This document shows positions 1 to 58,931 of a DNA stretch of 58,931 nucleotides, one piece after another. Made by a program: the position numbers and the translations under genes. The notes under the pieces are model-generated. The model was not told the origin of the DNA. It was given only the letters and a program-made list of their open reading frames with translations, and searched no databases. Position 1 is the stretch's first letter, and every line of letters begins with the position of its first letter. Where the stretch lies: assembly GCA_947502635.1 (NCBI GenBank), contig CANNAN010000020.1:1-58931 (forward strand). Reading direction: 5' to 3'. The DNA comes from an uncultured Flavobacteriaceae bacterium (GTDB taxonomy: Bacteria; Bacteroidota; Bacteroidia; Flavobacteriales; Flavobacteriaceae).

Positions 1-3000
1 CCCAGGATATGATGATGCACCTGTAAATCCACTTCCGTCAAAATTATAAGTATAAGGTCCTACTCCGCCTGCTGGTACTATTTGTACCGAACCATCTGCT
101 ACGCTATTACAAGTTGGATTCACAGAGGTAGTGGTCGCTGTTGGTAATGCTATTGGATTGATTGTAATTACATTAGATTCTGCCTGACACCCTTGAGAAT
201 CAGTGATTCTAAATTGGTAATCTCCATCTGTAGCCGTTAAATAAGTAAACGGTGTTCCTGTTGCTCCTAATGGGTTATAAGCTCCAGCATTTAATGATAT
301 CTCATAAGTATAGGGCGCTAAGCCTCCTGCAATGGTACCCGTTATTAAGGCATCTGGACTCACCGAACAATCTAAATCCTTTGTCAATACTGTACTTACC
401 GTTAATTGTGGTGCTATAGTTTGTGCAGGCAATGTTACTGTACATCCGTAAGCATCTCTTACAATAATTGTGTAAGTTCCAGGTGTTAAATTAGTAAATG
501 TATTACTAGAGCCAAAAGGCCCTCCATTAATATTATACTCATAAGGTGTTTGTCCTCCAGATGTTGTTACCACTAACGTTGCGGCATTAGTTACATCATA
601 ACATAAATCTGATGTAACATCAATAACTGCAGATGGTACTGTCGGTGAACTTAAAGCAAACGTATCTGTGTCTGTACACCCGTTTGTATCAGTAACTGTA
701 ACTGTATAAGTTCCTGTCTGTGTTAAGTTTGCAAAAGTACTACTTCCTTGTGGTCCTAAAACAGTGGTATCTGGTTGCGTAAGTGTATAAGTATTTCCAC
801 CCCAACCTCCTGTGGCATTAATAACAACACTACCATCCACATTACAAGTAATAGGAGATGTCGTTGTTGTAATAGCTAAACCAGATGGAGGACCTGAAAC
901 AGTAACTGATGCCGTATCAACACAACCAGTACTTCTTTCTGTTACAGTTATAGTATACGTACCCGCTGGCATGTTGCTTAATGTGATAGTCGGTGCTGTT
1001 TGTCTCGTATCTGAGCTATTTACAGGTCCAGTAATATCATAATCATAAACATTGTTACCACCTGTAAAAGTGCCAATTACTTCAAATTCAAATGCTCCAG
1101 TTGAAGAATTAAAACATGTTACATTATTCAACAAAGTTCCTGTAACTCCTATTGGTGGTTCTGGCTCAAGAATGTAATTCTCTTGGTAAGTACAACCATT
1201 TCTATCTGTTACCTGAAAAGTATATACACCTTCTGGCACTCCAGAATATTGTCCATCTGAATTTATTTGAGTTAAATAATTGTATAGAGGAGAACCAACT
1301 GTTATATATGCTGGGACAGCAATTATTTGAAATCTTATGGGTGGTAACCCGCCGCCCCAAGATGGTAGATTAACATTAAACGAAGACGTATTATCACTAC
1401 AATCGAAGCTTTTGTCTGTGAAAGTTAAATCCGTTGGAGGGTCTAATGGATCTATCGTTATAGGCGCTGCTACAAACGTACAATTATTTACGTCTCTTAT
1501 AGTTACGGTATAAGTTCCATTAATCAAAGGTGAGAAGGTCGTTCCGGATTGGAAGGTAACACCATCTATACTATACGTATAAGGTGCTGTTCCCCCTGAA
1601 ACCCCAGAAACAGTTATTTCTCCATCTGAAGTACAGGTATATGGCGTTGTTAATGTTGCAGTTCCAGTAACTGCAGAAAGCTCTATGATGCTTATTGTTT
1701 GAGGTGCAGACACGCAAACATCTGGTCCTGTAGTATATTCAACAACAACTTCATAGTCTCCTGTAGCAAGGCCAGTAAAAACTGGGGAATTAAAGAATGT
1801 CACCCCATTATCAATACTGTATCGTAAAGTATTTCCATTAGGATCTGTAACATTTATAGTTATTTCTCCAACATCTCCGGAACCTGAACATAAAATATCG
1901 GTCTTAGTCACGTTAAAATCTGGAGGTAATATAGCATCTACGGTTATTGATGTATCTACAAAACAGTTATTAGAATCAACAACTCTAATATTATATGTTC
2001 CCGCTGCTGATACAGGAACTTCTGGTACCGTTTGAAAGACCGTCGTGCTATTTACAAAATAAAAATAAGGAGCTGTTCCCCCAGCAGGATATACAGTAAT
2101 CTCTCCATCTGTACAAGTTAATGGGCTTGTTAATGCTGCAGTGGCCGTTAACAATGGTGGATTTATTATCGTTATATCTCCCGTGTAAGCACAACCATCG
2201 TCTGTGGATACATTTATGGTATATGTTCCTGGGTTTAAGTTCGAAAATGTATAGTCGCCAGCAACTATAGGTCCTACACTATTTATTAATGTGCCTCCTA
2301 AGGAAATTGAATAATAATATTGTGGGCGAACATCATTAGCTGCTATCAAAACACTTCCTTGCCCATCATGACATAAAGGCTGGGTAATATCTGTAGTAAC
2401 AGTAAAATCTCTTTCTCGTATTTGAATATTAGGTACTGTAAAAATACAAGGATTAGGTGTTACACCTATTTGTCTGATATAAACTGTATAAATACCAGCT
2501 GTAGCAATAGAAAAAATATTACTTGGTTGGAAATTCACATTATCAATACTATACTCATAACCACTAGGAACATCGTTAACAACTATTTCCCCAAGCGTTG
2601 TACAAATAATATCTCTTGATGTTGCCGTAGGTACCAATACATTTTCGTAAACATTGAAGTAAAACACGTTAAAACAACCTCCATCATAATTTAGCGTCAA
2701 TTTATATTGTCCAGGAGTATCTACCAGATAGTCTGGTCCTGTTTGGACTTGATTCCAAATACAAGTTGCTCCTTTGTTAGCACACCTTATATCTGCAACA
2801 GGATCACATCTTGTTTCGTCTAGTCTTTCCCAAATTATTGAATTTGCATCTGTAATATTTGTGTCTAAAAACCGCGTATCAGCAGCACCACACATAAATA
2901 TATTAGGTAATTTATCCCCGTTATCAGGACAATTAAGAACCAGATCTGCAAAAGGAATTATCGGATTTGTAACTCCTGCACCAAAAGTAATGACATTAAA

Positions 3001-4776
3001 TATCTGATCGATAGATTGACAAGGAGCTGTTGCTGTATTACGAACATAATATGTTCCTGGAGTCGTAACAGTTATAGCTTGTGTTGTTCCAATAACAGGC
3101 GTTCCTGTCGGACTTGTTGACCACGAATATGAATCGTAAGCAGCACCTGCTGTTAATACGACATCTGTACCACAAAGGATCACATCCTCTTCAAACGTAC
3201 AATTAATATCTGCTATAAAATTAGTAGCTCCTGGTGTTAACAGACAGCCAGTATTAGTACTATAACTTGGATCATCTGAAATAACAAACAAAGGATTTAA
3301 TGTACCTCTATATGTTGAAAAAGCTTGGTTACTTACTATATTATCGCACGCATTATTCAACAAACTACATTCTCTCACCACCGTAACCTTAAAACGGATA
3401 TCCAACACAGGGTCATTTTCCTCTACTACAGAATCGTCTACAGCAAAAATAAGTTCTCTAGTTGATGGATTGTAGCTTTGCACAGTAACCCCTGAAGGCA
3501 ATAACCCCATATCGGCAGGGTAATCAAAATCAATATTTAGTGGTAATACATCTCTAATCGTTAGACCTGTAGCATCATCATTTCCTGTATTCTGAAATCC
3601 TATAACATAGTTTAATTCATCACCTAAATTCACCAATCCACCTCCTATATTGTTTCCTAATGCATCCTCAACGGTTTTAGTAAGAACCATATTAGGAGCA
3701 ATAATATCAACCGCAAAAGCGAAAAAATATGGGAAATAGGTATCTTGACTTGTTTCCAAACGTATCGTTGCGCTGGTGTCATCATTGGCAATAACCGTAT
3801 TACTTGGATTAGGTACAGCTAATATACCTGTATCAAACCCTAAAGTATTACTACTATTCGGTTGCCTAGCAGGAGGTCCAGTTATCGTGCTATTAAAAAA
3901 GTTGTTCTCAGACCGATCTGGATCCGATAGTCTCGTTCCATTTATTCTTAAACGGTCTCCAGAAAGTGGGCTATCTCCTTCTAATGCAGCAAATGCAAAA
4001 TTTGCTCTAACTGGCGCTGGTGCAGGTACTGTTCTAAACCCAGAAACGGATATATCCAATGCTGGGGTACTACTTGTAATCACACTAAAACCATCAAAAC
4101 TAGTGACTGATTTACCTGGTAATGACGGATTCTGATAAACTATAAATAAAGACCATCCCGCAGAATAACCTGTACCATTTCTAGGTGAAAACGTATCTGT
4201 TTGCCCTTCAGCTGATGATACATTTGCAACGGTATAAGTTCCTTGATCTGTTCCAGATCCTAACCCCCTAACTATATTTGTAACATCTGCATAACAGGCA
4301 TATGGAAAACTATTACCACCATCTACAGACGTTGTAAGAGCATCAAAAATAACGATTCCTGTAACATCATTATAACCACCAGTTGGCCCCCTGAATTTTA
4401 CATTAGTAATGGATTCCGAACCTTTTGTAACGCCACTCCAATAGAGACCAGCATGTACTATTTCGTAGCAATCATTAGCGGCAACAGGAATGTTAGGATT
4501 AATAGGAATTGCTAAATCTGCACTTGATGAACTAAATGTTGTTCCATCTGAATCAATATCAATGTACCTCATATTTCTTGTATGATTGAGAACACTGGTA
4601 TTATTGAAATCATTGTTGTTTGGTCCTAAAATATTGTTACCTATTAGAACGATATCACCCTTCAAATCTTGATTAAATCTAGGTGTGAAGGGCACTTGAT
4701 TTTGAGCAAACAATTGTACACTGAAAAGTATCAGTAGAACAATAAGTCCATTTTTTAAAATAGTAGGTTTTTTCAT
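1..4776 (-). CDS. sprB: SprB-like giant repeat adhesin (5' part; runs off left edge)
   Basis: The minus-strand frame from the ATG at 4776 stays open to base 1 and gives 1592 codons with no stop, so the 3' end lies outside the window. Residues 1-24 form a signal peptide (MKKPTILKNG then a hydrophobic stretch ending LFAQ). Residues of about 361-470 look like a DUF11-type beta-sandwich (VLTKTVEDALG, LGDELNYVIGFQNTG). From about residue 710 to the edge there are some ten to eleven SprB-type repeats of 80-100 residues, each with a Cys near its start and a core like GGTAPYTYSIDG followed by GTYTVTIRD. In Flavobacterium johnsoniae SprB is a mobile surface adhesin of several thousand residues, secreted by T9SS and moved by the gliding machinery. 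The gene follows sprC- and sprD-like genes in the known order, 86 bases after the latter. The exact orthologue is inferred, because other flavobacterial repeat adhesins look alike. Confidence 0.8.
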   Translation of the reverse strand, partial: MKKPTILKNGLIVLLILFSVQLFAQNQVPFTPRFNQDLKGDIVLIGNNILGPNNNDFNNTSVLNHTRNMRYIDIDSDGTTFSSSSADLAIPINPNIPVAANDCYEIVHAGLYWSGVTKGSESITNVKFRGPTGGYNDVTGIVIFDALTTSVDGGNSFPYACYADVTNIVRGLGSGTDQGTYTVANVSSAEGQTDTFSPRNGTGYSAGWSLFIVYQNPSLPGKSVTSFDGFSVITSSTPALDISVSGFRTVPAPAPVRANFAFAALEGDSPLSGDRLRINGTRLSDPDRSENNFFNSTITGPPARQPNSSNTLGFDTGILAVPNPSNTVIANDDTSATIRLETSQDTYFPYFFAFAVDIIAPNMVLTKTVEDALGNNIGGGLVNLGDELNYVIGFQNTGNDDATGLTIRDVLPLNIDFDYPADMGLLPSGVTVQSYNPSTRELIFAVDDSVVEENDPVLDIRFKVTVVRECSLLNNACDNIVSNQAFSTYRGTLNPLFVISDDPSYSTNTGCLLTPGATNFIADINCTFEEDVILCGTDVVLTAGAAYDSYSWSTSPTGTPVIGTTQAITVTTPGTYYVRNTATAPCQSIDQIFNVITFGAGVTNPIIPFADLVLNCPDNGDKLPNIFMCGAADTRFLDTNITDANSIIWERLDETRCDPVADIRCANKGATCIWNQVQTGPDYLVDTPGQYKLTLNYDGGCFNVFYFNVYENVLVPTATSRDIICTTLGEIVVNDVPSGYEYSIDNVNFQPSNIFSIATAGIYTVYIRQIGVTPNPCIFTVPNIQIRERDFTVTTDITQPLCHDGQGSVLIAANDVRPQYYYSISLGGTLINSVGPIVAGDYTFSNLNPGTYTINVSTDDGCAYTGDITIINPPLLTATAALTSPLTCTDGEITVYPAGGTAPYFYFVNSTTVFQTVPEVPVSAAGTYNIRVVDSNNCFVDTSITVDAILPPDFNVTKTDILCSGSGDVGEITINVTDPNGNTLRYSIDNGVTFFNSPVFTGLATGDYEVVVEYTTGPDVCVSAPQTISIIELSAVTGTATLTTPYTCTSDGEITVSGVSGGTAPYTYSIDGVTFQSGTTFSPLINGTYTVTIRDVNNCTFVAAPITIDPLDPPTDLTFTDKSFDCSDNTSSFNVNLPSWGGGLPPIRFQIIAVPAYITVGSPLYNYLTQINSDGQYSGVPEGVYTFQVTDRNGCTYQENYILEPEPPIGVTGTLLNNVTCFNSSTGAFEFEVIGTFTGGNNVYDYDITGPVNSSDTRQTAPTITLSNMPAGTYTITVTERSTGCVDTASVTVSGPPSGLAITTTTSPITCNVDGSVVINATGGWGGNTYTLTQPDTTVLGPQGSSTFANLTQTGTYTVTVTDTNGCTDTDTFALSSPTVPSAVIDVTSDLCYDVTNAATLVVTTSGGQTPYEYNINGGPFGSSNTFTNLTPGTYTIIVRDAYGCTVTLPAQTIAPQLTVSTVLTKDLDCSVSPDALITGTIAGGLAPYTYEISLNAGAYNPLGATGTPFTYLTATDGDYQFRITDSQGCQAESNVITINPIALPTATTTSVNPTCNSVADGSVQIVPAGGVGPYTYNFDGSGFTGASSYPG

Positions 4777-4862
4777 AATAGTTATATTTGGCGCTTCTTT
4801 ACCCTCATAGGTATGGGGCATAATCAGATAAAGTTTAGCTAGACTAATTTTGTTACATATTC

Positions 4863-7832
4863 TTAATTTTCAATTTTAACCATTGACATTTTTCCATTAT
4901 ATGGTTTTTTCTTTTTATTCTGTAAAGCTCTTGTAGCTTGTTCTACACTATCGAACTTCTCATAATAAATAAAATATTTACTAGTATTTTCATCGTAGAA
5001 GAAGTTTATATCAGTTTCTCCAGCAGATACCGCCTTCTTTACAAATTCATCTCTTTTATCAACATTATTATGTACAGCAATTACTAAATAATACCCACTG
5101 GCTACATTTTTAACATCTTTTACAATTTGTATGTTACCACTTTGTTTCTCTCCAAAATCAAAATCTTCTTCAGTAAGAGTAACTCTACTTGCAGGTGTAT
5201 TCTTTTTGATTCGGTTTAATGCCGCCATATCTTTCGAATATCTGTCATCTGCATTATCATAAGCTGCACGCTTAATTCTTCGTTTTCTCTCTATTTCTGT
5301 AGCTATTTTAATTTTTTCTAGAGTGGACATTAAACTTTTTCTTGAACTTAAAGCTTCTAATTGTTCCGATTTCAACCTTTCTAAAGTTTTTAACTCAGCT
5401 GGATTAATCGAACCTTTGTATGATTCTTCTAATGCTTTAATTTTTTCATCTCGAGAAGTTATAACATTATCAAGCTCTAATTTCAAAGATTCTAAAGCAG
5501 CATTTTCTGCCGTTATACTTTTAAAAGGTTTTGGAGCTTTAAAAATGCCCTTTTCTCCTAAATCATTTTCTTCTTTTAAATCCTTAAGATCTTGATCTCT
5601 GGTAGCCACCGTTTCGTCTAATCTTGTTAATAAATCATTCATTGATTTAGTAATATCATCAACTGGTGTTGGAACGGTCTCTTCTGCTTTTGCTCTAGCT
5701 TCTTCTTCTGCTTTGGCTTTCGCTGCGGCTGCATCGGCTGCGGCTTTTGCTCTGGCTTCTTCTTCTGCTTTAGCTTTCGCTGCGGCTGCATCGGCTGCTG
5801 CTTTTGCTCTGGCTTCTTCTTCTGCTTTCGCTTTTGCTGCGGCTGCATCTGCTGCTGCTTTTGCTCTAGCTTCCTCTTCTGCTCTGGCTTTGGCTGCGGC
5901 TGCATCGGCTGCTGCTTTTGCTCTGGCTTCCTCTTCTGCTTTGGCTTTGGCTGCGGCTTTTGCTCTAGCTTCTTCTTCTGCTTTGGCTTTCGCTGCGGCT
6001 GCATCGGCTGCGGCTTTTGCTCTAGCTTCCTCTTCTGCTTTCGCTTTCGCTGCGGCTGCATCGGCTGCGGCTTTTGCTCTAGCTTCCTCTTCGGCTTTGG
6101 CTTTTGCTGCGGCGGCATCGGCTGCGGCTTTTGCTCTAGCTTCCTCTTCTGCTTTCGCTTTTGCGGCGGCGGCATCGGCTGCTGCTTTTGCTCTAGCTTC
6201 CTCTTCGGCTTTGGCTTTTGCTGCGGCGGCATCGGCTGCTGCTTTTACTCTAGCTTCCTCTTCGGCTTTGGCTTTGGCTTTGGCTACGGCTGCATCGGCT
6301 GCGGCTTTTGCTCTGGCTTCCTCTTCTGCTTTAGCTTTCGCTGCGGCGGCATCGGCTGCTGCTTTTGCTCTAGCTTCCTCTTCTGCTTTAGCTTTAGCTG
6401 CGGCTGCATCGGCTGCGGCTTTTACTCTAGCTTCCTCTTCTGCTTTAGCTTTCGCTGCGGCTGCATCAGCTGCGGCTTTTGCTCTGGCTTCTTCTTCTGC
6501 TTTGGCTTTCGCTGCTGCTGCATCAGCTGCGGCTTTTGCTCTGGCTTCCTCTTCTGCTTTAGCTTTCGCTGCGGCATCATCAGTGGTTTTTAATCTAGCT
6601 TCCTCTTCTGCTTTGGCTTTGGCTGCGGCGGCATCGGCTGCTGCTTTTGCTCTGGCTTCCTCTTCTGCTTTAGCTTTCGCTGCTACTCTCGCTTCCGCTT
6701 CAGCCTTAACTTTTGCTGCCGCTTCTGCTCTTTCTTTAGCTCTTAATTCTGCTGCTTTCGCTCTAGCTTCTGCTTCTGCTTTTGCTCTAGCTGTTGCTTC
6801 TGCACGTTCTTTAGCAGAAACTTTTGGTTGAGAAGGCGCATTTTGTCTCGCTATTGGACGTCTTTTTTTCTTGGCTGGAATGATGATAGAACCTTCTTCA
6901 TCATCACCACTATATCTATATCTGTATCTATTCTTAAATTTATAAGCTAAAGTAATATCATGAGAGTTTCCTAAATCTATTAAATCACCCATTGCTTTTT
7001 CATAATTATACTCCAAAGAAACTTGAGTGCTTACGTTAAAACCTATCCCTCCTGATAATCCATATAAAGTATTATATCCTACTTGAGCCCAAATACCTTT
7101 AGGAACAGTCAACATTGCTATTCCAGAAAGTACCGTTTTCTCTTTTTTGAATTCTGATCTAATTAATCCAGAAAATTTACTTTCATCGAAAAAACCTCGG
7201 GTATTTGCATAACCTGTGTACATGACATGAGCTTGAATACTTTGTTCTGGATCATCTTCAACAATTTTTGATGTCTTAATATTATATAAAACAGCATTAT
7301 TTATTGAGAGTCCAAAATCAAGAAAATCTGTACCATAATTTATCCCTGGGTTCACAGTCAATATAGAGTTTGAAGGTATATTCTCTAAAGATGGGTCTGA
7401 AAAATTCCCTACTATTTTACCCTCGTTTAAACCACTTTTATAAAAGCCTAGGTTCATACCAAAAGTTAAATTGCTATCTCTATCTAGAACAACATTATAA
7501 GCAAAATTTAAAACGCCTCCAAAAGTAGTTAACACTCCATAAGTTTGTTGAAATAATCCAATACCAATACCCATATTTTCTCTAAATCTTCCAGAATAAC
7601 CAAATAAGAAGGTTTGAGGAGCATTTTCAAACTGAACCCATTGTCTTTTATTATTAAAACTAATATATCTGTTTTGTTCCCTTACAAAACTAAAAGTTGG
7701 GTTAATAATATATTTATTGAACTTTAAAGTATTTCTAACAGGTAGAACGAACGAAACAACTCCATCTTCTTGCGTATGGAATTGTTGCATAAAACATAAG
7801 AATAAAACGATATGTAATAAATATTTTTTCAC
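4863..7832 (-). CDS. sprD: SprD-like PorP/SprF-family protein with long TolA-like Ala/Lys/Glu helix and SPOR-like C-terminus
   Basis: The protein has 989 residues. Residues 1-21 are a signal peptide. Residues of about 22-305 match the PorP/SprF outer-membrane beta-barrel family of the type IX secretion system (NPTFSFVREQNRYISFNNKR, later GGIGFNVSTQVSLEYNYEKA). A basic linker (AKKKRRPIARQN) leads into about 370 residues built from some 18 copies of a 19-residue unit of the type KAKAEEEARAKAAADAAAA, expected to form one very long charged helix as in TolA domain II. The last 270 residues are a charged helical region and then an SPOR-like fold (GYYLVIAVHNNVDKR through FIYYEKFDSVEQATRALQ). The gene starts one base after the sprC-like stop, so translation is probably coupled. 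In F. johnsoniae sprC, sprD, sprB and sprF form one operon needed for normal SprB function. The SprD name rests on position and architecture; a PorP/SprF annotation is safer. Confidence 0.75.
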   Translation of the reverse strand: MKKYLLHIVLFLCFMQQFHTQEDGVVSFVLPVRNTLKFNKYIINPTFSFVREQNRYISFNNKRQWVQFENAPQTFLFGYSGRFRENMGIGIGLFQQTYGVLTTFGGVLNFAYNVVLDRDSNLTFGMNLGFYKSGLNEGKIVGNFSDPSLENIPSNSILTVNPGINYGTDFLDFGLSINNAVLYNIKTSKIVEDDPEQSIQAHVMYTGYANTRGFFDESKFSGLIRSEFKKEKTVLSGIAMLTVPKGIWAQVGYNTLYGLSGGIGFNVSTQVSLEYNYEKAMGDLIDLGNSHDITLAYKFKNRYRYRYSGDDEEGSIIIPAKKKRRPIARQNAPSQPKVSAKERAEATARAKAEAEARAKAAELRAKERAEAAAKVKAEAEARVAAKAKAEEEARAKAAADAAAAKAKAEEEARLKTTDDAAAKAKAEEEARAKAAADAAAAKAKAEEEARAKAAADAAAAKAKAEEEARVKAAADAAAAKAKAEEEARAKAAADAAAAKAKAEEEARAKAAADAAVAKAKAKAEEEARVKAAADAAAAKAKAEEEARAKAAADAAAAKAKAEEEARAKAAADAAAAKAKAEEEARAKAAADAAAAKAKAEEEARAKAAADAAAAKAKAEEEARAKAAAKAKAEEEARAKAAADAAAAKARAEEEARAKAAADAAAAKAKAEEEARAKAAADAAAAKAKAEEEARAKAAADAAAAKAKAEEEARAKAEETVPTPVDDITKSMNDLLTRLDETVATRDQDLKDLKEENDLGEKGIFKAPKPFKSITAENAALESLKLELDNVITSRDEKIKALEESYKGSINPAELKTLERLKSEQLEALSSRKSLMSTLEKIKIATEIERKRRIKRAAYDNADDRYSKDMAALNRIKKNTPASRVTLTEEDFDFGEKQSGNIQIVKDVKNVASGYYLVIAVHNNVDKRDEFVKKAVSAGETDINFFYDENTSKYFIYYEKFDSVEQATRALQNKKKKPYNGKMSMVKIEN
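5680..6790 (-). repeat. 57-bp coding tandem repeat (about 18 units) inside the sprD-like gene
   Basis: The unit encodes 19 residues rich in Ala, Lys and Glu. Copies differ mostly at synonymous third positions (for example gctttggctttcgctgcggc against gctttagctttcgctgcggc). Two copies are shortened or altered (one ends after AKAAA, one has RLKTTDD), and one has an extra KA pair. Unit number is therefore likely to vary between strains by slippage or recombination while the frame is kept. The repeat also creates long open frames on the other strand and in a shifted frame, which are artefacts. Confidence 0.93.
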
Positions 7833-7833
7833 G

Positions 7834-9288
7834 CTATTTTATCACCGTTATTGAACCCTTTTTCGTTTGTTGATCCTCGGTTGTTATTATATAATAGTAA
7901 ACTGGATTTATATCTTTAAAATTCAATTCTGTTACAGGCCAATTATTCTGATAATCATTTGTTTGGAAAACTATTTCTCCTTGAGAACTAATTAATACAA
8001 TTTCTGTATTGGTTCCACTTGTATATGCTTTAGGAATCACCCAGGTATCATTTGCGCCATCTCCATTTGGGCTTATTAAATTTGGTATGTTTTCAACATC
8101 TGGAAAAGTTTCTTGTATTACAAAAAGAAATTCTTTTGAAGATATACACCCTACTGTTTGCTTTACAACTGCCTTAAAAGTTCCTGTTTGAGTTGCTTCG
8201 TAACTATTACTAACTGCATCGGGAATTAAAGCATCGTTTAAATACCATTCGTATTCTGGATTAGTAGCTGTATCTGTAATCATTACTGCTAACGAACCAC
8301 TAGCTGGCATTAAGTTTACTTCTGGTGCTTCCTGAACATTAATACTGCTTGTAAATTGATTAGCATCTAAATCTATTGATGCACTTGTAGAGCAGCTACC
8401 TAAAGAAACATTGACTTCGTATAATCCAGATTCATTGGTTTCGTAAGTACGGCTTGTAGCATCTTCAATTTCATTTCCGTCTTTAAACCACTGATAACTT
8501 TCACCAGATGTCGCTGTTAAAATTGTTAATCCTTGACCAGAACAAAATGGATTTCCTAAACTTGAGTTTATATTACTAGTCCCTCCAGAGGTTGCCTGAG
8601 TTACGGTTACTCTGTTTGATGAAGCATTTTCATTAGTGCAGGGTCCATAATATATTTCAACATAATAGATCCCTGGTTCACTGACTTCCAAACTTGCTCC
8701 ATCAGCAACAAAATCTCCTGTGGTTGGACTTGTCTGTTTATACCATTTGAACGTAAGTGAAGGATAATTTAAAGGAGAGTCATTATCTGGTTCTCCTGGA
8801 TTATCTATAGTTAGTAAATAACTTCCTCCAGAACAATAAACGCCTGTAGGGTTTGAATCATTAATTGTAAAAGGTGTATCTTGAAATTTGTAATATGCTG
8901 CAAAAGCAACAGAGCCACTACTTGTAAAAGCTGAGGATGTACTTTTAATTCTAATTTTATATGCTTCTCCTGCTACTGTAGTTGGCATAGCAAAAGTAAT
9001 TGTTGCTGGAGAATTAGTAAAGTCTACATCTCCAACAGCTGAAGTAAAAAGTATTTCTGGGTTTGTAAAGCTTCCAGTTTCATCTGAAAGTTCTAATATA
9101 AATTGATTAGAAGCATTTATGGATCCTTCGTCAAATTGAAATGTTGTGGTAAAAGTATTAAACGATGGTTTTGCACAAGCTGAAGAGAAACCTAAACTAG
9201 GTGTATTTACAATTTGCGCATCCATGTGCCCTGCTAAAAGCAGGAATACAAAAGCAACTATATTATTAGTAATAGTAAAATTTCTCAT
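7834..9288 (-). CDS. sprC: SprC-like secreted protein with gliding-motility C-terminal (T9SS type B) domain
   Basis: The protein has 484 residues with an N-terminal signal peptide (IVAFVFLLLAGHMDAQ). Several Ig/PKD-like segments follow, each with paired Cys and a pattern like YQWFKDGNEIEDATSRTYET, repeated at about residues 245-310 and 325-390. The C-terminus carries the hallmark of the gliding-motility-associated CHU_C family, NLISPNGDGANDTWVIP at about 400, followed by VLISSQGEIVFQTNDYQNNW and a basic end. This is the type B sorting signal that directs export through T9SS. It is the first gene of the sprC-sprD-sprB-like operon, and its stop lies one base before the next start. Many secreted flavobacterial proteins share this C-terminus, so the SprC name depends on gene order. 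Confidence 0.72.
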   Translation of the reverse strand: MRNFTITNNIVAFVFLLLAGHMDAQIVNTPSLGFSSACAKPSFNTFTTTFQFDEGSINASNQFILELSDETGSFTNPEILFTSAVGDVDFTNSPATITFAMPTTVAGEAYKIRIKSTSSAFTSSGSVAFAAYYKFQDTPFTINDSNPTGVYCSGGSYLLTIDNPGEPDNDSPLNYPSLTFKWYKQTSPTTGDFVADGASLEVSEPGIYYVEIYYGPCTNENASSNRVTVTQATSGGTSNINSSLGNPFCSGQGLTILTATSGESYQWFKDGNEIEDATSRTYETNESGLYEVNVSLGSCSTSASIDLDANQFTSSINVQEAPEVNLMPASGSLAVMITDTATNPEYEWYLNDALIPDAVSNSYEATQTGTFKAVVKQTVGCISSKEFLFVIQETFPDVENIPNLISPNGDGANDTWVIPKAYTSGTNTEIVLISSQGEIVFQTNDYQNNWPVTELNFKDINPVYYYIITTEDQQTKKGSITVIK

Positions 9289-9459
9289 ACGATATTATTC
9301 TCTTTTAGTAAAAAATGAAACTTTTAGAAACAATTATCGCTCTAACAATACTATTATTAGAATTGAAACTCACTTTTGTAATAATTGTTGGTTGGTTTAA
9401 TAAAAATAACTCGTTTTTCTACAAGGGAAAAATCATATAATTAATTGACTCTCCTAATT

Positions 9460-10764
9460 TTAATTTTTGCTATTGGCTGCTATTATTTTATTAATACGTA
9501 ATCTAAAATCTGGTCTTCTCTTATTTTTTAAATCAATAAACGTTTCAGAGTTTTGACTTTTTGCATACACATTATAAAATGATCTGTTACCATACCAATT
9601 CTCTAAGTCCTCATTATTAGAATTATGCTCTTTAAATATATTTCCATTACAATTATTGAAATACATATCAACAAATTTAATTTTTTCTAAATTTTCTTGA
9701 TTAATTGTAATTCTGCTATCTAATATTACTGCTGGATTAAATCCAGAAACAACACTCTTATTAATATCAAGTGACGCATTTTCTCCTATATATATGGCTT
9801 CTTTAATTAAACCTAATTTTATATGAGAATTTAAATCGTCACTACTATTAAACATCGTTAGGTTTTTAGCAATTACAGATGTGCCTTCTTTTGTAAAATC
9901 TACTTCCTCTTTTTTATCATATGAAGTAATTTCTAAACATCTTGCTCCTTTACTACTAGTTGAATATGGAGATCGAACAGCTAATGAATTCTCTAATACA
10001 GATTGTGTTCCTAAATTAAATTTAAAGTCATTACTATTTGACTTGTAAGAAACTGTTTTAACCAAATTAACGCTTCCTCCTAATACTTCAAAGGAATCTC
10101 CTGCACAATGACTTACCATTATATTTTCTAATACTGTTTCGTTTCCTACGCTCGCTAACAATAAACCATCAAAGTTTGCTCCTCCTCTTCTTTTCTTTCC
10201 TGCATATTCTATTCTTACATATTTTAACACACCAGAATTACTATTAATATTTTCACCACCATAATTAGTGTATTTATAAGATGATTGGTCAAGATTTGTA
10301 TACATAGAAGCAACAGAACCATTTCCAAATTTATTAGTTGGTGCATCACCTAATAAAATTAAACCACCCCAGTCACCAGCTTTTCTAACACTTCTATTAG
10401 AAGTAAATATAATAGGGTCTGTTTCTAAACCTTCTGCGATTATAGTTGCTCCTTTAGCGATAGTTAAAGATGCTTTAGTATCAAAATCACCAATAATTAC
10501 AGTTCCTGGCTCTATAGTAAGAGTCGTACTATCTGTAACAAAAACATTACCCATCAACAAATAAGTATCTTTCTTAGATAATCTAGTGTCTTCAGTGATG
10601 TTACCTCTTAATATTTCACTAGGCTCACCATAGTCACCATTTTTAGGATAGAAATCTGTCCAATTATCTAACCAATTTTCTGTACCAATTATACCTTTTT
10701 CTTGTTGTGCTGATGCACTTCCAATCAATAGAAACAACATCATAATTTGGGTTATTCTTTTCAT
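9460..10764 (-). CDS. Secreted beta-helix-like protein of unknown role
   Basis: The start is set at the ATG at 10764, giving 434 residues. This places a clean signal peptide (MKRITQIMMLFLLIGSASAQ) at the N-terminus, whereas the upstream ATG at 10803 would bury it. The segment at about residues 65-175 (TLTIEPGTVIIGDFDTKASL, DPIIFTSNRSVRKAGDWGGL, then ILLGDAPTNKFG) is a pattern I know from secreted flavobacterial proteins predicted to be right-handed parallel beta-helices. It is followed by KYVRIEYAGKKRRGGANFDG and LENIMVSHCAGDSFEVLGGS, which read as further helix rungs. No T9SS sorting domain is obvious at the C-terminus. The gene lies 171 bases upstream of the sprC-like gene on the same strand and could be transcribed with it. 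A surface or matrix role is only an inference. Confidence 0.75.
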   Translation of the reverse strand: MKRITQIMMLFLLIGSASAQQEKGIIGTENWLDNWTDFYPKNGDYGEPSEILRGNITEDTRLSKKDTYLLMGNVFVTDSTTLTIEPGTVIIGDFDTKASLTIAKGATIIAEGLETDPIIFTSNRSVRKAGDWGGLILLGDAPTNKFGNGSVASMYTNLDQSSYKYTNYGGENINSNSGVLKYVRIEYAGKKRRGGANFDGLLLASVGNETVLENIMVSHCAGDSFEVLGGSVNLVKTVSYKSNSNDFKFNLGTQSVLENSLAVRSPYSTSSKGARCLEITSYDKKEEVDFTKEGTSVIAKNLTMFNSSDDLNSHIKLGLIKEAIYIGENASLDINKSVVSGFNPAVILDSRITINQENLEKIKFVDMYFNNCNGNIFKEHNSNNEDLENWYGNRSFYNVYAKSQNSETFIDLKNKRRPDFRLRINKIIAANSKN

Positions 10765-11190
10765 AACAGTAGATATTAACAACTTGTTTAGTTCAATATT
10801 CAAATTTACAATTATTTACAATTAAGATCCATAAAAAGCTAATAAATTCGATGAAATGCATTAATCTGTAGGTTTATACTTTCATATTTATTCGGTATAC
10901 TGCACATATGCTCTTTAACAACTCTCTATAAATAGAATCTCAATATTTATGTTTTAATTTTATTAGTAAAATCTTTGATTAAAAAATTAATATAAAAGAA
11001 AAATCTATAATACTATAATTACGTATGCTTATTTATTTTAGACACAAAAAAATGTGTATTATAAATAAGCTATGAAAATAAAGGATAAGGTATAACACAA
11101 GGTTATAAACCTTAATATTTATTAATGAAAATTTTCTGATTGATTATACCTATTCTAAATAAATATAATACGGAGGCTAATCTTTAGTTA
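10765..11190. other. AT-rich intergenic stretch without a gene
   Basis: These 426 bases are very AT-rich and hold no convincing open frame, RNA gene or strong terminator. They presumably contain the promoter of the beta-helix-like gene and the 3' region of the secreted gene at 11191-11634. No sequence was strong enough to mark as a site. Confidence 0.5.
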
Positions 11191-11634
11191 TCAATGAAAT
11201 TCACTGTACTGATGCAGTGCCTTCATTGTATCTTCATAAAATATAATTGCCGCTATTAAATTACTTTTATCTGAGTAGGGCAACATAGTTCGTTGAAAAT
11301 TAAGAGTTGTTTCTAGAAAAGCATCCGAAGCTTCAAATTCGTCGTTCAGAGTTTCCCTATTATCTTTTGTATTAGGAATACCTAAAGTAGTCATTGTAAC
11401 TCCTGGTTTAGTAGCAAACGCTATATATGGTAAAGTTTTTACAAGAAGTTTTATACGCTCAATATAAAGTTCTAATAATTGACCTTTTTGCATGCGATCT
11501 AATTCTTCTTTATCATGGTATTTTTTTATACCAACTTTTTCACTGATAATACTTTTAGGGACATCCTTTTGAGCAAAGGTTGCTCCTGTAATTAAAAATA
11601 AACTAAGACTTAAAAAAATAATTTTCATTTTCAT
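11191..11634 (-). CDS. Small secreted helical protein, unknown function
   Basis: The protein has 147 residues with a signal peptide of about 21 residues (MKMKIIFLSLSLFLITGATFAQ). The mature part looks mostly helical (EELDRMQKGQLLELYIERIK, LAKTLPYIAF-like segment, and ASDAFLETTLNFQRTMLPY) with no cysteines and no motif that I recognise. Two ATG codons (MKMK) are equally possible as the start. It stands alone, with more than 400 bases on each side. It is real by its signal peptide and codon use, but no function can be given. Confidence 0.7.
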   Translation of the reverse strand: MKMKIIFLSLSLFLITGATFAQKDVPKSIISEKVGIKKYHDKEELDRMQKGQLLELYIERIKLLVKTLPYIAFATKPGVTMTTLGIPNTKDNRETLNDEFEASDAFLETTLNFQRTMLPYSDKSNLIAAIIFYEDTMKALHQYSEFH

Positions 11635-12104
11635 ATTACAAAATTTTCTTGATTATGAATAGCAAAACTATGCAATTAATCTTAAAAAACAACATTTTAA
11701 CCGATTTTTTTGCATTTTATCCTGAATTTTATCAAAATGTATAGTATTGCAGTGAGTTACAATTGAATAAAAATTCTTCAAAAATTAAAATTATTGCTTT
11801 CAAATACAGAATGTTACTTATTATTATTGATGAATGTTAAAAAAAAGGTCAGAATTTGCTACAAAAGCATTAAGCTCTATCCAAATAACTCTATAACCGA
11901 ATGTTCTTATAGTCAAATTAATTTATTACAACTTAATAAATTTTCTTACTTATTTAAAATGCTATACATATATATGTACACCTCTTTTAATAATTGTAAA
12001 AGATTAAGGGGTTTAATTTACTCATTATTTCTTTGTTATATCTAATCCAATAATAATTTTAATGGCACAAATATTATAATTTTTAGTCTTCATAAATATT
12101 ATTA
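11635..12104. other. AT-rich intergenic stretch, no supported gene
   Basis: These 470 bases separate the secreted protein at 11191-11634 from a membrane-protein cluster. A plus-strand open frame at 11794-12045 (83 codons) has very low-complexity composition, no family resemblance and no partner genes, and I treat it as chance. No terminator or RNA gene is visible. Confidence 0.45.
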
Positions 12105-12602
12105 TTAAGAATTTAAGCTATTTAAATATAATCGATTCGCATCAAAAATATCCTTAATATCATCTCTTGTTACATTATATATCTTTATTCGGCTTAAGTT
12201 CGAATATATATAATCAATATTTTCTTCTGTAAATATTTCTTTGCCCAGCTGCTCAAACTCTTCTTGAATTTCAATAATTATTTCGACTTCATCCTTTTTT
12301 ACCTTTTCTATTGTTTTACGAAGTAGGTTGTTCCATATATAGTTTGTTTTATCATCATATTCGGTTTCATCCATTTCTTCTGTAAAATCTATTCCTCCAG
12401 ATAAATTAACATAAATAGCTTCTAAAGTATATTTAATAGATTTAAATCCTCCCCACCAACCAAACACTAATGAAATTAAAGTGTACCATATAGATAATGA
12501 AACTAAAACAAAGTTATTCTTGACCGTATGCACCTTTGTATTACTATAAAATCGAAAGAAAAGAAAACCTACAGACACTCTAAAAATTTTATATTTTATC
12601 AT
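12105..12602 (-). CDS. Membrane protein with a GWWGG-type hydrophobic motif, unknown function
   Basis: The protein has 165 residues. A basic N-terminus is followed by one or two hydrophobic segments at residues of about 28-55 (NNFVLVSLSIWYTLISLVFG). The motif FGWWGGFKSIKYTLEAIYVN then recalls a conserved element, of the form GWWGxPWGxIxT, found after a membrane helix in many small bacterial membrane proteins. The C-terminal hundred residues are charged and helical (EVEIIIEIQEEFEQLGKEIF) and probably cytoplasmic. The gene is the last of a same-strand group reaching back to 15137 and lies 14 bases after the gene at 12617-13000. No function is known to me. Confidence 0.65.
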   Translation of the reverse strand: MIKYKIFRVSVGFLFFRFYSNTKVHTVKNNFVLVSLSIWYTLISLVFGWWGGFKSIKYTLEAIYVNLSGGIDFTEEMDETEYDDKTNYIWNNLLRKTIEKVKKDEVEIIIEIQEEFEQLGKEIFTEENIDYIYSNLSRIKIYNVTRDDIKDIFDANRLYLNSLNS

Positions 12603-12616
12603 GATTTTAAAAATTT

Positions 12617-13000
12617 TTATAATACATTTTTTTTCTTAATAATTTTATAGTAATACAACAATGTTGCTACTATAATAATTGGAACTATCACACAAACAAC
12701 AACAGATGCCTGAATATAATTAAGACCAATTATACTAAACCAGTTTAAAAAATCAACTGATTTATTAAATAGTGATGTTGAAAAAACTGAAAAATCAGGA
12801 ACTATAATAATCGTTAAAAGAACTAACACACCAAAGCTTATGTTAAGATAGTTTATTTTTAAATTTTTTTCAAGGATGTATATAAATATGGCTGGAATAA
12901 TAATGAAGTACACAATTATATTAACCTCATGATAAGTAAGCCCTGAAACTTTTGAAATCCATTTTAGTATATTATATACAATTTTAAATGCTTCATTCAT
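12617..13000 (-). CDS. Four-helix small membrane protein, unknown function
   Basis: I use the ATG at 13000, giving 127 residues (MNEAFKIVYNILKWISKVSG), rather than the one at 13015. The chosen start overlaps the upstream stop as ATGAATGA, a typical coupled arrangement. There are three or four membrane segments, near residues 25-45, 50-68, 85-100 and 100-118. The element ISKVSGLTYHEVNIIVYF resembles a family of small Bacteroidetes membrane proteins seen in pairs with other small membrane genes. Function is unknown. The group context is small integral membrane proteins on one transcript. Confidence 0.65.
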   Translation of the reverse strand: MNEAFKIVYNILKWISKVSGLTYHEVNIIVYFIIIPAIFIYILEKNLKINYLNISFGVLVLLTIIIVPDFSVFSTSLFNKSVDFLNWFSIIGLNYIQASVVVCVIVPIIIVATLLYYYKIIKKKNVL

Positions 13001-13211
13001 TTTTATTAAACACAATTAAAAAGATTATCAATAAAACAGGAATACTAACTATAAAAGTTAGTCTATAATGTTTTACTAAAATAATTGCCGCTATAGCAGT
13101 AATTAGAAACGCCAAAATTTGTAATACACCTTTTTTAATATTTTTCTCATAATATCCATCTACAATAAAAATAAACAAAGGAATTATAGATATAAATTGT
13201 AAGTAGATCAT
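12993..13211 (-). CDS. Very small hydrophobic membrane protein (72 residues)
   Basis: Three hydrophobic segments nearly fill the protein (YLQFISIIPLFIFIV, GVLQILAFLITAIAAIILV and FIVSIPVLLIIFLIVF), ending in the polar tail NKNE. The stop overlaps the start of the gene at 12617-13000. Its own start overlaps the stop of a 27-codon frame at 13208-13291. The tight overlaps on both sides support translation. I recognise no family. Confidence 0.6.
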   Translation of the reverse strand: MIYLQFISIIPLFIFIVDGYYEKNIKKGVLQILAFLITAIAAIILVKHYRLTFIVSIPVLLIIFLIVFNKNE

Positions 13212-13291
13212 TTTTCAACTTCAAGAACAAAAGGTGATTCGGTTAATTTAAATAAGATTCTATCATTTTCCTTTACAACTGTTATTTCCAT
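13208..13291 (-). CDS. Possible 27-residue leader or mini-gene coupled to the small membrane genes
   Basis: From the ATG at 13291 the frame reads MEITVVKENDRILFKLTESP and then FVLEVEK before a TGA that overlaps the next ATG as ATGA. The overlap fits the pattern of the two following genes. The peptide is amphipathic rather than hydrophobic and has no signal sequence. It may be a real small protein, a leader peptide, or the 3' remnant of a longer gene. The evidence is context only. Confidence 0.35.
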   Translation of the reverse strand: MEITVVKENDRILFKLTESPFVLEVEK

Positions 13292-13360
13292 GAGACCTCT
13301 ATTCCGTTTTTCTTATTTCTGTTATTATTTGTAACTAAGCTCATAATTAAGAGAAGTTTA

Positions 13361-13891
13361 TTAAGTTCCTATTTCGTCTATAACTTTATCTACCGCTTCT
13401 GGTTTAAAATTGAAAAAGGTCTTCATATAATTACTATTATAAACTAATAAATAAATGACTGTTGCACTTCCAAAAAATATAATACCTATAAGTAAAATTA
13501 AATAGTCATTGATTAATATATCACCGCCATCATTCAACCATCCTCTGTAAAAGTTAAATACTGAAGTAACCGCTAAAAAGGGAAGAAAGAATACTATTCT
13601 CTTTCTAGCTTTATCTTTTCGACTAATCATTTGATATGCAAAAACAAGTACAAACAAGGAAAGTATTAAGTCTAAAACATAAATCACTAAGTGTATACTT
13701 CCACTCACAATTCCTACATCTATGCCAAAAAAAGTTTGCACCAAATCAAAATTTCTTATTACCCAACCAACTTTACTAAAGGCACCTGCAAACGCAAAAA
13801 TGAGTAGCGACAATAGAATTGAATGAAATACTTTAGCTTTTTTATTAAGCCCTTTATCTCTTTTAAAGTCTCGAATTAAACCAAAAAACAT
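13361..13891 (-). CDS. Four-helix integral membrane protein, unknown function
   Basis: The protein has 176 residues. After a short basic N-terminus (MFFGLIRDFKRDKGLNKKAK), membrane segments lie at about residues 23-41, 60-86, 97-113 and 126-148. A polar tail follows (FNFKPEAVDKVIDEIGT). The positive-inside pattern puts both ends in the cytoplasm. Upstream is a lipoprotein gene 36 bases away on the same strand. No recognisable catalytic motif is present. Confidence 0.65.
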   Translation of the reverse strand: MFFGLIRDFKRDKGLNKKAKVFHSILLSLLIFAFAGAFSKVGWVIRNFDLVQTFFGIDVGIVSGSIHLVIYVLDLILSLFVLVFAYQMISRKDKARKRIVFFLPFLAVTSVFNFYRGWLNDGGDILINDYLILLIGIIFFGSATVIYLLVYNSNYMKTFFNFKPEAVDKVIDEIGT

Positions 13892-13927
13892 AATTACTAA
13901 TGTAATAATTGCAAATCTATTCGTAAT

Positions 13928-14470
13928 TTAGTAACTGTTTTTATTGTGGTTTTCAATAAACATTATTGTATTCAATTTATAGTAGTCCAGTTCAAAATCA
14001 TCAGGCGAAATAACTGAAACTATATTTTGAGCTATTACTTGCGATGTCAATAAGACACCTCTCTCTTGTAAGTCTTCAAGTCCTTTTTCTATTTTATATA
14101 CTTTAGAATTTAAATATCTTTTTGTGTCATATAAGTCTTCAAGGCAATCCATTATCTCTTGATTATTTTCTTTACTTAAAAAATCAATTTTATTGGAAAA
14201 ATTAAAATCATTTTTTAAATTAATAGAATTTCCGCTAGCTATTTTTCTATACATATGAAAATAACTAATAGATTGAGATGATTTTAGAATCCCTTTACTT
14301 ATTAGGTGATTTTCATACCCTTTTAGTGCCTTTTTTAGTGTGTGTGTTTCATTTAATGAAATTGAACTCATTAAACACTCGTGTAGATCAATTTCAATTC
14401 GATCAGTTGGCTCTTTACAACTAAAAAGGAATATTGTTAAAATAATACAGAATACAAGAAATTGTCTCAT
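13928..14470 (-). CDS. Putative lipoprotein, unknown function
   Basis: The protein has 180 residues. The N-terminus is a lipoprotein signal, with a hydrophobic stretch ending in the lipobox LFSC at residues of about 15-18, so Cys18 should be lipidated. The rest is helical and charged with no recognised domain. The start lies 10 bases after the stop of the DUF2007-like gene at 14481-15137, so the two probably share a transcript with the membrane genes downstream. Confidence 0.68.
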   Translation of the reverse strand: MRQFLVFCIILTIFLFSCKEPTDRIEIDLHECLMSSISLNETHTLKKALKGYENHLISKGILKSSQSISYFHMYRKIASGNSINLKNDFNFSNKIDFLSKENNQEIMDCLEDLYDTKRYLNSKVYKIEKGLEDLQERGVLLTSQVIAQNIVSVISPDDFELDYYKLNTIMFIENHNKNSY

Positions 14471-14480
14471 CTATTTTAGT

Positions 14481-15137
14481 TTAGACAGAATTAAAAGCTC
14501 TAAAAATTAAAGCTACAGGAAAAATAATAAGTCCAATATAAAATATGTACTTCCCCTGTTTTCTATCTTTTTCTGCATATGCATACACTTTTTCACCATT
14601 AGGCAAGGTCTTTTTTGATGTCCAAAGAAAATAACCTATAACTAAACCCAAAAAACCGCCAAGTATCGAGAAAAAATAGCCTGTTAAAATCCAAGGTTTT
14701 TGATTGCCCTCAGGTTTTGCTAACTCTTTTAGCCTTTCATTCTTTAATGAATTAAGTAACTCTTTATCAACTGACTTTCCTCTATCTTTAAGAATTTTTT
14801 GAGATAAGGTATAATCAAACTTATTCCATTCATCAGGTTTCAAAAGGATCTCGTAAAGTTCTTCATTGGTGAATTCAAATAGATAATAATCTTTATCTAG
14901 GTTATCTATTAAAGCTTCTGCATTCTTTTCTAAAATTTTTTCTGCTCTTTCAAAATCAGATTGTTTGATTCTTACTTCTATTTCATTTTGAAGTGTGTTA
15001 CCTGCAAAAGTTACATCTACAGGAGGAACATTATCATCGAGTATCGATTCAATTTCATGCTGCTGGAATAATGTCGTAAGCTCCTTAGCTTGTTCTAATG
15101 TCGGAAACTTTCTAAATATTGAAAACTGTTCACTCAT
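14481..15137 (-). CDS. DUF2007-like protein with two C-terminal membrane helices
   Basis: The protein has 218 residues. Residues of about 5-75 (FPTLEQAKELTTLFQQHEIE, VRIKQSDFERAEKILE) match the small alpha/beta fold of DUF2007, a domain annotated as a putative signal-transducing or ligand-binding unit related to the ACT-like class. A helical charged middle is followed by two membrane segments at about 145-168 and 195-213. It heads the same-strand set of small membrane genes to its left, so it may be the soluble arm of a membrane complex. That link is inference from position only. Confidence 0.68.
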   Translation of the reverse strand: MSEQFSIFRKFPTLEQAKELTTLFQQHEIESILDDNVPPVDVTFAGNTLQNEIEVRIKQSDFERAEKILEKNAEALIDNLDKDYYLFEFTNEELYEILLKPDEWNKFDYTLSQKILKDRGKSVDKELLNSLKNERLKELAKPEGNQKPWILTGYFFSILGGFLGLVIGYFLWTSKKTLPNGEKVYAYAEKDRKQGKYIFYIGLIIFPVALIFRAFNSV

Positions 15138-15201
15138 ACAATTTTATATAATTAACGCTTCTCATCTAACTCTCTTCAAGAATTTCTTTTAAAATTACCA
15201 T

Positions 15202-16602
15202 CTATTTCCCAATACAAAAATTAGCAAAAATATTTCCCAATAAATCATCATTGGTGATTTCACCAGTAATCTCACCAAAGTGAAATAATGCCTGGCGAAT
15301 GTCTATAGCTAACAAATCTCCCGATAAACCAGAATCTAATCCGTATTTAACTTTTTTAACCTCTTCAAAAGCTTTTAAAAGGGAATCATAATGACGTGAA
15401 TTAGTAACAATCGTATCATTATTTCTTAAAGCACCTGTATTTACAAAACTTAAAAGTTTCTCTTTCAATTCATCTACTCCTACTTTTTGTTTAGCTGATA
15501 ACAAGACATAATGAGAGTTCTTAACAGCCTTTAAAGTTCTATTCAATTGCTGCTTGATATCATTAGACAGTTTATCTACTTTATTAGCAATAATAAGGAT
15601 GGCTTTTTGGGGGTATTTATTTTTTATTTTTTCAATTTCTAATTGAACGTTATCAAAATTATTTAATTCTGAAGCATCAAAAAGAAAAATAACAACTTGT
15701 GCTTGATCTATTTTTTCAAAGGTTTTTTTAATACCAATACTCTCTACAACATCTTCAGTCTCTCTTATTCCTGCAGTATCTATAAACCTAAAACCTATGC
15801 CTCCTATTGATATTTCATCTTCAATAGTATCTCTTGTAGTTCCAGCTATTTCACTTACAATGGCACGTTCTTCATTTAAAAGTGCATTTAAAAGTGTGGA
15901 TTTTCCAACATTAGGTTCTCCTACAATCGCTACTGGAATTCCGTTTTTAATTACATTACCAACAGCAAACGAATCAATCAAACGTTTAAGCACAAATGTA
16001 ATTCGTTCAATCAAATCTTTAAACTGAGTTCTATCTGCAAATTCAACATCCTCTTCTGCAAAATCAAGCTCCAACTCTATTAAAGATGCAAAATTTAAAA
16101 GTTCTTCTCGGAGTTTTGCAATTTCTGACGAAAAACCACCGCGCATTTGTTGCATAGCAATTTGATGAGATGCTTCATTGTCGCTAGAAATTAAATCTGC
16201 GACAGCTTCTGCCTGACTTAAATCTAATTTACCATTTAAAAACGCACGTAAAGTAAACTCGCCCGCTGTTGCCATTCTACAACCTTTGCGCAAAAACAAT
16301 TGAATAATTTCTTGTTGAATATAATTAGAACCATGACACGAAATCTCAACAACATTTTCACCAGTATAAGAATTAGGATTTTTAAAAACTGATACCAACA
16401 CTTCATCTATAGTACGATTTTCATCTATAATATGTCCTAAATGAATGGTATGCGTTGCTTGTTTACTTAATTCCTTTTCCGAAACTGATTTAAATTGACT
16501 TTCTACTAAGCCTATAGCATCTTTTCCAGATAATCTTATAACAGCAATAGCTCCAGCTCCAGATGGCGTGGCTAAGGCCACTATGGTATCTTGATTAATC
16601 AT
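15202..16602 (-). CDS. mnmE: tRNA uridine-34 modification GTPase MnmE
   Basis: The protein has 466 residues, the usual family length. With MnmG it installs the carboxymethylaminomethyl group on U34 of certain tRNAs in the cytoplasm. The N-terminal folate-binding domain starts MINQDTIVALATPSGAGAIA. The inserted G domain shows GEPNVGKSTLLNALL near residue 226 (P-loop), a DTAG switch motif, and NKVD for guanine recognition. The C-terminus ends in FCIGK with the conserved Cys that is essential in the family. A single-copy housekeeping call. A short, decayed copy of its 5' end lies at 17519-17610 (see that entry). Confidence 0.97.
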   Translation of the reverse strand: MINQDTIVALATPSGAGAIAVIRLSGKDAIGLVESQFKSVSEKELSKQATHTIHLGHIIDENRTIDEVLVSVFKNPNSYTGENVVEISCHGSNYIQQEIIQLFLRKGCRMATAGEFTLRAFLNGKLDLSQAEAVADLISSDNEASHQIAMQQMRGGFSSEIAKLREELLNFASLIELELDFAEEDVEFADRTQFKDLIERITFVLKRLIDSFAVGNVIKNGIPVAIVGEPNVGKSTLLNALLNEERAIVSEIAGTTRDTIEDEISIGGIGFRFIDTAGIRETEDVVESIGIKKTFEKIDQAQVVIFLFDASELNNFDNVQLEIEKIKNKYPQKAILIIANKVDKLSNDIKQQLNRTLKAVKNSHYVLLSAKQKVGVDELKEKLLSFVNTGALRNNDTIVTNSRHYDSLLKAFEEVKKVKYGLDSGLSGDLLAIDIRQALFHFGEITGEITNDDLLGNIFANFCIGK

Positions 16603-16997
16603 CTGGTAAAAATACTAAATTTGAAATACCAATACCTATAAGTTAAACTGCAAAAAAAATAATCTTTAAAATAAATTAAAGCGTTTTTTATTAGTTTTTT
16701 TCATGTAATAAGATAAAATCAATTTAAAATGGTTTATTATATGACAATAAAATCACACAAAACACAGCTATTCAGCAATGCTTATGTGAAAAAATTACAA
16801 AAAATATAATTTATTCCACTTAACATAGAATTATATATAATTACATGATTAACAACTATTTAGCCTTGTATATATTATGCTTACATAGTATATTTGCCCT
16901 CTTGTTTTTTAACCACATAAATAATAATTTAAAAAGAGACATTATAACTTCCAACCACAACCCAAATAAATTGAAGCAAATTAATAATGAGTACTAT
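16603..16997. other. Divergent AT-rich intergenic region upstream of mnmE and a SpoIIAA-like gene
   Basis: The stretch must hold promoters for mnmE (minus) and the gene at 16998 (plus). No clear boxes could be chosen. A plus-strand frame could extend the SpoIIAA-like gene back to 16845, but the paralogue at 17868 begins at the matching ATG, so the extension is unlikely. The first 35 bases or so next to mnmE are repeated near 17580-17610. Confidence 0.5.
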
Positions 16998-17426
16998 ATG
17001 AAAATTATTGAATCAGACTTTTCTAATTATATTATAAAGTCCAAACAAAAAGAATTGGGGAGTATATTCTTTTTTAATCACATCGCCGTTATAGAGTTTA
17101 ATGAAGGTGTGCATATTGACATAAATAATTCATCTGAAATTTTTGATGAACTAAAAACCTATTTTGGTGATTCTAGGCCATTTGGTGTAGTCGCTAATAG
17201 AGTAAATTCTTATTCTGTAAAATTATTAGATATAGATTTATTTAGACAGAAGGCTAAAAACTTGCGTGGTTATGCTGTAGTTGGTCATAATAAAGCAAGT
17301 AAAATGAATGCTGAAATAGAGAATAAATTTTGTCTTTCTGATAAAATTAATTACGATACCATTCATGAAGCTATGAATAATATTTACAGTGAAGTAAAAA
17401 AAGATATACTACTTTCTTTAGATTAA
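16998..17426 (+). CDS. SpoIIAA-like (STAS-fold) protein, tandem copy 1
   Basis: The protein has 142 residues from the ATG at 16998, chosen because the paralogue at 17868 starts at the same point (MKIIESDF against MKIAESDF). The pattern (FFFNHIAVIEFNEGVHIDIN, GVVANRVNSYSVKLLD, then YAVVGHNKASKMNAEIENKF) fits the SpoIIAA-like/STAS-like family common in flavobacteria, where a conserved NRxNSYSV element lies in the centre. No kinase or anti-sigma partner is nearby, so a regulatory role is not supported. The two copies are more than 80 percent alike by eye over their length. No signal peptide is present, so a cytoplasmic protein is expected. Confidence 0.75.
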   Translation: MKIIESDFSNYIIKSKQKELGSIFFFNHIAVIEFNEGVHIDINNSSEIFDELKTYFGDSRPFGVVANRVNSYSVKLLDIDLFRQKAKNLRGYAVVGHNKASKMNAEIENKFCLSDKINYDTIHEAMNNIYSEVKKDILLSLD

Positions 17427-17518
17427 TACCTATTTTTGAAAAGATGTCTCAAATGAGCTAATAGTTGCTGTTTTCTTAACTTATTTTCAGAAACTAACTA
17501 AAATTAACTTTCTATAAA

Positions 17519-17610
17519 GTCTTATAACTTCTTTTTCTGATGGGTCACTAATTAGTCTTTATATCGTCTTGATCAATCATCTAATAAAATACTAAATTTG
17601 AAAGACCAAC
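17519..17610 (-). pseudogene. Decayed remnant of the mnmE 5' end and upstream region
   Basis: This stretch aligns with the start of mnmE and its upstream flank at about 16550-16630. The shared pieces are tcttataac, gatgg, tcttgatyaatcatct and aaatactaaatttgaaa, in the same order and orientation, with the remnant start codon at 17578-17580. Coding sense is lost by small indels. The simplest reading is that one tandem duplication copied the mnmE 5' end, the intergenic region and the SpoIIAA-like gene, and that the mnmE piece has since decayed. Confidence 0.7.
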
Positions 17611-17867
17611 ATTCTCAAAATAATTACAAAAAATATTCAAAAACATAAATATTCATTAATATTTAACATAAAAAATTAATGAAAAAACAGCATATAGCAA
17701 AAAACAAAGAATTATTCACAATAATATACCTAAATATTATTTAATCTTGAATATTTTGTATGCAGATATTATATTTGTAATCTGTTAATTATATGACCAG
17801 TCAATTATAAATTAACAGAAATTACAACTTCCGTCTCTCAATTAAAAAAAGAAGTATATAATAGTAT

Positions 17868-18296
17868 ATGAAAATTGCTGAATCTGATTTTTCAACACAT
17901 ATTGTAAAATCTGTACATAATAAACTAGGAAACATATTCTTTTTCAATCACATAGCCGTTATAGAATTTAACGAGGGAGTACATATTGATATAAATAATT
18001 CATCTGAAATTTTTGACGAACTCATAAATTTCTTTGGTAATTCCAGACCTTTTGGAGTTGTTGCAAACAGAATAAATTCATATTCTGTAAAACTATTAGA
18101 TTCAGAATTATTTAAACAGAAGCTTAAAAACTTAAAATATTATGCTGTAGTTGGCCATAATACTGCCAGTAAAATGAATGCTGAAATTGAAAATAAATTC
18201 TGTAAATCGGAAAAAATCAGTTACGATAGCATCCATGAAGCCATGAATACTATTTACAGTAAGGTAAAAAAAGATATATTACTTTCTTTACACTAA
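17868..18296 (+). CDS. SpoIIAA-like (STAS-fold) protein, tandem copy 2
   Basis: The protein has 142 residues, the same length as the copy at 16998, with the same core (FFFNHIAVIEFNEGVHIDIN, GVVANRINSYSVKLLD). Differences are scattered and mostly conservative, and no frame damage is seen, so both copies appear to be kept functional. The stop overlaps the end of the convergent cvfB gene by nine bases. A promoter cannot be named: the upstream 250 bases are AT-rich and include the mnmE remnant. Function as for copy 1: inferred STAS-like fold, role unknown. Confidence 0.75.
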   Translation: MKIAESDFSTHIVKSVHNKLGNIFFFNHIAVIEFNEGVHIDINNSSEIFDELINFFGNSRPFGVVANRINSYSVKLLDSELFKQKLKNLKYYAVVGHNTASKMNAEIENKFCKSEKISYDSIHEAMNTIYSKVKKDILLSLH

Positions 18297-19118
18297 ATAA
18301 ATACCGTCTGGTTTTATTTCAATTTGCCTTTGTTTATACAATGTACCAATAGCTTTTTTGAAATTTTTCTTACTCATTTGAAGCACTTCTTTTATAACTT
18401 CTGGACTCGATTTGTCCGTAAGGTTTAAATAACCACTGTTATCATGAAGTTCATGCATAATACGTTCGGCGTTCGGCTCAATATTTCGATAGCCAATTTG
18501 TCCCAAAGCTATATCTAACTTATTTCCTGGACGGATTTTCTTAACAATACCTTTTAATTTATCACCAACACTAATGTCTGAAAAAATAGCATTTTTATAA
18601 ATAAGCCCCGAATGTATTTTATTAACAATAACATTCATCCCTATATCTGAAGGATGTGATACAATTAAATCAACTTCATCAAATTCGTGTACTGTAAGTT
18701 CTTTATTATCTAAAAATCGATTCGTTTTACTTGAAGCGACTAACCGATTCGTTTTTTCATCTAAATAACAGTGTACCAAATACCAGCCTCCTGGTTTCAT
18801 TTTAAAAGCTTGTTCTTTAAACGGACAAAACAATTCTTTAACCAAGCCCCAATCTAAAAAAGCACCATAATCGGTTACTTGATTACAGCGTAACAACGCA
18901 AAGTCATTACATTTAATATAAGGCATATCTGTAGTCGCAACAGGACGCTCCTCATTATCCAAATACACAAAAACCTCTAGTTTATCCCAAATCTTAAAAG
19001 TCTTAGGGACATACCTATTTGGCAATAGTACTTCATTATCTTCTTCATCAATTAAATACATACCATGATCTGTTTCACGAAGTATTTCTAATGTATTTAT
19101 TTGTCCTAAATGTATCAT
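18288..19118 (-). CDS. cvfB: S1-domain RNA-binding protein of the CvfB/YitL family
   Basis: The protein has 276 residues, typical of the family. Residues 1-60 form the first S1-like barrel (IHLGQINTLEILRETDHGMY). A second S1-like unit follows (LLRCNQVTDYGAFLDWGLVK), then a third (DKLKGIVKKIRPGNKLDIAL). The C-terminal 60 residues form the winged-helix end (SPEVIKEVLQMSKKNFKKAI, GTLYKQRQIEIKPDGIYLV). CvfB in Staphylococcus aureus binds RNA and affects virulence factor expression; its role in Bacteroidetes is not established. It follows DUF2853 and menD on the same strand, but a terminator at 19198-19222 probably separates it from them. Confidence 0.9.
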   Translation of the reverse strand: MIHLGQINTLEILRETDHGMYLIDEEDNEVLLPNRYVPKTFKIWDKLEVFVYLDNEERPVATTDMPYIKCNDFALLRCNQVTDYGAFLDWGLVKELFCPFKEQAFKMKPGGWYLVHCYLDEKTNRLVASSKTNRFLDNKELTVHEFDEVDLIVSHPSDIGMNVIVNKIHSGLIYKNAIFSDISVGDKLKGIVKKIRPGNKLDIALGQIGYRNIEPNAERIMHELHDNSGYLNLTDKSSPEVIKEVLQMSKKNFKKAIGTLYKQRQIEIKPDGIYLV

Positions 19119-19197
19119 GCAGCAAAGATAATGATATTAGGTTGAGTTTTTGTTTGGATCTAAACGATTTTACGAATTAAAAATAAGAGTAAAAAAA

Positions 19198-19222
19198 AAG
19201 CGCTGCAATAGTTGTAGCGCTT
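19198..19222 (-). terminator. Rho-independent terminator after the DUF2853 gene
   Basis: On the minus strand an 11-base stem (aagcgctacaa with ttgcagcgctt, one mismatch) closes a three-base loop and is followed directly by a run of T. It lies 24 bases past the DUF2853 stop, ending the men-operon-side transcript before cvfB. Confidence 0.85.
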
Positions 19223-19245
19223 ATAATTTCCATGTAAAAAATCGA

Positions 19246-19584
19246 TTAGTAAGCAGATTCTTTTTTAAAATGCTTAGTTAATAAATAATATACAACAACT
19301 CTATATTTATTACGATTAGATTGACCATACGTATCCATTACAGAAGCAATACCTTTGTCCAAATCTACACCGTCTTTTAATCCTAATTTTTTAATTAAAA
19401 AATTATTCTTTACTGTAGCAAGTTCCGATTCGTCTGAACCAGAAACCGTTGAAGAATCTGCATTGTAAATTGATGGTCCACAACCTATGGCTACTTTGGT
19501 TAATAAGTCCATATCTGCATTAACACCACATTTATCTTTTAAATCTGTAGCATATTTAGCAATAAGTTCCTCTCTTTTATTCAT
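19246..19584 (-). CDS. DUF2853 family protein
   Basis: The protein has 112 residues, matching the family length. It begins MNKREELIAKYATDLKDKCG and contains the family features KVAIGCGPSIYNADSSTVS and FLIKKLGLKDG, ending in a basic helix (RNKYRVVVYYLLTKHFKK). DUF2853 proteins are small, helical, cytoplasmic and of unknown function. The gene lies between menD and cvfB on the same strand and ends at a strong terminator. Position beside menaquinone genes is common in flavobacteria as far as I recall, but a functional link has not been shown. Confidence 0.9.
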   Translation of the reverse strand: MNKREELIAKYATDLKDKCGVNADMDLLTKVAIGCGPSIYNADSSTVSGSDESELATVKNNFLIKKLGLKDGVDLDKGIASVMDTYGQSNRNKYRVVVYYLLTKHFKKESAY

Positions 19585-19685
19585 AAAAATGTATTTAATA
19601 TGTTAGTAAAATATCTAATATTGATAGCTGTTTTAAAGATAGCTGTTTTTTAGACATAAAAAAGAGAAGTATGTTACATATTATT

Positions 19686-21440
19686 TTAACCAATAAACTT
19701 AAAATAATTTAAAAGCACTTCATCATTAATCTTTTTTGGTGTAAAAACCTCTAATAGTTTAGGTTGATTTTCTTCCGAATAAAATGAATTTAATGCCATT
19801 TTTAATGTCTCTTCATCTGAAACAGATTCGTATTTAAAGCCATACATCTTACACAAATGCTCTGCTGTTAATTGATGATTTGTTTCAAAATAAGTATCAA
19901 AATTTTCAGTGTTTTTATGACCTGGAAGAATTCTAAAAATACCACCTCCTTGATTATTAATCACAATAATTCTAAAATTATCAGGGATATAATTATTCCA
20001 CAAGGCATTGCTATCATATATAAAACTTAAATCACCAGAAATTAAAGTAGTCTGTTTATTGTTTGCAACGGCACAACCAATAGCTGTAGCCGTACAGCCA
20101 TCTATACCACTGGTACCACGATTACAAAAGACTTCTAATGTTTCGTTTAAATCAAATAATTGTGTATAACGCACGGTAGAACTGTTTCCTAATTGTAAAA
20201 TAGTATCATTGGGAATTGATTTTAATATGCTATCAAAAGCTTTTAAATCACTAAATTCAATACTGTTTAAATAATCATTGTGTTTAACAAATCTTAACTC
20301 CTTTACCTGTTTCCAAAAAGGATAATAATCGCTTTTGATTGGTTTTATTTTTGGTAAAAATTTAGAAAAGAAATAATTAGGGGTTGTTTTTATAAAGCTA
20401 TTTAGGTTAAAGAATGTATCATTTGCTTTATTTAGATCAACATGCCAATGCTGCTGTGCTTTATATTTTCTTAAAAATGCTTTAATCTTTTTTGAAACTA
20501 TTAAACCACCAAATGTTAGTAAAATATCTGGCTGTAATTTACTAAAATCTTCATTATTTAAAGGCGCTATTAGCTTATCTATATTTGGAAAAAATGTGTC
20601 ATGGTGTAAATTTGATGTGGTTTCGGTAAATACAACAACACTGCTATCTGCCGCTAAAGCCTCTAACCATTGTTGCTCTATTTTACTAGGTTGGTTAACA
20701 CCAACAAGTACCATTTTTTTTGAAGCAGCATTCCAATCCTTAATACAACCTTCTAAAATAGAATCATCAACCTGTAATGGTTTATTTTCTGCAATAGTTG
20801 CCTTTGGTTTTACCGTTAGTTCATTCACCATATCATATAACGGCTCATCAAGTGGCACATTAATATGTACGGGGCCATTTTTAACAAGTGCCCAATTTAT
20901 TGCTTTATCGATTTCTTCTTCATTATACTCTTGAATTCCTTTTTTTAACCCGAGTAATGTTTCAACCTTGTTCTCCATATTTTGAAAAATAGGGATGGCT
21001 TCTACACCGTTAGTATTATTATCTTTTAAATCGAGTTTCAAATTTGAGGTATACAGAATATGATTTTTATATACATTTTTCTGATTAATGGTCTGCCCAT
21101 CTCCAATACCAATTAAATGTTTTGGTCTGTCTGCCGAAAGCACAATCAAAGGAATGTCACTATAAAATGCTTCAGCAACAGCAGGATAATAATTTAGCAA
21201 GGCACTACCAGAAGTACAGACAACTGCTGTCGGTTCTTGTAGCTGTTGGGCAATTCCTAAAGCAAAAAAAGCTGCACAACGCTCGTCTACAATACTATAA
21301 CACTTAAAATAATCGTCATTAGAAAAGCCAATAGTTAGTGGTGCATTTCTACTGCCTGGAGAGATAACAATATGTTTAACACCTTTCGCTTTACATAACT
21401 GTACAACGGTTTGTGCTAGTGGGATTTTCGGATAAATCAT
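19686..21440 (-). CDS. menD: MenD: SEPHCHC synthase of menaquinone synthesis
   Basis: The enzyme joins isochorismate and 2-oxoglutarate using thiamine diphosphate, the first committed step of menaquinone synthesis. The ATG at 21440 (MIYPKIPLAQTVVQLCKAKG, 584 residues) is preferred over a TTG seven codons upstream. Family signs are VISPGSRNAPLTIGF, the catalytic-Glu region VDERCAAFFALGIA, CTSGSALLNYYPAVAEAF, and the cofactor motif region SGDLSFIYDSNALWNN through VINNQGGGIFRIL. It follows menF by 48 bases and precedes the DUF2853 gene. Menaquinone is the usual respiratory quinone of flavobacteria. The later genes (menB, C, E, A) are not in this window. Confidence 0.96.
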   Translation of the reverse strand: MIYPKIPLAQTVVQLCKAKGVKHIVISPGSRNAPLTIGFSNDDYFKCYSIVDERCAAFFALGIAQQLQEPTAVVCTSGSALLNYYPAVAEAFYSDIPLIVLSADRPKHLIGIGDGQTINQKNVYKNHILYTSNLKLDLKDNNTNGVEAIPIFQNMENKVETLLGLKKGIQEYNEEEIDKAINWALVKNGPVHINVPLDEPLYDMVNELTVKPKATIAENKPLQVDDSILEGCIKDWNAASKKMVLVGVNQPSKIEQQWLEALAADSSVVVFTETTSNLHHDTFFPNIDKLIAPLNNEDFSKLQPDILLTFGGLIVSKKIKAFLRKYKAQQHWHVDLNKANDTFFNLNSFIKTTPNYFFSKFLPKIKPIKSDYYPFWKQVKELRFVKHNDYLNSIEFSDLKAFDSILKSIPNDTILQLGNSSTVRYTQLFDLNETLEVFCNRGTSGIDGCTATAIGCAVANNKQTTLISGDLSFIYDSNALWNNYIPDNFRIIVINNQGGGIFRILPGHKNTENFDTYFETNHQLTAEHLCKMYGFKYESVSDEETLKMALNSFYSEENQPKLLEVFTPKKINDEVLLNYFKFIG

Positions 21441-21488
21441 GTGGTAGTAATCTAATCGCAAAAATAAGAAATAGGTAGAAATTCTTAA

Positions 21489-22613
21489 CTACAAAACATG
21501 TTTAATTACTAAAGATTTAGATACGGTTTCCTCCCACTCGCTTTCAGGATTAGAATGTTTTGTAATACCACCCCCAACATAAATAATTGCTTCGGCATTT
21601 TTTAATTGCATACATCTTAAATTCACATACAGCCGTGTACTTTTTCTTTTAATTGTATAAGCTCTATTTTCTATATTGCGTTTTGCTGATCTTGACTGTA
21701 ATTTGGTTTCCATATTTAGTTCTCCTAAAAAACCTGTGTAAAATGTTCTATCATAGTGTTCATTATCTAAAATAAACTGTTTTGTATCCTGCTTCGGCAA
21801 ACCACAAACTGCAGGTGTAGGGTGTAATACAGATATAATCTCTCTTAAATTTGATTCTGATTTTAATCGAGCTGAAATCATCGTTTTTAGGTGCAGTAAA
21901 TTTCCAGCTTTTACAGTTTCAACATCAGATACTTTAAAACTTTCTACTACTGGTTTTAGGTTATCTATTATAAAATCAGTTACAAATTGTTGCTCTTGTT
22001 TTTCTTTATCCTGCCAAACAACATCTAAAGTATCTTTATAGTCTTGCGTCCCTGCCAGTGCCATGATTGAGAACTGGTTTCCTTCAATTTTTATTAATGT
22101 TTCTGGTGTAGCTCCTAACCACAGCCCCACTTTGGGATGATACCAACAATAAACAAATGCCGAAGCATAGGTGTTTAAAAGATTCTTTAAAATAGCTATA
22201 GGATTTGGGTCTGATATAGTAACTGTTTCCTGTCTGGACAGTACCACCTTTTTAAATTGTTTATTTGAAATAGCTTCAACCCCTTTTTTTATTAAATTAA
22301 TGTGTTGTTCTTTTTCTTTTAGGTTTTCGTTTATATGAGACCTTTTCTTTTTTAAAAGATTTGAAATAGTCTCTGATGCAATAGCATTCGCATGTATACT
22401 TTTAGCCCCCTCTAAAGGTATTAAAACAGTTTCTTCGGCAGCATCAAAAGGGGAAAACACAAAGCCTTTTTCAGAAAAATCACTTGTAAAATGTAAATCG
22501 TTTGTTTCTTGTAATAATGCATTTACTTGATGCTCATTTGGTTTTCTATATACAACAAAGGGTAATTTATGATTGTATTGCGTTTCAATACGTTTAAAAA
22601 AGTCCGACGTCAT
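21489..22613 (-). CDS. menF: Isochorismate synthase (chorismate-binding enzyme)
   Basis: The enzyme converts chorismate to isochorismate, the substrate of MenD. The protein has 374 residues, slightly short for the MenF/EntC family, which is usual in this phylum where the N-terminal part is reduced. The chorismate-binding domain shows FKKVVLSRQETVTI, WLGATPETLIKIEG, MALAGTQ, LHPTPAVCGLPK and the C-terminal YVGGGITKHSNPESEWEET, all conserved around the magnesium and chorismate sites. The gene starts four bases after the thioesterase stop and is followed by menD, which makes the menaquinone role much more likely than a siderophore role. Confidence 0.93.
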   Translation of the reverse strand: MTSDFFKRIETQYNHKLPFVVYRKPNEHQVNALLQETNDLHFTSDFSEKGFVFSPFDAAEETVLIPLEGAKSIHANAIASETISNLLKKKRSHINENLKEKEQHINLIKKGVEAISNKQFKKVVLSRQETVTISDPNPIAILKNLLNTYASAFVYCWYHPKVGLWLGATPETLIKIEGNQFSIMALAGTQDYKDTLDVVWQDKEKQEQQFVTDFIIDNLKPVVESFKVSDVETVKAGNLLHLKTMISARLKSESNLREIISVLHPTPAVCGLPKQDTKQFILDNEHYDRTFYTGFLGELNMETKLQSRSAKRNIENRAYTIKRKSTRLYVNLRCMQLKNAEAIIYVGGGITKHSNPESEWEETVSKSLVIKHVL

Positions 22614-22617
22614 CTAA

Positions 22618-23043
22618 CTATTTCTTTTTAGGTAAAGCAATAGTAGATAACTTACAAATTGAAATTAAATTATCTGCTTCATCTGTAACTCGTATATCTA
22701 ATAATTGCGTTGTTCTACCTTTATGTAAAAAAGTTGCTTTGGCATATACAAACCCTTCTTTTATACTTTTTAAATGATTGGCTGTAATTTCTATCCCCCT
22801 AACAAAGAATTTTTCTGTATCTATAAAAACATGCGATGCAAAACTACCAACACTTTCAGCCAAAGCAGCTGTAGCACCACCATGCAACACACCATCTGGC
22901 TGATGTACTCTCGGGGTTACAGGCATTCTTGCTACTAAAAAATTATCTCCATAATCTATAACTTCAATATTCAAGGTTTCCATCAAAGTATTTTTACAAG
23001 CGGCATTTGCTTGAGCAAGAACCTTTTCTTTAGATAATAGCAT
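22618..23043 (-). CDS. Hotdog-fold PaaI-type thioesterase (candidate DHNA-CoA thioesterase)
   Basis: I set the start at the ATG at 23043 (MLLSKEKVLAQANAACKNTL, 141 residues); the longer frame would need a TTG at 23073. The core VTPRVHQPDGVLHGGATAAL followed by AESVGSFASHV is the PaaI/YdiI signature, with a Gly-His-Gly-like loop and Glu/Ser in the helix. Hydrolysis of an acyl-CoA thioester is the family reaction. As it is the first gene of a transcript continuing into menF and menD, 1,4-dihydroxy-2-naphthoyl-CoA is the natural guess for the substrate. This is inferred from context, since the fold alone does not fix substrate. Confidence 0.85.
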   Translation of the reverse strand: MLLSKEKVLAQANAACKNTLMETLNIEVIDYGDNFLVARMPVTPRVHQPDGVLHGGATAALAESVGSFASHVFIDTEKFFVRGIEITANHLKSIKEGFVYAKATFLHKGRTTQLLDIRVTDEADNLISICKLSTIALPKKK

Positions 23044-23070
23044 AGAATGATTTATTTTTAATGTCTGAAA

Positions 23071-23078
23071 CAAAAGTA
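23071..23078 (-). promoter_or_regulatory. Possible -7 box of the thioesterase-menF-menD transcript
   Basis: On the minus strand the bases read TACTTTTG, matching the Bacteroidetes -7 consensus TAnnTTTG, 28 bases before the ATG at 23043. No well-spaced TTG box was found about 19 bases further upstream, so confidence is low. Confidence 0.3.
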
Positions 23079-23095
23079 CAAAACCCGTTTAATAA

Positions 23096-23731
23096 ATGAA
23101 TTCAACCGAAAAAGAAATATCATATCAAATAACAAATACCTATTCCACTTTAAATAAATTAACTAGTAAAACGAAACATGTGTGGTTGGTTTGCCATGGT
23201 ATGGGTTATTTGAGTCGGTATTTTTTAAAATATTTTAAGCAATTGAATGCCGAAGAAAATTACATCATCGCACCACAAGCAAGTAGTAAATATTATTTAC
23301 ATTCTGATTTTAAACATGTTGGAGCTAGCTGGTTAACTAGAGAAAACACATTAGTAGAAACTAAAAATGTTCTAAATTATTTAGATACCGTTTTAGAAGC
23401 TGAAAATATTCCTAACGATAAAAAATTAATTATTTTTGGGTATTCGCAAGGGGTAAGTATTGCAACTCGTTATGTGGTAAAAAGAAAATTACAGTGCAGT
23501 CAGTTAATATTGCATTCTGGTGGCATCCCGAAAGAATTGCTTGCTGAAGATTTAAAATTCTTAAAAGCTAAAGTATCGCTTATTTATGGAAAAAATGATG
23601 TCTATTTAAACGAAGAACGCATGGCTATTGAAACTAAAAGAGCTGAGGAATTATTTGGAGATAACGTAACTATGATCCCATTTGATGGTGTGCATGAGGT
23701 CAATGTGGCATTAATCAATCGTTTAGTGTAA
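23096..23731 (+). CDS. Alpha/beta hydrolase (phospholipase/carboxylesterase type)
   Basis: The protein has 211 residues with no signal peptide. The nucleophile elbow GYSQGVSIATRYV (Ser of GxSxG) lies near residue 119. The acid is in YGKNDVYLN near 165 and the base in DGVHEVN near 203, giving a complete Ser-Asp-His triad. VWLVCHGMGYLSRYFLKYF supplies the oxyanion region, and the size fits the carboxylesterase/phospholipase group. Substrate is unknown. The gene is divergent from the menaquinone thioesterase, with 52 bases between the starts. Confidence 0.85.
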   Translation: MNSTEKEISYQITNTYSTLNKLTSKTKHVWLVCHGMGYLSRYFLKYFKQLNAEENYIIAPQASSKYYLHSDFKHVGASWLTRENTLVETKNVLNYLDTVLEAENIPNDKKLIIFGYSQGVSIATRYVVKRKLQCSQLILHSGGIPKELLAEDLKFLKAKVSLIYGKNDVYLNEERMAIETKRAEELFGDNVTMIPFDGVHEVNVALINRLV

Positions 23732-23859
23732 ATGCCATTCTTACAATTTAAATTAAACTTGTTTCAGTAATTTTAAAATATTTTTTAAGAACAAAATAAA
23801 GCATTTATAAGCTCGTTTGTAATTAGTAATATTATTACCCTTCAAAATTAAAGATATAA

Positions 23860-24603
23860 ATGAACCATCTTACTGCCTCCAAATTACCTCTACAGCTTAT
23901 AGGTTTACATAACAATTCTCTTGATATCCAGATAAAAGAACACAGTTTGGTTTTTAGTGAAAATAATAAAAAAGAAGTATGTACTACCTATAAGAACCTG
24001 GAGAAAGCATATGATGCTTGGTGGAATAAAATATATAAACATCTACAAAAAGATTTTTTCGATACGGGTGTAGATTATATGAGAACGTGTTATGCCTCTA
24101 TGGAAGATAAAATTTGTGACATTAATTATTACTTAATGCATTGGAGAAGTTGGAACGCTGAGAGTAAAGGAATAGCTACTTCAAGGATTTTGGAAGGTTT
24201 AGACAAAGGGTGTACACCCCATGGAATTTGGGGAGATCCTGCTATCTTTATGGCTAGTACGTTTCAACTTGAAGAAATTTCGCAGAAACTTGTTGAAAAA
24301 GGAGCAGATATAAATACCGTGAATACCGTAAATACGGTTAGTAAGCTTTTTCAAACTCCAGCAAGTTCTCTCGTCTCACATAGCGCCTCTAATGATAATA
24401 ATCTCAGATGGCTTAATAAGTTACTTGATTGGGGGGCTTCCCCTGGTCTTACTGCCGAAATTTCCTTGGATTTTGTTTTTTCTATGCCTGATAATTTTGA
24501 AAAAAGTAAAACGTCAAGACTGTCTTCTTTTATGGATATTTTAGAAGGTCACCCAGATTTTGTAGAAGGAGATAATTTCAAAAAATGGAAAGGTGGATTA
24601 TAA
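23860..24603 (+). CDS. Uncharacterised protein with a degenerate ankyrin-like segment
   Basis: The protein has 247 residues, with no signal peptide or membrane segment. The only recognisable piece is at about residues 125-155 (GDPAIFMASTFQLEEISQKL then VEKGADINTVN), which follows the ankyrin-repeat pattern; LNKLLDWGASPG further on reads as a second weak repeat. In the middle, a nine-base unit (aataccgtg and variants) is repeated three times and codes VNTVNTVNTV, so this loop may vary in length. A terminator hairpin lies at 24699-24730. Function unknown. Confidence 0.65.
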   Translation: MNHLTASKLPLQLIGLHNNSLDIQIKEHSLVFSENNKKEVCTTYKNLEKAYDAWWNKIYKHLQKDFFDTGVDYMRTCYASMEDKICDINYYLMHWRSWNAESKGIATSRILEGLDKGCTPHGIWGDPAIFMASTFQLEEISQKLVEKGADINTVNTVNTVSKLFQTPASSLVSHSASNDNNLRWLNKLLDWGASPGLTAEISLDFVFSMPDNFEKSKTSRLSSFMDILEGHPDFVEGDNFKKWKGGL

Positions 24604-24698
24604 CAAGATCGATTATTTGATGGGTTAATTATTACTGTACCAATTTTATACAGCCTATTTTAAGAAACATCTTATTGAACAAACACCTGTATAGAATA

Positions 24699-24730
24699 AA
24701 ACACACTTTCCAGTTTTGGAAAGTGTGTTT
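24699..24730. terminator. Bidirectional hairpin terminator between convergent genes
   Basis: A perfect 14-base stem (aaacacactttcca with tggaaagtgtgttt) encloses the loop gttt. A/T-rich ends on both sides suit termination of both the ankyrin-like gene (plus) and the serine hydrolase gene (minus). Confidence 0.85.
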
Positions 24731-24764
24731 ATAAATATTAACCAATAAATAAGTTAGGGTAAAA

Positions 24765-26528
24765 TTATTCCTCTAACCGTTTACCTGTAATCTCTTGCCC
24801 ACCTTGTAAAAGCGTCACACTATCTATTTTACCTTCATCATTCTTATTAAAGGTCAATTGTGCTTCGACTACTTTAAAATAAAATACATGATCAGATTTA
24901 GGGAAAACATCAAATACAGGTTGTCCAGTAGCTTGAGCCTTTAGTTGACTGCCTTCTCTTGTTATAGTGACAATAAAAGCTGGCATAAGTTCATACTTTC
25001 CTAAATAGGTTTCTAAAATGTTTTCAGGTACACTAATTTCTTTTACTAAATCGCTTACATCTGCTCCTAACTTCTTTAAATAGCCAATTGCACTTTGGTT
25101 ATTAGGGTTTAGCTCAACAGACTTCTTATAATTCTCGATAGCCAGATCATTCTTCCCCAATTTCATAAGTGCTTCCCCATAGCTATCGTATACATTAGAT
25201 GATTTAGGGAATGCATCAATATTAAGCTTAAATACTTTTGCTGCTGCCTCTAACTTACCAGAACTCATTAATTGATACCCAATTCCATTCATTTCTCTTT
25301 CATTTAAATCATAAGCCTTAGAATCCTTAATAGTATTATAATGTGCTATTCCAGCACCGATACCCTCTTTCTCTATAACCCCCAAAAGATCTTTTGCTAC
25401 TGACTTTTTGGGCAAATCATAATCTTTACCATATATAATCGCCTGAATAGCATTGGTTATCTGGTTAAGCGGTGCGCCTCCTGTATTATTTAAAAGTACA
25501 ATCAATGATTTATCTGAAGGGACTCTGGAAATATTGGTATTAAAACCATTAATTCCACCACCATGACCTATGGTATAAATACTATCAGTAGACTTACCTA
25601 TTTTATTATAACCTACACCCCAACCATAGGCATAATGACTATTACCAAAAGCAGGTATATAAGGCTTAAAATACATGTCCATATATGTTTTTGGCAATAG
25701 GATATTCGTATATAAAGCCTGATCCCATTTATACAAATCTTCAACGGTTGAATATATTGAACCAGCTGCGTATGGAATAGACATATCTAAATAATTTGAA
25801 TTTATGAACTTACCTCCTCTTTTTTCGTAACCAGTAGCTCTATTTTTTAAAATATCCCTATGATTATCATAACCTGATTCATTCATGTTTAATGGTGTGA
25901 AAATTTTATCACGAAGCATCTCTTCGTAAGTTTTTCCAGATAATTTTTCAATAATAACACCTAGTAAAAAATATCCCGAATTGCTATAACTAAATCTTTC
26001 TCCTGGTGAAAAGTCTAATGCTTTGTCTGCAAATTTTTTCACAAATTCATCTGGCGTATAAGGATTACGACTTTCTTCTTGAAAAAACTTTGGAAATGCC
26101 GTATAGTTTGGTATTCCTGACGTATGCGTTAGTAAATGATGTGTTGTTATTTTATCTCCAGTAACTTTGGGATAATCTGGAAGATACTGCGTAATTGGCA
26201 CTTGTAAATCTAATTTACCTTCTGCTGCCAATTGTAAAATCAACATCGCTGTAAATTGTTTAGTAATGGACCCTAATCGATGTTTTGTATTTGGTTGGTT
26301 AGGAATATCCCATTCCATATTCGCCATACCAAACCCTTTTTTATAAATAACGTTGCCATGATCTGACACCAAAACAGAACCATTAAATTTACCATAAGCC
26401 TCATACATTCCCATAAGTTTGTCAATTTGCTCTACTTTAGTTTGAGCTAAGCATATATTGCTCATTAATAATAGAGCAAGTATTAAAATGCCATTTTTAA
26501 ACCACAAATAATTCGAATTTGATTTCAT
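24765..26528 (-). CDS. Secreted class C beta-lactamase-like serine hydrolase with TPR tail
   Basis: The protein has 587 residues with a signal peptide (GILILALLLMSNICLAQ), so periplasmic or exported. The penicillin-binding/esterase motifs are present: SITK near residue 84 (nucleophile Ser and Lys), YSNSGYFLLG near 185 (YxN), and GHGGGINGF near 320 (third motif). A TPR-like pair follows at about 430-490 (PKSSNVYDSYGEALMKLGKN, DLAIENYKKSVELNPNNQSA), then a C-terminal beta domain of the kind attached to these hydrolases. Members include D-aminopeptidases, esterases and lactamases; substrate cannot be read. The divergent AraC gene at 26696 may regulate it. Confidence 0.9.
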   Translation of the reverse strand: MKSNSNYLWFKNGILILALLLMSNICLAQTKVEQIDKLMGMYEAYGKFNGSVLVSDHGNVIYKKGFGMANMEWDIPNQPNTKHRLGSITKQFTAMLILQLAAEGKLDLQVPITQYLPDYPKVTGDKITTHHLLTHTSGIPNYTAFPKFFQEESRNPYTPDEFVKKFADKALDFSPGERFSYSNSGYFLLGVIIEKLSGKTYEEMLRDKIFTPLNMNESGYDNHRDILKNRATGYEKRGGKFINSNYLDMSIPYAAGSIYSTVEDLYKWDQALYTNILLPKTYMDMYFKPYIPAFGNSHYAYGWGVGYNKIGKSTDSIYTIGHGGGINGFNTNISRVPSDKSLIVLLNNTGGAPLNQITNAIQAIIYGKDYDLPKKSVAKDLLGVIEKEGIGAGIAHYNTIKDSKAYDLNEREMNGIGYQLMSSGKLEAAAKVFKLNIDAFPKSSNVYDSYGEALMKLGKNDLAIENYKKSVELNPNNQSAIGYLKKLGADVSDLVKEISVPENILETYLGKYELMPAFIVTITREGSQLKAQATGQPVFDVFPKSDHVFYFKVVEAQLTFNKNDEGKIDSVTLLQGGQEITGKRLEE

Positions 26529-26668
26529 AAATAAAATTTTTGATTATAGATATGACGCATGATAACAGTGATAAGTTACATAAATAATTAAATAGTTTTC
26601 AAAATTCATTAGATTATTGATAATTACTATTCAGCAAGTTTGGAAAAGTATGTATCCTAATTAGTGAA

Positions 26669-26676
26669 TACATTTG
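26669..26676 (+). promoter_or_regulatory. Possible -7 box of the AraC-type regulator gene
   Basis: TACATTTG matches TAnnTTTG and lies 20 bases before the ATG at 26696. The nearest TTTG upstream (26639-26642) is 26 bases away, longer than usual, so only the -7 part is supported. Confidence 0.35.
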
Positions 26677-26695
26677 CTACATCAATACTATTAAA

Positions 26696-27580
26696 ATGAC
26701 ACAGAAACAAACCAACAAAGCTTTTTATGAGCAAAAACTAAATGTGATTGTAGAATACATACACAACAATCTAGATAGTGTGATAGACATAAAAACGCTG
26801 GCCGAGATCTCACATTTTTCACCGTTTCATTTTCATCGTATTAGTAGAGCGCTTTTAGGAGAGCCCATTGGAGCTTATATTTCTAGAACACGTGTAGAAA
26901 CAGCTGCAAAAATGATTCGTTACACCTCATTAGATATTGAAAGTATTGCTTACAATGTTGGTTTTGAAACACCATCATCATTATCTAAAAAGTTTAAAAA
27001 TCATTTTGGGGTATCACCAACTGCGTATCGCAAAAATAAATTATTCACAATTAAAAAATCGAATATTATGGGAACAACATCCAGTACTGAACACAGTCAA
27101 AGTTTAAACATTAAAAAACCCAAAATTATTGATGTAGAAGATAAAAAATGTATCTATATCCGTATGCAAGGTCCCTACCAAAGATTAGATTATATGGGCG
27201 CTTGGAAAAAACTCTGGACACAAGTAAAGGAACAAAAGTTATTCACCGCAGGGATAGAACATATTGGCTTACCCTATGACGACCCAAAAGTAACCGACGA
27301 GGATAAAATTAGATATGACTCTTGCTTAGTCATACATAAAAATGCTAAAGCTTCTGGAGATATTGGAGTAAAAACACTTAAAGGCGGTAAGTTTGCGGTA
27401 TTTTTATACCAGGGTAGTTATGAATTTACTGCCAATGTTTACAATTATATTTTTAACGATTGGTTGTTAAACAATGATTATGAGTTACGTGATGAAGTTG
27501 TTAGGGAAAAATACATTAGCAACCCAGAACGAGTAGAACCTCATAAATTAAAAACAGAATTTTATTTACCAATAAAATAG
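26696..27580 (+). CDS. AraC-family regulator with GyrI-like ligand domain
   Basis: The protein has 294 residues. Residues of about 10-115 are the two helix-turn-helix units (DIKTLAEISHFSPFHFHRIS; DIESIAYNVGFETPSSLSKK with FKNHFGVSPTAYRK). Residues of about 135-294 form a GyrI-like effector domain (CIYIRMQGPYQRLDYMGAWK, IHKNAKASGDIGVKTLKGGK and ending EPHKLKTEFYLPIK). Such Rob-like regulators bind small hydrophobic or cationic molecules and control stress or export genes. It is divergent from the serine hydrolase gene with 167 bases between, the likely control region for one or both. Confidence 0.92.
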   Translation: MTQKQTNKAFYEQKLNVIVEYIHNNLDSVIDIKTLAEISHFSPFHFHRISRALLGEPIGAYISRTRVETAAKMIRYTSLDIESIAYNVGFETPSSLSKKFKNHFGVSPTAYRKNKLFTIKKSNIMGTTSSTEHSQSLNIKKPKIIDVEDKKCIYIRMQGPYQRLDYMGAWKKLWTQVKEQKLFTAGIEHIGLPYDDPKVTDEDKIRYDSCLVIHKNAKASGDIGVKTLKGGKFAVFLYQGSYEFTANVYNYIFNDWLLNNDYELRDEVVREKYISNPERVEPHKLKTEFYLPIK

Positions 27581-27588
27581 TCCTGTGT

Positions 27589-28080
27589 TTAAGGACGAAT
27601 CTCCTTTTCTAAAGCTAAAAGATGCGTAATCATATCATGACTATTTTTTAGCGGGTAGATTTCAAGACTACAATGATACATCTCTCCATTCTTTCTGTAA
27701 TTAACAATACGCTCTTTAAAGTGAACACCTCTTTTTAAATAGCTGCGGATATTGTTCAAAGTTTCGGGAGATGTATTTTCTCCTTGTAAAAAATCAGGTT
27801 TTTTCCCTTTAGCATATTTAAAGGGATATCCTGTCATCTTTGTAAACCCTTTATTTACCCATTGAATTTCTTGTTTAAGATCGGTAAGCACCAAAGCTTC
27901 AAATTTATTATTGGTGAGTATGTCTTCAACATCAAAAAACCAATCAAATTTAGCTTGGTAAGTTTTTAAAATTTCAATCTCCTTTTGCTTATCAAAATTG
28001 ATAGCTTGCTCTGCTAAATGCATAGAGTAAATATCCCAACACTTTAGAGGGGCTTGTAAGGTGCGTGATTTTAATTTCAT
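27589..28080 (-). CDS. Single-domain PAS protein resembling LOV but lacking the photoactive Cys
   Basis: The protein has 163 residues. An N-terminal helix is followed by a PAS domain at about residues 55-160 (NKFEALVLTDLKQEIQWVNK, GFTKMTGYPFKYAKG). The segment GKKPDFLQGENTSPETLNNI is laid out like the LOV motif GxNCRFLQG, but the Cys that forms the flavin adduct is Pro here. There is no output domain. It may be a stand-alone sensor or a binding partner of a kinase. It ends nine bases from the convergent AraC gene. PAS is certain; ligand unknown. Confidence 0.85.
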   Translation of the reverse strand: MKLKSRTLQAPLKCWDIYSMHLAEQAINFDKQKEIEILKTYQAKFDWFFDVEDILTNNKFEALVLTDLKQEIQWVNKGFTKMTGYPFKYAKGKKPDFLQGENTSPETLNNIRSYLKRGVHFKERIVNYRKNGEMYHCSLEIYPLKNSHDMITHLLALEKEIRP

Positions 28081-28431
28081 TGCTTCTCATATTTTGTGCA
28101 GAGATAAAAAGAAGCAAGACACCAACAATTTTCTTAATAAATCAAGGTTTTGTTAGCAGTTTTATAAGTCTTGACCTAGCTTTTAATCGCGAAAGCACGT
28201 TTGTCATTTTTTAAAGGGAAGTATCTGGCTTGTAATAACCTATATTACTTACAGTTGCGCGACAGCTTGCGATTTTAACACAATTCCTTATTATTTAGCT
28301 TTAGCTAAACCTTTAAATAATACTCAAATATATAGTTTTGATTATGAATGGCAAAAATAAACTTATATCATTGGTTTATAAAAAAACTATCCCACTCCTT
28401 TATAAAACGAAGCTATCTGAGTCTTAAACAA
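28081..28431. other. Intergenic stretch with one small hairpin, no gene seen
   Basis: No open frame or RNA gene is supported. A seven-base inverted repeat (tttagct tt agctaaa) lies at 28294-28309. The flavobacterial promoter for the DUF3857 gene follows at 28432-28460. Confidence 0.45.
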
Positions 28432-28460
28432 TTGAGCTTTTTTTACTCTAAATAAATTTG
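28432..28460 (+). promoter_or_regulatory. Bacteroidetes-type promoter of the DUF3857/transglutaminase gene
   Basis: TTG at 28432-28434 and TAAATTTG at 28453-28460 are separated by 18 bases, close to the consensus TTG-N19-TAnnTTTG used by the Bacteroidetes primary sigma factor. The box is about 50 bases before the ATG. Confidence 0.5.
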
Positions 28461-28509
28461 TAAGTAACCTACAAACAATTACATTTACTTCAATAAAATA
28501 ATTTTATAT

Positions 28510-30579
28510 ATGAAAAACCTGTTGTTTTGTTTATTTATTACTTTTTGTTTTTATTCAAAAATATATTCGCAAGTAACTAAACAAATAGAGCCTACCTGGG
28601 TAAATAACATTAGTTATTTGGAATCTGAAATAGACGAAGATGAAGTAACAGAAGGAGTTCATGTTTTACTTTTCGATAATCAAGTAAATATTCCAAACGA
28701 AACTATATTTTACAGGCTAGTTACAAAAATAACAGACAATGTTGGTATTCAAAATGCATCAACAATAAATATTAGTTACGACCCAACATACCAAGCTTTA
28801 AAATTCCATAAAATAAGTATTATTAGAAATGGAGAGGTTATTGACAAATTGAATATTTCAAATATTCAAGTTATGAGACGTGAATTAAATGCAGAAAACT
28901 ACTTATATGATGGTTCACTATCTGCTGTAATGAACATTTCGGATGTAAGAACTGATGATATAATCGATTATTCTTACTCTATTATAGGTTTTAACCCAAT
29001 ACACAATAATGCTTTCTCAAGTAGTTTCTATTTGAATGATTTTGAATCAATAGGGAAAATAAATACAGATATTTTATCTAAAAAGAAATTAAAATATAAA
29101 TTAATTAACACATTAATTGAGCCCGTAATCTCTAAGGCAAATAACCTTTACAAATACCACTGGGAAACCGTTAATACAAAAAAGGTAGATTACGAAGAAA
29201 GCACACCTGCTTGGAAACTTATTTATGAATCTGTTTTTATTAGTGAATATGATTCATGGAAGGACGTTGTTGATTGGGGAGTAGCTGTTTTTAAATTGAA
29301 TAAAAAAATCGACTCTAAGCTACAAACCAAAATAGATGAGATCAATTCTACTTATGAAACAAATGGAGGAAAAATTAAATCCACTCTAGATTTTGTTCAA
29401 AATGAGATTAGATATTTAGGTCTAGAGTCTGGTATTGGCAGTTATAAACCATTTCCTCCTAATCAAGTTTTTAATCAGCGATTTGGAGATTGCAAAGATA
29501 AAAGTTTATTAATGGTGACTATGCTTAACAAAATGGGAATTGAAGCATATCCAATGATAGTTAACACCGTGTTAAAACACAATATAAAAGAATTACTACC
29601 CTCGCCTAAATTTTTTAATCATTGTGTCATAAAAGTTATTGATGGTAAACGTGAATATTATTATGATCCTACAATTCCTAACCAGGGAGGAGATTATGAT
29701 AGTACTCATTTTCCAAATTACGAATATGGTCTTGTCCTAAAAAAAGGAAACGAGTCTTTTGATGAAATTCGCTCCCCTTTTGAAAATAAAGTAGAAACAT
29801 TTGAAGAATATACTCTTGAAGAGATTGGTAAAGGCGCTCATTTAAAAGTGATTACCACATATCACGAATATGAAGCTGATAAAATGCGTAACTATTTTAA
29901 AAATAATAGTATCAATGCTATAGATAAAGAATACAAAAAATTCTATTCAAACTATTATTACAATGTCTCCTCAGTAAAACCACCAAGTATTAAAGACAAA
30001 TTACGCTTGAATGTTTTTGAAGTACATGAAGAATATCAAATAGATAGTATTTGGCAACCATTAATTGAAAAGGAAAAGCATATCGCCGTAAGCTTTACTC
30101 CTACTAGTTTATTAAATACATTATATGTACCAACCAAAGATAAAAGAAAGACCGATTTAGCAATAGTATTCCCAATACTCAGGGAACATAGAATTAAAGT
30201 AAATTTACCGACAGATTGGACTATTAATAATGATAAGTTATTTGTAAACTCCCCTGGATTTTATTTTGAATGGACAGTAAATTATAACAAGAAAGAGAAA
30301 TTCATTGATCTTAATTACTATTTAAAACCCAAAAAAAGTTATATTACTACAGATGAATATGACCAATATAATAAAGATGTAAGGAAAGTAGACCAATCTT
30401 TAGGGTACTATATTTATATTCCCGAAAATTATACCGAATCAATTTTTACTCCAAAAAATTCTTTTTTTGAAGGAATCGCTGTTCTTTTTAAATTTTTATT
30501 AATAATTGGTGTAATAGTCGTTATCGTATTATTTATTTTTTTGTATTCAGAAAAAAGAAAAAGGAGTAAAAACCTTTAA
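28510..30579 (+). CDS. DUF3857 and transglutaminase-like domain protein, exported and membrane-anchored
   Basis: The protein has 689 residues with a signal peptide (MKNLLFCLFITFCFYSKIYS). DUF3857 covers about residues 60-215 (YDPTYQALKFHKISIIRNGE). The transglutaminase-like core follows with Cys near residue 328 (FGDCKDKSLLMVTMLNKMGI), His near 370 (NHCVIKV) and Asp near 387 (YYYDPT), so the Cys-His-Asp triad looks intact. One membrane helix near 660-680 and a basic tail (SEKRKRSKNL) anchor the C-terminus, leaving the enzyme in the periplasm. The family occurs widely in Bacteroidetes; substrates are not established, with peptide or protein cross-linking or hydrolysis expected. Confidence 0.92.
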   Translation: MKNLLFCLFITFCFYSKIYSQVTKQIEPTWVNNISYLESEIDEDEVTEGVHVLLFDNQVNIPNETIFYRLVTKITDNVGIQNASTINISYDPTYQALKFHKISIIRNGEVIDKLNISNIQVMRRELNAENYLYDGSLSAVMNISDVRTDDIIDYSYSIIGFNPIHNNAFSSSFYLNDFESIGKINTDILSKKKLKYKLINTLIEPVISKANNLYKYHWETVNTKKVDYEESTPAWKLIYESVFISEYDSWKDVVDWGVAVFKLNKKIDSKLQTKIDEINSTYETNGGKIKSTLDFVQNEIRYLGLESGIGSYKPFPPNQVFNQRFGDCKDKSLLMVTMLNKMGIEAYPMIVNTVLKHNIKELLPSPKFFNHCVIKVIDGKREYYYDPTIPNQGGDYDSTHFPNYEYGLVLKKGNESFDEIRSPFENKVETFEEYTLEEIGKGAHLKVITTYHEYEADKMRNYFKNNSINAIDKEYKKFYSNYYYNVSSVKPPSIKDKLRLNVFEVHEEYQIDSIWQPLIEKEKHIAVSFTPTSLLNTLYVPTKDKRKTDLAIVFPILREHRIKVNLPTDWTINNDKLFVNSPGFYFEWTVNYNKKEKFIDLNYYLKPKKSYITTDEYDQYNKDVRKVDQSLGYYIYIPENYTESIFTPKNSFFEGIAVLFKFLLIIGVIVVIVLFIFLYSEKRKRSKNL

Positions 30580-30701
30580 ATTTTATCATAGATACATCTC
30601 AATTAATAATTTATAGTATCGATATTTAAATGAGTTAACTAGATTGCAATTACATTTTACTATTGAAACAGAAAAGCAATCCTTATTTCCATAATACTAA
30701 A

Positions 30702-31688
30702 TTAATAAACCCCTCGAATACATTGATGAATGTCTTCTGAATACAATTTCGATAATGAGGTATGTGTTTCGATAGACAAAGGTTGTAAATTAGAAACATC
30801 TACATTTGATAAAACTTGTTTTGTTGAGCTTGCTCCTGGAATAATACAACTTACAGCCTGATGGTCTAAAATCCAACGTAAAGCTAATTCTACCATCGAT
30901 ACTCCCTGAGGTAATATCGTATTGGAAATTGTATCTACAAACTCTAAACCTTTATCGAAAGGCAATCCTGCAAACGTTTCCCCTACGTTAAATGCGTCTC
31001 CGTTTCTATTGTAATTTCTATGATCATTTTCGGGAAATGTCGTGTTCTTATTAAATTTCCCTGTTAATAAACCACTTGCTAAAGGTAATCTAACAATAAT
31101 ACCAACACCCTTTTTTTCTGCCTGTGGTAATAATTCTTTAGTTAATTTTTGTCTAAAAACATTATATATAACTTGCAAAGAAAGAATCTCTTCCTGCTTT
31201 AAACACATTAAACCTTGTTCAACAGTTTCTACGCTAGCTCCAAAGTTTTTAATGAGTCCTTCTTGTTTTAAATCACGAAGCCAATCAAATATATAGCCTT
31301 CAAGTAACAACGATTCGGGCACACAATGTAGTTGAAGTAAATCAATGGCATCGACATCTAAACGTTTTAAAGAACCTTCAACAGATTTACGTAAAACATC
31401 TTTAGAATATTTATCTGGATAAGCATCTCCTGCCCTACCAAACTTAGTTGCTATTTGTATTTTCTTATCCGTATTATTTAAAAATTCGCCTATGAGTGTT
31501 TCACTTCTTCCATTTCCATAAACATCGGCAGTATCAAAAAAAGTAATACCATTATTAGCAGCCGCTTCTAATATCGCTAAACCAGCTTCCTTTTTTATTG
31601 AAGTTCCCCAATCTGCTCCTAATTGCCAACAACCTAATGCTACTTCACTTACATCAAACCCTTCACTTCCTAATTTCCTTGTTTTCAT
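30702..31688 (-). CDS. Aldo/keto reductase
   Basis: The protein has 328 residues, one (beta/alpha)8 domain. The catalytic residues are visible: Asp and Tyr in FFDTADVYGNGRSE (about residues 50-63), Lys in IATKFGRAG (about 80) and His in LLQLHCVP (about 120). The NADPH-site segment IIPGASSTKQVLSN and the family end IHQCIRGVY are present. It reduces carbonyl compounds with NADPH; substrate unknown. The gene begins seven bases after the stop of the FMN-binding protein gene, so the two form a transcript of two redox proteins. Confidence 0.94.
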   Translation of the reverse strand: MKTRKLGSEGFDVSEVALGCWQLGADWGTSIKKEAGLAILEAAANNGITFFDTADVYGNGRSETLIGEFLNNTDKKIQIATKFGRAGDAYPDKYSKDVLRKSVEGSLKRLDVDAIDLLQLHCVPESLLLEGYIFDWLRDLKQEGLIKNFGASVETVEQGLMCLKQEEILSLQVIYNVFRQKLTKELLPQAEKKGVGIIVRLPLASGLLTGKFNKNTTFPENDHRNYNRNGDAFNVGETFAGLPFDKGLEFVDTISNTILPQGVSMVELALRWILDHQAVSCIIPGASSTKQVLSNVDVSNLQPLSIETHTSLSKLYSEDIHQCIRGVY

Positions 31689-31695
31689 AAATAAA

Positions 31696-32301
31696 TTATA
31701 GATCCTTTTCGTAACGTTTAATCATATCCTCTCTAGATTCTGGAGCTTCACTAGCCCCTAACTGGTCTTTTAACATTTGGCCCATTGATGGAAATGATTG
31801 CCTATCAATCTTTGCTTTCTCATCCCATAATCTAGAACGCATAAAAGCCTTCGCACAATGTAGAAATAATTCTTCAATAGTAATAACGATACATGCTTTT
31901 GGAGTAGTACTTTCTGAAGTAAATAATTCTAAATATTTAGTATCGGTACTAATAGAGGCTTGCCCATTAATACGCAAAGTTTCATCTATTCCTGGTATTA
32001 TGAATAATAGACCGATTGTTCCTGTTTCAACAATATTACTAATACTATCAAGTCTATTATTTCCTTTAGCATCTGGAATTACTATTTCTGTTTTATTGAT
32101 CACTTTTACAAACCCAGGCGCTCCTCCTCTTGGAGAAGCATCTAATTTACCTTCATTATTTGATGTAGACATCACCAAAAAAGAGGATGTAGCAATAAAG
32201 TGAATCGCATGTTTATCTAAATCAGAAAGACTTTTGTCTTTAGCCCTTCCACTAGAAAAACCATATAGCTCGCGTAGTTGTGATTCTGTTTTTATTTCCA
32301 T
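31696..32301 (-). CDS. FMN-binding pyridoxamine-phosphate-oxidase-like protein
   Basis: I use the ATG at 32301 (MEIKTESQLRELYGFSSGRA, 201 residues), since the longer frame adds an unrelated hydrophobic stretch. The pattern FIATSSFLVMSTSNNEGKLD, then ASPRGGAPGFVKV, then GNNRLDSISNIVETGTIGLL, followed by TLRINGQASIS, is that of the MSMEG_1061-like branch of the PPOX split-barrel family, which binds FMN or F420. The C-terminus has HCAKAFMRSRLW. Role unknown, probably a small-molecule oxidoreductase. It leads the aldo/keto reductase gene. Confidence 0.88.
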   Translation of the reverse strand: MEIKTESQLRELYGFSSGRAKDKSLSDLDKHAIHFIATSSFLVMSTSNNEGKLDASPRGGAPGFVKVINKTEIVIPDAKGNNRLDSISNIVETGTIGLLFIIPGIDETLRINGQASISTDTKYLELFTSESTTPKACIVITIEELFLHCAKAFMRSRLWDEKAKIDRQSFPSMGQMLKDQLGASEAPESREDMIKRYEKDL

Positions 32302-32452
32302 AATACTAATTATATTTGATAACCAAATGTAACTATTATAGCAAAAAAAATAGCTTCTAATCAAATAAAACTGTATTTCATCAGGTATTTATGAAACATG
32401 TTGTAATTATTATATAAAATTACACTCACTAAACTAAAAACCAATCATTTAA

Positions 32453-32809
32453 ATGAAAACAATTATTATAATTATATTACTGTCTTTCACAGGTTTATGT
32501 GGTGCTCAATCGATAACCTCAGATCATAAATTACACTTTGGAGTTGGTGCAGTAATATCTGCAACTACTTATACTGTTGTATATACGGCAACAAAGAGCA
32601 AGAAAAAAGCTTTTTGGTATAGTTTAGGAACTTCAACATTAGCAGGTCTGGCTAAAGAGGTTCTTGATAGCAGTAAAGAAAATAACCGTTTCGATACTAG
32701 TGAATTAGTAGCTACTTCTTTAGGTGGTTTAACAGCTAGTGCAACTATTAGTTTATTTGTTGGAAAAAATAAGAACAAAAGAAATGCTAAAATTGCTTTA
32801 GTTAATTAA
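32453..32809 (+). CDS. Small exported or membrane protein, YfiM-like
   Basis: The protein has 118 residues with an N-terminal signal peptide (MKTIIIIILLSFTGLCGAQS). The mature part begins SDHKLHFGVGAVISATTYTV and continues WYSLGTSTLAGLAKEVLDSS, a pattern I associate with YfiM/DUF2279-like small membrane-associated proteins. A second hydrophobic segment lies near residues 85-103, and the tail is basic. Its end overlaps the convergent nitronate monooxygenase gene by eight bases. Function unknown. Confidence 0.7.
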   Translation: MKTIIIIILLSFTGLCGAQSITSDHKLHFGVGAVISATTYTVVYTATKSKKKAFWYSLGTSTLAGLAKEVLDSSKENNRFDTSELVATSLGGLTASATISLFVGKNKNKRNAKIALVN

Positions 32810-33749
32810 CTAAACGATTTACAATTTCTCTTGTAGGTAGGATTTTTTTAGTGTATTCAATACTAGGTCCTGCTACCCAAACAGTTTTATATGTTACTTT
32901 AGTTGCGGCATTTTTTGTGGCATTCATACCTATAGAAAACCGAATCATTTTAACCCACTTTTTAAATTTTTTGTTTTTATTGAGTAGCGATTCCAACCAA
33001 GTTTGCTTAGTTCCAATTTTCTGAACATAAGGTGTATTTATTACCGTGCAAGGCGTTCCTGAGATACGTTCTGTCATGACGATGTCTTTAGCTCCATAAT
33101 CGACACAAGCTTGCTTATATTCTTCAGTAACACCAGCTTCAATAGAAGCTATAAAAGGACTTCCAACCGACACGCCAGCAGCGCCATAACTTAGCATAGT
33201 ATCAATATCAATTTTAGCACCTACACCACCTGCCGAAATTATAGGAATATGACAACTTAAACTTAATTCTTTTATCAACTCTTCTGGTGACTTATCGCCT
33301 CTATGACCACCTGCTTGATTATTTACAGCTATAATAGCATCGGCTCCAAGCTGTTCAACCTTTTTTGCAAATTTTAAATCCACCACATCACAAAAAACTT
33401 TAATGCCAACTTTATGTGCTTGATTGATTGTATCCTCCGGACTTCCTAAAGACGTAATAATAAAATCACAACCTTCCTCACAAATCACTTCTAACTGCCC
33501 TTTATACTTAACATTCGATTTATTAACAATTAAGTTAAAACCAAAAGATCCGCCTGCTACCTTATTGGCCTTGAGTTCTTTTATAGCAGCTCGTAATTCG
33601 TCAAGGGTTCTATAGTTTAATGCAGGAATGCAACCTGCAATACCACCTTTCATGGCCTCTGTAACCATCGCTACATTAGACACCAAAAACATGGGCGCTT
33701 GTATTACTGGATGCTTTATGTTTAGTAAATCGGTAAGTTTTGTAGCCAT
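32802..33749 (-). CDS. Nitronate monooxygenase-type flavin oxidoreductase
   Basis: The start at 33749 (MATKLTDLLNIKHPVIQAPM, 315 residues) gives the family N-terminus. The FMN TIM-barrel signs are IKHPVIQAPMFLVSN, FGFNLIVNKSN, the catalytic-His segment VNNQAGGHRGDKS, IPIISAGGVGAK and YGAAGVSVGSPFIAS. The family covers nitronate monooxygenases and enoyl-ACP reductase-like (FabK) enzymes; the His in AGGHRG favours the nitronate group. It is isolated, with no pathway neighbours. Confidence 0.9.
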   Translation of the reverse strand: MATKLTDLLNIKHPVIQAPMFLVSNVAMVTEAMKGGIAGCIPALNYRTLDELRAAIKELKANKVAGGSFGFNLIVNKSNVKYKGQLEVICEEGCDFIITSLGSPEDTINQAHKVGIKVFCDVVDLKFAKKVEQLGADAIIAVNNQAGGHRGDKSPEELIKELSLSCHIPIISAGGVGAKIDIDTMLSYGAAGVSVGSPFIASIEAGVTEEYKQACVDYGAKDIVMTERISGTPCTVINTPYVQKIGTKQTWLESLLNKNKKFKKWVKMIRFSIGMNATKNAATKVTYKTVWVAGPSIEYTKKILPTREIVNRLVN

Positions 33750-33925
33750 TACTTTAAGTTTAAACAAATATAATAAATATTATGCACGCATAACAGTTGG
33801 TACTCAAATAGTTACATTAACATTCATAAAAAAATAACTAAATATCTGATATTATGACTTTTATCATATTTTTATTATGCATGCATAGTTAATTTTAACA
33901 CTATATAAACTCAACACTGCTTACC

Positions 33926-34426
33926 ATGAAGAAAATACTATTTGGTTTATTTATTTTTGGATTAACCTACCAAGTCAACTCACAAACAATTGAATTACCG
34001 AACACAGTCATCTCCTTAAATTATAAATATTTAGATGCCGTAGGCTCTGACAATACGTCTGAACGTGTTAAAAGGTTAGAAGATGAAATTCTAAATTATA
34101 AACACAAAGAATTATCTAAATTATATGATAATGGCTATGAGGTATACGAAGTATCTTTTTATGTCCCTCAAGGTAAAATAGTTGCTGCCTATAATAAACA
34201 TGGAAAAATAATAAGGACTAATGAAAAATATAATAATGTAAGATTGCCGTTAGTTGTTATGCAGGCTATTTCTAAACGTTTTCCTAATTGGGGAATCGTA
34301 GAAGATGCTTATCTTATTAAATACCATTGCGATAAAGACTTTTTAAAACAGGAATACAGAGTCAAAATAAAAAATGACGATAAATATATTATGGTAAGTA
34401 CTGATGAAAAAGGAATCTTTTTGTAA
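33926..34426 (+). CDS. Secreted PepSY-like protein
   Basis: The protein has 166 residues with a signal peptide (MKKILFGLFIFGLTYQVNSQ). The C-terminal part follows the PepSY-like pattern common in Bacteroidetes: PLVVMQAISKRFPNWGIVED and then AYLIKYHCDKDF, ending YRVKIKNDDKYIMVSTDEKG. PepSY-like proteins are periplasmic and of unclear function. The gene stands alone, convergent with rlmI 31 bases away. Confidence 0.72.
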   Translation: MKKILFGLFIFGLTYQVNSQTIELPNTVISLNYKYLDAVGSDNTSERVKRLEDEILNYKHKELSKLYDNGYEVYEVSFYVPQGKIVAAYNKHGKIIRTNEKYNNVRLPLVVMQAISKRFPNWGIVEDAYLIKYHCDKDFLKQEYRVKIKNDDKYIMVSTDEKGIFL

Positions 34427-34457
34427 ATTTCTTTATGTTTTAAGCAAAAAAGAGCAC

Positions 34458-35687
34458 TTAATTAAGGAACCTATAATAGCCACATTTTAAATAAGCACCT
34501 TCGGGAAAACTGATAGGATGATCTGTATCATGATAAGTATTTAAAGTATTTTTAAACGGTCGTGGTTGACTATTTAATACTTGTAAATTAATATCAAAAA
34601 AGGATTGTGCCAAAACTCTTGATGAACAAGAAGCTAATACTAAAAGTCCCTTACTAGCTGTTAACTGTGCTCCTAATTGAGCCAATTGGGCATACTTTTT
34701 CTTAGCCAATTCAATCTCTGAAGCTTGTTTTGCAAAGCTCGGTGGATCTATAACCACCACATCAAAAGTGATGTTGTTTTTAATTAATTTTTTGAGCGCT
34801 TCAAAAGCATCACCAGCAATTGTTTTATGCTTCCCTTCATAATGATTTAGTTTTCCATTTTGCACAGCTATTTCTAATGCCTGCTTACTAATATCCAGAC
34901 TCGTAACTTCTTTAGCGCCATTATACAATGCATGAACTGAAAATCCTCCAGCATAAGAAAAAACATCTAAAACTGTTTTGTCTTTACTCCACTCGCCTAC
35001 TTGTTTCCGGTTAGCACGATGGTCTAAAAAATACCCTGTTTTATGCCCTTTAATCACATTAGCAGAAAATTTCACATCATGTTCAATAAACGCAACAACC
35101 TCATTTTCTAATACGCCAAAAACCACATCCCCATCTTTTAATTGATGGTTTTTAGATTGTTGTAACCCCCGACTTAAACGAATGACAATAGTATCAACGT
35201 TAGAAACGACTTGCAAACTTTGTAAAATGGCTTCTAAATAAGGTAACCAAATCTCTGAATATAGCTTTACTACTAAAACGGAATCATAAACATCTGCTAT
35301 TAAACCAGGGAATCCATCATTTTCCCCAAATAACAAGCGATAACTCGTCGTATTCGTTTTTAATAAACCCAATCGTTTTGTATAAGCCTCTTTTATTTTT
35401 TGATGAAAAAAATCAGCATTTATTTCAGCTTTAGAGGCATCACTATGAATTATTTTAATTCGAATAGGAGAATTGGCATCATACAAACCCAGACCTATAA
35501 CTTTGTTTTTATTCTTACTAAAAACAATTGTTAAATCTCCTGTTTTAGCAGCATCATTAATTTTTACAATATTATTTGAAAATACCCAAGGATGTTTTTT
35601 AATCACAAACTGTTCCCCTTTAGCATTAAGTTTTACGGCTAAACGTTTAGGTTGGTAATTTGATTTTACTTGTGAAGAAAAAGACAT
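34458..35687 (-). CDS. rlmI: RlmI-type class I SAM-dependent 23S rRNA methyltransferase
   Basis: The protein has 409 residues. A PUA-like RNA-binding N-terminus (KRLAVKLNAKGEQFVIKKHP) leads to an EEHEE-type linker and a Rossmann methyltransferase. SAM motif I is VLDVFSYAGGFSVHALYNGA, and the catalytic strand is VVIDPPSFAKQ. The element GYFLDHRANRKQVGEW is diagnostic of the RlmI/RlmK-like group, which makes m5C in 23S rRNA. The target nucleotide cannot be read from sequence. The call to family is secure, the symbol somewhat less. Confidence 0.9.
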   Translation of the reverse strand: MSFSSQVKSNYQPKRLAVKLNAKGEQFVIKKHPWVFSNNIVKINDAAKTGDLTIVFSKNKNKVIGLGLYDANSPIRIKIIHSDASKAEINADFFHQKIKEAYTKRLGLLKTNTTSYRLLFGENDGFPGLIADVYDSVLVVKLYSEIWLPYLEAILQSLQVVSNVDTIVIRLSRGLQQSKNHQLKDGDVVFGVLENEVVAFIEHDVKFSANVIKGHKTGYFLDHRANRKQVGEWSKDKTVLDVFSYAGGFSVHALYNGAKEVTSLDISKQALEIAVQNGKLNHYEGKHKTIAGDAFEALKKLIKNNITFDVVVIDPPSFAKQASEIELAKKKYAQLAQLGAQLTASKGLLVLASCSSRVLAQSFFDINLQVLNSQPRPFKNTLNTYHDTDHPISFPEGAYLKCGYYRFLN

Positions 35688-35759
35688 GTATGTGCTATAT
35701 TTACGCCAAAAGTATTGGTTTTATTATTATTAAAAAATTATCAACTCAAACTAATAAAA

Positions 35760-35798
35760 AAACGCAACCAAATGACATATAATCAATTGATTGCGTTT
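35760..35798 (-). terminator. Terminator of the T9SS-sorted gene
   Basis: On the minus strand aaacgcaa pairs with ttgcgttt across a 23-base loop, and the 3' arm continues into a T run. The 3' half (ATTTGGTTGCGTTTTTTT) is the same as in the terminator at 37072-37103. Confidence 0.65.
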
Positions 35799-35818
35799 GG
35801 ATCAATAAAATATTAACA

Positions 35819-36997
35819 TTAGCCCTTTAAAACCTTTTTAACAATCTGATTGCCATCTATGTGTATTTTCAAAAAATATAATCCATTAGGTAAATTTGAA
35901 ATATCAACTCTGTGATGAGTCATACCTTGTTTTAAATTTATTCTCATGCCTTTAACATCAAACAAATCAACACTATAATCTGAATAATTACTTATAATAT
36001 TTATAAAATCTGTAGTTGGGTTTGGAACCACCGATATATCGGCTTGATAATCATTTGAATCAACACTCAATACACTGTTCGCAAAAACTCGACTATTTCC
36101 ATTACTGTAATTAAAAGCCAACAATTCATTCCAAATAAAATCTATAGTGCTTTGTAAATTACTTTGAACTAATGGATTTATAGTGTTAGGAATTGTAAAT
36201 GTAGATACTGCTTTTTCTTCATAAACTGCCATATAAGTTATTAAACCAGCTAAAAAATAAAGTGTTGGTCTACCATGAGGAGCATTGTCTTCATATAAAT
36301 CTAAAATAGGAATTTGATTTAATGCTGTATTCGTTAACAATTTACTTAATATAGGCCCAACAGGAATCATCTTAATATTTTCACTTGGACGCGCAGCATG
36401 AATAAAATCCTGATAATCAATCCACCAATCATGGAAACCTCCTAAAGTATAATCGTTGTAGTTTTGAAATTCTGTTAAAGAAGGAGGAAAACTTTGTCCT
36501 GCAATAAAACCAGCCATATCTGGCCAATTCTCATAAATATAGGTCACTGCATCGGCCTCTTCATTATCAATCCAATCTAAGATAGTTAAAGTTGCTGACA
36601 AAGGTGATGTCGTTGGGAATCCGAAATAGTTCTCATCAGATGGCTGATTTTGTATAAAATTTCCAGCTGTTAGTAAAAAAGTATCAAAATTTGCATCTGC
36701 AAAATTTTGAGTATCCGAATCCCAAGCTGGCGGAACATTATTAAAACCCCATTGAGAAAAAGGAGGAAGATCATCATGTTGTGGTAAAAATCCATATTGC
36801 CCCGAAACTGAAACTGTATTTCCTGCTTCTTGAGCTAAAAAGTGTAGCCAATGAGGCACCGTGGTTTCATCAGTTGATGTAGCATGAACAATAAGACTAT
36901 GTCCAAAAATAAACATCGTTTTATCTTGTTGTGCACTTGTTTTTAAGCTAAAAATAAAGCATAAAAATGCTAAAGCTAATTGTAGTAGGTGTTTCAT
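35819..36997 (-). CDS. Secreted protein with T9SS type A sorting domain, SGNH-like body
   Basis: The protein has 392 residues with a signal peptide (LQLALAFLCFIFSLKTSAQ). The body begins MFIFGHSLIVHATS, which is like block I of SGNH-type hydrolases (GHSL in place of GDSL). NFDTFLLTAGNF and DYQDFIHAARPSENIKMIPV read as later blocks, though the catalytic pair is not certain. The last 75 residues are a type A T9SS sorting domain (VVPNPTTDFINIISNYSDYS; GLYFLKIHIDGNQIVKKVLK). It is therefore exported and probably displayed or released at the surface. Substrate unknown. Confidence 0.82.
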   Translation of the reverse strand: MKHLLQLALAFLCFIFSLKTSAQQDKTMFIFGHSLIVHATSTDETTVPHWLHFLAQEAGNTVSVSGQYGFLPQHDDLPPFSQWGFNNVPPAWDSDTQNFADANFDTFLLTAGNFIQNQPSDENYFGFPTTSPLSATLTILDWIDNEEADAVTYIYENWPDMAGFIAGQSFPPSLTEFQNYNDYTLGGFHDWWIDYQDFIHAARPSENIKMIPVGPILSKLLTNTALNQIPILDLYEDNAPHGRPTLYFLAGLITYMAVYEEKAVSTFTIPNTINPLVQSNLQSTIDFIWNELLAFNYSNGNSRVFANSVLSVDSNDYQADISVVPNPTTDFINIISNYSDYSVDLFDVKGMRINLKQGMTHHRVDISNLPNGLYFLKIHIDGNQIVKKVLKG

Positions 36998-37071
36998 TTA
37001 GGATTATTTTATGATTTGGTATTTACTATAAAACAATCCAATTATAAAAACTCCTACCTATTGATAATAAA

Positions 37072-37103
37072 AAAACGCAACCAAATATTTTTGGTTGCGT
37101 TTT
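37072..37103 (-). terminator. Strong terminator after the lipocalin-like lipoprotein gene
   Basis: A perfect 14-base stem (aaaacgcaaccaaa with tttggttgcgtttt) closes a four-base loop. On the minus strand the 3' arm runs into T residues. It lies 27 bases after the stop at 37130. Confidence 0.9.
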
Positions 37104-37129
37104 CAAATTTTAATAAAATTAAAAGTAAA

Positions 37130-37549
37130 TTATAACCTTGTCATAGTAATTATATTTACATAACCTTCGTCTTCATATTTGATCTTCAATGTAGTTTCAG
37201 TCAATTCAATAATCTCATAATCATAATTAGTTATTTCTCCTTGATACTCTTCAGAATCAAACCCAATAATAACATTATTAACAATAGAATATGCCCAAGT
37301 ATTGTCTGAATTTGGTACTAACTCACTACAGTCGCTACCTGCATATTCTTCAATAGAAATAGTATTTTGCGTAAAAGAGTAAAGCACGTCACAATCTCCT
37401 TCTTCAACAAATTCATCATCATCTTCGATATCTGATATCATTTTCCATGTTCCAATAATAGATGCGCTTAAAGGCTTGCTGTCATCACTTGAACAAGAGG
37501 TTGTTAATACTAAGGTTAATGCAATAAATAAAATGCTGAATTTTTTCAT
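37130..37549 (-). CDS. Lipocalin-like lipoprotein
   Basis: The protein has 139 residues. The lipobox TTSCSS at about 17-20 gives a lipidated Cys. The mature part is the short barrel of the Bacteroidetes lipocalin-like family: SIIGTWKMISDIEDDDEF, YSFTQNTISIEEYAGSDC, TWAYSIVNNVIIGFDSEE, TTLKIKYEDEGYVNIITMTR. These are periplasmic or outer-membrane lipoproteins of unknown ligand. It is a single-gene unit with its own terminator. Confidence 0.82.
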   Translation of the reverse strand: MKKFSILFIALTLVLTTSCSSDDSKPLSASIIGTWKMISDIEDDDEFVEEGDCDVLYSFTQNTISIEEYAGSDCSELVPNSDNTWAYSIVNNVIIGFDSEEYQGEITNYDYEIIELTETTLKIKYEDEGYVNIITMTRL

Positions 37550-37696
37550 GTTTTTTGATTTGTTATACCTCGCAAAAATAGTAAGTAAAAGACGTTAGCA
37601 AAGTATATCCCAAAAAGATATAAAACTATTAGCTAAAAACTTTAAAACATCGATTAAAGTAAAATTAACAGGTGTTTTGTGAGATAAAGACAACAA

Positions 37697-37725
37697 AAAA
37701 ACGCAACCATAATGGTTGCGTTTTT
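37697..37725 (-). terminator. Strong terminator after dnaK
   Basis: The stem aaaaacgcaacc with ggttgcgttttt (12 pairs) closes a five-base loop, about 110 bases past the dnaK stop, followed by T residues on the minus strand. It shares the stem core with the two terminators to its left. A weaker hairpin without a T run lies at 37803-37823, nearer the stop. Confidence 0.88.
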
Positions 37726-37770
37726 ACTTCTTACTTCAGTCTTTCGACTTCATGCTTATTTTAAAAGATC

Positions 37771-37793
37771 CTTCGACTATGTCTCAGGATAAG
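37771..37793. repeat. Fragment of a dispersed TTCGACT...CTCAGGATAA-type repeat
   Basis: The sequence cttcgactatgtctcaggat followed by aag matches a short intergenic repeat I have seen often in Bacteroidetes genomes. A related, more decayed copy lies in the opposite sense at 41400-41421. Only a genome-wide count would confirm it. Confidence 0.4.
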
Positions 37794-37832
37794 TGATTCA
37801 CTCAATTTTGTAAAACAAAATTGGTTCTCTAC

Positions 37833-39740
37833 TTACTTCACTTCTTCAAAGTCTACGTCTTCTACATCACTGCCTTCCTCTTGTCCATTTTGACTAGTAT
37901 CAGGTCCTGGAGCAGCTCCACCTTCTTGTGCTTCGGCAGCTTGTGCTTTATAAATCTCTTCGCTTGCAGCTTTCCAAATCTCGTTAATATTATCTAAAGC
38001 AGGTTGAATAGTTGCTAGGTCTTTTGTTTCATAAGCCTTCTTCAATTCTTCTAACGCCCCTTCAATCTTAGATTTATTATCCTCAGATAATTTATCACCA
38101 GACTCTTCTAATAATTTTTCCGTTTGGAAAATCATAGAATCTGCTTCATTTAATTTTTGAGCACTTTCTGCTGCTGCTTTATCTGCTTCAGCATTCGCTT
38201 CAGCATCCGCTTTCATTTTTTCGATTTCTTCCTCCGTTAAACCTGAAGATGCTTCAATTCTAATATCTTGCTTCTTACCAGTTGCTTTATCTTCAGCACT
38301 TACTTTAATAATACCATTAGCATCAATATCAAAGATGACTTCAATTTGAGGCGTTCCACGTCTTGCTGGTGGAATACCATCTAAATGGAAACGTCCAATT
38401 GTTTTATTATCTGCAGCCATAGCTCTTTCTCCTTGCAATACATGAATTTCAACCGATGGTTGATTATCTGCCGCTGTAGAGAATACTTGCGATTTTTTAG
38501 TAGGGATAGTTGTATTAGCTTCAATAAGCTTTGTAAATACATTACCCATTGTTTCAATACCAAGAGATAATGGTGTCACATCTAAAAGTAATACGTCTTT
38601 TACATCTCCTGTTAAAACACCACCTTGTATACCAGCTCCTAATGATACAACTTCATCTGGATTCACTCCTTTACTAGGTGTTTTTCCAAAGAATTTTTCA
38701 ACAGCTTCTTGTACAGCAGGAATACGCGTAGATCCTCCTACTAAAATAACTTCATCAATATCACTTTTTGATAAACCTGCTGCTTTTAAAGCAGATTGAC
38801 AAGGCTCTATGGTACGTTTTACTAAATCGTCAATTAATTGCTCAAATTTAGAACGTGTCAATGTACGTACTAAGTGTTTTGGACCACTAGCTGTTGCTGT
38901 AATATATGGTAAGTTGATTTCTGTTTGTGCAGATGATGACAACTCTATCTTAGCTTTTTCAGCAGCTTCTTTTAAACGTTGTAAAGACATTGGATCTTTA
39001 CGTAAATCCATATTCTCTTCAGCATTAAACTCATCTGCTAACCAGTTAATGATTTTTTCATCAACATCATCACCACCTAAATGCGTATCACCATCAGTAG
39101 ATAATACTTCAAATACACCGTCTCCTAATTCAAGGATCGATACATCATGGGTACCTCCTCCAAAATCAAATACAACAATCTTTTGGTCTGTTCCTTTTTT
39201 GTCCATCCCATAAGCTAATGCTGCAGCTGTAGGTTCGTTGATAATTCTACGAACTTTTAAACCTGCAATTTCACCAGCTTCTTTAGTTGCTTGACGTTGC
39301 GAATCGTTAAAATAAGCAGGCACTGTAATAACAGCTTCACTTACATCTGTACCCAAATAATCTTCAGCAGTTTTCTTCATTTTTTGAAGAATCATTGCCG
39401 ATAACTCTTGTGGTGTATACAAACGACCATCGATATCTACACGAGGTGTATCATTATCTCCTTTTACTACTGTATATGGTACGCGTTCTGCTTCTTTTTT
39501 AGATTCAGAGTATTTATTTCCCATAAAACGTTTAATAGAATAAACCGTTTTAGTAGGGTTTGTTACTGCTTGACGTTTTGCTGGATCTCCAACTTTAATT
39601 TCTCCACCTTCAACAAAGGCTATTACAGATGGAGTTGTTCTTTTCCCCTCTGCATTAGGAATAACTACAGGCTCGTTACCTTCCATTACAGAAACGCAAG
39701 AGTTGGTTGTTCCTAAATCAATTCCAATAATTTTACTCAT
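37833..39740 (-). CDS. dnaK: Chaperone DnaK (Hsp70)
   Basis: The protein has 635 residues, the full family length. Hsp70 folds and refolds proteins in the cytoplasm with DnaJ and GrpE. The ATPase domain shows [40 protein letters not shown] and [20 protein letters not shown]. The substrate domain has [16 protein letters not shown] and [20 protein letters not shown]. The helical lid ends in an acidic tail ([11 protein letters not shown]). No dnaJ or grpE is adjacent. No CIRCE element is visible upstream. A strong terminator follows. Confidence 0.99.
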
Positions 39741-39865
39741 AATATTTTATACTTTATTTGTGTTCAATGTTTGTTTTAAACTCGATTTGTAATAGTCAAT
39801 CATTATGCCATTTGAAAAATACTGACAAGCTGTCATTCATTACATCAATCTTAATAAAAAAGACG

Positions 39866-39895
39866 TTTGATTTATTATAAAACAGTTTATATTTG
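39866..39895 (+). promoter_or_regulatory. Bacteroidetes-type promoter of sdaA
   Basis: TTTG at 39866-39869 and TATATTTG at 39888-39895 are 18 bases apart and match TTTG-N19-TAnnTTTG. The -7 box ends 23 bases before the ATG at 39919. Confidence 0.55.
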
Positions 39896-39918
39896 CCCAA
39901 CTATAACGATTGCGTAAC

Positions 39919-41340
39919 ATGGAATGTATTTCTATTTTTGACATGCTAAAAATTGGTATTGGCCCTTCTAGTTCTCATACCTTGGGACCTTGGAGAGCTG
40001 CTGAGCGTTGGATTAAAGAGCTAAAAGATACTGATGAATTTGATAAAGTTGAATCTATTTCAATCGATCTCTATGGTTCTTTATCATTAACAGGGAAAGG
40101 ACATGCAACAGATTATGCTATCATGCTTGGCTTAAGTGGTTTTGACCCCGAAACGATACCTACAGAATCCATTGTTTCTATTATTTCTGAAATAAAAAAG
40201 ACTAAAACATTAATCTTTAACAATGAAAAACCTTTAACCTTTAATATAGAAACTGATATTATATTCAATAGGAAATTTTTACCGTTTCATGCTAACGGGT
40301 TAACCTTTACTGCAACTACAAATGGGAAAAATAAAAAATCAACTTTTTATTCTATTGGTGGTGGTTTTGTTGTTAAAGAAGCGCTTTTAAACTCCAAGAA
40401 AAATTTCGAAATTAAATGTGCTTTCCCTTACCCTATTGAAAAGGGCATAGAACTTTTAAAATTTTGCGAGACCTTAGATAAATCAATTTCCGAAGTTGTT
40501 TTAGAAAATGAAAAATCAATTCGTTCTGTAAAAGAAATAGATACAGAGCTAAAACGCATTTGGGATACCATGCTTGAATGCATATATATTGGCTGCCACA
40601 CAGAAGGCAATCTCCCTGGAGGATTAAATGTCAGGCGTCGTGCTTTTGATATGCATGAAAATTTAAAAGGTCATACTCCATACACAAACCCGGTGGAATG
40701 GATATATGCCATAAGAGATACCGAAGTTAAATTTCGACAAATTTTAAAATGGGTAAGCTGTTTTGCTTTGGCTGTAAATGAAGTCAATGCCTCTTTAGGA
40801 AGGGTTGTTACCGCACCTACCAATGGAAGCGCTGGAGTCATCCCTTCAGTTTTAATGTATTATTTGGTAATTGAAAACCATGATGCCAATTTTGACGATA
40901 TAAAGCGTTTTTTATTAGTCGCTGGCGAAATAGGTAGTATTTTCAAAAAAGGAGCGACCATTAGTGCTGCCATGGGAGGCTGTCAGGCAGAAATTGGCGT
41001 ATCATCGGCTATGGCTGCAGCAGCTCTTTGCGAATTATTAGGAGGCACCCCAGAACAAGTGCTCATTGCCGCAGAAATTGCTATGGAGCATCATTTAGGA
41101 TTAACATGCGATCCTATAGGTGGGTTGGTACAAATACCTTGTATTGAGCGTAATGCTATGGGAGCTATTAAAGCCATAAATGCAGCTGAGATGGCTTTAG
41201 ATACCGACCCTAAAAACGTAAAAGTACCATTAGATAAAGTGGTTTCTACCATGTGGGAAACAGCAAAAGATATGCATACTAAATATAAAGAAACTTCTAA
41301 AGGAGGTTTAGCCGTAGGCGTTAATTTGACTGATTGCTAA
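39919..41340 (+). CDS. sdaA: L-serine ammonia-lyase (iron-sulfur type)
   Basis: The enzyme deaminates L-serine to pyruvate and ammonia. I use the ATG at 39919 ([20 protein letters not shown], 473 residues); the longer frame needs a TTG. The beta domain has [19 protein letters not shown]. The catalytic domain has [20 protein letters not shown], and the three Cys expected to hold the 4Fe-4S cluster lie in [16 protein letters not shown] and IPCIERNAM. It is of the single-chain type. A fitting promoter is upstream. It is divergent from dnaK, with no shared pathway. Confidence 0.96.
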
Positions 41341-41399
41341 ACCCGCATTCAGGTTAAACTAATTTTTTTGCAGATCCCTATCAGATCGGGCTGGTAATT

Positions 41400-41421
41400 T
41401 ATCTTGAGTACAGTCGAAAAG
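41400..41421. repeat. Decayed copy of the TTCGACT/CTCAGGATAA-type repeat
   Basis: On the minus strand the bases read cttttcgactgtactcaaga, aligning with cttcgactatgtctcaggat at 37771-37790. It lies in the 234-base gap between sdaA and the NTF2-like gene, where no gene is seen. Confidence 0.35.
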
Positions 41422-41574
41422 TTGTATATCCTCACTCGTACCTCGCTCTTGGCTTTTCACTACTATCCTTTACACGTTTATTTGCAGCTTCAAGAAATAA
41501 ATATAATATTAAGTCTGCTCAAAAAACGTCACCTTTTTGTGCCTTGGTGAGGTAATTTTTCAGTTATAAATACC

Positions 41575-42033
41575 TTATTTTTCACAAGTAGACTTTCTTC
41601 TGGTATCAATTAAGTAAATAATTTTCCATTGATCGCCATCTTTAAATAATTGAAACGAATTAACACCACAATGGCTAAAAGTATCATTAAACCAAAACTC
41701 ATAAGGCGTCCAGGCATTTGCCATATTTCCATCTATTTGAATACTATAATCCAACAAACGTTCATCCCATTTTTGATCATCTGGTCTGTTTGCAATAGCT
41801 TTTATAAGTTTTTCAGGTTCATCGGTCACTAAAATATCTTTTCCTTCCTTATTTCTATAAGCTGTTTGCATGATTATTTTGTCCACCATAACAGATTTCA
41901 TAAGTGTGGTATCTCCTTTATGAAATCCTTCAAAAAATGTATCTACCGCTGCTTTTACTTCAGCCTGTTCGTCACTTTGCGAATATATAGTAGATGTAAT
42001 TAAAACGAATAAATAGAATACAGTTCTAGCCAT
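41575..42033 (-). CDS. Secreted NTF2/SnoaL-like protein
   Basis: The protein has 152 residues with a signal peptide (ARTVFYLFVLITSTIYSQS). The cone fold shows as EVKAAVDTFFEGFHKGDTTL (first helix and hairpin), WTPYEFWFNDTFSHCGVNSF and DGDQWKIIYLIDTRRKS. The family includes putative lumazine-binding and DUF4440-like proteins; most secreted copies in Bacteroidetes have no known role. It stands alone. Confidence 0.82.
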   Translation of the reverse strand: MARTVFYLFVLITSTIYSQSDEQAEVKAAVDTFFEGFHKGDTTLMKSVMVDKIIMQTAYRNKEGKDILVTDEPEKLIKAIANRPDDQKWDERLLDYSIQIDGNMANAWTPYEFWFNDTFSHCGVNSFQLFKDGDQWKIIYLIDTRRKSTCEK

Positions 42034-42311
42034 GATATTTAAATTTTAACTAAAGTAGAATAACATAAGTAATACCGATACCACTTAAAGAAAAATTTAA
42101 CATATATACGAAACGCCTTTAAAGTTTTTCCAATTGGCTGCAAAACCTTCTTTCATTCCTATATTTTATCTTTTCTTACTAAAGAACGATACCATGCAGT
42201 GTAAAAAAGCTTTCTTTTAGAAAAAAAACATCTATTTTTCGCTACGATCAGGAAGTATTAAATGAGTTCAATTCATTACTTTTACGTACTATTTAAAAAT
42301 CAGAAAAAATT

Positions 42312-43130
42312 ATGTCTGTAGCTAAAAAAGAATACAAACGCATCACAGTTAAAACATTAGTTGACATGAAAGCTAATGGTGAAAAAATATCGATGTTAAC
42401 AGCATACGATTATACCATGGCTAAAATTGTTGATGGTGCTGGTATTGATGTCATTCTTGTTGGAGATTCTGCTAGTAATGTCATGGCTGGACATGAAACC
42501 ACATTACCAATTACCTTAGATCAAATGATCTATCATGCGTCCTCTGTAATTCGTGCTATATATCGTGCTTTAGTCGTTGTAGACTTACCTTTTGGAAGCT
42601 ACCAAAGTGACCCGAAAGAAGCCTTGCGATCTGCTATTAGAATTATGAAAGAAAGTGGTGCGCATTCAGTTAAATTAGAAGGTGGTAAAGAAATAAAAGA
42701 TTCTATAAAACGCATATTAAATGCTGGTATTCCAGTGATGGGACACTTGGGCTTAACCCCACAATCTATATATAAATTTGGGACTTATACAGTAAGAGCT
42801 AAGGAGGAAGAAGAAGCTCAACGACTTATTGAAGATGCCAAAATGTTAGAACGCATTGGTTGTTTTGCCATTGTACTTGAAAAAATACCTGCCAAACTAG
42901 CAAAGCAAGTCGCAGAAAGTGTAAGTATTCCCATTATAGGTATTGGAGCAGGAAATGGTGTAGATGGACAAGTATTGGTATTACACGATATGCTAGGTAT
43001 GACTCACGAATTTAATCCACGTTTTTTACGTCGCTATATGAATTTATATGAGGATATGACTAGTGCCATCTCTCAATATGTTGATGATGTAAAAACGCTT
43101 GATTTCCCGAGTGATAAGGAACAATACTAG
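42312..43130 (+). CDS. panB: 3-methyl-2-oxobutanoate hydroxymethyltransferase
   Basis: The enzyme adds a hydroxymethyl group from methylene-tetrahydrofolate to 2-oxoisovalerate, the first step to pantothenate and CoA. The protein has 272 residues, normal length. Family segments are [81 protein letters not shown] and [20 protein letters not shown]. Other pan genes are not in the window. The gene is followed by the S23 protein and RluA-type genes on the same strand. Confidence 0.97.
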
Positions 43131-43172
43131 ACTCCTTAGATACTTGGATTATCGGATTATTAGATATTTTAT

Positions 43173-43544
43173 ATGCATAGATTTATAGGCTTAGAAATTT
43201 GGAAAAAAAATAGATTGTTTTGTTCTGAAATTTATAATATAACTTCAAATTTTCCTGAATCAGAAAAATTTGGTTTAACAAATCAATTAAGGAGAGCATC
43301 TGTATCTATACCTTCTAATATTGTTGAAGGTTCATCAAGACAATCAAATAAGAATTTTGCTCGATTCTTACAAATAACTCTGGGTTCCGCTTACGAAATT
43401 GAAACTCAATTATTAATAGCATCAGATTTAGGCTTTATAAATAATGAAGAATCAGAAAAACTTTCTAAAAACTTAGAGTTTATTATAAAAATGACTTCTA
43501 AATTTAAATCTACTCTAAAACAATCAAGTTATCCAAAAAACTAA
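43173..43544 (+). CDS. Four-helix-bundle protein of the 23S rRNA intervening-sequence (S23) family
   Basis: The protein has 123 residues. The family pattern is clear: FIGLEIWKKNRLFCSEIYNI, FPESEKFGLTNQLRRASVSI, PSNIVEGSSRQSNKNFARFL and LGSAYEIETQLLIASDLGFI. Such proteins are coded within rRNA intervening sequences in some bacteria but also occur free in genomes, as here; function is unknown. It lies between panB and the pseudouridine synthase gene and ends one base before the latter. The leader (ttggattatcggattattag) is a simple AT-rich repeat-like sequence often seen before these genes, suggesting insertion into an older panB-rluA pair. Confidence 0.9.
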   Translation: MHRFIGLEIWKKNRLFCSEIYNITSNFPESEKFGLTNQLRRASVSIPSNIVEGSSRQSNKNFARFLQITLGSAYEIETQLLIASDLGFINNEESEKLSKNLEFIIKMTSKFKSTLKQSSYPKN

Positions 43545-43545
43545 C

Positions 43546-44244
43546 ATGTCTAAGATTGTATCCAATAAGTCTAATCTTCAAGTTTTATACGAAGACAATC
43601 ACATTATTGTAGTTAACAAACGTGCTGGGGATATTGTACAAGGTGATAAAACTGGAGACAAACCACTAAATGATGTTGTAAAAGAATATATTAAGGAGAC
43701 CTATAATAAACCTGGAAATGTTTATTTAGGTGTGGTACATCGTTTAGACAGACCAACAACAGGTCTTGTTATTTTCGCAAAAACAAGTAAAGTATTACCC
43801 AGACTCAATAAATTATTCCTTACTAAGGATATAAAAAAAACATATTGGGCTGTTGTAAAAAATGCGCCTCCAAAGACCGAAGATACCTTAACAAATTGGT
43901 TAAAAAAGAATCCGAAAAACAATAAATCTACGGCTTACATAAAAGAAGTTAAAGACAGTAAAAAAGCGATTCTTCATTATAAATTACTAAAAAAACTGGA
44001 CAATTATTATTTGCTTGAAATTAATTTAGAAACAGGCAGGCATCATCAAATACGATCACAATTATCCAATATTGGATGCCCTATCAAAGGAGATTTAAAA
44101 TATGGATTCGATAGAAGTAATAAAGATGCCAGTATCCATTTGCACGCCAGATATATTGAGTTTATTCATCCCGTTAAAAAAGATCCTATAACTATTTCTG
44201 CACCCCCTCCAAAAGATGCTATTTGGGACGCTTGTTTCCCATAA
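43546..44244 (+). CDS. RluA-family pseudouridine synthase
   Basis: The protein has 232 residues. The catalytic motif HRLDRPTTGLVIFAKTSK (Asp of HRLD) is near residue 67, preceded by EDNHIIVVNKRAGDIVQGD. The family elements LLEINLETGRHHQIRSQLS and GDLKYGFDRSN follow. No S4 domain is present. It isomerises uridine to pseudouridine in rRNA or tRNA; the exact site cannot be read from this sequence. It starts one base after the S23 stop. Confidence 0.93.
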   Translation: MSKIVSNKSNLQVLYEDNHIIVVNKRAGDIVQGDKTGDKPLNDVVKEYIKETYNKPGNVYLGVVHRLDRPTTGLVIFAKTSKVLPRLNKLFLTKDIKKTYWAVVKNAPPKTEDTLTNWLKKNPKNNKSTAYIKEVKDSKKAILHYKLLKKLDNYYLLEINLETGRHHQIRSQLSNIGCPIKGDLKYGFDRSNKDASIHLHARYIEFIHPVKKDPITISAPPPKDAIWDACFP

Positions 44245-44274
44245 TTTTGAATATCTTTATAAAAAACACTTTTT

Positions 44275-45654
44275 TTGGATACCATACCTGAAATACTTTT
44301 AAAACAAAAAGCTTTTTTTAAGTCTCAAAAAACAAAAGAGGTCTCTTACCGATTATCGCTATTAAAGGCTCTAAAACAGGAAATAGTTTCTAATGAACAA
44401 GCTATTTATGAGGCTTTAAAAAAGGATTTTAAAAAATCTGAATTCGAAACATTTATTAGTGAATTTGGTCTTGTAATTTCTGAGTTAAACCTAGTTATTA
44501 AAAACCTTAAAAAATGGGCGAAACCTAAACGTGTAAAATCGTCGATGTTAACGTTTCCATCTCAAGATTATATTTACAAAGAACCTTATGGAAGCATACT
44601 AATTATTGCGCCTTGGAATTATCCGTTTTTACTAGCCATAGAGCCCTTAATAATGGCTATTGCAGCTGGAAATACGGTTATTTTAAAACCTAGTGAACTT
44701 ACAAAACATACATCACAGCTTATCACAAATATTGTTCAAAAAATATTCCCTGAAACTATAGCCCAATCTATTGAAGGTGGTATTGAAACAGCCACAGAAT
44801 TACTGGCTCAAAAATGGGATTACATATTTTTTACGGGCAGCGTTCCAGTTGGAAAAATTGTGGCGCGTGCTGCTGCTAAACATTTAACTCCCGTTACTTT
44901 AGAATTGGGAGGCAAATCACCTGGTATTATTGATGATACTGTTGATTTAAAATTGGCGGCTCGACGTATATCTTGGGGAAAATTTTTAAATGCTGGGCAA
45001 ACATGTATTGCAGCAGACTACATCATTGTAAAATCTAATGTTAAAGACGCCTTTATAGACGCTTTAAAAACTGAAATTATTAAAAGGTATGGTGTAAACC
45101 CCAAAGAATCTGTTGATTTACCGAGAATTATTAATAAAAAGAATCTGTTAAGGCTTGCAAATATGTTAGAAGGTTCTCATGTGATTTTTGGTGGTCATGT
45201 GGATGTAGACGCTTGTTATATAGCCCCTACTTTAATTGACGTTCCTAATTTGGATAGTAAAATAATGAGCGACGAGATTTTTGGCCCTGTTTTACCTATT
45301 CTAACTTACGATACAGAGCAGGACATAGAGAATATTATTTGGCATTACGATAAGCCTTTGGCATTCTACATATTTTCAAATAATAAGACTTTTATTGAAC
45401 AAGCCATTAAAAAATATAGTTTTGGAGGCGGGGTTGTTAATGATTTATTAATTCATTTTGGAAATCATAGATTGCCTTTTGGTGGTATTGGTGCTAGTGG
45501 TATGGGCGCTTATCATGGAAAAATGGGTTTCGATACATTTTCACATCATAAAAGTATATCCAAACGCGGTAATTGGATAGATCCAAGTATCAGATACGCT
45601 CCTTATAAAGGAAAATTGGGACTCTTAAAAAAAATGTTCAAGTATTTTTCTTAA
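44275..45654 (+). CDS. Aldehyde dehydrogenase with a probable TTG start
   Basis: The protein has 459 residues, of the class 3-like membrane-associated group. Signs are IIAPWNYPFLLAIEPLIMAI, the NAD-binding IFFTGSVPVGKIVARAAA, the active-site Glu in LELGGKSPGI, the nucleophile Cys in NAGQTCIAADYI, and EIFGPVLPIL. The frame is closed upstream by a stop at 44260-44262 and has no ATG before about residue 90, which lies inside the domain, so TTG at 44275 is the likely start. A C-terminal basic and hydrophobic tail (LGLLKKMFKYFS) could touch the membrane. It oxidises aldehydes to acids with NAD(P); substrate unknown. Confidence 0.92.
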   Translation: MDTIPEILLKQKAFFKSQKTKEVSYRLSLLKALKQEIVSNEQAIYEALKKDFKKSEFETFISEFGLVISELNLVIKNLKKWAKPKRVKSSMLTFPSQDYIYKEPYGSILIIAPWNYPFLLAIEPLIMAIAAGNTVILKPSELTKHTSQLITNIVQKIFPETIAQSIEGGIETATELLAQKWDYIFFTGSVPVGKIVARAAAKHLTPVTLELGGKSPGIIDDTVDLKLAARRISWGKFLNAGQTCIAADYIIVKSNVKDAFIDALKTEIIKRYGVNPKESVDLPRIINKKNLLRLANMLEGSHVIFGGHVDVDACYIAPTLIDVPNLDSKIMSDEIFGPVLPILTYDTEQDIENIIWHYDKPLAFYIFSNNKTFIEQAIKKYSFGGGVVNDLLIHFGNHRLPFGGIGASGMGAYHGKMGFDTFSHHKSISKRGNWIDPSIRYAPYKGKLGLLKKMFKYFS

Positions 45655-45719
45655 TTAATGTTAGCAAGATTCAAACAAGCACATTTAATTTATAAATAAT
45701 GTTTATTTTAAATCTATTT

Positions 45720-45966
45720 TGTCATTCCTGTGAAGGCAGGAATCCACTCGTAAATGAAATACCCCTATTCTAGTAAATAAGACCTAGTAAAACCTTCAAC
45801 TAATTTATTTTTGTGTTCGAACATACGCCTTTCTAAATCGTTTGTTACACCAATATATAGGGTTTCGCAAGTCTTATTCGTTAAAATGTATAGATAATAT
45901 TGATGATGGGGTTTATTCATAAACATTATATTCTTTTTGTGGATTCCTGCCTCCGCAGGAATGACA
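45720..45966. mobile_element. Short inverted-repeat element, copy 1 (deleted GIY-YIG)
   Basis: The 247-base unit is bounded by 28-base inverted repeats, tgtcattcctg...ggaatccac on the left and its complement on the right. Each end is itself a palindrome (attcctgy-4-gcaggaat). The inside is a shortened GIY-YIG frame. It is nearly identical to copy 2 at 46003-46250, and each unit is followed by the same spacer type (agyggtactttaatttatct). Confidence 0.8.
45765..45920 (-). pseudogene. Internally deleted GIY-YIG endonuclease (copy 1)
   Basis: The 51-codon frame reads MNKPHHQYYLYILTNKTCET through HKNKLVEGFTRSYLLE. It keeps the GIY-YIG core but lacks the 52 codons between GFT and SYLLE that hold the remaining conserved helix and basic region in the full copy at 46331. 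The frame is intact, so a small peptide could be made, but the nuclease should be inactive. Confidence 0.75.
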
Positions 45967-46002
45967 AGTGGTACTTTAATTTATCTCCTTTTAAACCTAT
46001 TT

Positions 46003-46250
46003 TGTCATTCCTGCGAAGGCAGGAATCCACTCGTAAATGAGATGCCCCTATTCTAGTAAATAAGACCTAGTAAAACCTTCAACTAATTTATTTTTGTGTT
46101 CGAACATACGCCTTTCTAAATCGTTTGTTACACCAATATATAGGGTTTCGCAAGTCTTATTCGTTAAAATGTATAGATAATATTGATGATGGGGTTTATT
46201 CATAAACATTATATTCTTTTTAATGGATTCCTGCCTCCGCAGGAATGACA
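46003..46250. mobile_element. Short inverted-repeat element, copy 2 (deleted GIY-YIG)
   Basis: It has the same structure as copy 1. The left end is attcctgc gaag gcaggaat and the right end attcctgc ctcc gcaggaat; as inverted repeats the two 28-base ends differ at one base. The spacer to copy 3 (46251-46285) closely resembles the one between copies 1 and 2. Confidence 0.82.
46048..46203 (-). pseudogene. Internally deleted GIY-YIG endonuclease (copy 2)
   Basis: The 51-codon frame is identical in protein sequence to copy 1, with the same in-frame loss of 52 codons. A longer reading would start at 46251 within the terminal palindrome (MSFLRRQESIKKN), but that part is repeat, not gene. Confidence 0.75.
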
Positions 46251-46285
46251 AGCGGTACTTTAATTTATCTCTTTTAAACCTATTT

Positions 46286-46688
46286 TGTCATTCCTGCGAA
46301 GGCAGGAACCCACTCGTAAATGAAATACCCCTATTCTAGTAAATAAGACCAGTCTTTAGATAGGTCTTTCCAATTAGGATTATCTTTTTCTATAAGGTCA
46401 ATTTTCCATTGACGCTTCCACTTTTTCATATTCTTTTCTCTCTTAATGGCATCGTTAACATATTGATACGTCTCAAAATATAGTAACTTATACAATCCAT
46501 ATTTCTTGGTAAAGCCTTCAACTAATTTATTTTTGTGTTCGAACATACGTCTTTCTAAATCGTTTGTTACACCAATATATAGGGTTCCACAGGTCTTATT
46601 CGTTAAGAGGTATAGATAATATTGATGATGAGATTTATTCATAAACATTATATCTTTTTAGTGGATTCCTGCCTTCACAGGAATGACA
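46286..46688. mobile_element. Full-length inverted-repeat element carrying GIY-YIG gene (copy 3)
   Basis: The 403-base unit has the same terminal palindromes as copies 1 and 2 (right end attcctgccttcacaggaat followed by gaca). It holds one intact GIY-YIG gene on the minus strand. No other gene lies within it. It is 155-156 bases longer than its neighbours, exactly the 52-codon segment they lack. Confidence 0.82.
46331..46642 (-). CDS. GIY-YIG nuclease family protein (full-length)
   Basis: The protein has 103 residues from the second ATG (MNKSHHQYYLYLLTNKTCGT); an ATG two codons upstream is also possible. The family core is YYLYLLTN and LYIGVTNDLERRMFEHKN (GIY-YIG strands and the conserved Arg), then TKKYGLYKLLYFETYQYVND and AIKREKNMKKWKRQWKIDLI (Glu helix and basic part), ending NPNWKDLSKDW. 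This small UvrC-N/YhbQ-type subfamily is common as single genes in Bacteroidetes, often beside short palindromic repeats. It is the only gene in the element and is the natural candidate for whatever spreads it. Confidence 0.88.
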   Translation of the reverse strand: MNKSHHQYYLYLLTNKTCGTLYIGVTNDLERRMFEHKNKLVEGFTKKYGLYKLLYFETYQYVNDAIKREKNMKKWKRQWKIDLIEKDNPNWKDLSKDWSYLLE

Positions 46689-46734
46689 AGCGGTACTTAA
46701 ATTTTAAAAAAAAAGACTCATTAATATGCGTTAA

Positions 46735-47535
46735 TTAAGAAATAGGATAATTTAAGACCAATTGCACCCCTTCGTCAGGCTTAGACGTTAATTCAAATTT
46801 TGCATTGATTAATGAAGCTCGACTCTTCATGTTTATTAATCCTGATCCTTTTTCTATATCGTTCATATCAAAACCTTTACCATCATCTGTAGCTGTGATT
46901 TTCAAGTTTTCTGTTTGATATTCAATGGCAATGGCTAGATTTTCGGCCTCAGAATATTTTACTGAGTTAGACAAAAACTCCTGTAATATTCTAAAAATAA
47001 TGATTTCATGCTTTCTGTCTGTAAAATCGATTCTCTCTCCTATTGTTTTAAGTTCAGCAGAAGCAAACTTCATTTTTTTAAGTCGATTTAATTCGTTGGT
47101 CACAGATTTTTCAAAACCGATGTTTAAAACAACCTCATTATTTAATGTTTTAGAAAGTGCCCGCACTTCAGATAAACTATTTTTAAGTGCTTCTGTAGTA
47201 TCCTTAAACTTTTCCTTAACATCATCTGCTACCTGCATTTTTAAAATGCTTAATTGCATACTGGCAAATGATAATAGCTGTCCCACATTATCATGTAATT
47301 CCCAGCCAATGTTTTTAAGTGTCTGCTCTTGTATCTCGGTTTGTGCCTGCGCTATTTCTTCTTCAAAAGCTTGTTGTTGCTCTATTTTATCGAGCAACAA
47401 TTTATTCTTTCTTTTTTGAAATACAATAAAAAAGATAATAACCAGTGACGTTACAATTACTAAAACAGCAATCATATACACTAACAAATACCTTTCGGCA
47501 GCTGTACTCGCTAATCGTTCTCCGGTTTGCACCAT
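46735..47535 (-). CDS. Membrane-anchored sensor histidine kinase (NarX/LytS-like, HisKA_3)
   Basis: The protein has 266 residues. One membrane helix at about 17-40 (LLVYMIAVLVIVTSLVIIFF) is followed by a coiled coil and the HisKA_3 phospho-acceptor IGWELHDNVGQLLSFASMQL (His near residue 100). The ATPase domain has FLSNSVKYSEAENLAI (N box), DDGKGFD (G1) and GSGLINMKSRASLI (G2). It has no input domain of its own. Its start overlaps the end of the seven-helix gene by 25 bases, so the two are translated together and the neighbour may be the sensor. No response regulator gene is in the window. Confidence 0.93.
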   Translation of the reverse strand: MVQTGERLASTAAERYLLVYMIAVLVIVTSLVIIFFIVFQKRKNKLLLDKIEQQQAFEEEIAQAQTEIQEQTLKNIGWELHDNVGQLLSFASMQLSILKMQVADDVKEKFKDTTEALKNSLSEVRALSKTLNNEVVLNIGFEKSVTNELNRLKKMKFASAELKTIGERIDFTDRKHEIIIFRILQEFLSNSVKYSEAENLAIAIEYQTENLKITATDDGKGFDMNDIEKGSGLINMKSRASLINAKFELTSKPDEGVQLVLNYPIS

Positions 47536-48233
47536 ATTAAAGCAAAAGTATAAGTTGAATACATAAATATATTAGCAAATAAGAAAATTTCTAATTGTAA
47601 AAAAACAAAATTCCAATCTCGGTTATTACTACCTGAGTCATAAGCAAAATAAACATCATAAAAATCTATAGGCGTAATGATGAGCCACCAGATAAATATG
47701 GCAAAGCTGATATAAAAATTTATAGATCTGTAAAAAGTTAATACTTTATCGCTTTGCAGGATTTCAATAAAATAAAATACTGTACAAATTAGTATAATAA
47801 TAGCTCCCAGAATACTCATAACTGGAAAAAACTTATAAAAAAATGCGTTCCAATTTAAAATAATGTATACAAGAGAAAAAAACAAATATGCATACCCTGA
47901 AAACTTAATAATAGTTTTGAAATTTTTAGTTTTCAAAATTTTACGATAATAAAAAGAAAAAAACATAATGGCTCCTATTTGCCAATAGAGTGTTGACCAC
48001 CAATGATTCTTTTCAAAAATAGTTCCTATAAGAAATCTAAAAATTTTATCTGGATGAACATACATCGAATAAGAACTAATAAAATCACAAATGGTTAGAT
48101 AGACCAAAAAATATATAAAATATTTAGCAGCTGTAAATCTGTACTTATTATAAAGCAACAAACCTGTTACAGCTGCTAAAGATTCTGTGATAGTTGTAAG
48201 TATATGATAATTTTCTTTTAGAAATTCTTCCAC
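47511..48233 (-). CDS. Seven-helix membrane protein, possible sensor partner of the kinase
   Basis: The protein has 240 residues with about seven hydrophobic segments (about 13-30, 36-55, 80-100, 110-127, 135-155, 170-190 and 212-232), for example AKYFIYFLVYLTICDFISSY and MSILGAIIILICTVFYFIEI. There is no signal peptide and no soluble domain. It overlaps the kinase gene and follows a small protein gene by five bases. The layout resembles split two-component sensors in which a polytopic protein feeds a kinase. That idea is inference; the family is uncharacterised. Confidence 0.78.
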   Translation of the reverse strand: MEEFLKENYHILTTITESLAAVTGLLLYNKYRFTAAKYFIYFLVYLTICDFISSYSMYVHPDKIFRFLIGTIFEKNHWWSTLYWQIGAIMFFSFYYRKILKTKNFKTIIKFSGYAYLFFSLVYIILNWNAFFYKFFPVMSILGAIIILICTVFYFIEILQSDKVLTFYRSINFYISFAIFIWWLIITPIDFYDVYFAYDSGSNNRDWNFVFLQLEIFLFANIFMYSTYTFALIWCKPEND

Positions 48234-48238
48234 TAAAA

Positions 48239-48751
48239 TTAATTTGGATACCCTCCATTACCTCCATTACCTCTGTTTAATGGACGCACAGGAACATCTT
48301 CTTCATTCCCTCTTAAATTAAATGGAATCATGCCTGCTTTATCATGCGATTTTTTACCCCTTGGTACTATAAACATCGTTGTTAAATTCTTCTTATTTTG
48401 TCCAGCATTGTCTCCATAGACACCTAAATAAACACGAAAACCAGTAATATCGTATCCTAATTTATTGGCTTTATATTCTGAATAAATCACATACTTTTTA
48501 ATCTCATCTACAGACCATTCAGTCCAACGATTATCTTTTTTCCTTCCTTGCTGTTGTGCTGCAGAATCTACTGCTGGCTCTCTGTACTCCGTCCAATTGT
48601 TATTTAATTTTTCGGCCTTATCCATTTCAATAAGCCCGTCTGGTTCTTCTACTATTGGTGGTTCAGTACCGTCAATAGCTCTTGGACAAAAATAATACGT
48701 TATTACCGCCCCAATAAGGAATCCCAAAATAATGTAACTTAATTTTTTCAT
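48239..48751 (-). CDS. Single-pass membrane protein with exported domain, unknown function
   Basis: The protein has 170 residues. Residues 5-22 are a membrane helix or uncleaved signal (LSYIILGFLIGAVITYYF). The outer part is polar, with NNWTEYREPAV and NRWTEWSVDEIKKYVIYSEY forming a WTE-type repeat, and a Gly-rich tail (NRGNGGNGGYPN). It lies five bases before the seven-helix gene and shares its transcript with the kinase. I recognise no family. Confidence 0.72.
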   Translation of the reverse strand: MKKLSYIILGFLIGAVITYYFCPRAIDGTEPPIVEEPDGLIEMDKAEKLNNNWTEYREPAVDSAAQQQGRKKDNRWTEWSVDEIKKYVIYSEYKANKLGYDITGFRVYLGVYGDNAGQNKKNLTTMFIVPRGKKSHDKAGMIPFNLRGNEEDVPVRPLNRGNGGNGGYPN

Positions 48752-48850
48752 GTTGTTAATTAGTTAATGGTTAATAAATAGCTGACCAAAAATAAGAAAA
48801 AGATTTAATAACGTAGTCTTTTTAAGTAATTCGTATGTATTGCTAAGAAT

Positions 48851-49477
48851 TTACGCAGGAAAACCCAGCATGCCTCCCATACCTACTGTAAAGAGCCAAC
48901 AACCATAAATAGCATGCTCAATGGACACCAATAGCGTCGATTGTGTTTTTTTATAAGTTATGGCAAATAGTAGCCCACCCAAAAATGTGAGAACAATCAC
49001 TAAACTGTTTTTAAAAAATATATGTCCTAAGGAAAATACAATCGCATTTACAAAAACAAATAGTGATTCGTTTTTAAATAACGCTTTATAACGCTCATAA
49101 TAAAAGGTTCTATAAATTATTTCTTGTGGATATACCGAAAAGAGACTATAAACAAACACTATAAAAAGCCATAATTTAGGTTTATTCAGTAATACATTAA
49201 AAAGTGATTGACTATCTGTTAACCAAACAAATAATGTGGTAAGCACAGCAATTACGATTAATTTAAGAAAGGTTTGCTTCCAGAATACCTGCCATTTTAA
49301 ATCTGGAGCTATTTTAAACTTTTTCTTCTCTACTTTTAATAAAACGTAAATAATGTATAAAAACCCTATTAAACCTATTCCCATTTTCAGTTTTATCGAA
49401 TAGTCCATAGCAAAGCTAATGGGTAAAAAAATAAAAATTATTAAAAACTCAATGCTTTTATAAGGTGTTGTATTCAT
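48851..49477 (-). CDS. CPBP-type intramembrane protease-like protein
   Basis: The start at 49477 (MNTTPYKSIEFLIIFIFLPI, 208 residues) avoids overlap with the Lrp gene. There are about seven membrane helices. The CPBP motif is QEIIYRTFYYERY near 125; the usual EExxxR has Gln in place of its first Glu, while Glu and Arg are kept. FSLGHIFF (second motif, His) and SIEHAIYGCW (third motif, His) are present. The family includes Rce1-like proteases; the change at the first Glu questions activity, though a PQEIIYR version is, as I recall, frequent in this phylum. It is probably cotranscribed with the Lrp gene. Confidence 0.82.
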   Translation of the reverse strand: MNTTPYKSIEFLIIFIFLPISFAMDYSIKLKMGIGLIGFLYIIYVLLKVEKKKFKIAPDLKWQVFWKQTFLKLIVIAVLTTLFVWLTDSQSLFNVLLNKPKLWLFIVFVYSLFSVYPQEIIYRTFYYERYKALFKNESLFVFVNAIVFSLGHIFFKNSLVIVLTFLGGLLFAITYKKTQSTLLVSIEHAIYGCWLFTVGMGGMLGFPA

Positions 49478-49487
49478 AGTATACCAA

Positions 49488-49946
49488 CTAAATATTAATT
49501 GCTGTTGTATGCTTGACTTCACTTATTACAAACATACTATGCGTACTACCAATATGATTGATTGTAGTTAACTTCTCTACCATAAACCTACGAAATGCCT
49601 GCATGTCTTTTACTAAAACTTTTAACAAATAGTCGTAATCACCACTAATATGATAACACTCCAACACCTCTTTTATATTGGCAACCTCTTTTTCAAACTT
49701 TACCACATAGTCTTGACTGTGCTGTATAAGCTTGATATGGCAAAATGCTACAAAAGCTTTATCAACACGTTCTTTATTTACCAATGCGACGTACCCTTCT
49801 ATATACCCTGCTCTTTCCAGTTTTCTTATACGCTCGTAAACTGCTGTTACAGAAAGATTCAACTTATTAGAAAGTGCTTTATTGGTTTGCTTACTATCTA
49901 TTTGTAAATAATCCAGCAGCTTCCTATCAATGTCATCAAATATCAT
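49488..49946 (-). CDS. Lrp/AsnC-family transcriptional regulator
   Basis: The start at 49946 (MIFDDIDRKLLDYLQIDSKQ, 152 residues) gives the usual N-terminus. The DNA-binding part is TNKALSNKLNLSVTAVYERI with RKLERAGYIEGYVALVNK. The ligand-binding RAM domain follows, with ECYHISGDYDYLLKVLVKDM as its glycine-rich hallmark. Members sense amino acids and control amino-acid metabolism. It is divergent from the PLP enzyme gene at 50110, with 163 bases between; that gene is its likeliest target. Confidence 0.94.
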   Translation of the reverse strand: MIFDDIDRKLLDYLQIDSKQTNKALSNKLNLSVTAVYERIRKLERAGYIEGYVALVNKERVDKAFVAFCHIKLIQHSQDYVVKFEKEVANIKEVLECYHISGDYDYLLKVLVKDMQAFRRFMVEKLTTINHIGSTHSMFVISEVKHTTAINI

Positions 49947-49949
49947 AAT

Positions 49950-49962
49950 TGAAAAATTTTCA
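49950..49962. promoter_or_regulatory. Possible operator in the Lrp/PLP-enzyme divergent region
   Basis: The inverted repeat tgaaaa a ttttca lies next to the Lrp start. AT-rich imperfect palindromes of 13-15 bases are typical Lrp-type sites, but the whole region is AT-rich, so the match may be chance. Confidence 0.28.
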
Positions 49963-50109
49963 TTAATATACATAAAAACACTTAATTTTCGATATAATAA
50001 TCTACAATTAATACATATATAAGTTTTATTTTCTAAACATTTACACCTTCATTGTTTTATAATCTTTTAATAGTGAATTTTGTTATATTAATAATCAAAC
50101 TTAAACGTT

Positions 50110-51339
50110 ATGGCTTTTAAACCTGCAAACAACATACAAGACTTACAATACTTTGGTGAATTTGGAGGTGTGAACCCTTCCATTTCAGATGCTTCAACCT
50201 ATACATTCTTATCCGCAAAAACCATGTTTGACACCTTTGAAGGTAATGCCGATGGTTGTTATTTATATTCGCGCCATTCTTCGCCTTCAAATTTATATTT
50301 AGGAGAAGCTTTAGCAGCTATGGAAGGTACAGAAACAGCTAATGTTTCTGCATCTGGAATGGGAGCCATTACCCCCGTATTATTACAATTATGTGGGGCT
50401 GGAGATCATATTGTTTCCAGTAGAACTATTTATGGTGGTACTTATGCTTTTTTGAAAAATTTCGTGCCACGGTTTAATATTGACACCTCTTTTGTAGATA
50501 TTACTGACTTAGAAATTGTTGAAAATGCAATCACAAAAAACACGAAGGTATTGTATTGCGAATCTGTAAGTAATCCGCTTTTAGAAGTTGCCAATATTAA
50601 AGGGCTTGCTGATATTGCCAAAAAGCATGATTTAAAATTAGTGGTCGATAACACTTTTTCGCCACTATCTATATCCCCTGCTCTCTTAGGAGCAGATATT
50701 ATTATACACAGTTTAACAAAATTCATCAATGGCTCTAGCGATACGGTAGGTGGTGTTGTTTGTGGTACTCAGGAATTTATAAATGATTTACGCAACGTCA
50801 ATGATGGTGCATCTATGTTATTAGGAGCTACTATGGATAGCCTAAGAGCATCATCTGTTTTAAAAAACTTAAGAACCTTGCATATTAGAATACAGCAACA
50901 TAGTTACAATGCCATGTACTTAGCTAAAAAATTTGAAGCCGATGGTTTAAAAACAGTTTACCCTGGATTGAAATCGCATCCATCTCATGAATTATTTAAA
51001 AGTATGATGAATGAAAAATATGGTTTTGGTGGTATGCTAACCATCGATGTTGGTTCTTTAGATAAAGCAAACGAACTTATGGAAATGATGCAAAATAAAA
51101 ACTTAGGGTATTTAGCAGTAAGCCTTGGGTTTTACAAAACACTCTTTAGTGCTCCAGGAAGCTCTACCTCTTCTGAAATTCCAGAAGATGAACAAAAAGA
51201 AATGGGTTTAAGCGATGGTTTAATCCGCTTTTCTATAGGTTTAGACGCAGATATAGATCGTACGTACCAAACCATGCGAGCATGCATGGAAACTCTTAAT
51301 ATTCTAAGTGCTAAAACAAAAACGGTTAAATCCCTTTAA
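50110..51339 (+). CDS. Cys/Met-metabolism PLP enzyme (methionine gamma-lyase/cystathionine lyase type)
   Basis: The protein has 409 residues. The PLP-binding Lys lies in HSLTKFINGSSDTVGG near residue 202, with CESVSNPLLEVANIKGLADI and VVDNTFSPLSISPALLGADI upstream, and SRTIYGGTYAF and YLYSRHSSPSNLYLGEALAA further N-terminal. Methionine gamma-lyases usually have Cys in the loop IYGCT; here it is Gly, so the exact reaction (methionine or cystathionine lysis, or a sulfhydrylation) is open. The last helix and core SIGLDADIDRTYQTM fit the family. An Lrp regulator is divergent. Confidence 0.88.
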   Translation: MAFKPANNIQDLQYFGEFGGVNPSISDASTYTFLSAKTMFDTFEGNADGCYLYSRHSSPSNLYLGEALAAMEGTETANVSASGMGAITPVLLQLCGAGDHIVSSRTIYGGTYAFLKNFVPRFNIDTSFVDITDLEIVENAITKNTKVLYCESVSNPLLEVANIKGLADIAKKHDLKLVVDNTFSPLSISPALLGADIIIHSLTKFINGSSDTVGGVVCGTQEFINDLRNVNDGASMLLGATMDSLRASSVLKNLRTLHIRIQQHSYNAMYLAKKFEADGLKTVYPGLKSHPSHELFKSMMNEKYGFGGMLTIDVGSLDKANELMEMMQNKNLGYLAVSLGFYKTLFSAPGSSTSSEIPEDEQKEMGLSDGLIRFSIGLDADIDRTYQTMRACMETLNILSAKTKTVKSL

Positions 51340-52348
51340 TACGCTCCCATAAATTAGACATAGCTGTTTCAAAATCATCAAATTTGGGCTCAAAAGGTTT
51401 TATATTTAGTCGATCATGGTCTTTGTAAAGTGTTAAACTAAAAACGGATGAGTTAGGATTATTTTCATCTAAAATGGGGTATCGTAAATCATTGTATTGA
51501 TATTCATTATCCTTGATCTTATAAACGCTATAATAATGATTACTAAACCATGCTAAGTTTTTAATATCATAAAAATCGGCAGGTTTTAAATCACGTTGTT
51601 TGGGTAATGCCTTAAAATTCAAAAACCTGTTTTCTTTATCCAGCAACGAGTAGTTCGCTATAAAATACAAAGAATCTGTTTCTACAATTCCATACCATAA
51701 TACATTATTAAATATAGCTGGTTGGGTGCTATACCGTTCAAAATCGATCTTGTTATCTTCCATCGATTTTCTAAAAATAACATCCATATACAACTTGTTC
51801 CCTAGTGTTAATAGCATATACACAGAGCTTATTCCTAAGCCTAGCTTTAACCATAGCATCCTTCTACTCGATTTTCTATAAAAAAACATGAGAACAATCA
51901 TACAGACAAGAAATGGTAAGGTGTAAATAGGATCTACTACCGCAATATTATTAAAGGCCACACGGTAACTAGTAAATGGTGTAAATAATTGGGTGCCATA
52001 TGGTGTGAAGCAATCTAAAATAGGGTGTGTGAATAAGGACCAAAAGAACAACTTAATCCAATCATTTTTAGTGGTTGTATGTAAACGATTTCCCGAATTA
52101 TATAGTTTGTAAGTGACCCATCCTAGAAGAAATGCTGCAAAAACCGAAAATAAAATGGAATGCATGAAACCTCTGTGAAATAACATCGCATCAATTTCAT
52201 TATTATATAACAAACTCCCTATATAAACATCTAAATCTGGAATTGTGCCGCCTATAGCACCAAATAATAAAGCTTTGTTTCCTATTTTTTTCCCCAGAAC
52301 AGCTTCGCCACACGCTGCCCCTAAAACAATTTGAGTTAATGAATCCAT
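51326..52348 (-). CDS. YdjM-like membrane-bound metal-dependent hydrolase
   Basis: The protein has 340 residues. The N-terminal part follows the YdjM/LexA-binding-like family: MDSLTQIVLGAACGEAVLGK, LFGAIGGTIPDLDVYIGSLL and FHRGFMHSILFSVFAAFLLG, then SLFTHPILDCFTPYGTQLF. Its His and Asp residues probably bind metal. Four or five membrane helices are present. The last 130 residues are soluble, without a known domain. Its end overlaps the convergent PLP-enzyme gene by 14 bases. Cellular role unknown. Confidence 0.88.
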   Translation of the reverse strand: MDSLTQIVLGAACGEAVLGKKIGNKALLFGAIGGTIPDLDVYIGSLLYNNEIDAMLFHRGFMHSILFSVFAAFLLGWVTYKLYNSGNRLHTTTKNDWIKLFFWSLFTHPILDCFTPYGTQLFTPFTSYRVAFNNIAVVDPIYTLPFLVCMIVLMFFYRKSSRRMLWLKLGLGISSVYMLLTLGNKLYMDVIFRKSMEDNKIDFERYSTQPAIFNNVLWYGIVETDSLYFIANYSLLDKENRFLNFKALPKQRDLKPADFYDIKNLAWFSNHYYSVYKIKDNEYQYNDLRYPILDENNPNSSVFSLTLYKDHDRLNIKPFEPKFDDFETAMSNLWERIKGI

Positions 52349-52395
52349 GTATGCAGATAAAAATACAATTTAAACCAGAATACACATTATATAAT

Positions 52396-52662
52396 TCAAT
52401 ATTTTAAGTTTTTTTGTATAGACTTATAATAATTTATTTTTTGAGTGGTCTGTATAATATGTTTTTGAATATTCGTTTTGAATTTTAAAAGTTCTTCAAA
52501 GTGGTTCATTTTGCGTCTTCTCTCATAATTAATTTCTAGCATATAAATATATTCCAGAGTTTTTAAGCCTCTAGATAATTGTTTATTATGCTTTTCAAGT
52601 TTTAGGTTTACATCTTTAATTTCAAAAGGGATATTTTCACTTGGTACTACAGTCCGCTTCAT
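52396..52662 (-). CDS. Small charged helical protein, unknown
   Basis: The protein has 88 residues, Lys- and Glu-rich, probably a coiled coil (IKDVNLKLEKHNKQLSRGLK, KMNHFEELLKFKTNIQKHII). It has no signal peptide or membrane helix. It lies 47 bases upstream of the YdjM-like gene on the same strand. Reasonable codon use supports it, but no family is recognised. Confidence 0.5.
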   Translation of the reverse strand: MKRTVVPSENIPFEIKDVNLKLEKHNKQLSRGLKTLEYIYMLEINYERRRKMNHFEELLKFKTNIQKHIIQTTQKINYYKSIQKNLKY

Positions 52663-52682
52663 GGGCTTTAATATATTTAATT

Positions 52683-52865
52683 TTAAGTATGGGTAAGATT
52701 GTTTGCTAATAATTTAGACGGTAAAACGAACTTGAGAGAAGAATATTTTAAATTGTAAATTAGTTGCATTAAAAACACTGGAATAATTGTTAAAAAAATC
52801 AAAATCATAAACTGCATCATGTTTTTTATAAATAAAGAATTAATAATGTGCAGTTTATAAGACAC
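52683..52865 (-). CDS. Possible small membrane protein
   Basis: A 60-codon frame; a start at the internal MMQFMILIFL would give 45 residues with one clear membrane helix (MILIFLTIIPVFLMQLIYNL) and a polar tail. The evidence is only the frame, the helix and its place on the same strand as its left-hand neighbours. It may be chance in AT-rich sequence. Confidence 0.28.
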   Translation of the reverse strand: MSYKLHIINSLFIKNMMQFMILIFLTIIPVFLMQLIYNLKYSSLKFVLPSKLLANNLTHT

Positions 52866-52977
52866 GAGCTTTACAGAAAAGTCACATAAATTTTAATACA
52901 TTCACCATTAGTTATAAGAAACATTTAAAATCGACGCTTAGCAATTTGCTAAAAAATAAGGATTATCGTAACATTAC

Positions 52978-54486
52978 ATGACTAAAATTTTCCAAATGCA
53001 AGATGAAAACAATCTCTCCGAAATAAAAATAGAAGATCAAAAAATAATAGAGAATAAAGAACTTAACATTTGGGAAGCACTCATCCCTGTAATTGCTTTG
53101 GTTGGCATGTTAGCATATAACATATATGTATATGGTGATGATGCATTAAGTGGCAGTAATCAATTTGTGCTATTATTAGGTGCAGCAGTAGCTGCCATTG
53201 TTGGCTTTAGAAATAAAGTGTCTTACAAAAGAATGCTTGAGGAAGTTTCCGAAAATGTAAAATCTACTACTGGCGCTTTACTCATATTGCTGATGGTTGG
53301 TTCGCTGGCAGGAACCTGGTTAATTAGTGGCATTATACCAACTATGATTTATTATGGGTTACAGATATTAAACCCAACCATATTTTTAGCAGCTTGCGTC
53401 ATTATTTGTTCCATTATTTCGATAGCTACAGGAAGTTCATGGACAACCTCTGCTACCGTAGGCATTGCTCTTGTTGGTATAGGTGAAACATTAGGCATCT
53501 CTGTTGGAATGACCGCTGGGGCTGTTTTATCTGGAGCCTATTTTGGAGATAAAATGTCTCCGCTTAGCGATACTACCAATCTTGCACCAACAATGGCTGG
53601 TGGAGAATTATTCAGTCATATTAAATATATGGCATTAACAACGGTACCAACCATAATAATAACACTTATAATTTTTATAATAATAGGATTAAATATAGAT
53701 GTTACTGGCACACCACAAATAGACGATAAACTATCTGCCATAAAAGGTGCTTTTAATATAAGTCCATGGTTGTTTACTGTTCCTGTAATCGTTATTATTA
53801 TGATTATAAAGAAAACACCACCTCTAATCGCTTTATTGACAGGTTCTTTACTTGGAGGTGCCACTGCTCTAATTGCACAGCCAGATATTGTAATAAAAAT
53901 TGCTGGAGCAGAGTCCTTAACCTTTCAATCGGCTTACCAAGGCATAATGAATGCTTTAACTGTAGAGACCGCTGTTGAAACTTCTAGCCCAGAATTAAAT
54001 GATTTATTTACAGCTGGAGGCATGAAAGGCATGCTAGGAACCATTTGGTTAATTGTTTGTGCTATGGTCTTTGGAGGGGTTATGGATGCTATTGGTGCAC
54101 TATCAAGAATTACAAAATCTTTATTAAACTTAGCAACCACAACCTTTGGGCTCTTTGCAAGTACAGTTGCTAGTTGTCTGGCTTTAAACCTGACAGCATC
54201 CGATCAATATTTAGCTTTAGTAATTCCAGGGAAAATGTTTAAACAAGCCTATGAAGATAAGGGTTTAGCTCCCGAAAACTTAAGTAGAACACTTGAAGAT
54301 TCTGGTACGGTTACATCAGTTCTAATTCCATGGAATACTTGCGGCGCTTATCATTCGAAAGTTTTATTCGGGCACGCAGGAGCCACAGCATACATACCCT
54401 ATGTATTTTTTAGCATTCTAAGTCCTTTTATGACATTATTATTTGCTGGTTTTTCGATTAAAATAAAACAACTGACCACAAAATAA
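52978..54486 (+). CDS. nhaC: Na+/H+ antiporter NhaC
   Basis: The protein has 502 residues with about eleven to twelve membrane helices after a 30-residue charged N-terminus. NhaC family pieces include IATGSSWTTSATVGIALVGI, GAYFGDKMSPLSDTTNLAPT, DAIGALSRITKSLLN, and GTVTSVLIPWNTCGAYHSKV. It exchanges Na+ for H+ across the inner membrane, relevant in marine life. A second ATG at codon 7 is possible. An inverted repeat (ttagcaa t ttgctaa, 52938-52952) lies just upstream and could be a control site. Confidence 0.95.
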   Translation: MTKIFQMQDENNLSEIKIEDQKIIENKELNIWEALIPVIALVGMLAYNIYVYGDDALSGSNQFVLLLGAAVAAIVGFRNKVSYKRMLEEVSENVKSTTGALLILLMVGSLAGTWLISGIIPTMIYYGLQILNPTIFLAACVIICSIISIATGSSWTTSATVGIALVGIGETLGISVGMTAGAVLSGAYFGDKMSPLSDTTNLAPTMAGGELFSHIKYMALTTVPTIIITLIIFIIIGLNIDVTGTPQIDDKLSAIKGAFNISPWLFTVPVIVIIMIIKKTPPLIALLTGSLLGGATALIAQPDIVIKIAGAESLTFQSAYQGIMNALTVETAVETSSPELNDLFTAGGMKGMLGTIWLIVCAMVFGGVMDAIGALSRITKSLLNLATTTFGLFASTVASCLALNLTASDQYLALVIPGKMFKQAYEDKGLAPENLSRTLEDSGTVTSVLIPWNTCGAYHSKVLFGHAGATAYIPYVFFSILSPFMTLLFAGFSIKIKQLTTK

Positions 54487-54583
54487 AATCATAACACATT
54501 CATTTTCAGATACCATAAGCAAATACTATTAGTCTATAGTTATTTAAAATTTTATTCCTGTTTCATTTTCTCTTAGTATAGAT

Positions 54584-54591
54584 TATTTTTG
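54584..54591 (+). promoter_or_regulatory. Likely -7 box of the peroxiredoxin operon
   Basis: TATTTTTG matches TAnnTTTG and lies 41 bases before the ATG at 54633. No convincing TTG box was found 18-21 bases upstream, although a ctg is near the right place. Confidence 0.4.
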
Positions 54592-54632
54592 CTCACTTAA
54601 AACGAATCATTAATTATAAAATTTAAATACAA

Positions 54633-55277
54633 ATGGCATTAGTAGGAAAAAAATTTCCAGATTTAAATGTGGACGCAATGAATGAGATGGGAGATACTTT
54701 CAAATTAAACGTTCTTGAAGAAGCAAAAAACAACAATAAAAAAGTATTACTGTTCTGGTATCCTAAAGATTTCACTTTTGTATGTCCTACAGAGTTACAC
54801 GCTTTTCAATCAGCATTAGCAGAATTCGAAAAACGTAACACAGTTGTTATAGGTGCTTCTTGTGATACGCCTGAAGTACATTTTGCATGGTTAAACACTG
54901 CAAAAGACAATGGTGGCATTGAAGGTGTTACTTACCCGCTTTTAGCAGATTCTAACAGAAACTTAGCATCTACTTTAGGGATTTTAGATATCACTAACGA
55001 ACAATACAATGATGAAACTGGTGTTGTAACTGTAGAAGGTGACAATGTAACTTATAGAGCTACATACGTAATAGATGAAAACGGTATAGTACAACACGAA
55101 GGTGTTAACAACATGCCTATTGGAAGAAACGTGAATGAATTTTTACGTATTATAGACGCTTTAACACACGTACAAGAAAAAGGAGAAGTTTGTCCTGCAA
55201 ACTGGGAAGAAGGTAAAGAAGCTATGGGTGCCAATAGAAATGCTACTGCAGAATATTTAGCGACTCACGTAAATTAA
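54633..55277 (+). CDS. 2-Cys peroxiredoxin
   Basis: The protein has 214 residues with no signal peptide. The peroxidatic Cys lies in FWYPKDFTFVCPTELHAFQS near residue 51. The resolving Cys is in GEVCPANWEEGKEAMGAN near 188. GASCDTPEVHFAWLNTAKDN and YPLLADSNRNLASTLG are family segments. It removes hydrogen peroxide and organic peroxides in the cytoplasm, probably recycled by the thioredoxin encoded seven bases downstream. Confidence 0.96.
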   Translation: MALVGKKFPDLNVDAMNEMGDTFKLNVLEEAKNNNKKVLLFWYPKDFTFVCPTELHAFQSALAEFEKRNTVVIGASCDTPEVHFAWLNTAKDNGGIEGVTYPLLADSNRNLASTLGILDITNEQYNDETGVVTVEGDNVTYRATYVIDENGIVQHEGVNNMPIGRNVNEFLRIIDALTHVQEKGEVCPANWEEGKEAMGANRNATAEYLATHVN

Positions 55278-55284
55278 TCCAATA

Positions 55285-55593
55285 ATGGTACAAGAATTAA
55301 GTCAAGATAATTTAGGTGAATTAATTGCTAACAACGAGACTGTTGTTGTGCAATATTCTGCTACATGGTGTGGTAATTGCCGTATTATGAAACCAAAAGT
55401 TAAAAAATTAGCTTCCGAGTTAGAAAATATAACTTTTATTATCGCGGATGCGGAAAAATTTCCAGAATCCAGACAATTAGCAACCGTTGATAATTTACCA
55501 ACATTTGCAACTTTTAAAGATGGAAAATTTGTAAATCAAACACAGACTAACAAATTTGACGTTTTAAAAGAGTTAGTAAACGAAGTGATCTAA
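55285..55593 (+). CDS. Thioredoxin-family protein with CGNC active site
   Basis: The protein has 102 residues. The active site is ATWCGNCRIMKPKVKKLA, the cis-Pro loop is DNLPTFATFKDGKF. The sequence CGNC instead of CGPC suggests a different redox potential. It is cytoplasmic (no signal). Following peroxiredoxin by seven bases, it is probably that enzyme's reductant. It precedes the DUF6952 gene, and the three form a conserved set as I recall it from flavobacteria. Confidence 0.94.
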   Translation: MVQELSQDNLGELIANNETVVVQYSATWCGNCRIMKPKVKKLASELENITFIIADAEKFPESRQLATVDNLPTFATFKDGKFVNQTQTNKFDVLKELVNEVI

Positions 55594-55601
55594 AACTAAA
55601 T

Positions 55602-55621
55602 ATTTCCGCATTCGCGGAAAT
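55602..55621. repeat. Palindromic hairpin of the REP-like type between thioredoxin and DUF6952 genes
   Basis: The eight-base stem atttccgc with gcggaaat closes the loop attc and has the same design (ATTyCyGC-N4-GCrGrAAT) as the element ends at 45720-46688. There is no T run, so it is not a terminator on its own; it could be an RNA processing or stability site. Confidence 0.6.
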
Positions 55622-55636
55622 GAAAAAATTTAATTG

Positions 55637-55894
55637 ATGAAATTACCAGTCATAAAACATTTAACACAATTTATTGGAGACAATGATGAAGACTATATCG
55701 TCGAAACCATTGAAACTTTAGAAGCTTTAACAGAAATTCCTTCTCTAAAAGATGAAGAATTAGATGTTATTGGCGAACTTATTTCTAATATGTACGGTGC
55801 TCTTGAAGTGAATAAAATGATAAAAGAGGGCACGCCACAAAAAGAAGCTTTAAATGGTTTTATGAAACGTGTGTTAGGTTCTATAGATACTTAA
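55637..55894 (+). CDS. DUF6952 family protein
   Basis: The protein has 85 residues from the ATG at 55637 (MKLPVIKHLTQFIGDNDEDY). It is acidic and helical (VETIETLEALTEIPSLKDEE, ISNMYGALEVNKMI) and contains no Cys. DUF6952 proteins are found beside peroxiredoxin and thioredoxin genes, suggesting a role in the same peroxide defence, not shown. A strong terminator follows at 55919. Confidence 0.88.
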   Translation: MKLPVIKHLTQFIGDNDEDYIVETIETLEALTEIPSLKDEELDVIGELISNMYGALEVNKMIKEGTPQKEALNGFMKRVLGSIDT

Positions 55895-55918
55895 TTGAAA
55901 AAGGAAAATGACTAGTTA

Positions 55919-55948
55919 AAAACCACTTTGCGAAAGCAAGGTGGTTTT
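55919..55948 (+). terminator. Terminator of the peroxiredoxin-thioredoxin-DUF6952 operon
   Basis: The stem aaaaccactttgc with gcaaggtggtttt (13 pairs, one G-T) has the stable loop gaaa and runs into T residues on the plus strand, 24 bases past the DUF6952 stop. Confidence 0.92.
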
Positions 55949-56057
55949 TTGTTTAGATTCAAATTAAAGATTAAGCATAAAGTATCGTAACATTTTTTTA
56001 TCTGTTTCGTCTTCTAAAAAAGTAAACAAATATTACTAACAGAAATACAGATAAAAT

Positions 56058-58148
56058 ATGAGTTGGTTTTCAAAAATGAATAAAACTGAAATGGCGTTAT
56101 TTATCCTAACGCTCATCATTTTTTTTATAACCACAGTGGCAAGAATAATAAATCAAAATGATTTCAATCTGTTTTGGTTCTATACTATAGTCTATCTCAT
56201 AACCTTCATCATTACAACAACAGGTAGTATAATCATTCATTACATTCCATACATACCCCGTACAATTAGTGCCATTATTGGTAGTATATTTATTATAATG
56301 ATTTTGGGACTACACATACTTCCAGCTATTGCACTTACATATTTTGCGGTTGGAATAGTATATTATTGGAAATGTATAACCAGTGAATCCTTCAAAAGGC
56401 ATGATAAATTCAATATTATTAAGTCTTTAGTCCTAATTTCTACACTTTCTTTATTTGTTTTTGTATCAGTTTATTTATTCAAAAATGGATTCTATAATAA
56501 TTTGCCAAATATCGGCGATCGAAATACAACTATTGATTCCTTAGTAAATTTATCTGATGATGATGATAAAAAATACGAGGTACAAAAATTTACTTATGGT
56601 AGTGGAAAAGATAAATACCGAAGTGAATTTTCTAGTGAAGCCAATATTATTACTAACAGTATAGATGGTAGTGCGTTTATTAATAATTGGGACGGTTTTT
56701 CTGGGTGGTACAGAACAAAATATTGGGGGTTTGATGCTACTAAACTTCCTTTAAACGGGTATGTATGGATGCCTAAAGGTCATGGTGCTTTTCCTATAGT
56801 ACTTATTGTACATGGCGATCATGCTATGCAGGATTACTCAGAAAAAGGATATGAATACATTGCTGAGCTCTTGGCAAAAAAAGGATATATAGTCGTATCT
56901 GTAGATCAAAATTATCTGAACCGTTCCTGGTCCGATTTACTGTTGACTAGTCCTTTGACTGGAGACCATAAGACCAGAGGGTGGTTATTATTAGAGCATT
57001 TAAAACTCTGGAGACAATGGAATAAAGACAATACTACTTTTCTCTACAATAAAGTAGACATGAATCATATTTCCTTAATAGGACATTCCCGCGGAGGTGA
57101 AGCTGTTGCTATTGCTGCAGCTTTTAATAATCTTAACAACTTCCCCGATACCCCTTCTATAAAGTTCGATTACAAATTTGGAATTAAATCAGTAATCAGT
57201 ATTGCTCCCACAGATGGCAACTATCAACCGCTCGGAAAAAAATTTATTGAATTAAATAATGTTAACTACTTATTACTTCAAGGCTCTCATGATGGTGAAA
57301 TGGGTTATGTAGGAATTGGTCAGTATTCTCGAACTTTTTTACAAAAAGACACTGATAAACTAAAAACTTCCATATATATTTTTGGAGCGAATCATTCTCA
57401 ATTCAATACATCATGGGGAAGTAATGATCATGAATTTTTCCACCCATTCTCTACTAAATGGGATTATCATTTATTATTATCTGATAAAAAACAGAGAGAA
57501 ATTGCCAAAAATTCTATGCTTGCATTTTTAGAATTAACCATAAAAGGCAAGGAAAGATATAGACCATTACTTAATAATCCAATGTCTTATAATTCTGGAG
57601 TTATTTGTTTATCTCAGCACCAAAAAGCAAGCGACAATATAATATTTGAATTTGAAAATGGAAATACTGACTTTATCACAACCAATCACGTCACTTTTAA
57701 AAATGAAAGATTAGCCCATGGTGCTAATACTTTAAAATTAGAGTGGCAAAAACAATTAGATCATAGTAAAGATAAAAATTGGGTATCGTTTGAAATCCCC
57801 TCAGCATCAATTATAGAAAGTCAAAAGCTGCGTTTTGATCTTTCAAATGGTACAGACTTGCCTATCGATTTTATAATTCAAATTTTTGATAAAAATGGAG
57901 AAAAAATTAGTTTTCCATTAAGTAGAGCTGGAAAAACACTCCCTAGTAGATTTAAGAGAGCATTAAAAAAAGCTGATAACTTAAGCTCAAATATTACAAG
58001 TGAAATTGCATTTGAAACATTCTCTTTCGATCTTTCGAATATTAAAAAAGAAGTACCAATTAATAGTATCAAATTTATTTTTGATAAGAACAAAAGCGGC
58101 ATTATTTATATAGACAATTTAGGATTTGAATACACAAAAAGACCTTAA
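56058..58148 (+). CDS. Membrane-anchored alpha/beta hydrolase with C-terminal beta domain
   Basis: The protein has 696 residues. Residues of about 10-150 hold four to five membrane helices. The hydrolase domain (about 240-500) has the oxyanion stretch PIVLIVHGDHAMQDY, then the nucleophile LIGHSRGGEAVAIAAAF near residue 345, an acid candidate in LLQGSHDGEMGY, and the base in GANHSQFN. The last 150 residues look like a beta jelly roll (WVSFEIPSASIIESQKLRFD, SGIIYIDNLGFEYTK). It probably faces the periplasm. The family of esterases and acyl-transfer enzymes is broad; substrate unknown. The gene is preceded by the terminator at 55919, so it has its own promoter. Confidence 0.82.
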   Translation: MSWFSKMNKTEMALFILTLIIFFITTVARIINQNDFNLFWFYTIVYLITFIITTTGSIIIHYIPYIPRTISAIIGSIFIIMILGLHILPAIALTYFAVGIVYYWKCITSESFKRHDKFNIIKSLVLISTLSLFVFVSVYLFKNGFYNNLPNIGDRNTTIDSLVNLSDDDDKKYEVQKFTYGSGKDKYRSEFSSEANIITNSIDGSAFINNWDGFSGWYRTKYWGFDATKLPLNGYVWMPKGHGAFPIVLIVHGDHAMQDYSEKGYEYIAELLAKKGYIVVSVDQNYLNRSWSDLLLTSPLTGDHKTRGWLLLEHLKLWRQWNKDNTTFLYNKVDMNHISLIGHSRGGEAVAIAAAFNNLNNFPDTPSIKFDYKFGIKSVISIAPTDGNYQPLGKKFIELNNVNYLLLQGSHDGEMGYVGIGQYSRTFLQKDTDKLKTSIYIFGANHSQFNTSWGSNDHEFFHPFSTKWDYHLLLSDKKQREIAKNSMLAFLELTIKGKERYRPLLNNPMSYNSGVICLSQHQKASDNIIFEFENGNTDFITTNHVTFKNERLAHGANTLKLEWQKQLDHSKDKNWVSFEIPSASIIESQKLRFDLSNGTDLPIDFIIQIFDKNGEKISFPLSRAGKTLPSRFKRALKKADNLSSNITSEIAFETFSFDLSNIKKEVPINSIKFIFDKNKSGIIYIDNLGFEYTKRP

Positions 58149-58166
58149 AACTAAATTATTAAAACA

Positions 58167-58637
58167 TCAATGCAATAGCTCTACTATCTCCGTAAATTCC
58201 TTTTCTTCTGCATAGTTTAAAGCTGTTTTGCCTTCATTATCTTTAATTGTTTTATCAGCGTCATGCTTCAATAACAATGCAACCATTTTGATTTGATTGT
58301 ACATCGATGCAAAAATTAAAGGGGTTGTTCCATTATTGTTTTTAGCATTAATATCTGTCCCTTTTTGTATTAAATAGTCTGCTAAAACTTCATTACCTTT
58401 AAACGATACGCCAATCAAAGCTGTATTTCCTGATGCATCTCTTCCATCTATTTCAGCATTATTTTCAATTAATAACTTTACGATATCTTCCTTATCAAAA
58501 TAAGAAGCAAAAATTAAAGGCGTAAATCCTCTGGAATCTATAGTATTTATCAAATTGGGGTGAAACTTCATAAGTGTTTCTAAGCGCTCTTTATCTCCAG
58601 ATTGAATAGCACTTTGAAAAAAATTTATATCATTCAT
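58167..58637 (-). CDS. Ankyrin-repeat protein
   Basis: The protein has 156 residues made almost wholly of four ankyrin repeats: PNLINTIDSRGFTPLIFASY, VKLLIENNAEIDGRDASGNT then ALIGVSFKGNEVLADYLIQK, GTDINAKNNNGTTPLIFASM and DADKTIKDNEGKTALNYAEE. There is no signal peptide. Such proteins are protein-binding scaffolds; in several bacteria a short ankyrin protein is paired with catalase, and a catalase gene may lie just past the right edge, which cannot be seen. It is convergent with the hydrolase gene. Confidence 0.9.
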   Translation of the reverse strand: MNDINFFQSAIQSGDKERLETLMKFHPNLINTIDSRGFTPLIFASYFDKEDIVKLLIENNAEIDGRDASGNTALIGVSFKGNEVLADYLIQKGTDINAKNNNGTTPLIFASMYNQIKMVALLLKHDADKTIKDNEGKTALNYAEEKEFTEIVELLH

Positions 58638-58800
58638 ATTGTCTTAATTTCAAAATAAATAGGGACAAATGTCATTTAACATAAGCCCCTATTCAAAATG
58701 TTTATTGTAATAATTAATATCAGTTCAACGTAAATCGTACTTCTAATTAACAAATTTAAATGTTTGTCATGTCGACAGAGCGGAACATGAGTGACAAGAC

Positions 58801-58818
58801 ATCTCATCATGATGAGAT
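58801..58818. repeat. Palindrome inside a dispersed-repeat-like intergenic region
   Basis: The bases atctcatcatgatgagat form a perfect 18-base palindrome. The flanks (tgtcgacagagcggaacatg before, ctgcctgccagcagacag after) look like the intergenic repeat family frequent in Bacteroidetes whose core is GTCATTTCGAC..GAGATTCCTGCC. The rest of 58638-58931 has no visible gene. Confidence 0.6.
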
Positions 58819-58931
58819 TCCCTGCCTGCCAGCAGACAGAATCCTCGTTCCTCATCCTTTAGATTTGTAAAGTTATTTTCTTGTTCATTAAGAATATAAC
58901 TTTACAAAAAAGAATGGAGTGAACTTTCTCC

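Follow-up and report, generated by a model that had tools for sequence, protein, structure and literature searches.

A tandem REP–GIY-YIG–REP array in a Flavobacteriaceae genome suggests a compact mobile element of CGTC-type palindromes

The window considered here is a stretch of 58,931 nucleotides from an uncultured Flavobacteriaceae bacterium (assembly GCA_947502635.1, contig CANNAN010000020.1). Between two genes it carries an array of three tandem units, each bounded by inverted copies of a short palindrome of the REP type (Table 1). Each end is a hairpin, ATTCCTGC-N4-GCAGGAAT, with the tag TGTC outside and the tail CCA inside; with the loop spelled out, the ends read TGTC-ATTCCTGC-GAAG-GCAGGAAT-CCA or a near variant of this (CTGT in two ends, GAACC in one end of unit 3). 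The outer arms of the array (45719-45748 and 46660-46689) are complementary at 100% over 30 nt, and inverted pairs among the six ends at 93-100%. Three tandem units, six hairpin ends and a single type of GIY-YIG gene had been described in an earlier note on this DNA, and all of this is confirmed. The note had given all three units identical 28-base terminal inverted repeats, with a GIY-YIG nuclease as the only gene inside. The ends are indeed common to all three, but the lengths differ (247-248 bp for units 1 and 2, 403 bp for unit 3) and the complete nuclease is encoded in unit 3 only.

Table 1. Array, component REPs and neighbouring genes, in positions of the window.
Feature	Position	Strand	Remarks
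Aldehyde dehydrogenase-like gene flanking the insertion site	44275..45654	+	Named from reading the translation
Unit 1: REP, truncated GIY-YIG, inverted REP	45720..45966	-	Derivative with an internal deletion, probably non-autonomous
CGTC-1 type REP, left end of unit 1	45720..45746	+	TGTC tag outward, CCA inward
Truncated GIY-YIG frame of unit 1	45765..45926	-	53 aa from ATG
REP, right end of unit 1	45940..45966	-	
Spacer, 36 bp	45967..46002	no strand	Repeated at 46251-46285; mark of tandem duplication
Unit 2: structure as unit 1	46003..46250	-	Identical 156-bp deletion
REP, left end of unit 2	46003..46029	+	
Truncated GIY-YIG frame of unit 2	46048..46209	-	53 aa from ATG
REP, right end of unit 2	46224..46250	-	
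Unit 3: complete element, REP, GIY-YIG gene, inverted REP	46286..46688	-	403 bp; homologous units at other loci end near equivalent tags
REP, left end of unit 3	46286..46312	+	GAACC variant
Full-length GIY-YIG nuclease gene	46331..46648	-	105-aa ORF; PF01541 E 8.7e-15; invariant residues; model pLDDT 88.5
REP, right end of unit 3	46662..46688	-	
Histidine kinase-like gene flanking the insertion site	46735..47535	-	Named from reading the translation

The truncation in units 1 and 2 is an in-frame deletion common to both, which leaves a remnant without the conserved Glu59. The unit starts are spaced by 283 bp, and the spacers of 35-36 bp are repeated along with the units. Because the deletion is common and the spacers are repeated too, tandem duplication of a whole segment accounts for the triplication better than three insertions do; as a sign of transposition the triplication finds no support, since it has the look of a local duplication. 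The most likely history is that a complete element gave rise to a deleted copy and that the segment was then duplicated in tandem. We consider it probable that the array represents a compact mobile element, present in one complete copy and in two copies with internal deletions.

By its profile match to PF01541 (E 8.7e-15) the protein of unit 3 belongs to the GIY-YIG superfamily. The residues invariant in 44 proteins include Y13, Y24, G26, R34, H38, E59 and N90, among them residues with catalytic roles in GIY-YIG enzymes; this is as expected of what would be an active nuclease. UPF0213 was the best match in a profile search (2e-8), and in NCBIfam only group I intron endonucleases were found, all below threshold. 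When an AlphaFold2 model of the 105-aa protein (pLDDT 88.5) was compared with the PDB by Foldseek, the nearest solved folds were UPF0213 (E 1.7e-3) and Slx1 (E 0.02 to 0.2), with no PDB match at E<=0.001. Slx1 is a nuclease of branched DNA, which a cruciform REP resembles, and a hairpin or cruciform substrate would fit the likeness to this enzyme.

Di Nocera et al. (2013; PMC3733652) divided REPs into two superfamilies, GTAG and CGTC. Their CGTC-1 class has the tag CGTC, often TGTC, a stem of 8 bp that opens with AT, a loop of 4 nt and, in most cases, the tail CCA; CGTC-tagged REPs were known from five phyla and include neisserial dRS3 and rickettsial RPE-6/RPE-4. According to that survey, CGTC repeats show no association with transposase genes and seem to be without a dedicated transposase, no tyrosine transposase gene is flanked by them, and the few associations with other transposases are fortuitous (PMC3733652). 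The term GIY is absent from that text. All six ends of the array have TGTC as an unpaired tag, and their stem, loop and tail, ATTCCTGC-GAAG-GCAGGAAT-CCA, agree with the CGTC-1 definition of PMC3733652; the tag is TGTC and not the GTAG of RAYT-REP systems. In matched pairs of ends elsewhere, C or T precedes GTC in 56 of 57 left ends and 54 of 57 right ends, giving the tag YGTC; unlike GTC itself, this preceding base is left free by the search rule. No Rfam match was found in 45000-47600, and no match was found in phages.

Dispersal of the palindrome is likewise that of a CGTC-1 repeat. The genome of the window holds 23 matches to the 25-mer at <=3 mismatches, and a reversed control gave none. 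Six of them make up the array and 17 lie elsewhere, four of these forming two gene-less head-to-head dimers (L020/L021 and L022/L029) with starts about 50 bp apart. The earlier note had regarded palindromes at many sites without GIY-YIG genes as speaking against its proposal, and 17 of the 23 REPs in this genome do lack an adjoining GIY-YIG gene of the window type; one of them is a solo REP beside a decayed GIY-YIG fragment (L015:1501-1631, on contig C2), with 74% identity over 62 bp to a window unit. Solo REPs are the rule in RAYT systems too.

Adjoining REPs are a recurrent feature of GIY-YIG genes of this kind in other bacteria. A sample from named genomes was made up of the best 80 of 569 confirmed stretches, chosen by protein alone; 77 of these come from 13 named phyla, 56 of them from Pseudomonadota, and three are without phylum. 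Under a strict rule, a CGTC hairpin lies <=250 bp from the gene at 68 of these best 80 loci, on both sides at 39, and no REP is found by this rule at 12. Such hairpins adjoin GIY-YIG genes in 12 of the named phyla represented in the best 80, and they are 67 times as dense next to the gene as farther out (94 in 158 side-bins at 0-100 bp versus 36 in 4042 at 1-5 kb). Their orientation relative to the gene is biased rather than fixed: the tag points outward in 66 of these 94 REPs, and on both sides at 29 of the best 80 loci. Control ORFs were taken from the same loci (>=150 aa and >1 kb away, small intergenic genes being matched by other GIY-YIG genes only); in the best 80 of 569, 10 of 152 control ORFs have a REP, and one of 152 has REPs on both sides (Fisher p 7e-35 and 1e-20).

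The Bacteroidota were sampled separately. A GIY-YIG match occurs in 128 of 296 genomes, and from the matches listed among these 128 we picked 60 regions, one per genome, 18 of which have a hairpin by the strict rule. A motif-free test, which scores the best inverted match between the left and right flanks of the gene (cut-off score 13), reached >=13 in 27 of the 60 loci versus 0 of 240 null windows, and in 52 of 79 versus 2 of 320 for the best 80 of 569 named loci, one having been dropped for a short flank. The strict rule misses short-stem forms such as GTCATTCTGAGCGAAGCGAAGAATC, and was abandoned as the sole definition; results by both rules are given here. An extended grammar, GTCATnnn...n'n'n'ATC, was written after the motif-free test had revealed these forms. 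With it, a REP lies <=250 bp from the gene at 47 of the 60 Bacteroidota loci and on both sides at 40, versus 17 and 2 of 225 control ORFs, and since the grammar was written after that test these 60 loci are no independent test of it. Better tests are 19 further Bacteroidota loci, counted apart, of which 15 have a REP and 12 have REPs on both sides, and the best 80 of 569 named loci, for which the corresponding counts are 69 and 43. On plasmids, 17 of 34 records were examined and counted by reading, and 10 have a strict REP <=250 bp from the gene, plus one doubtful case (L092). A GIY-YIG gene between inverted REPs, the layout described in the earlier note, thus recurs in many phyla and far above the local background, and we have hardly any doubt that the association is real.

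Some loci show REPs in more elaborate arrangements. Downstream of the GIY-YIG gene on the Photobacterium plasmid pGJ3-1 (L084:5450-7618), fourteen alternating CGTC REPs form seven head-to-head dimers. At L372 (G209:C1:1479500-1493500), more than 20 near-identical REPs of the GTCATGACGAGCGAGGCACGAG type stand in tandem, together with ten copies of another REP and several GIY-YIG matches. In G005 (L066:5808-5857) the loop of a REP is seemingly interrupted by another REP-like hairpin (CTGAACTTGTTTCAG), and a similar case lies beside the unit of G010. The same G005 locus (L066, ~3736-3957) has a dispersed repeat of ~200 bp that is present more than 10 times in G005; shorter relatives of it occur elsewhere in the genus.

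The two ends of an element resemble each other more than they resemble the ends of other elements. Over seven positions, arm identity is 0.94 within versus 0.76 between elements in the best 80 of 569 named loci (n=43 of 80), and 0.83 versus 0.51 in the Bacteroidota (n=40 of 60), a difference reached in 0 of 2000 permutations in either case. Inside single genomes it is 0.88 within (22 elements) versus 0.38 between (28 cross pairs), the 22 being all elements with a REP on both sides, tandem copies included and one duplicate region excluded. The value within elements is 0.86 (18 elements) once tandem copies are collapsed, and for 16 hand-picked elements the figures are 0.89 versus 0.34. Of six loci read in G282, four are flanked by REPs left and right, with a distinct kind in every pair, and G008 has two REP types. 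Because identity is higher within elements even inside one genome, the ends appear to follow the element rather than the genome; they tend to be element-specific, which supports the reading in the earlier note. Copies in G098 have retained two unlike ends, the match between the ends is poor in L284 and L298 (0.43 each), and in G004 and G010 the unit has kept a REP on one side only. As a separate observation, L073 (G004) and L074 (G002) have ~4 kb of DNA in common and carry GIY-YIG elements with different REP types, seemingly at one site.

The class of REP also tracks the protein to some extent. Assigned by a regular-expression rule and limited to three classes (129 of 204 rows kept, with 14 'other' and 61 'none' rows excluded), REP class requires 22 changes on the protein tree against a shuffled mean of 43.6, with 0 of 200 shuffles as low. 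When the classes were shuffled inside the taxonomic classes of the named loci (best 80 of 569), there was no signal (41 of 200).

Across 12 genomes of the genus it could be seen where the unit is present and where it is absent. Window-type units (>=70% identity) occur in eight of them, including the window's own, at four sites: that of the window (G000, G002 and G010), a second (G003, G004, G008 and G009), a third (G005) and a fourth, again in G002. The site of the window is empty in nine of the 12 genomes, where the flanking genes are 5 to 310 bp apart. The G005 insertion is absent from G001, G002, G003, G004, G007, G009, G010 and G011, where both sides align with ~35-55 bp between them; for G000 and G006 only one side falls within the compared locus. 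A fragment of a unit is seen ~1-1.4 kb from this site in G003, G006 and G007. Homology between the four sites is confined to the unit, and alignments between sites end within a few to ~20 bases of the outer tags; in G098, copies on different contigs are homologous from tag to tag. In Azospirillum lipoferum, a block of REP dimer, GIY-YIG gene and REP dimer lies between sufB and sufC, and among the matches listed 11 other records lack it (12 of 21 records), aligning there in two pieces that are ~0.5-0.6 kb shorter. Units at different sites, with empty sites in other genomes, agree with the mobile layout put forward in the earlier note; since the sites differ among genomes, the converse picture of all units in one place in all relatives does not hold. 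That the unit moves as a unit is, we believe, highly probable. Of the eight carriers in the genus, seven have inherited a unit at one of two shared sites, so that movement would seem to be rare.

The unit shares terminal inverted repeats and presence at non-homologous sites with classical IS elements and MITEs. A target-site duplication, another of their features, was not seen: 0 of 57 matched pairs have a direct repeat of >=4 bp exactly at the ends, and direct repeats at an offset of <=4 bases have a mean of 1.1 versus 0.8, with 29 of 500 shuffles as high. The outer flanks of matched pairs have a mean inverted complementarity of 5.9 versus 5.1 shuffled (0 of 300 permutations), with 11 of 49 at a score of >=7 (null mean 4.7). 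Inverted repetition also continues beyond the tag, with a mean run of 1.49 versus 0.71, and beyond the tag base with 0.91 versus 0.51 (0 of 2000 each). Hairpins as insertion targets were considered on these grounds, and the flank complementarity and longer inverted runs were judged too weak for such a claim.

These observations are best read as those of a REP–GIY-YIG–REP mobile element that would work like RAYT-REP systems with an unrelated enzyme. Its plan, mostly within ~350-450 bp, is one GIY-YIG nuclease gene set between a REP with a YGTC tag and a matching REP in inverted orientation. It is likely that the nuclease acts on its own REPs and thereby causes the movement of the unit. An alternative is that REP dimers are older host elements into which GIY-YIG genes home, the REPs then being the target and not part of the unit. 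The gene-less dimers in the genome of the window would suit such a history, as would the Azospirillum gene lying between two dimers and a REP-like piece at the G005 site in G008, and head-to-head dimers are common in CGTC families (PMC3733652). Against it, there are no REPs by either rule at the empty window site or 300 bp beyond it in nine of nine genomes, nor in the sufB/sufC gap of the four Azospirillum records read. The homology between copies at different sites takes in the REPs and stops near the outer tags, and REPs differ more between the elements of one genome than within an element. We therefore regard a landing-pad origin as unlikely.

Specificity within the genus bears on a second alternative, in which another enzyme acts in trans to move the REPs, be it a RAYT/Y1 transposase, a recombinase or the replication machinery, with the GIY-YIG gene as cargo or as a regulator of REP cruciforms. 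Y1 transposase genes are indeed present in all 12 genomes (63 matches), and movement of CGTC REPs by other transposases is left open by Di Nocera et al. (PMC3733652). Yet only one of 30 Y1 loci examined has such a REP <=250 bp away, so that the adjoining Y1/HUH gene of RAYT-REP systems is not a feature of this sample, and inverted flanks of another kind occur at four of the 30. Window-type GIY-YIG genes have a REP at nine of nine sampled loci in the 12 genomes, versus 0 of 20 sampled for a YGTC REP beside other GIY-YIG genes (32-41% identity). For a second GIY-YIG type of the genus (43-57% identity) the counts are 0 of 15 by the strict rule and 2 of 15 by the extended one; inverted flanks score >=13 at four of these 15 loci, three having a CCTGC-type stem and no clear GTC tag. 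If the gene were cargo, one would not expect a single enzyme family in 12 phyla and a REP class that tracks the protein tree, and the published survey has no tyrosine transposase gene flanked by CGTC REPs (PMC3733652). A passenger role for the nuclease thus appears slightly less probable still than homing into older dimers. The other GIY-YIG genes were rejected as a clean negative control: inverted repeats of another kind flank eight of the 20, and for palindromic ends generally they are therefore no control. In five loci of the genus (L330, L331, L334, L336 and L339, ~4001-5243) a further GIY-YIG group is flanked by matched inverted palindromes that differ in kind from those of the window, CGGTGGCTGAGCGTAGTCGAAGCCAC and TCGAGCGCAGTCGAGA. 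Finally, REPs acting merely as terminators or mRNA stabilisers near small intergenic genes, with the association arising from gene-poor regions, would accord with the many REPs that lie downstream of genes and are plausibly transcribed (PMC3733652), but is very improbable in view of the control ORFs (>=150 aa, 10 of 152), the 0 of 20 other GIY-YIG genes sampled in the genus, the matched ends, and the presence or absence of the whole unit.

For the REP–GIY-YIG–REP element, the following mechanism may be envisaged. On single-stranded or supercoiled DNA the REP would fold as a hairpin or cruciform, the GIY-YIG protein would recognise its own folded REP and cut beside the tag, and host repair would join the released unit elsewhere or copy the unit into a new site. 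This order of steps is a tentative proposal, of which we are more doubtful than confident. REPs that occur singly or as dimers would be either decayed units or non-autonomous products on which the enzyme acts in trans, and the triplication in the window a later tandem duplication of a deleted copy. The GIY-YIG enzyme would thus be dedicated to CGTC REPs as the counterpart of the RAYTs for GTAG REPs. A broader possibility, to which we give equal weight for and against, is that stand-alone GIY-YIG nucleases as a class are movers of bacterial palindromic repeats, one subfamily for YGTC REPs and others for palindromes like CTGAGCGTAGTCGAAG found beside other GIY-YIG genes of the genus; they would then constitute a mobile-element class of their own, based on a structure-selective nuclease and having no transposase, recombinase or reverse transcriptase.

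In conclusion, the array and its relatives suggest that the partner hitherto missing for a widespread family of palindromic repeats in bacteria is a GIY-YIG nuclease. If true, a cognate GIY-YIG gene would explain the spread of CGTC REPs, which were published without an enzyme of their own, and would provide a function for many proteins whose sole annotation is 'GIY-YIG nuclease family protein'. It would also mean that REP-type mobility arose with two unrelated enzymes. The model predicts which nuclease pairs with which hairpin. Among the PMC matches listed, no title or abstract links GIY-YIG to REPs, and the link is not made in the available parts of PMC5082802, PMC12306157 and PMC9465073; preprints and most subscription papers were outside the search, and an earlier report is possible.

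Several known systems invite comparison. RAYT/TnpA-REP systems (REPtrons, REPINs) consist in general of a nuclease-type gene with inverted REPs, with solo REPs and dimers elsewhere in the genome. The element of the window is alike in having one nuclease-type gene, inverted REP flanks and solo REPs or dimers elsewhere; the RAYT enzyme is a Y1/HUH tyrosine transposase and the tag GTAG, in contrast to GIY-YIG and YGTC here. Free-standing GIY-YIG homing endonucleases of the I-TevI and I-BmoI type are similar in fold, in catalytic residues and in that the gene is tied to its own mobility, whereas the window element has no separate DNA-binding domain and no intron, has palindromic ends, and occupies unrelated sites rather than one homologous site. 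Slx1 and UPF0213 (BH0048) are the best fold matches to the window protein in the PDB; Slx1 is longer and works with Slx4, the UPF0213 entries are titled hypothetical, and to our knowledge neither is flanked by REPs. Penelope-like retroelements also have a GIY-YIG nuclease inside a mobile element and encode a reverse transcriptase, whereas the window element encodes the nuclease only. The closest likeness in the palindrome itself is to CGTC REPs as defined in PMC3733652, with the CGTC/TGTC tag, the 8-bp AT-stem, the 4-nt loop, the CCA tail and the dimers; these were published there without a dedicated transposase, whereas here a GIY-YIG gene is the regular occupant of the space between two REPs.
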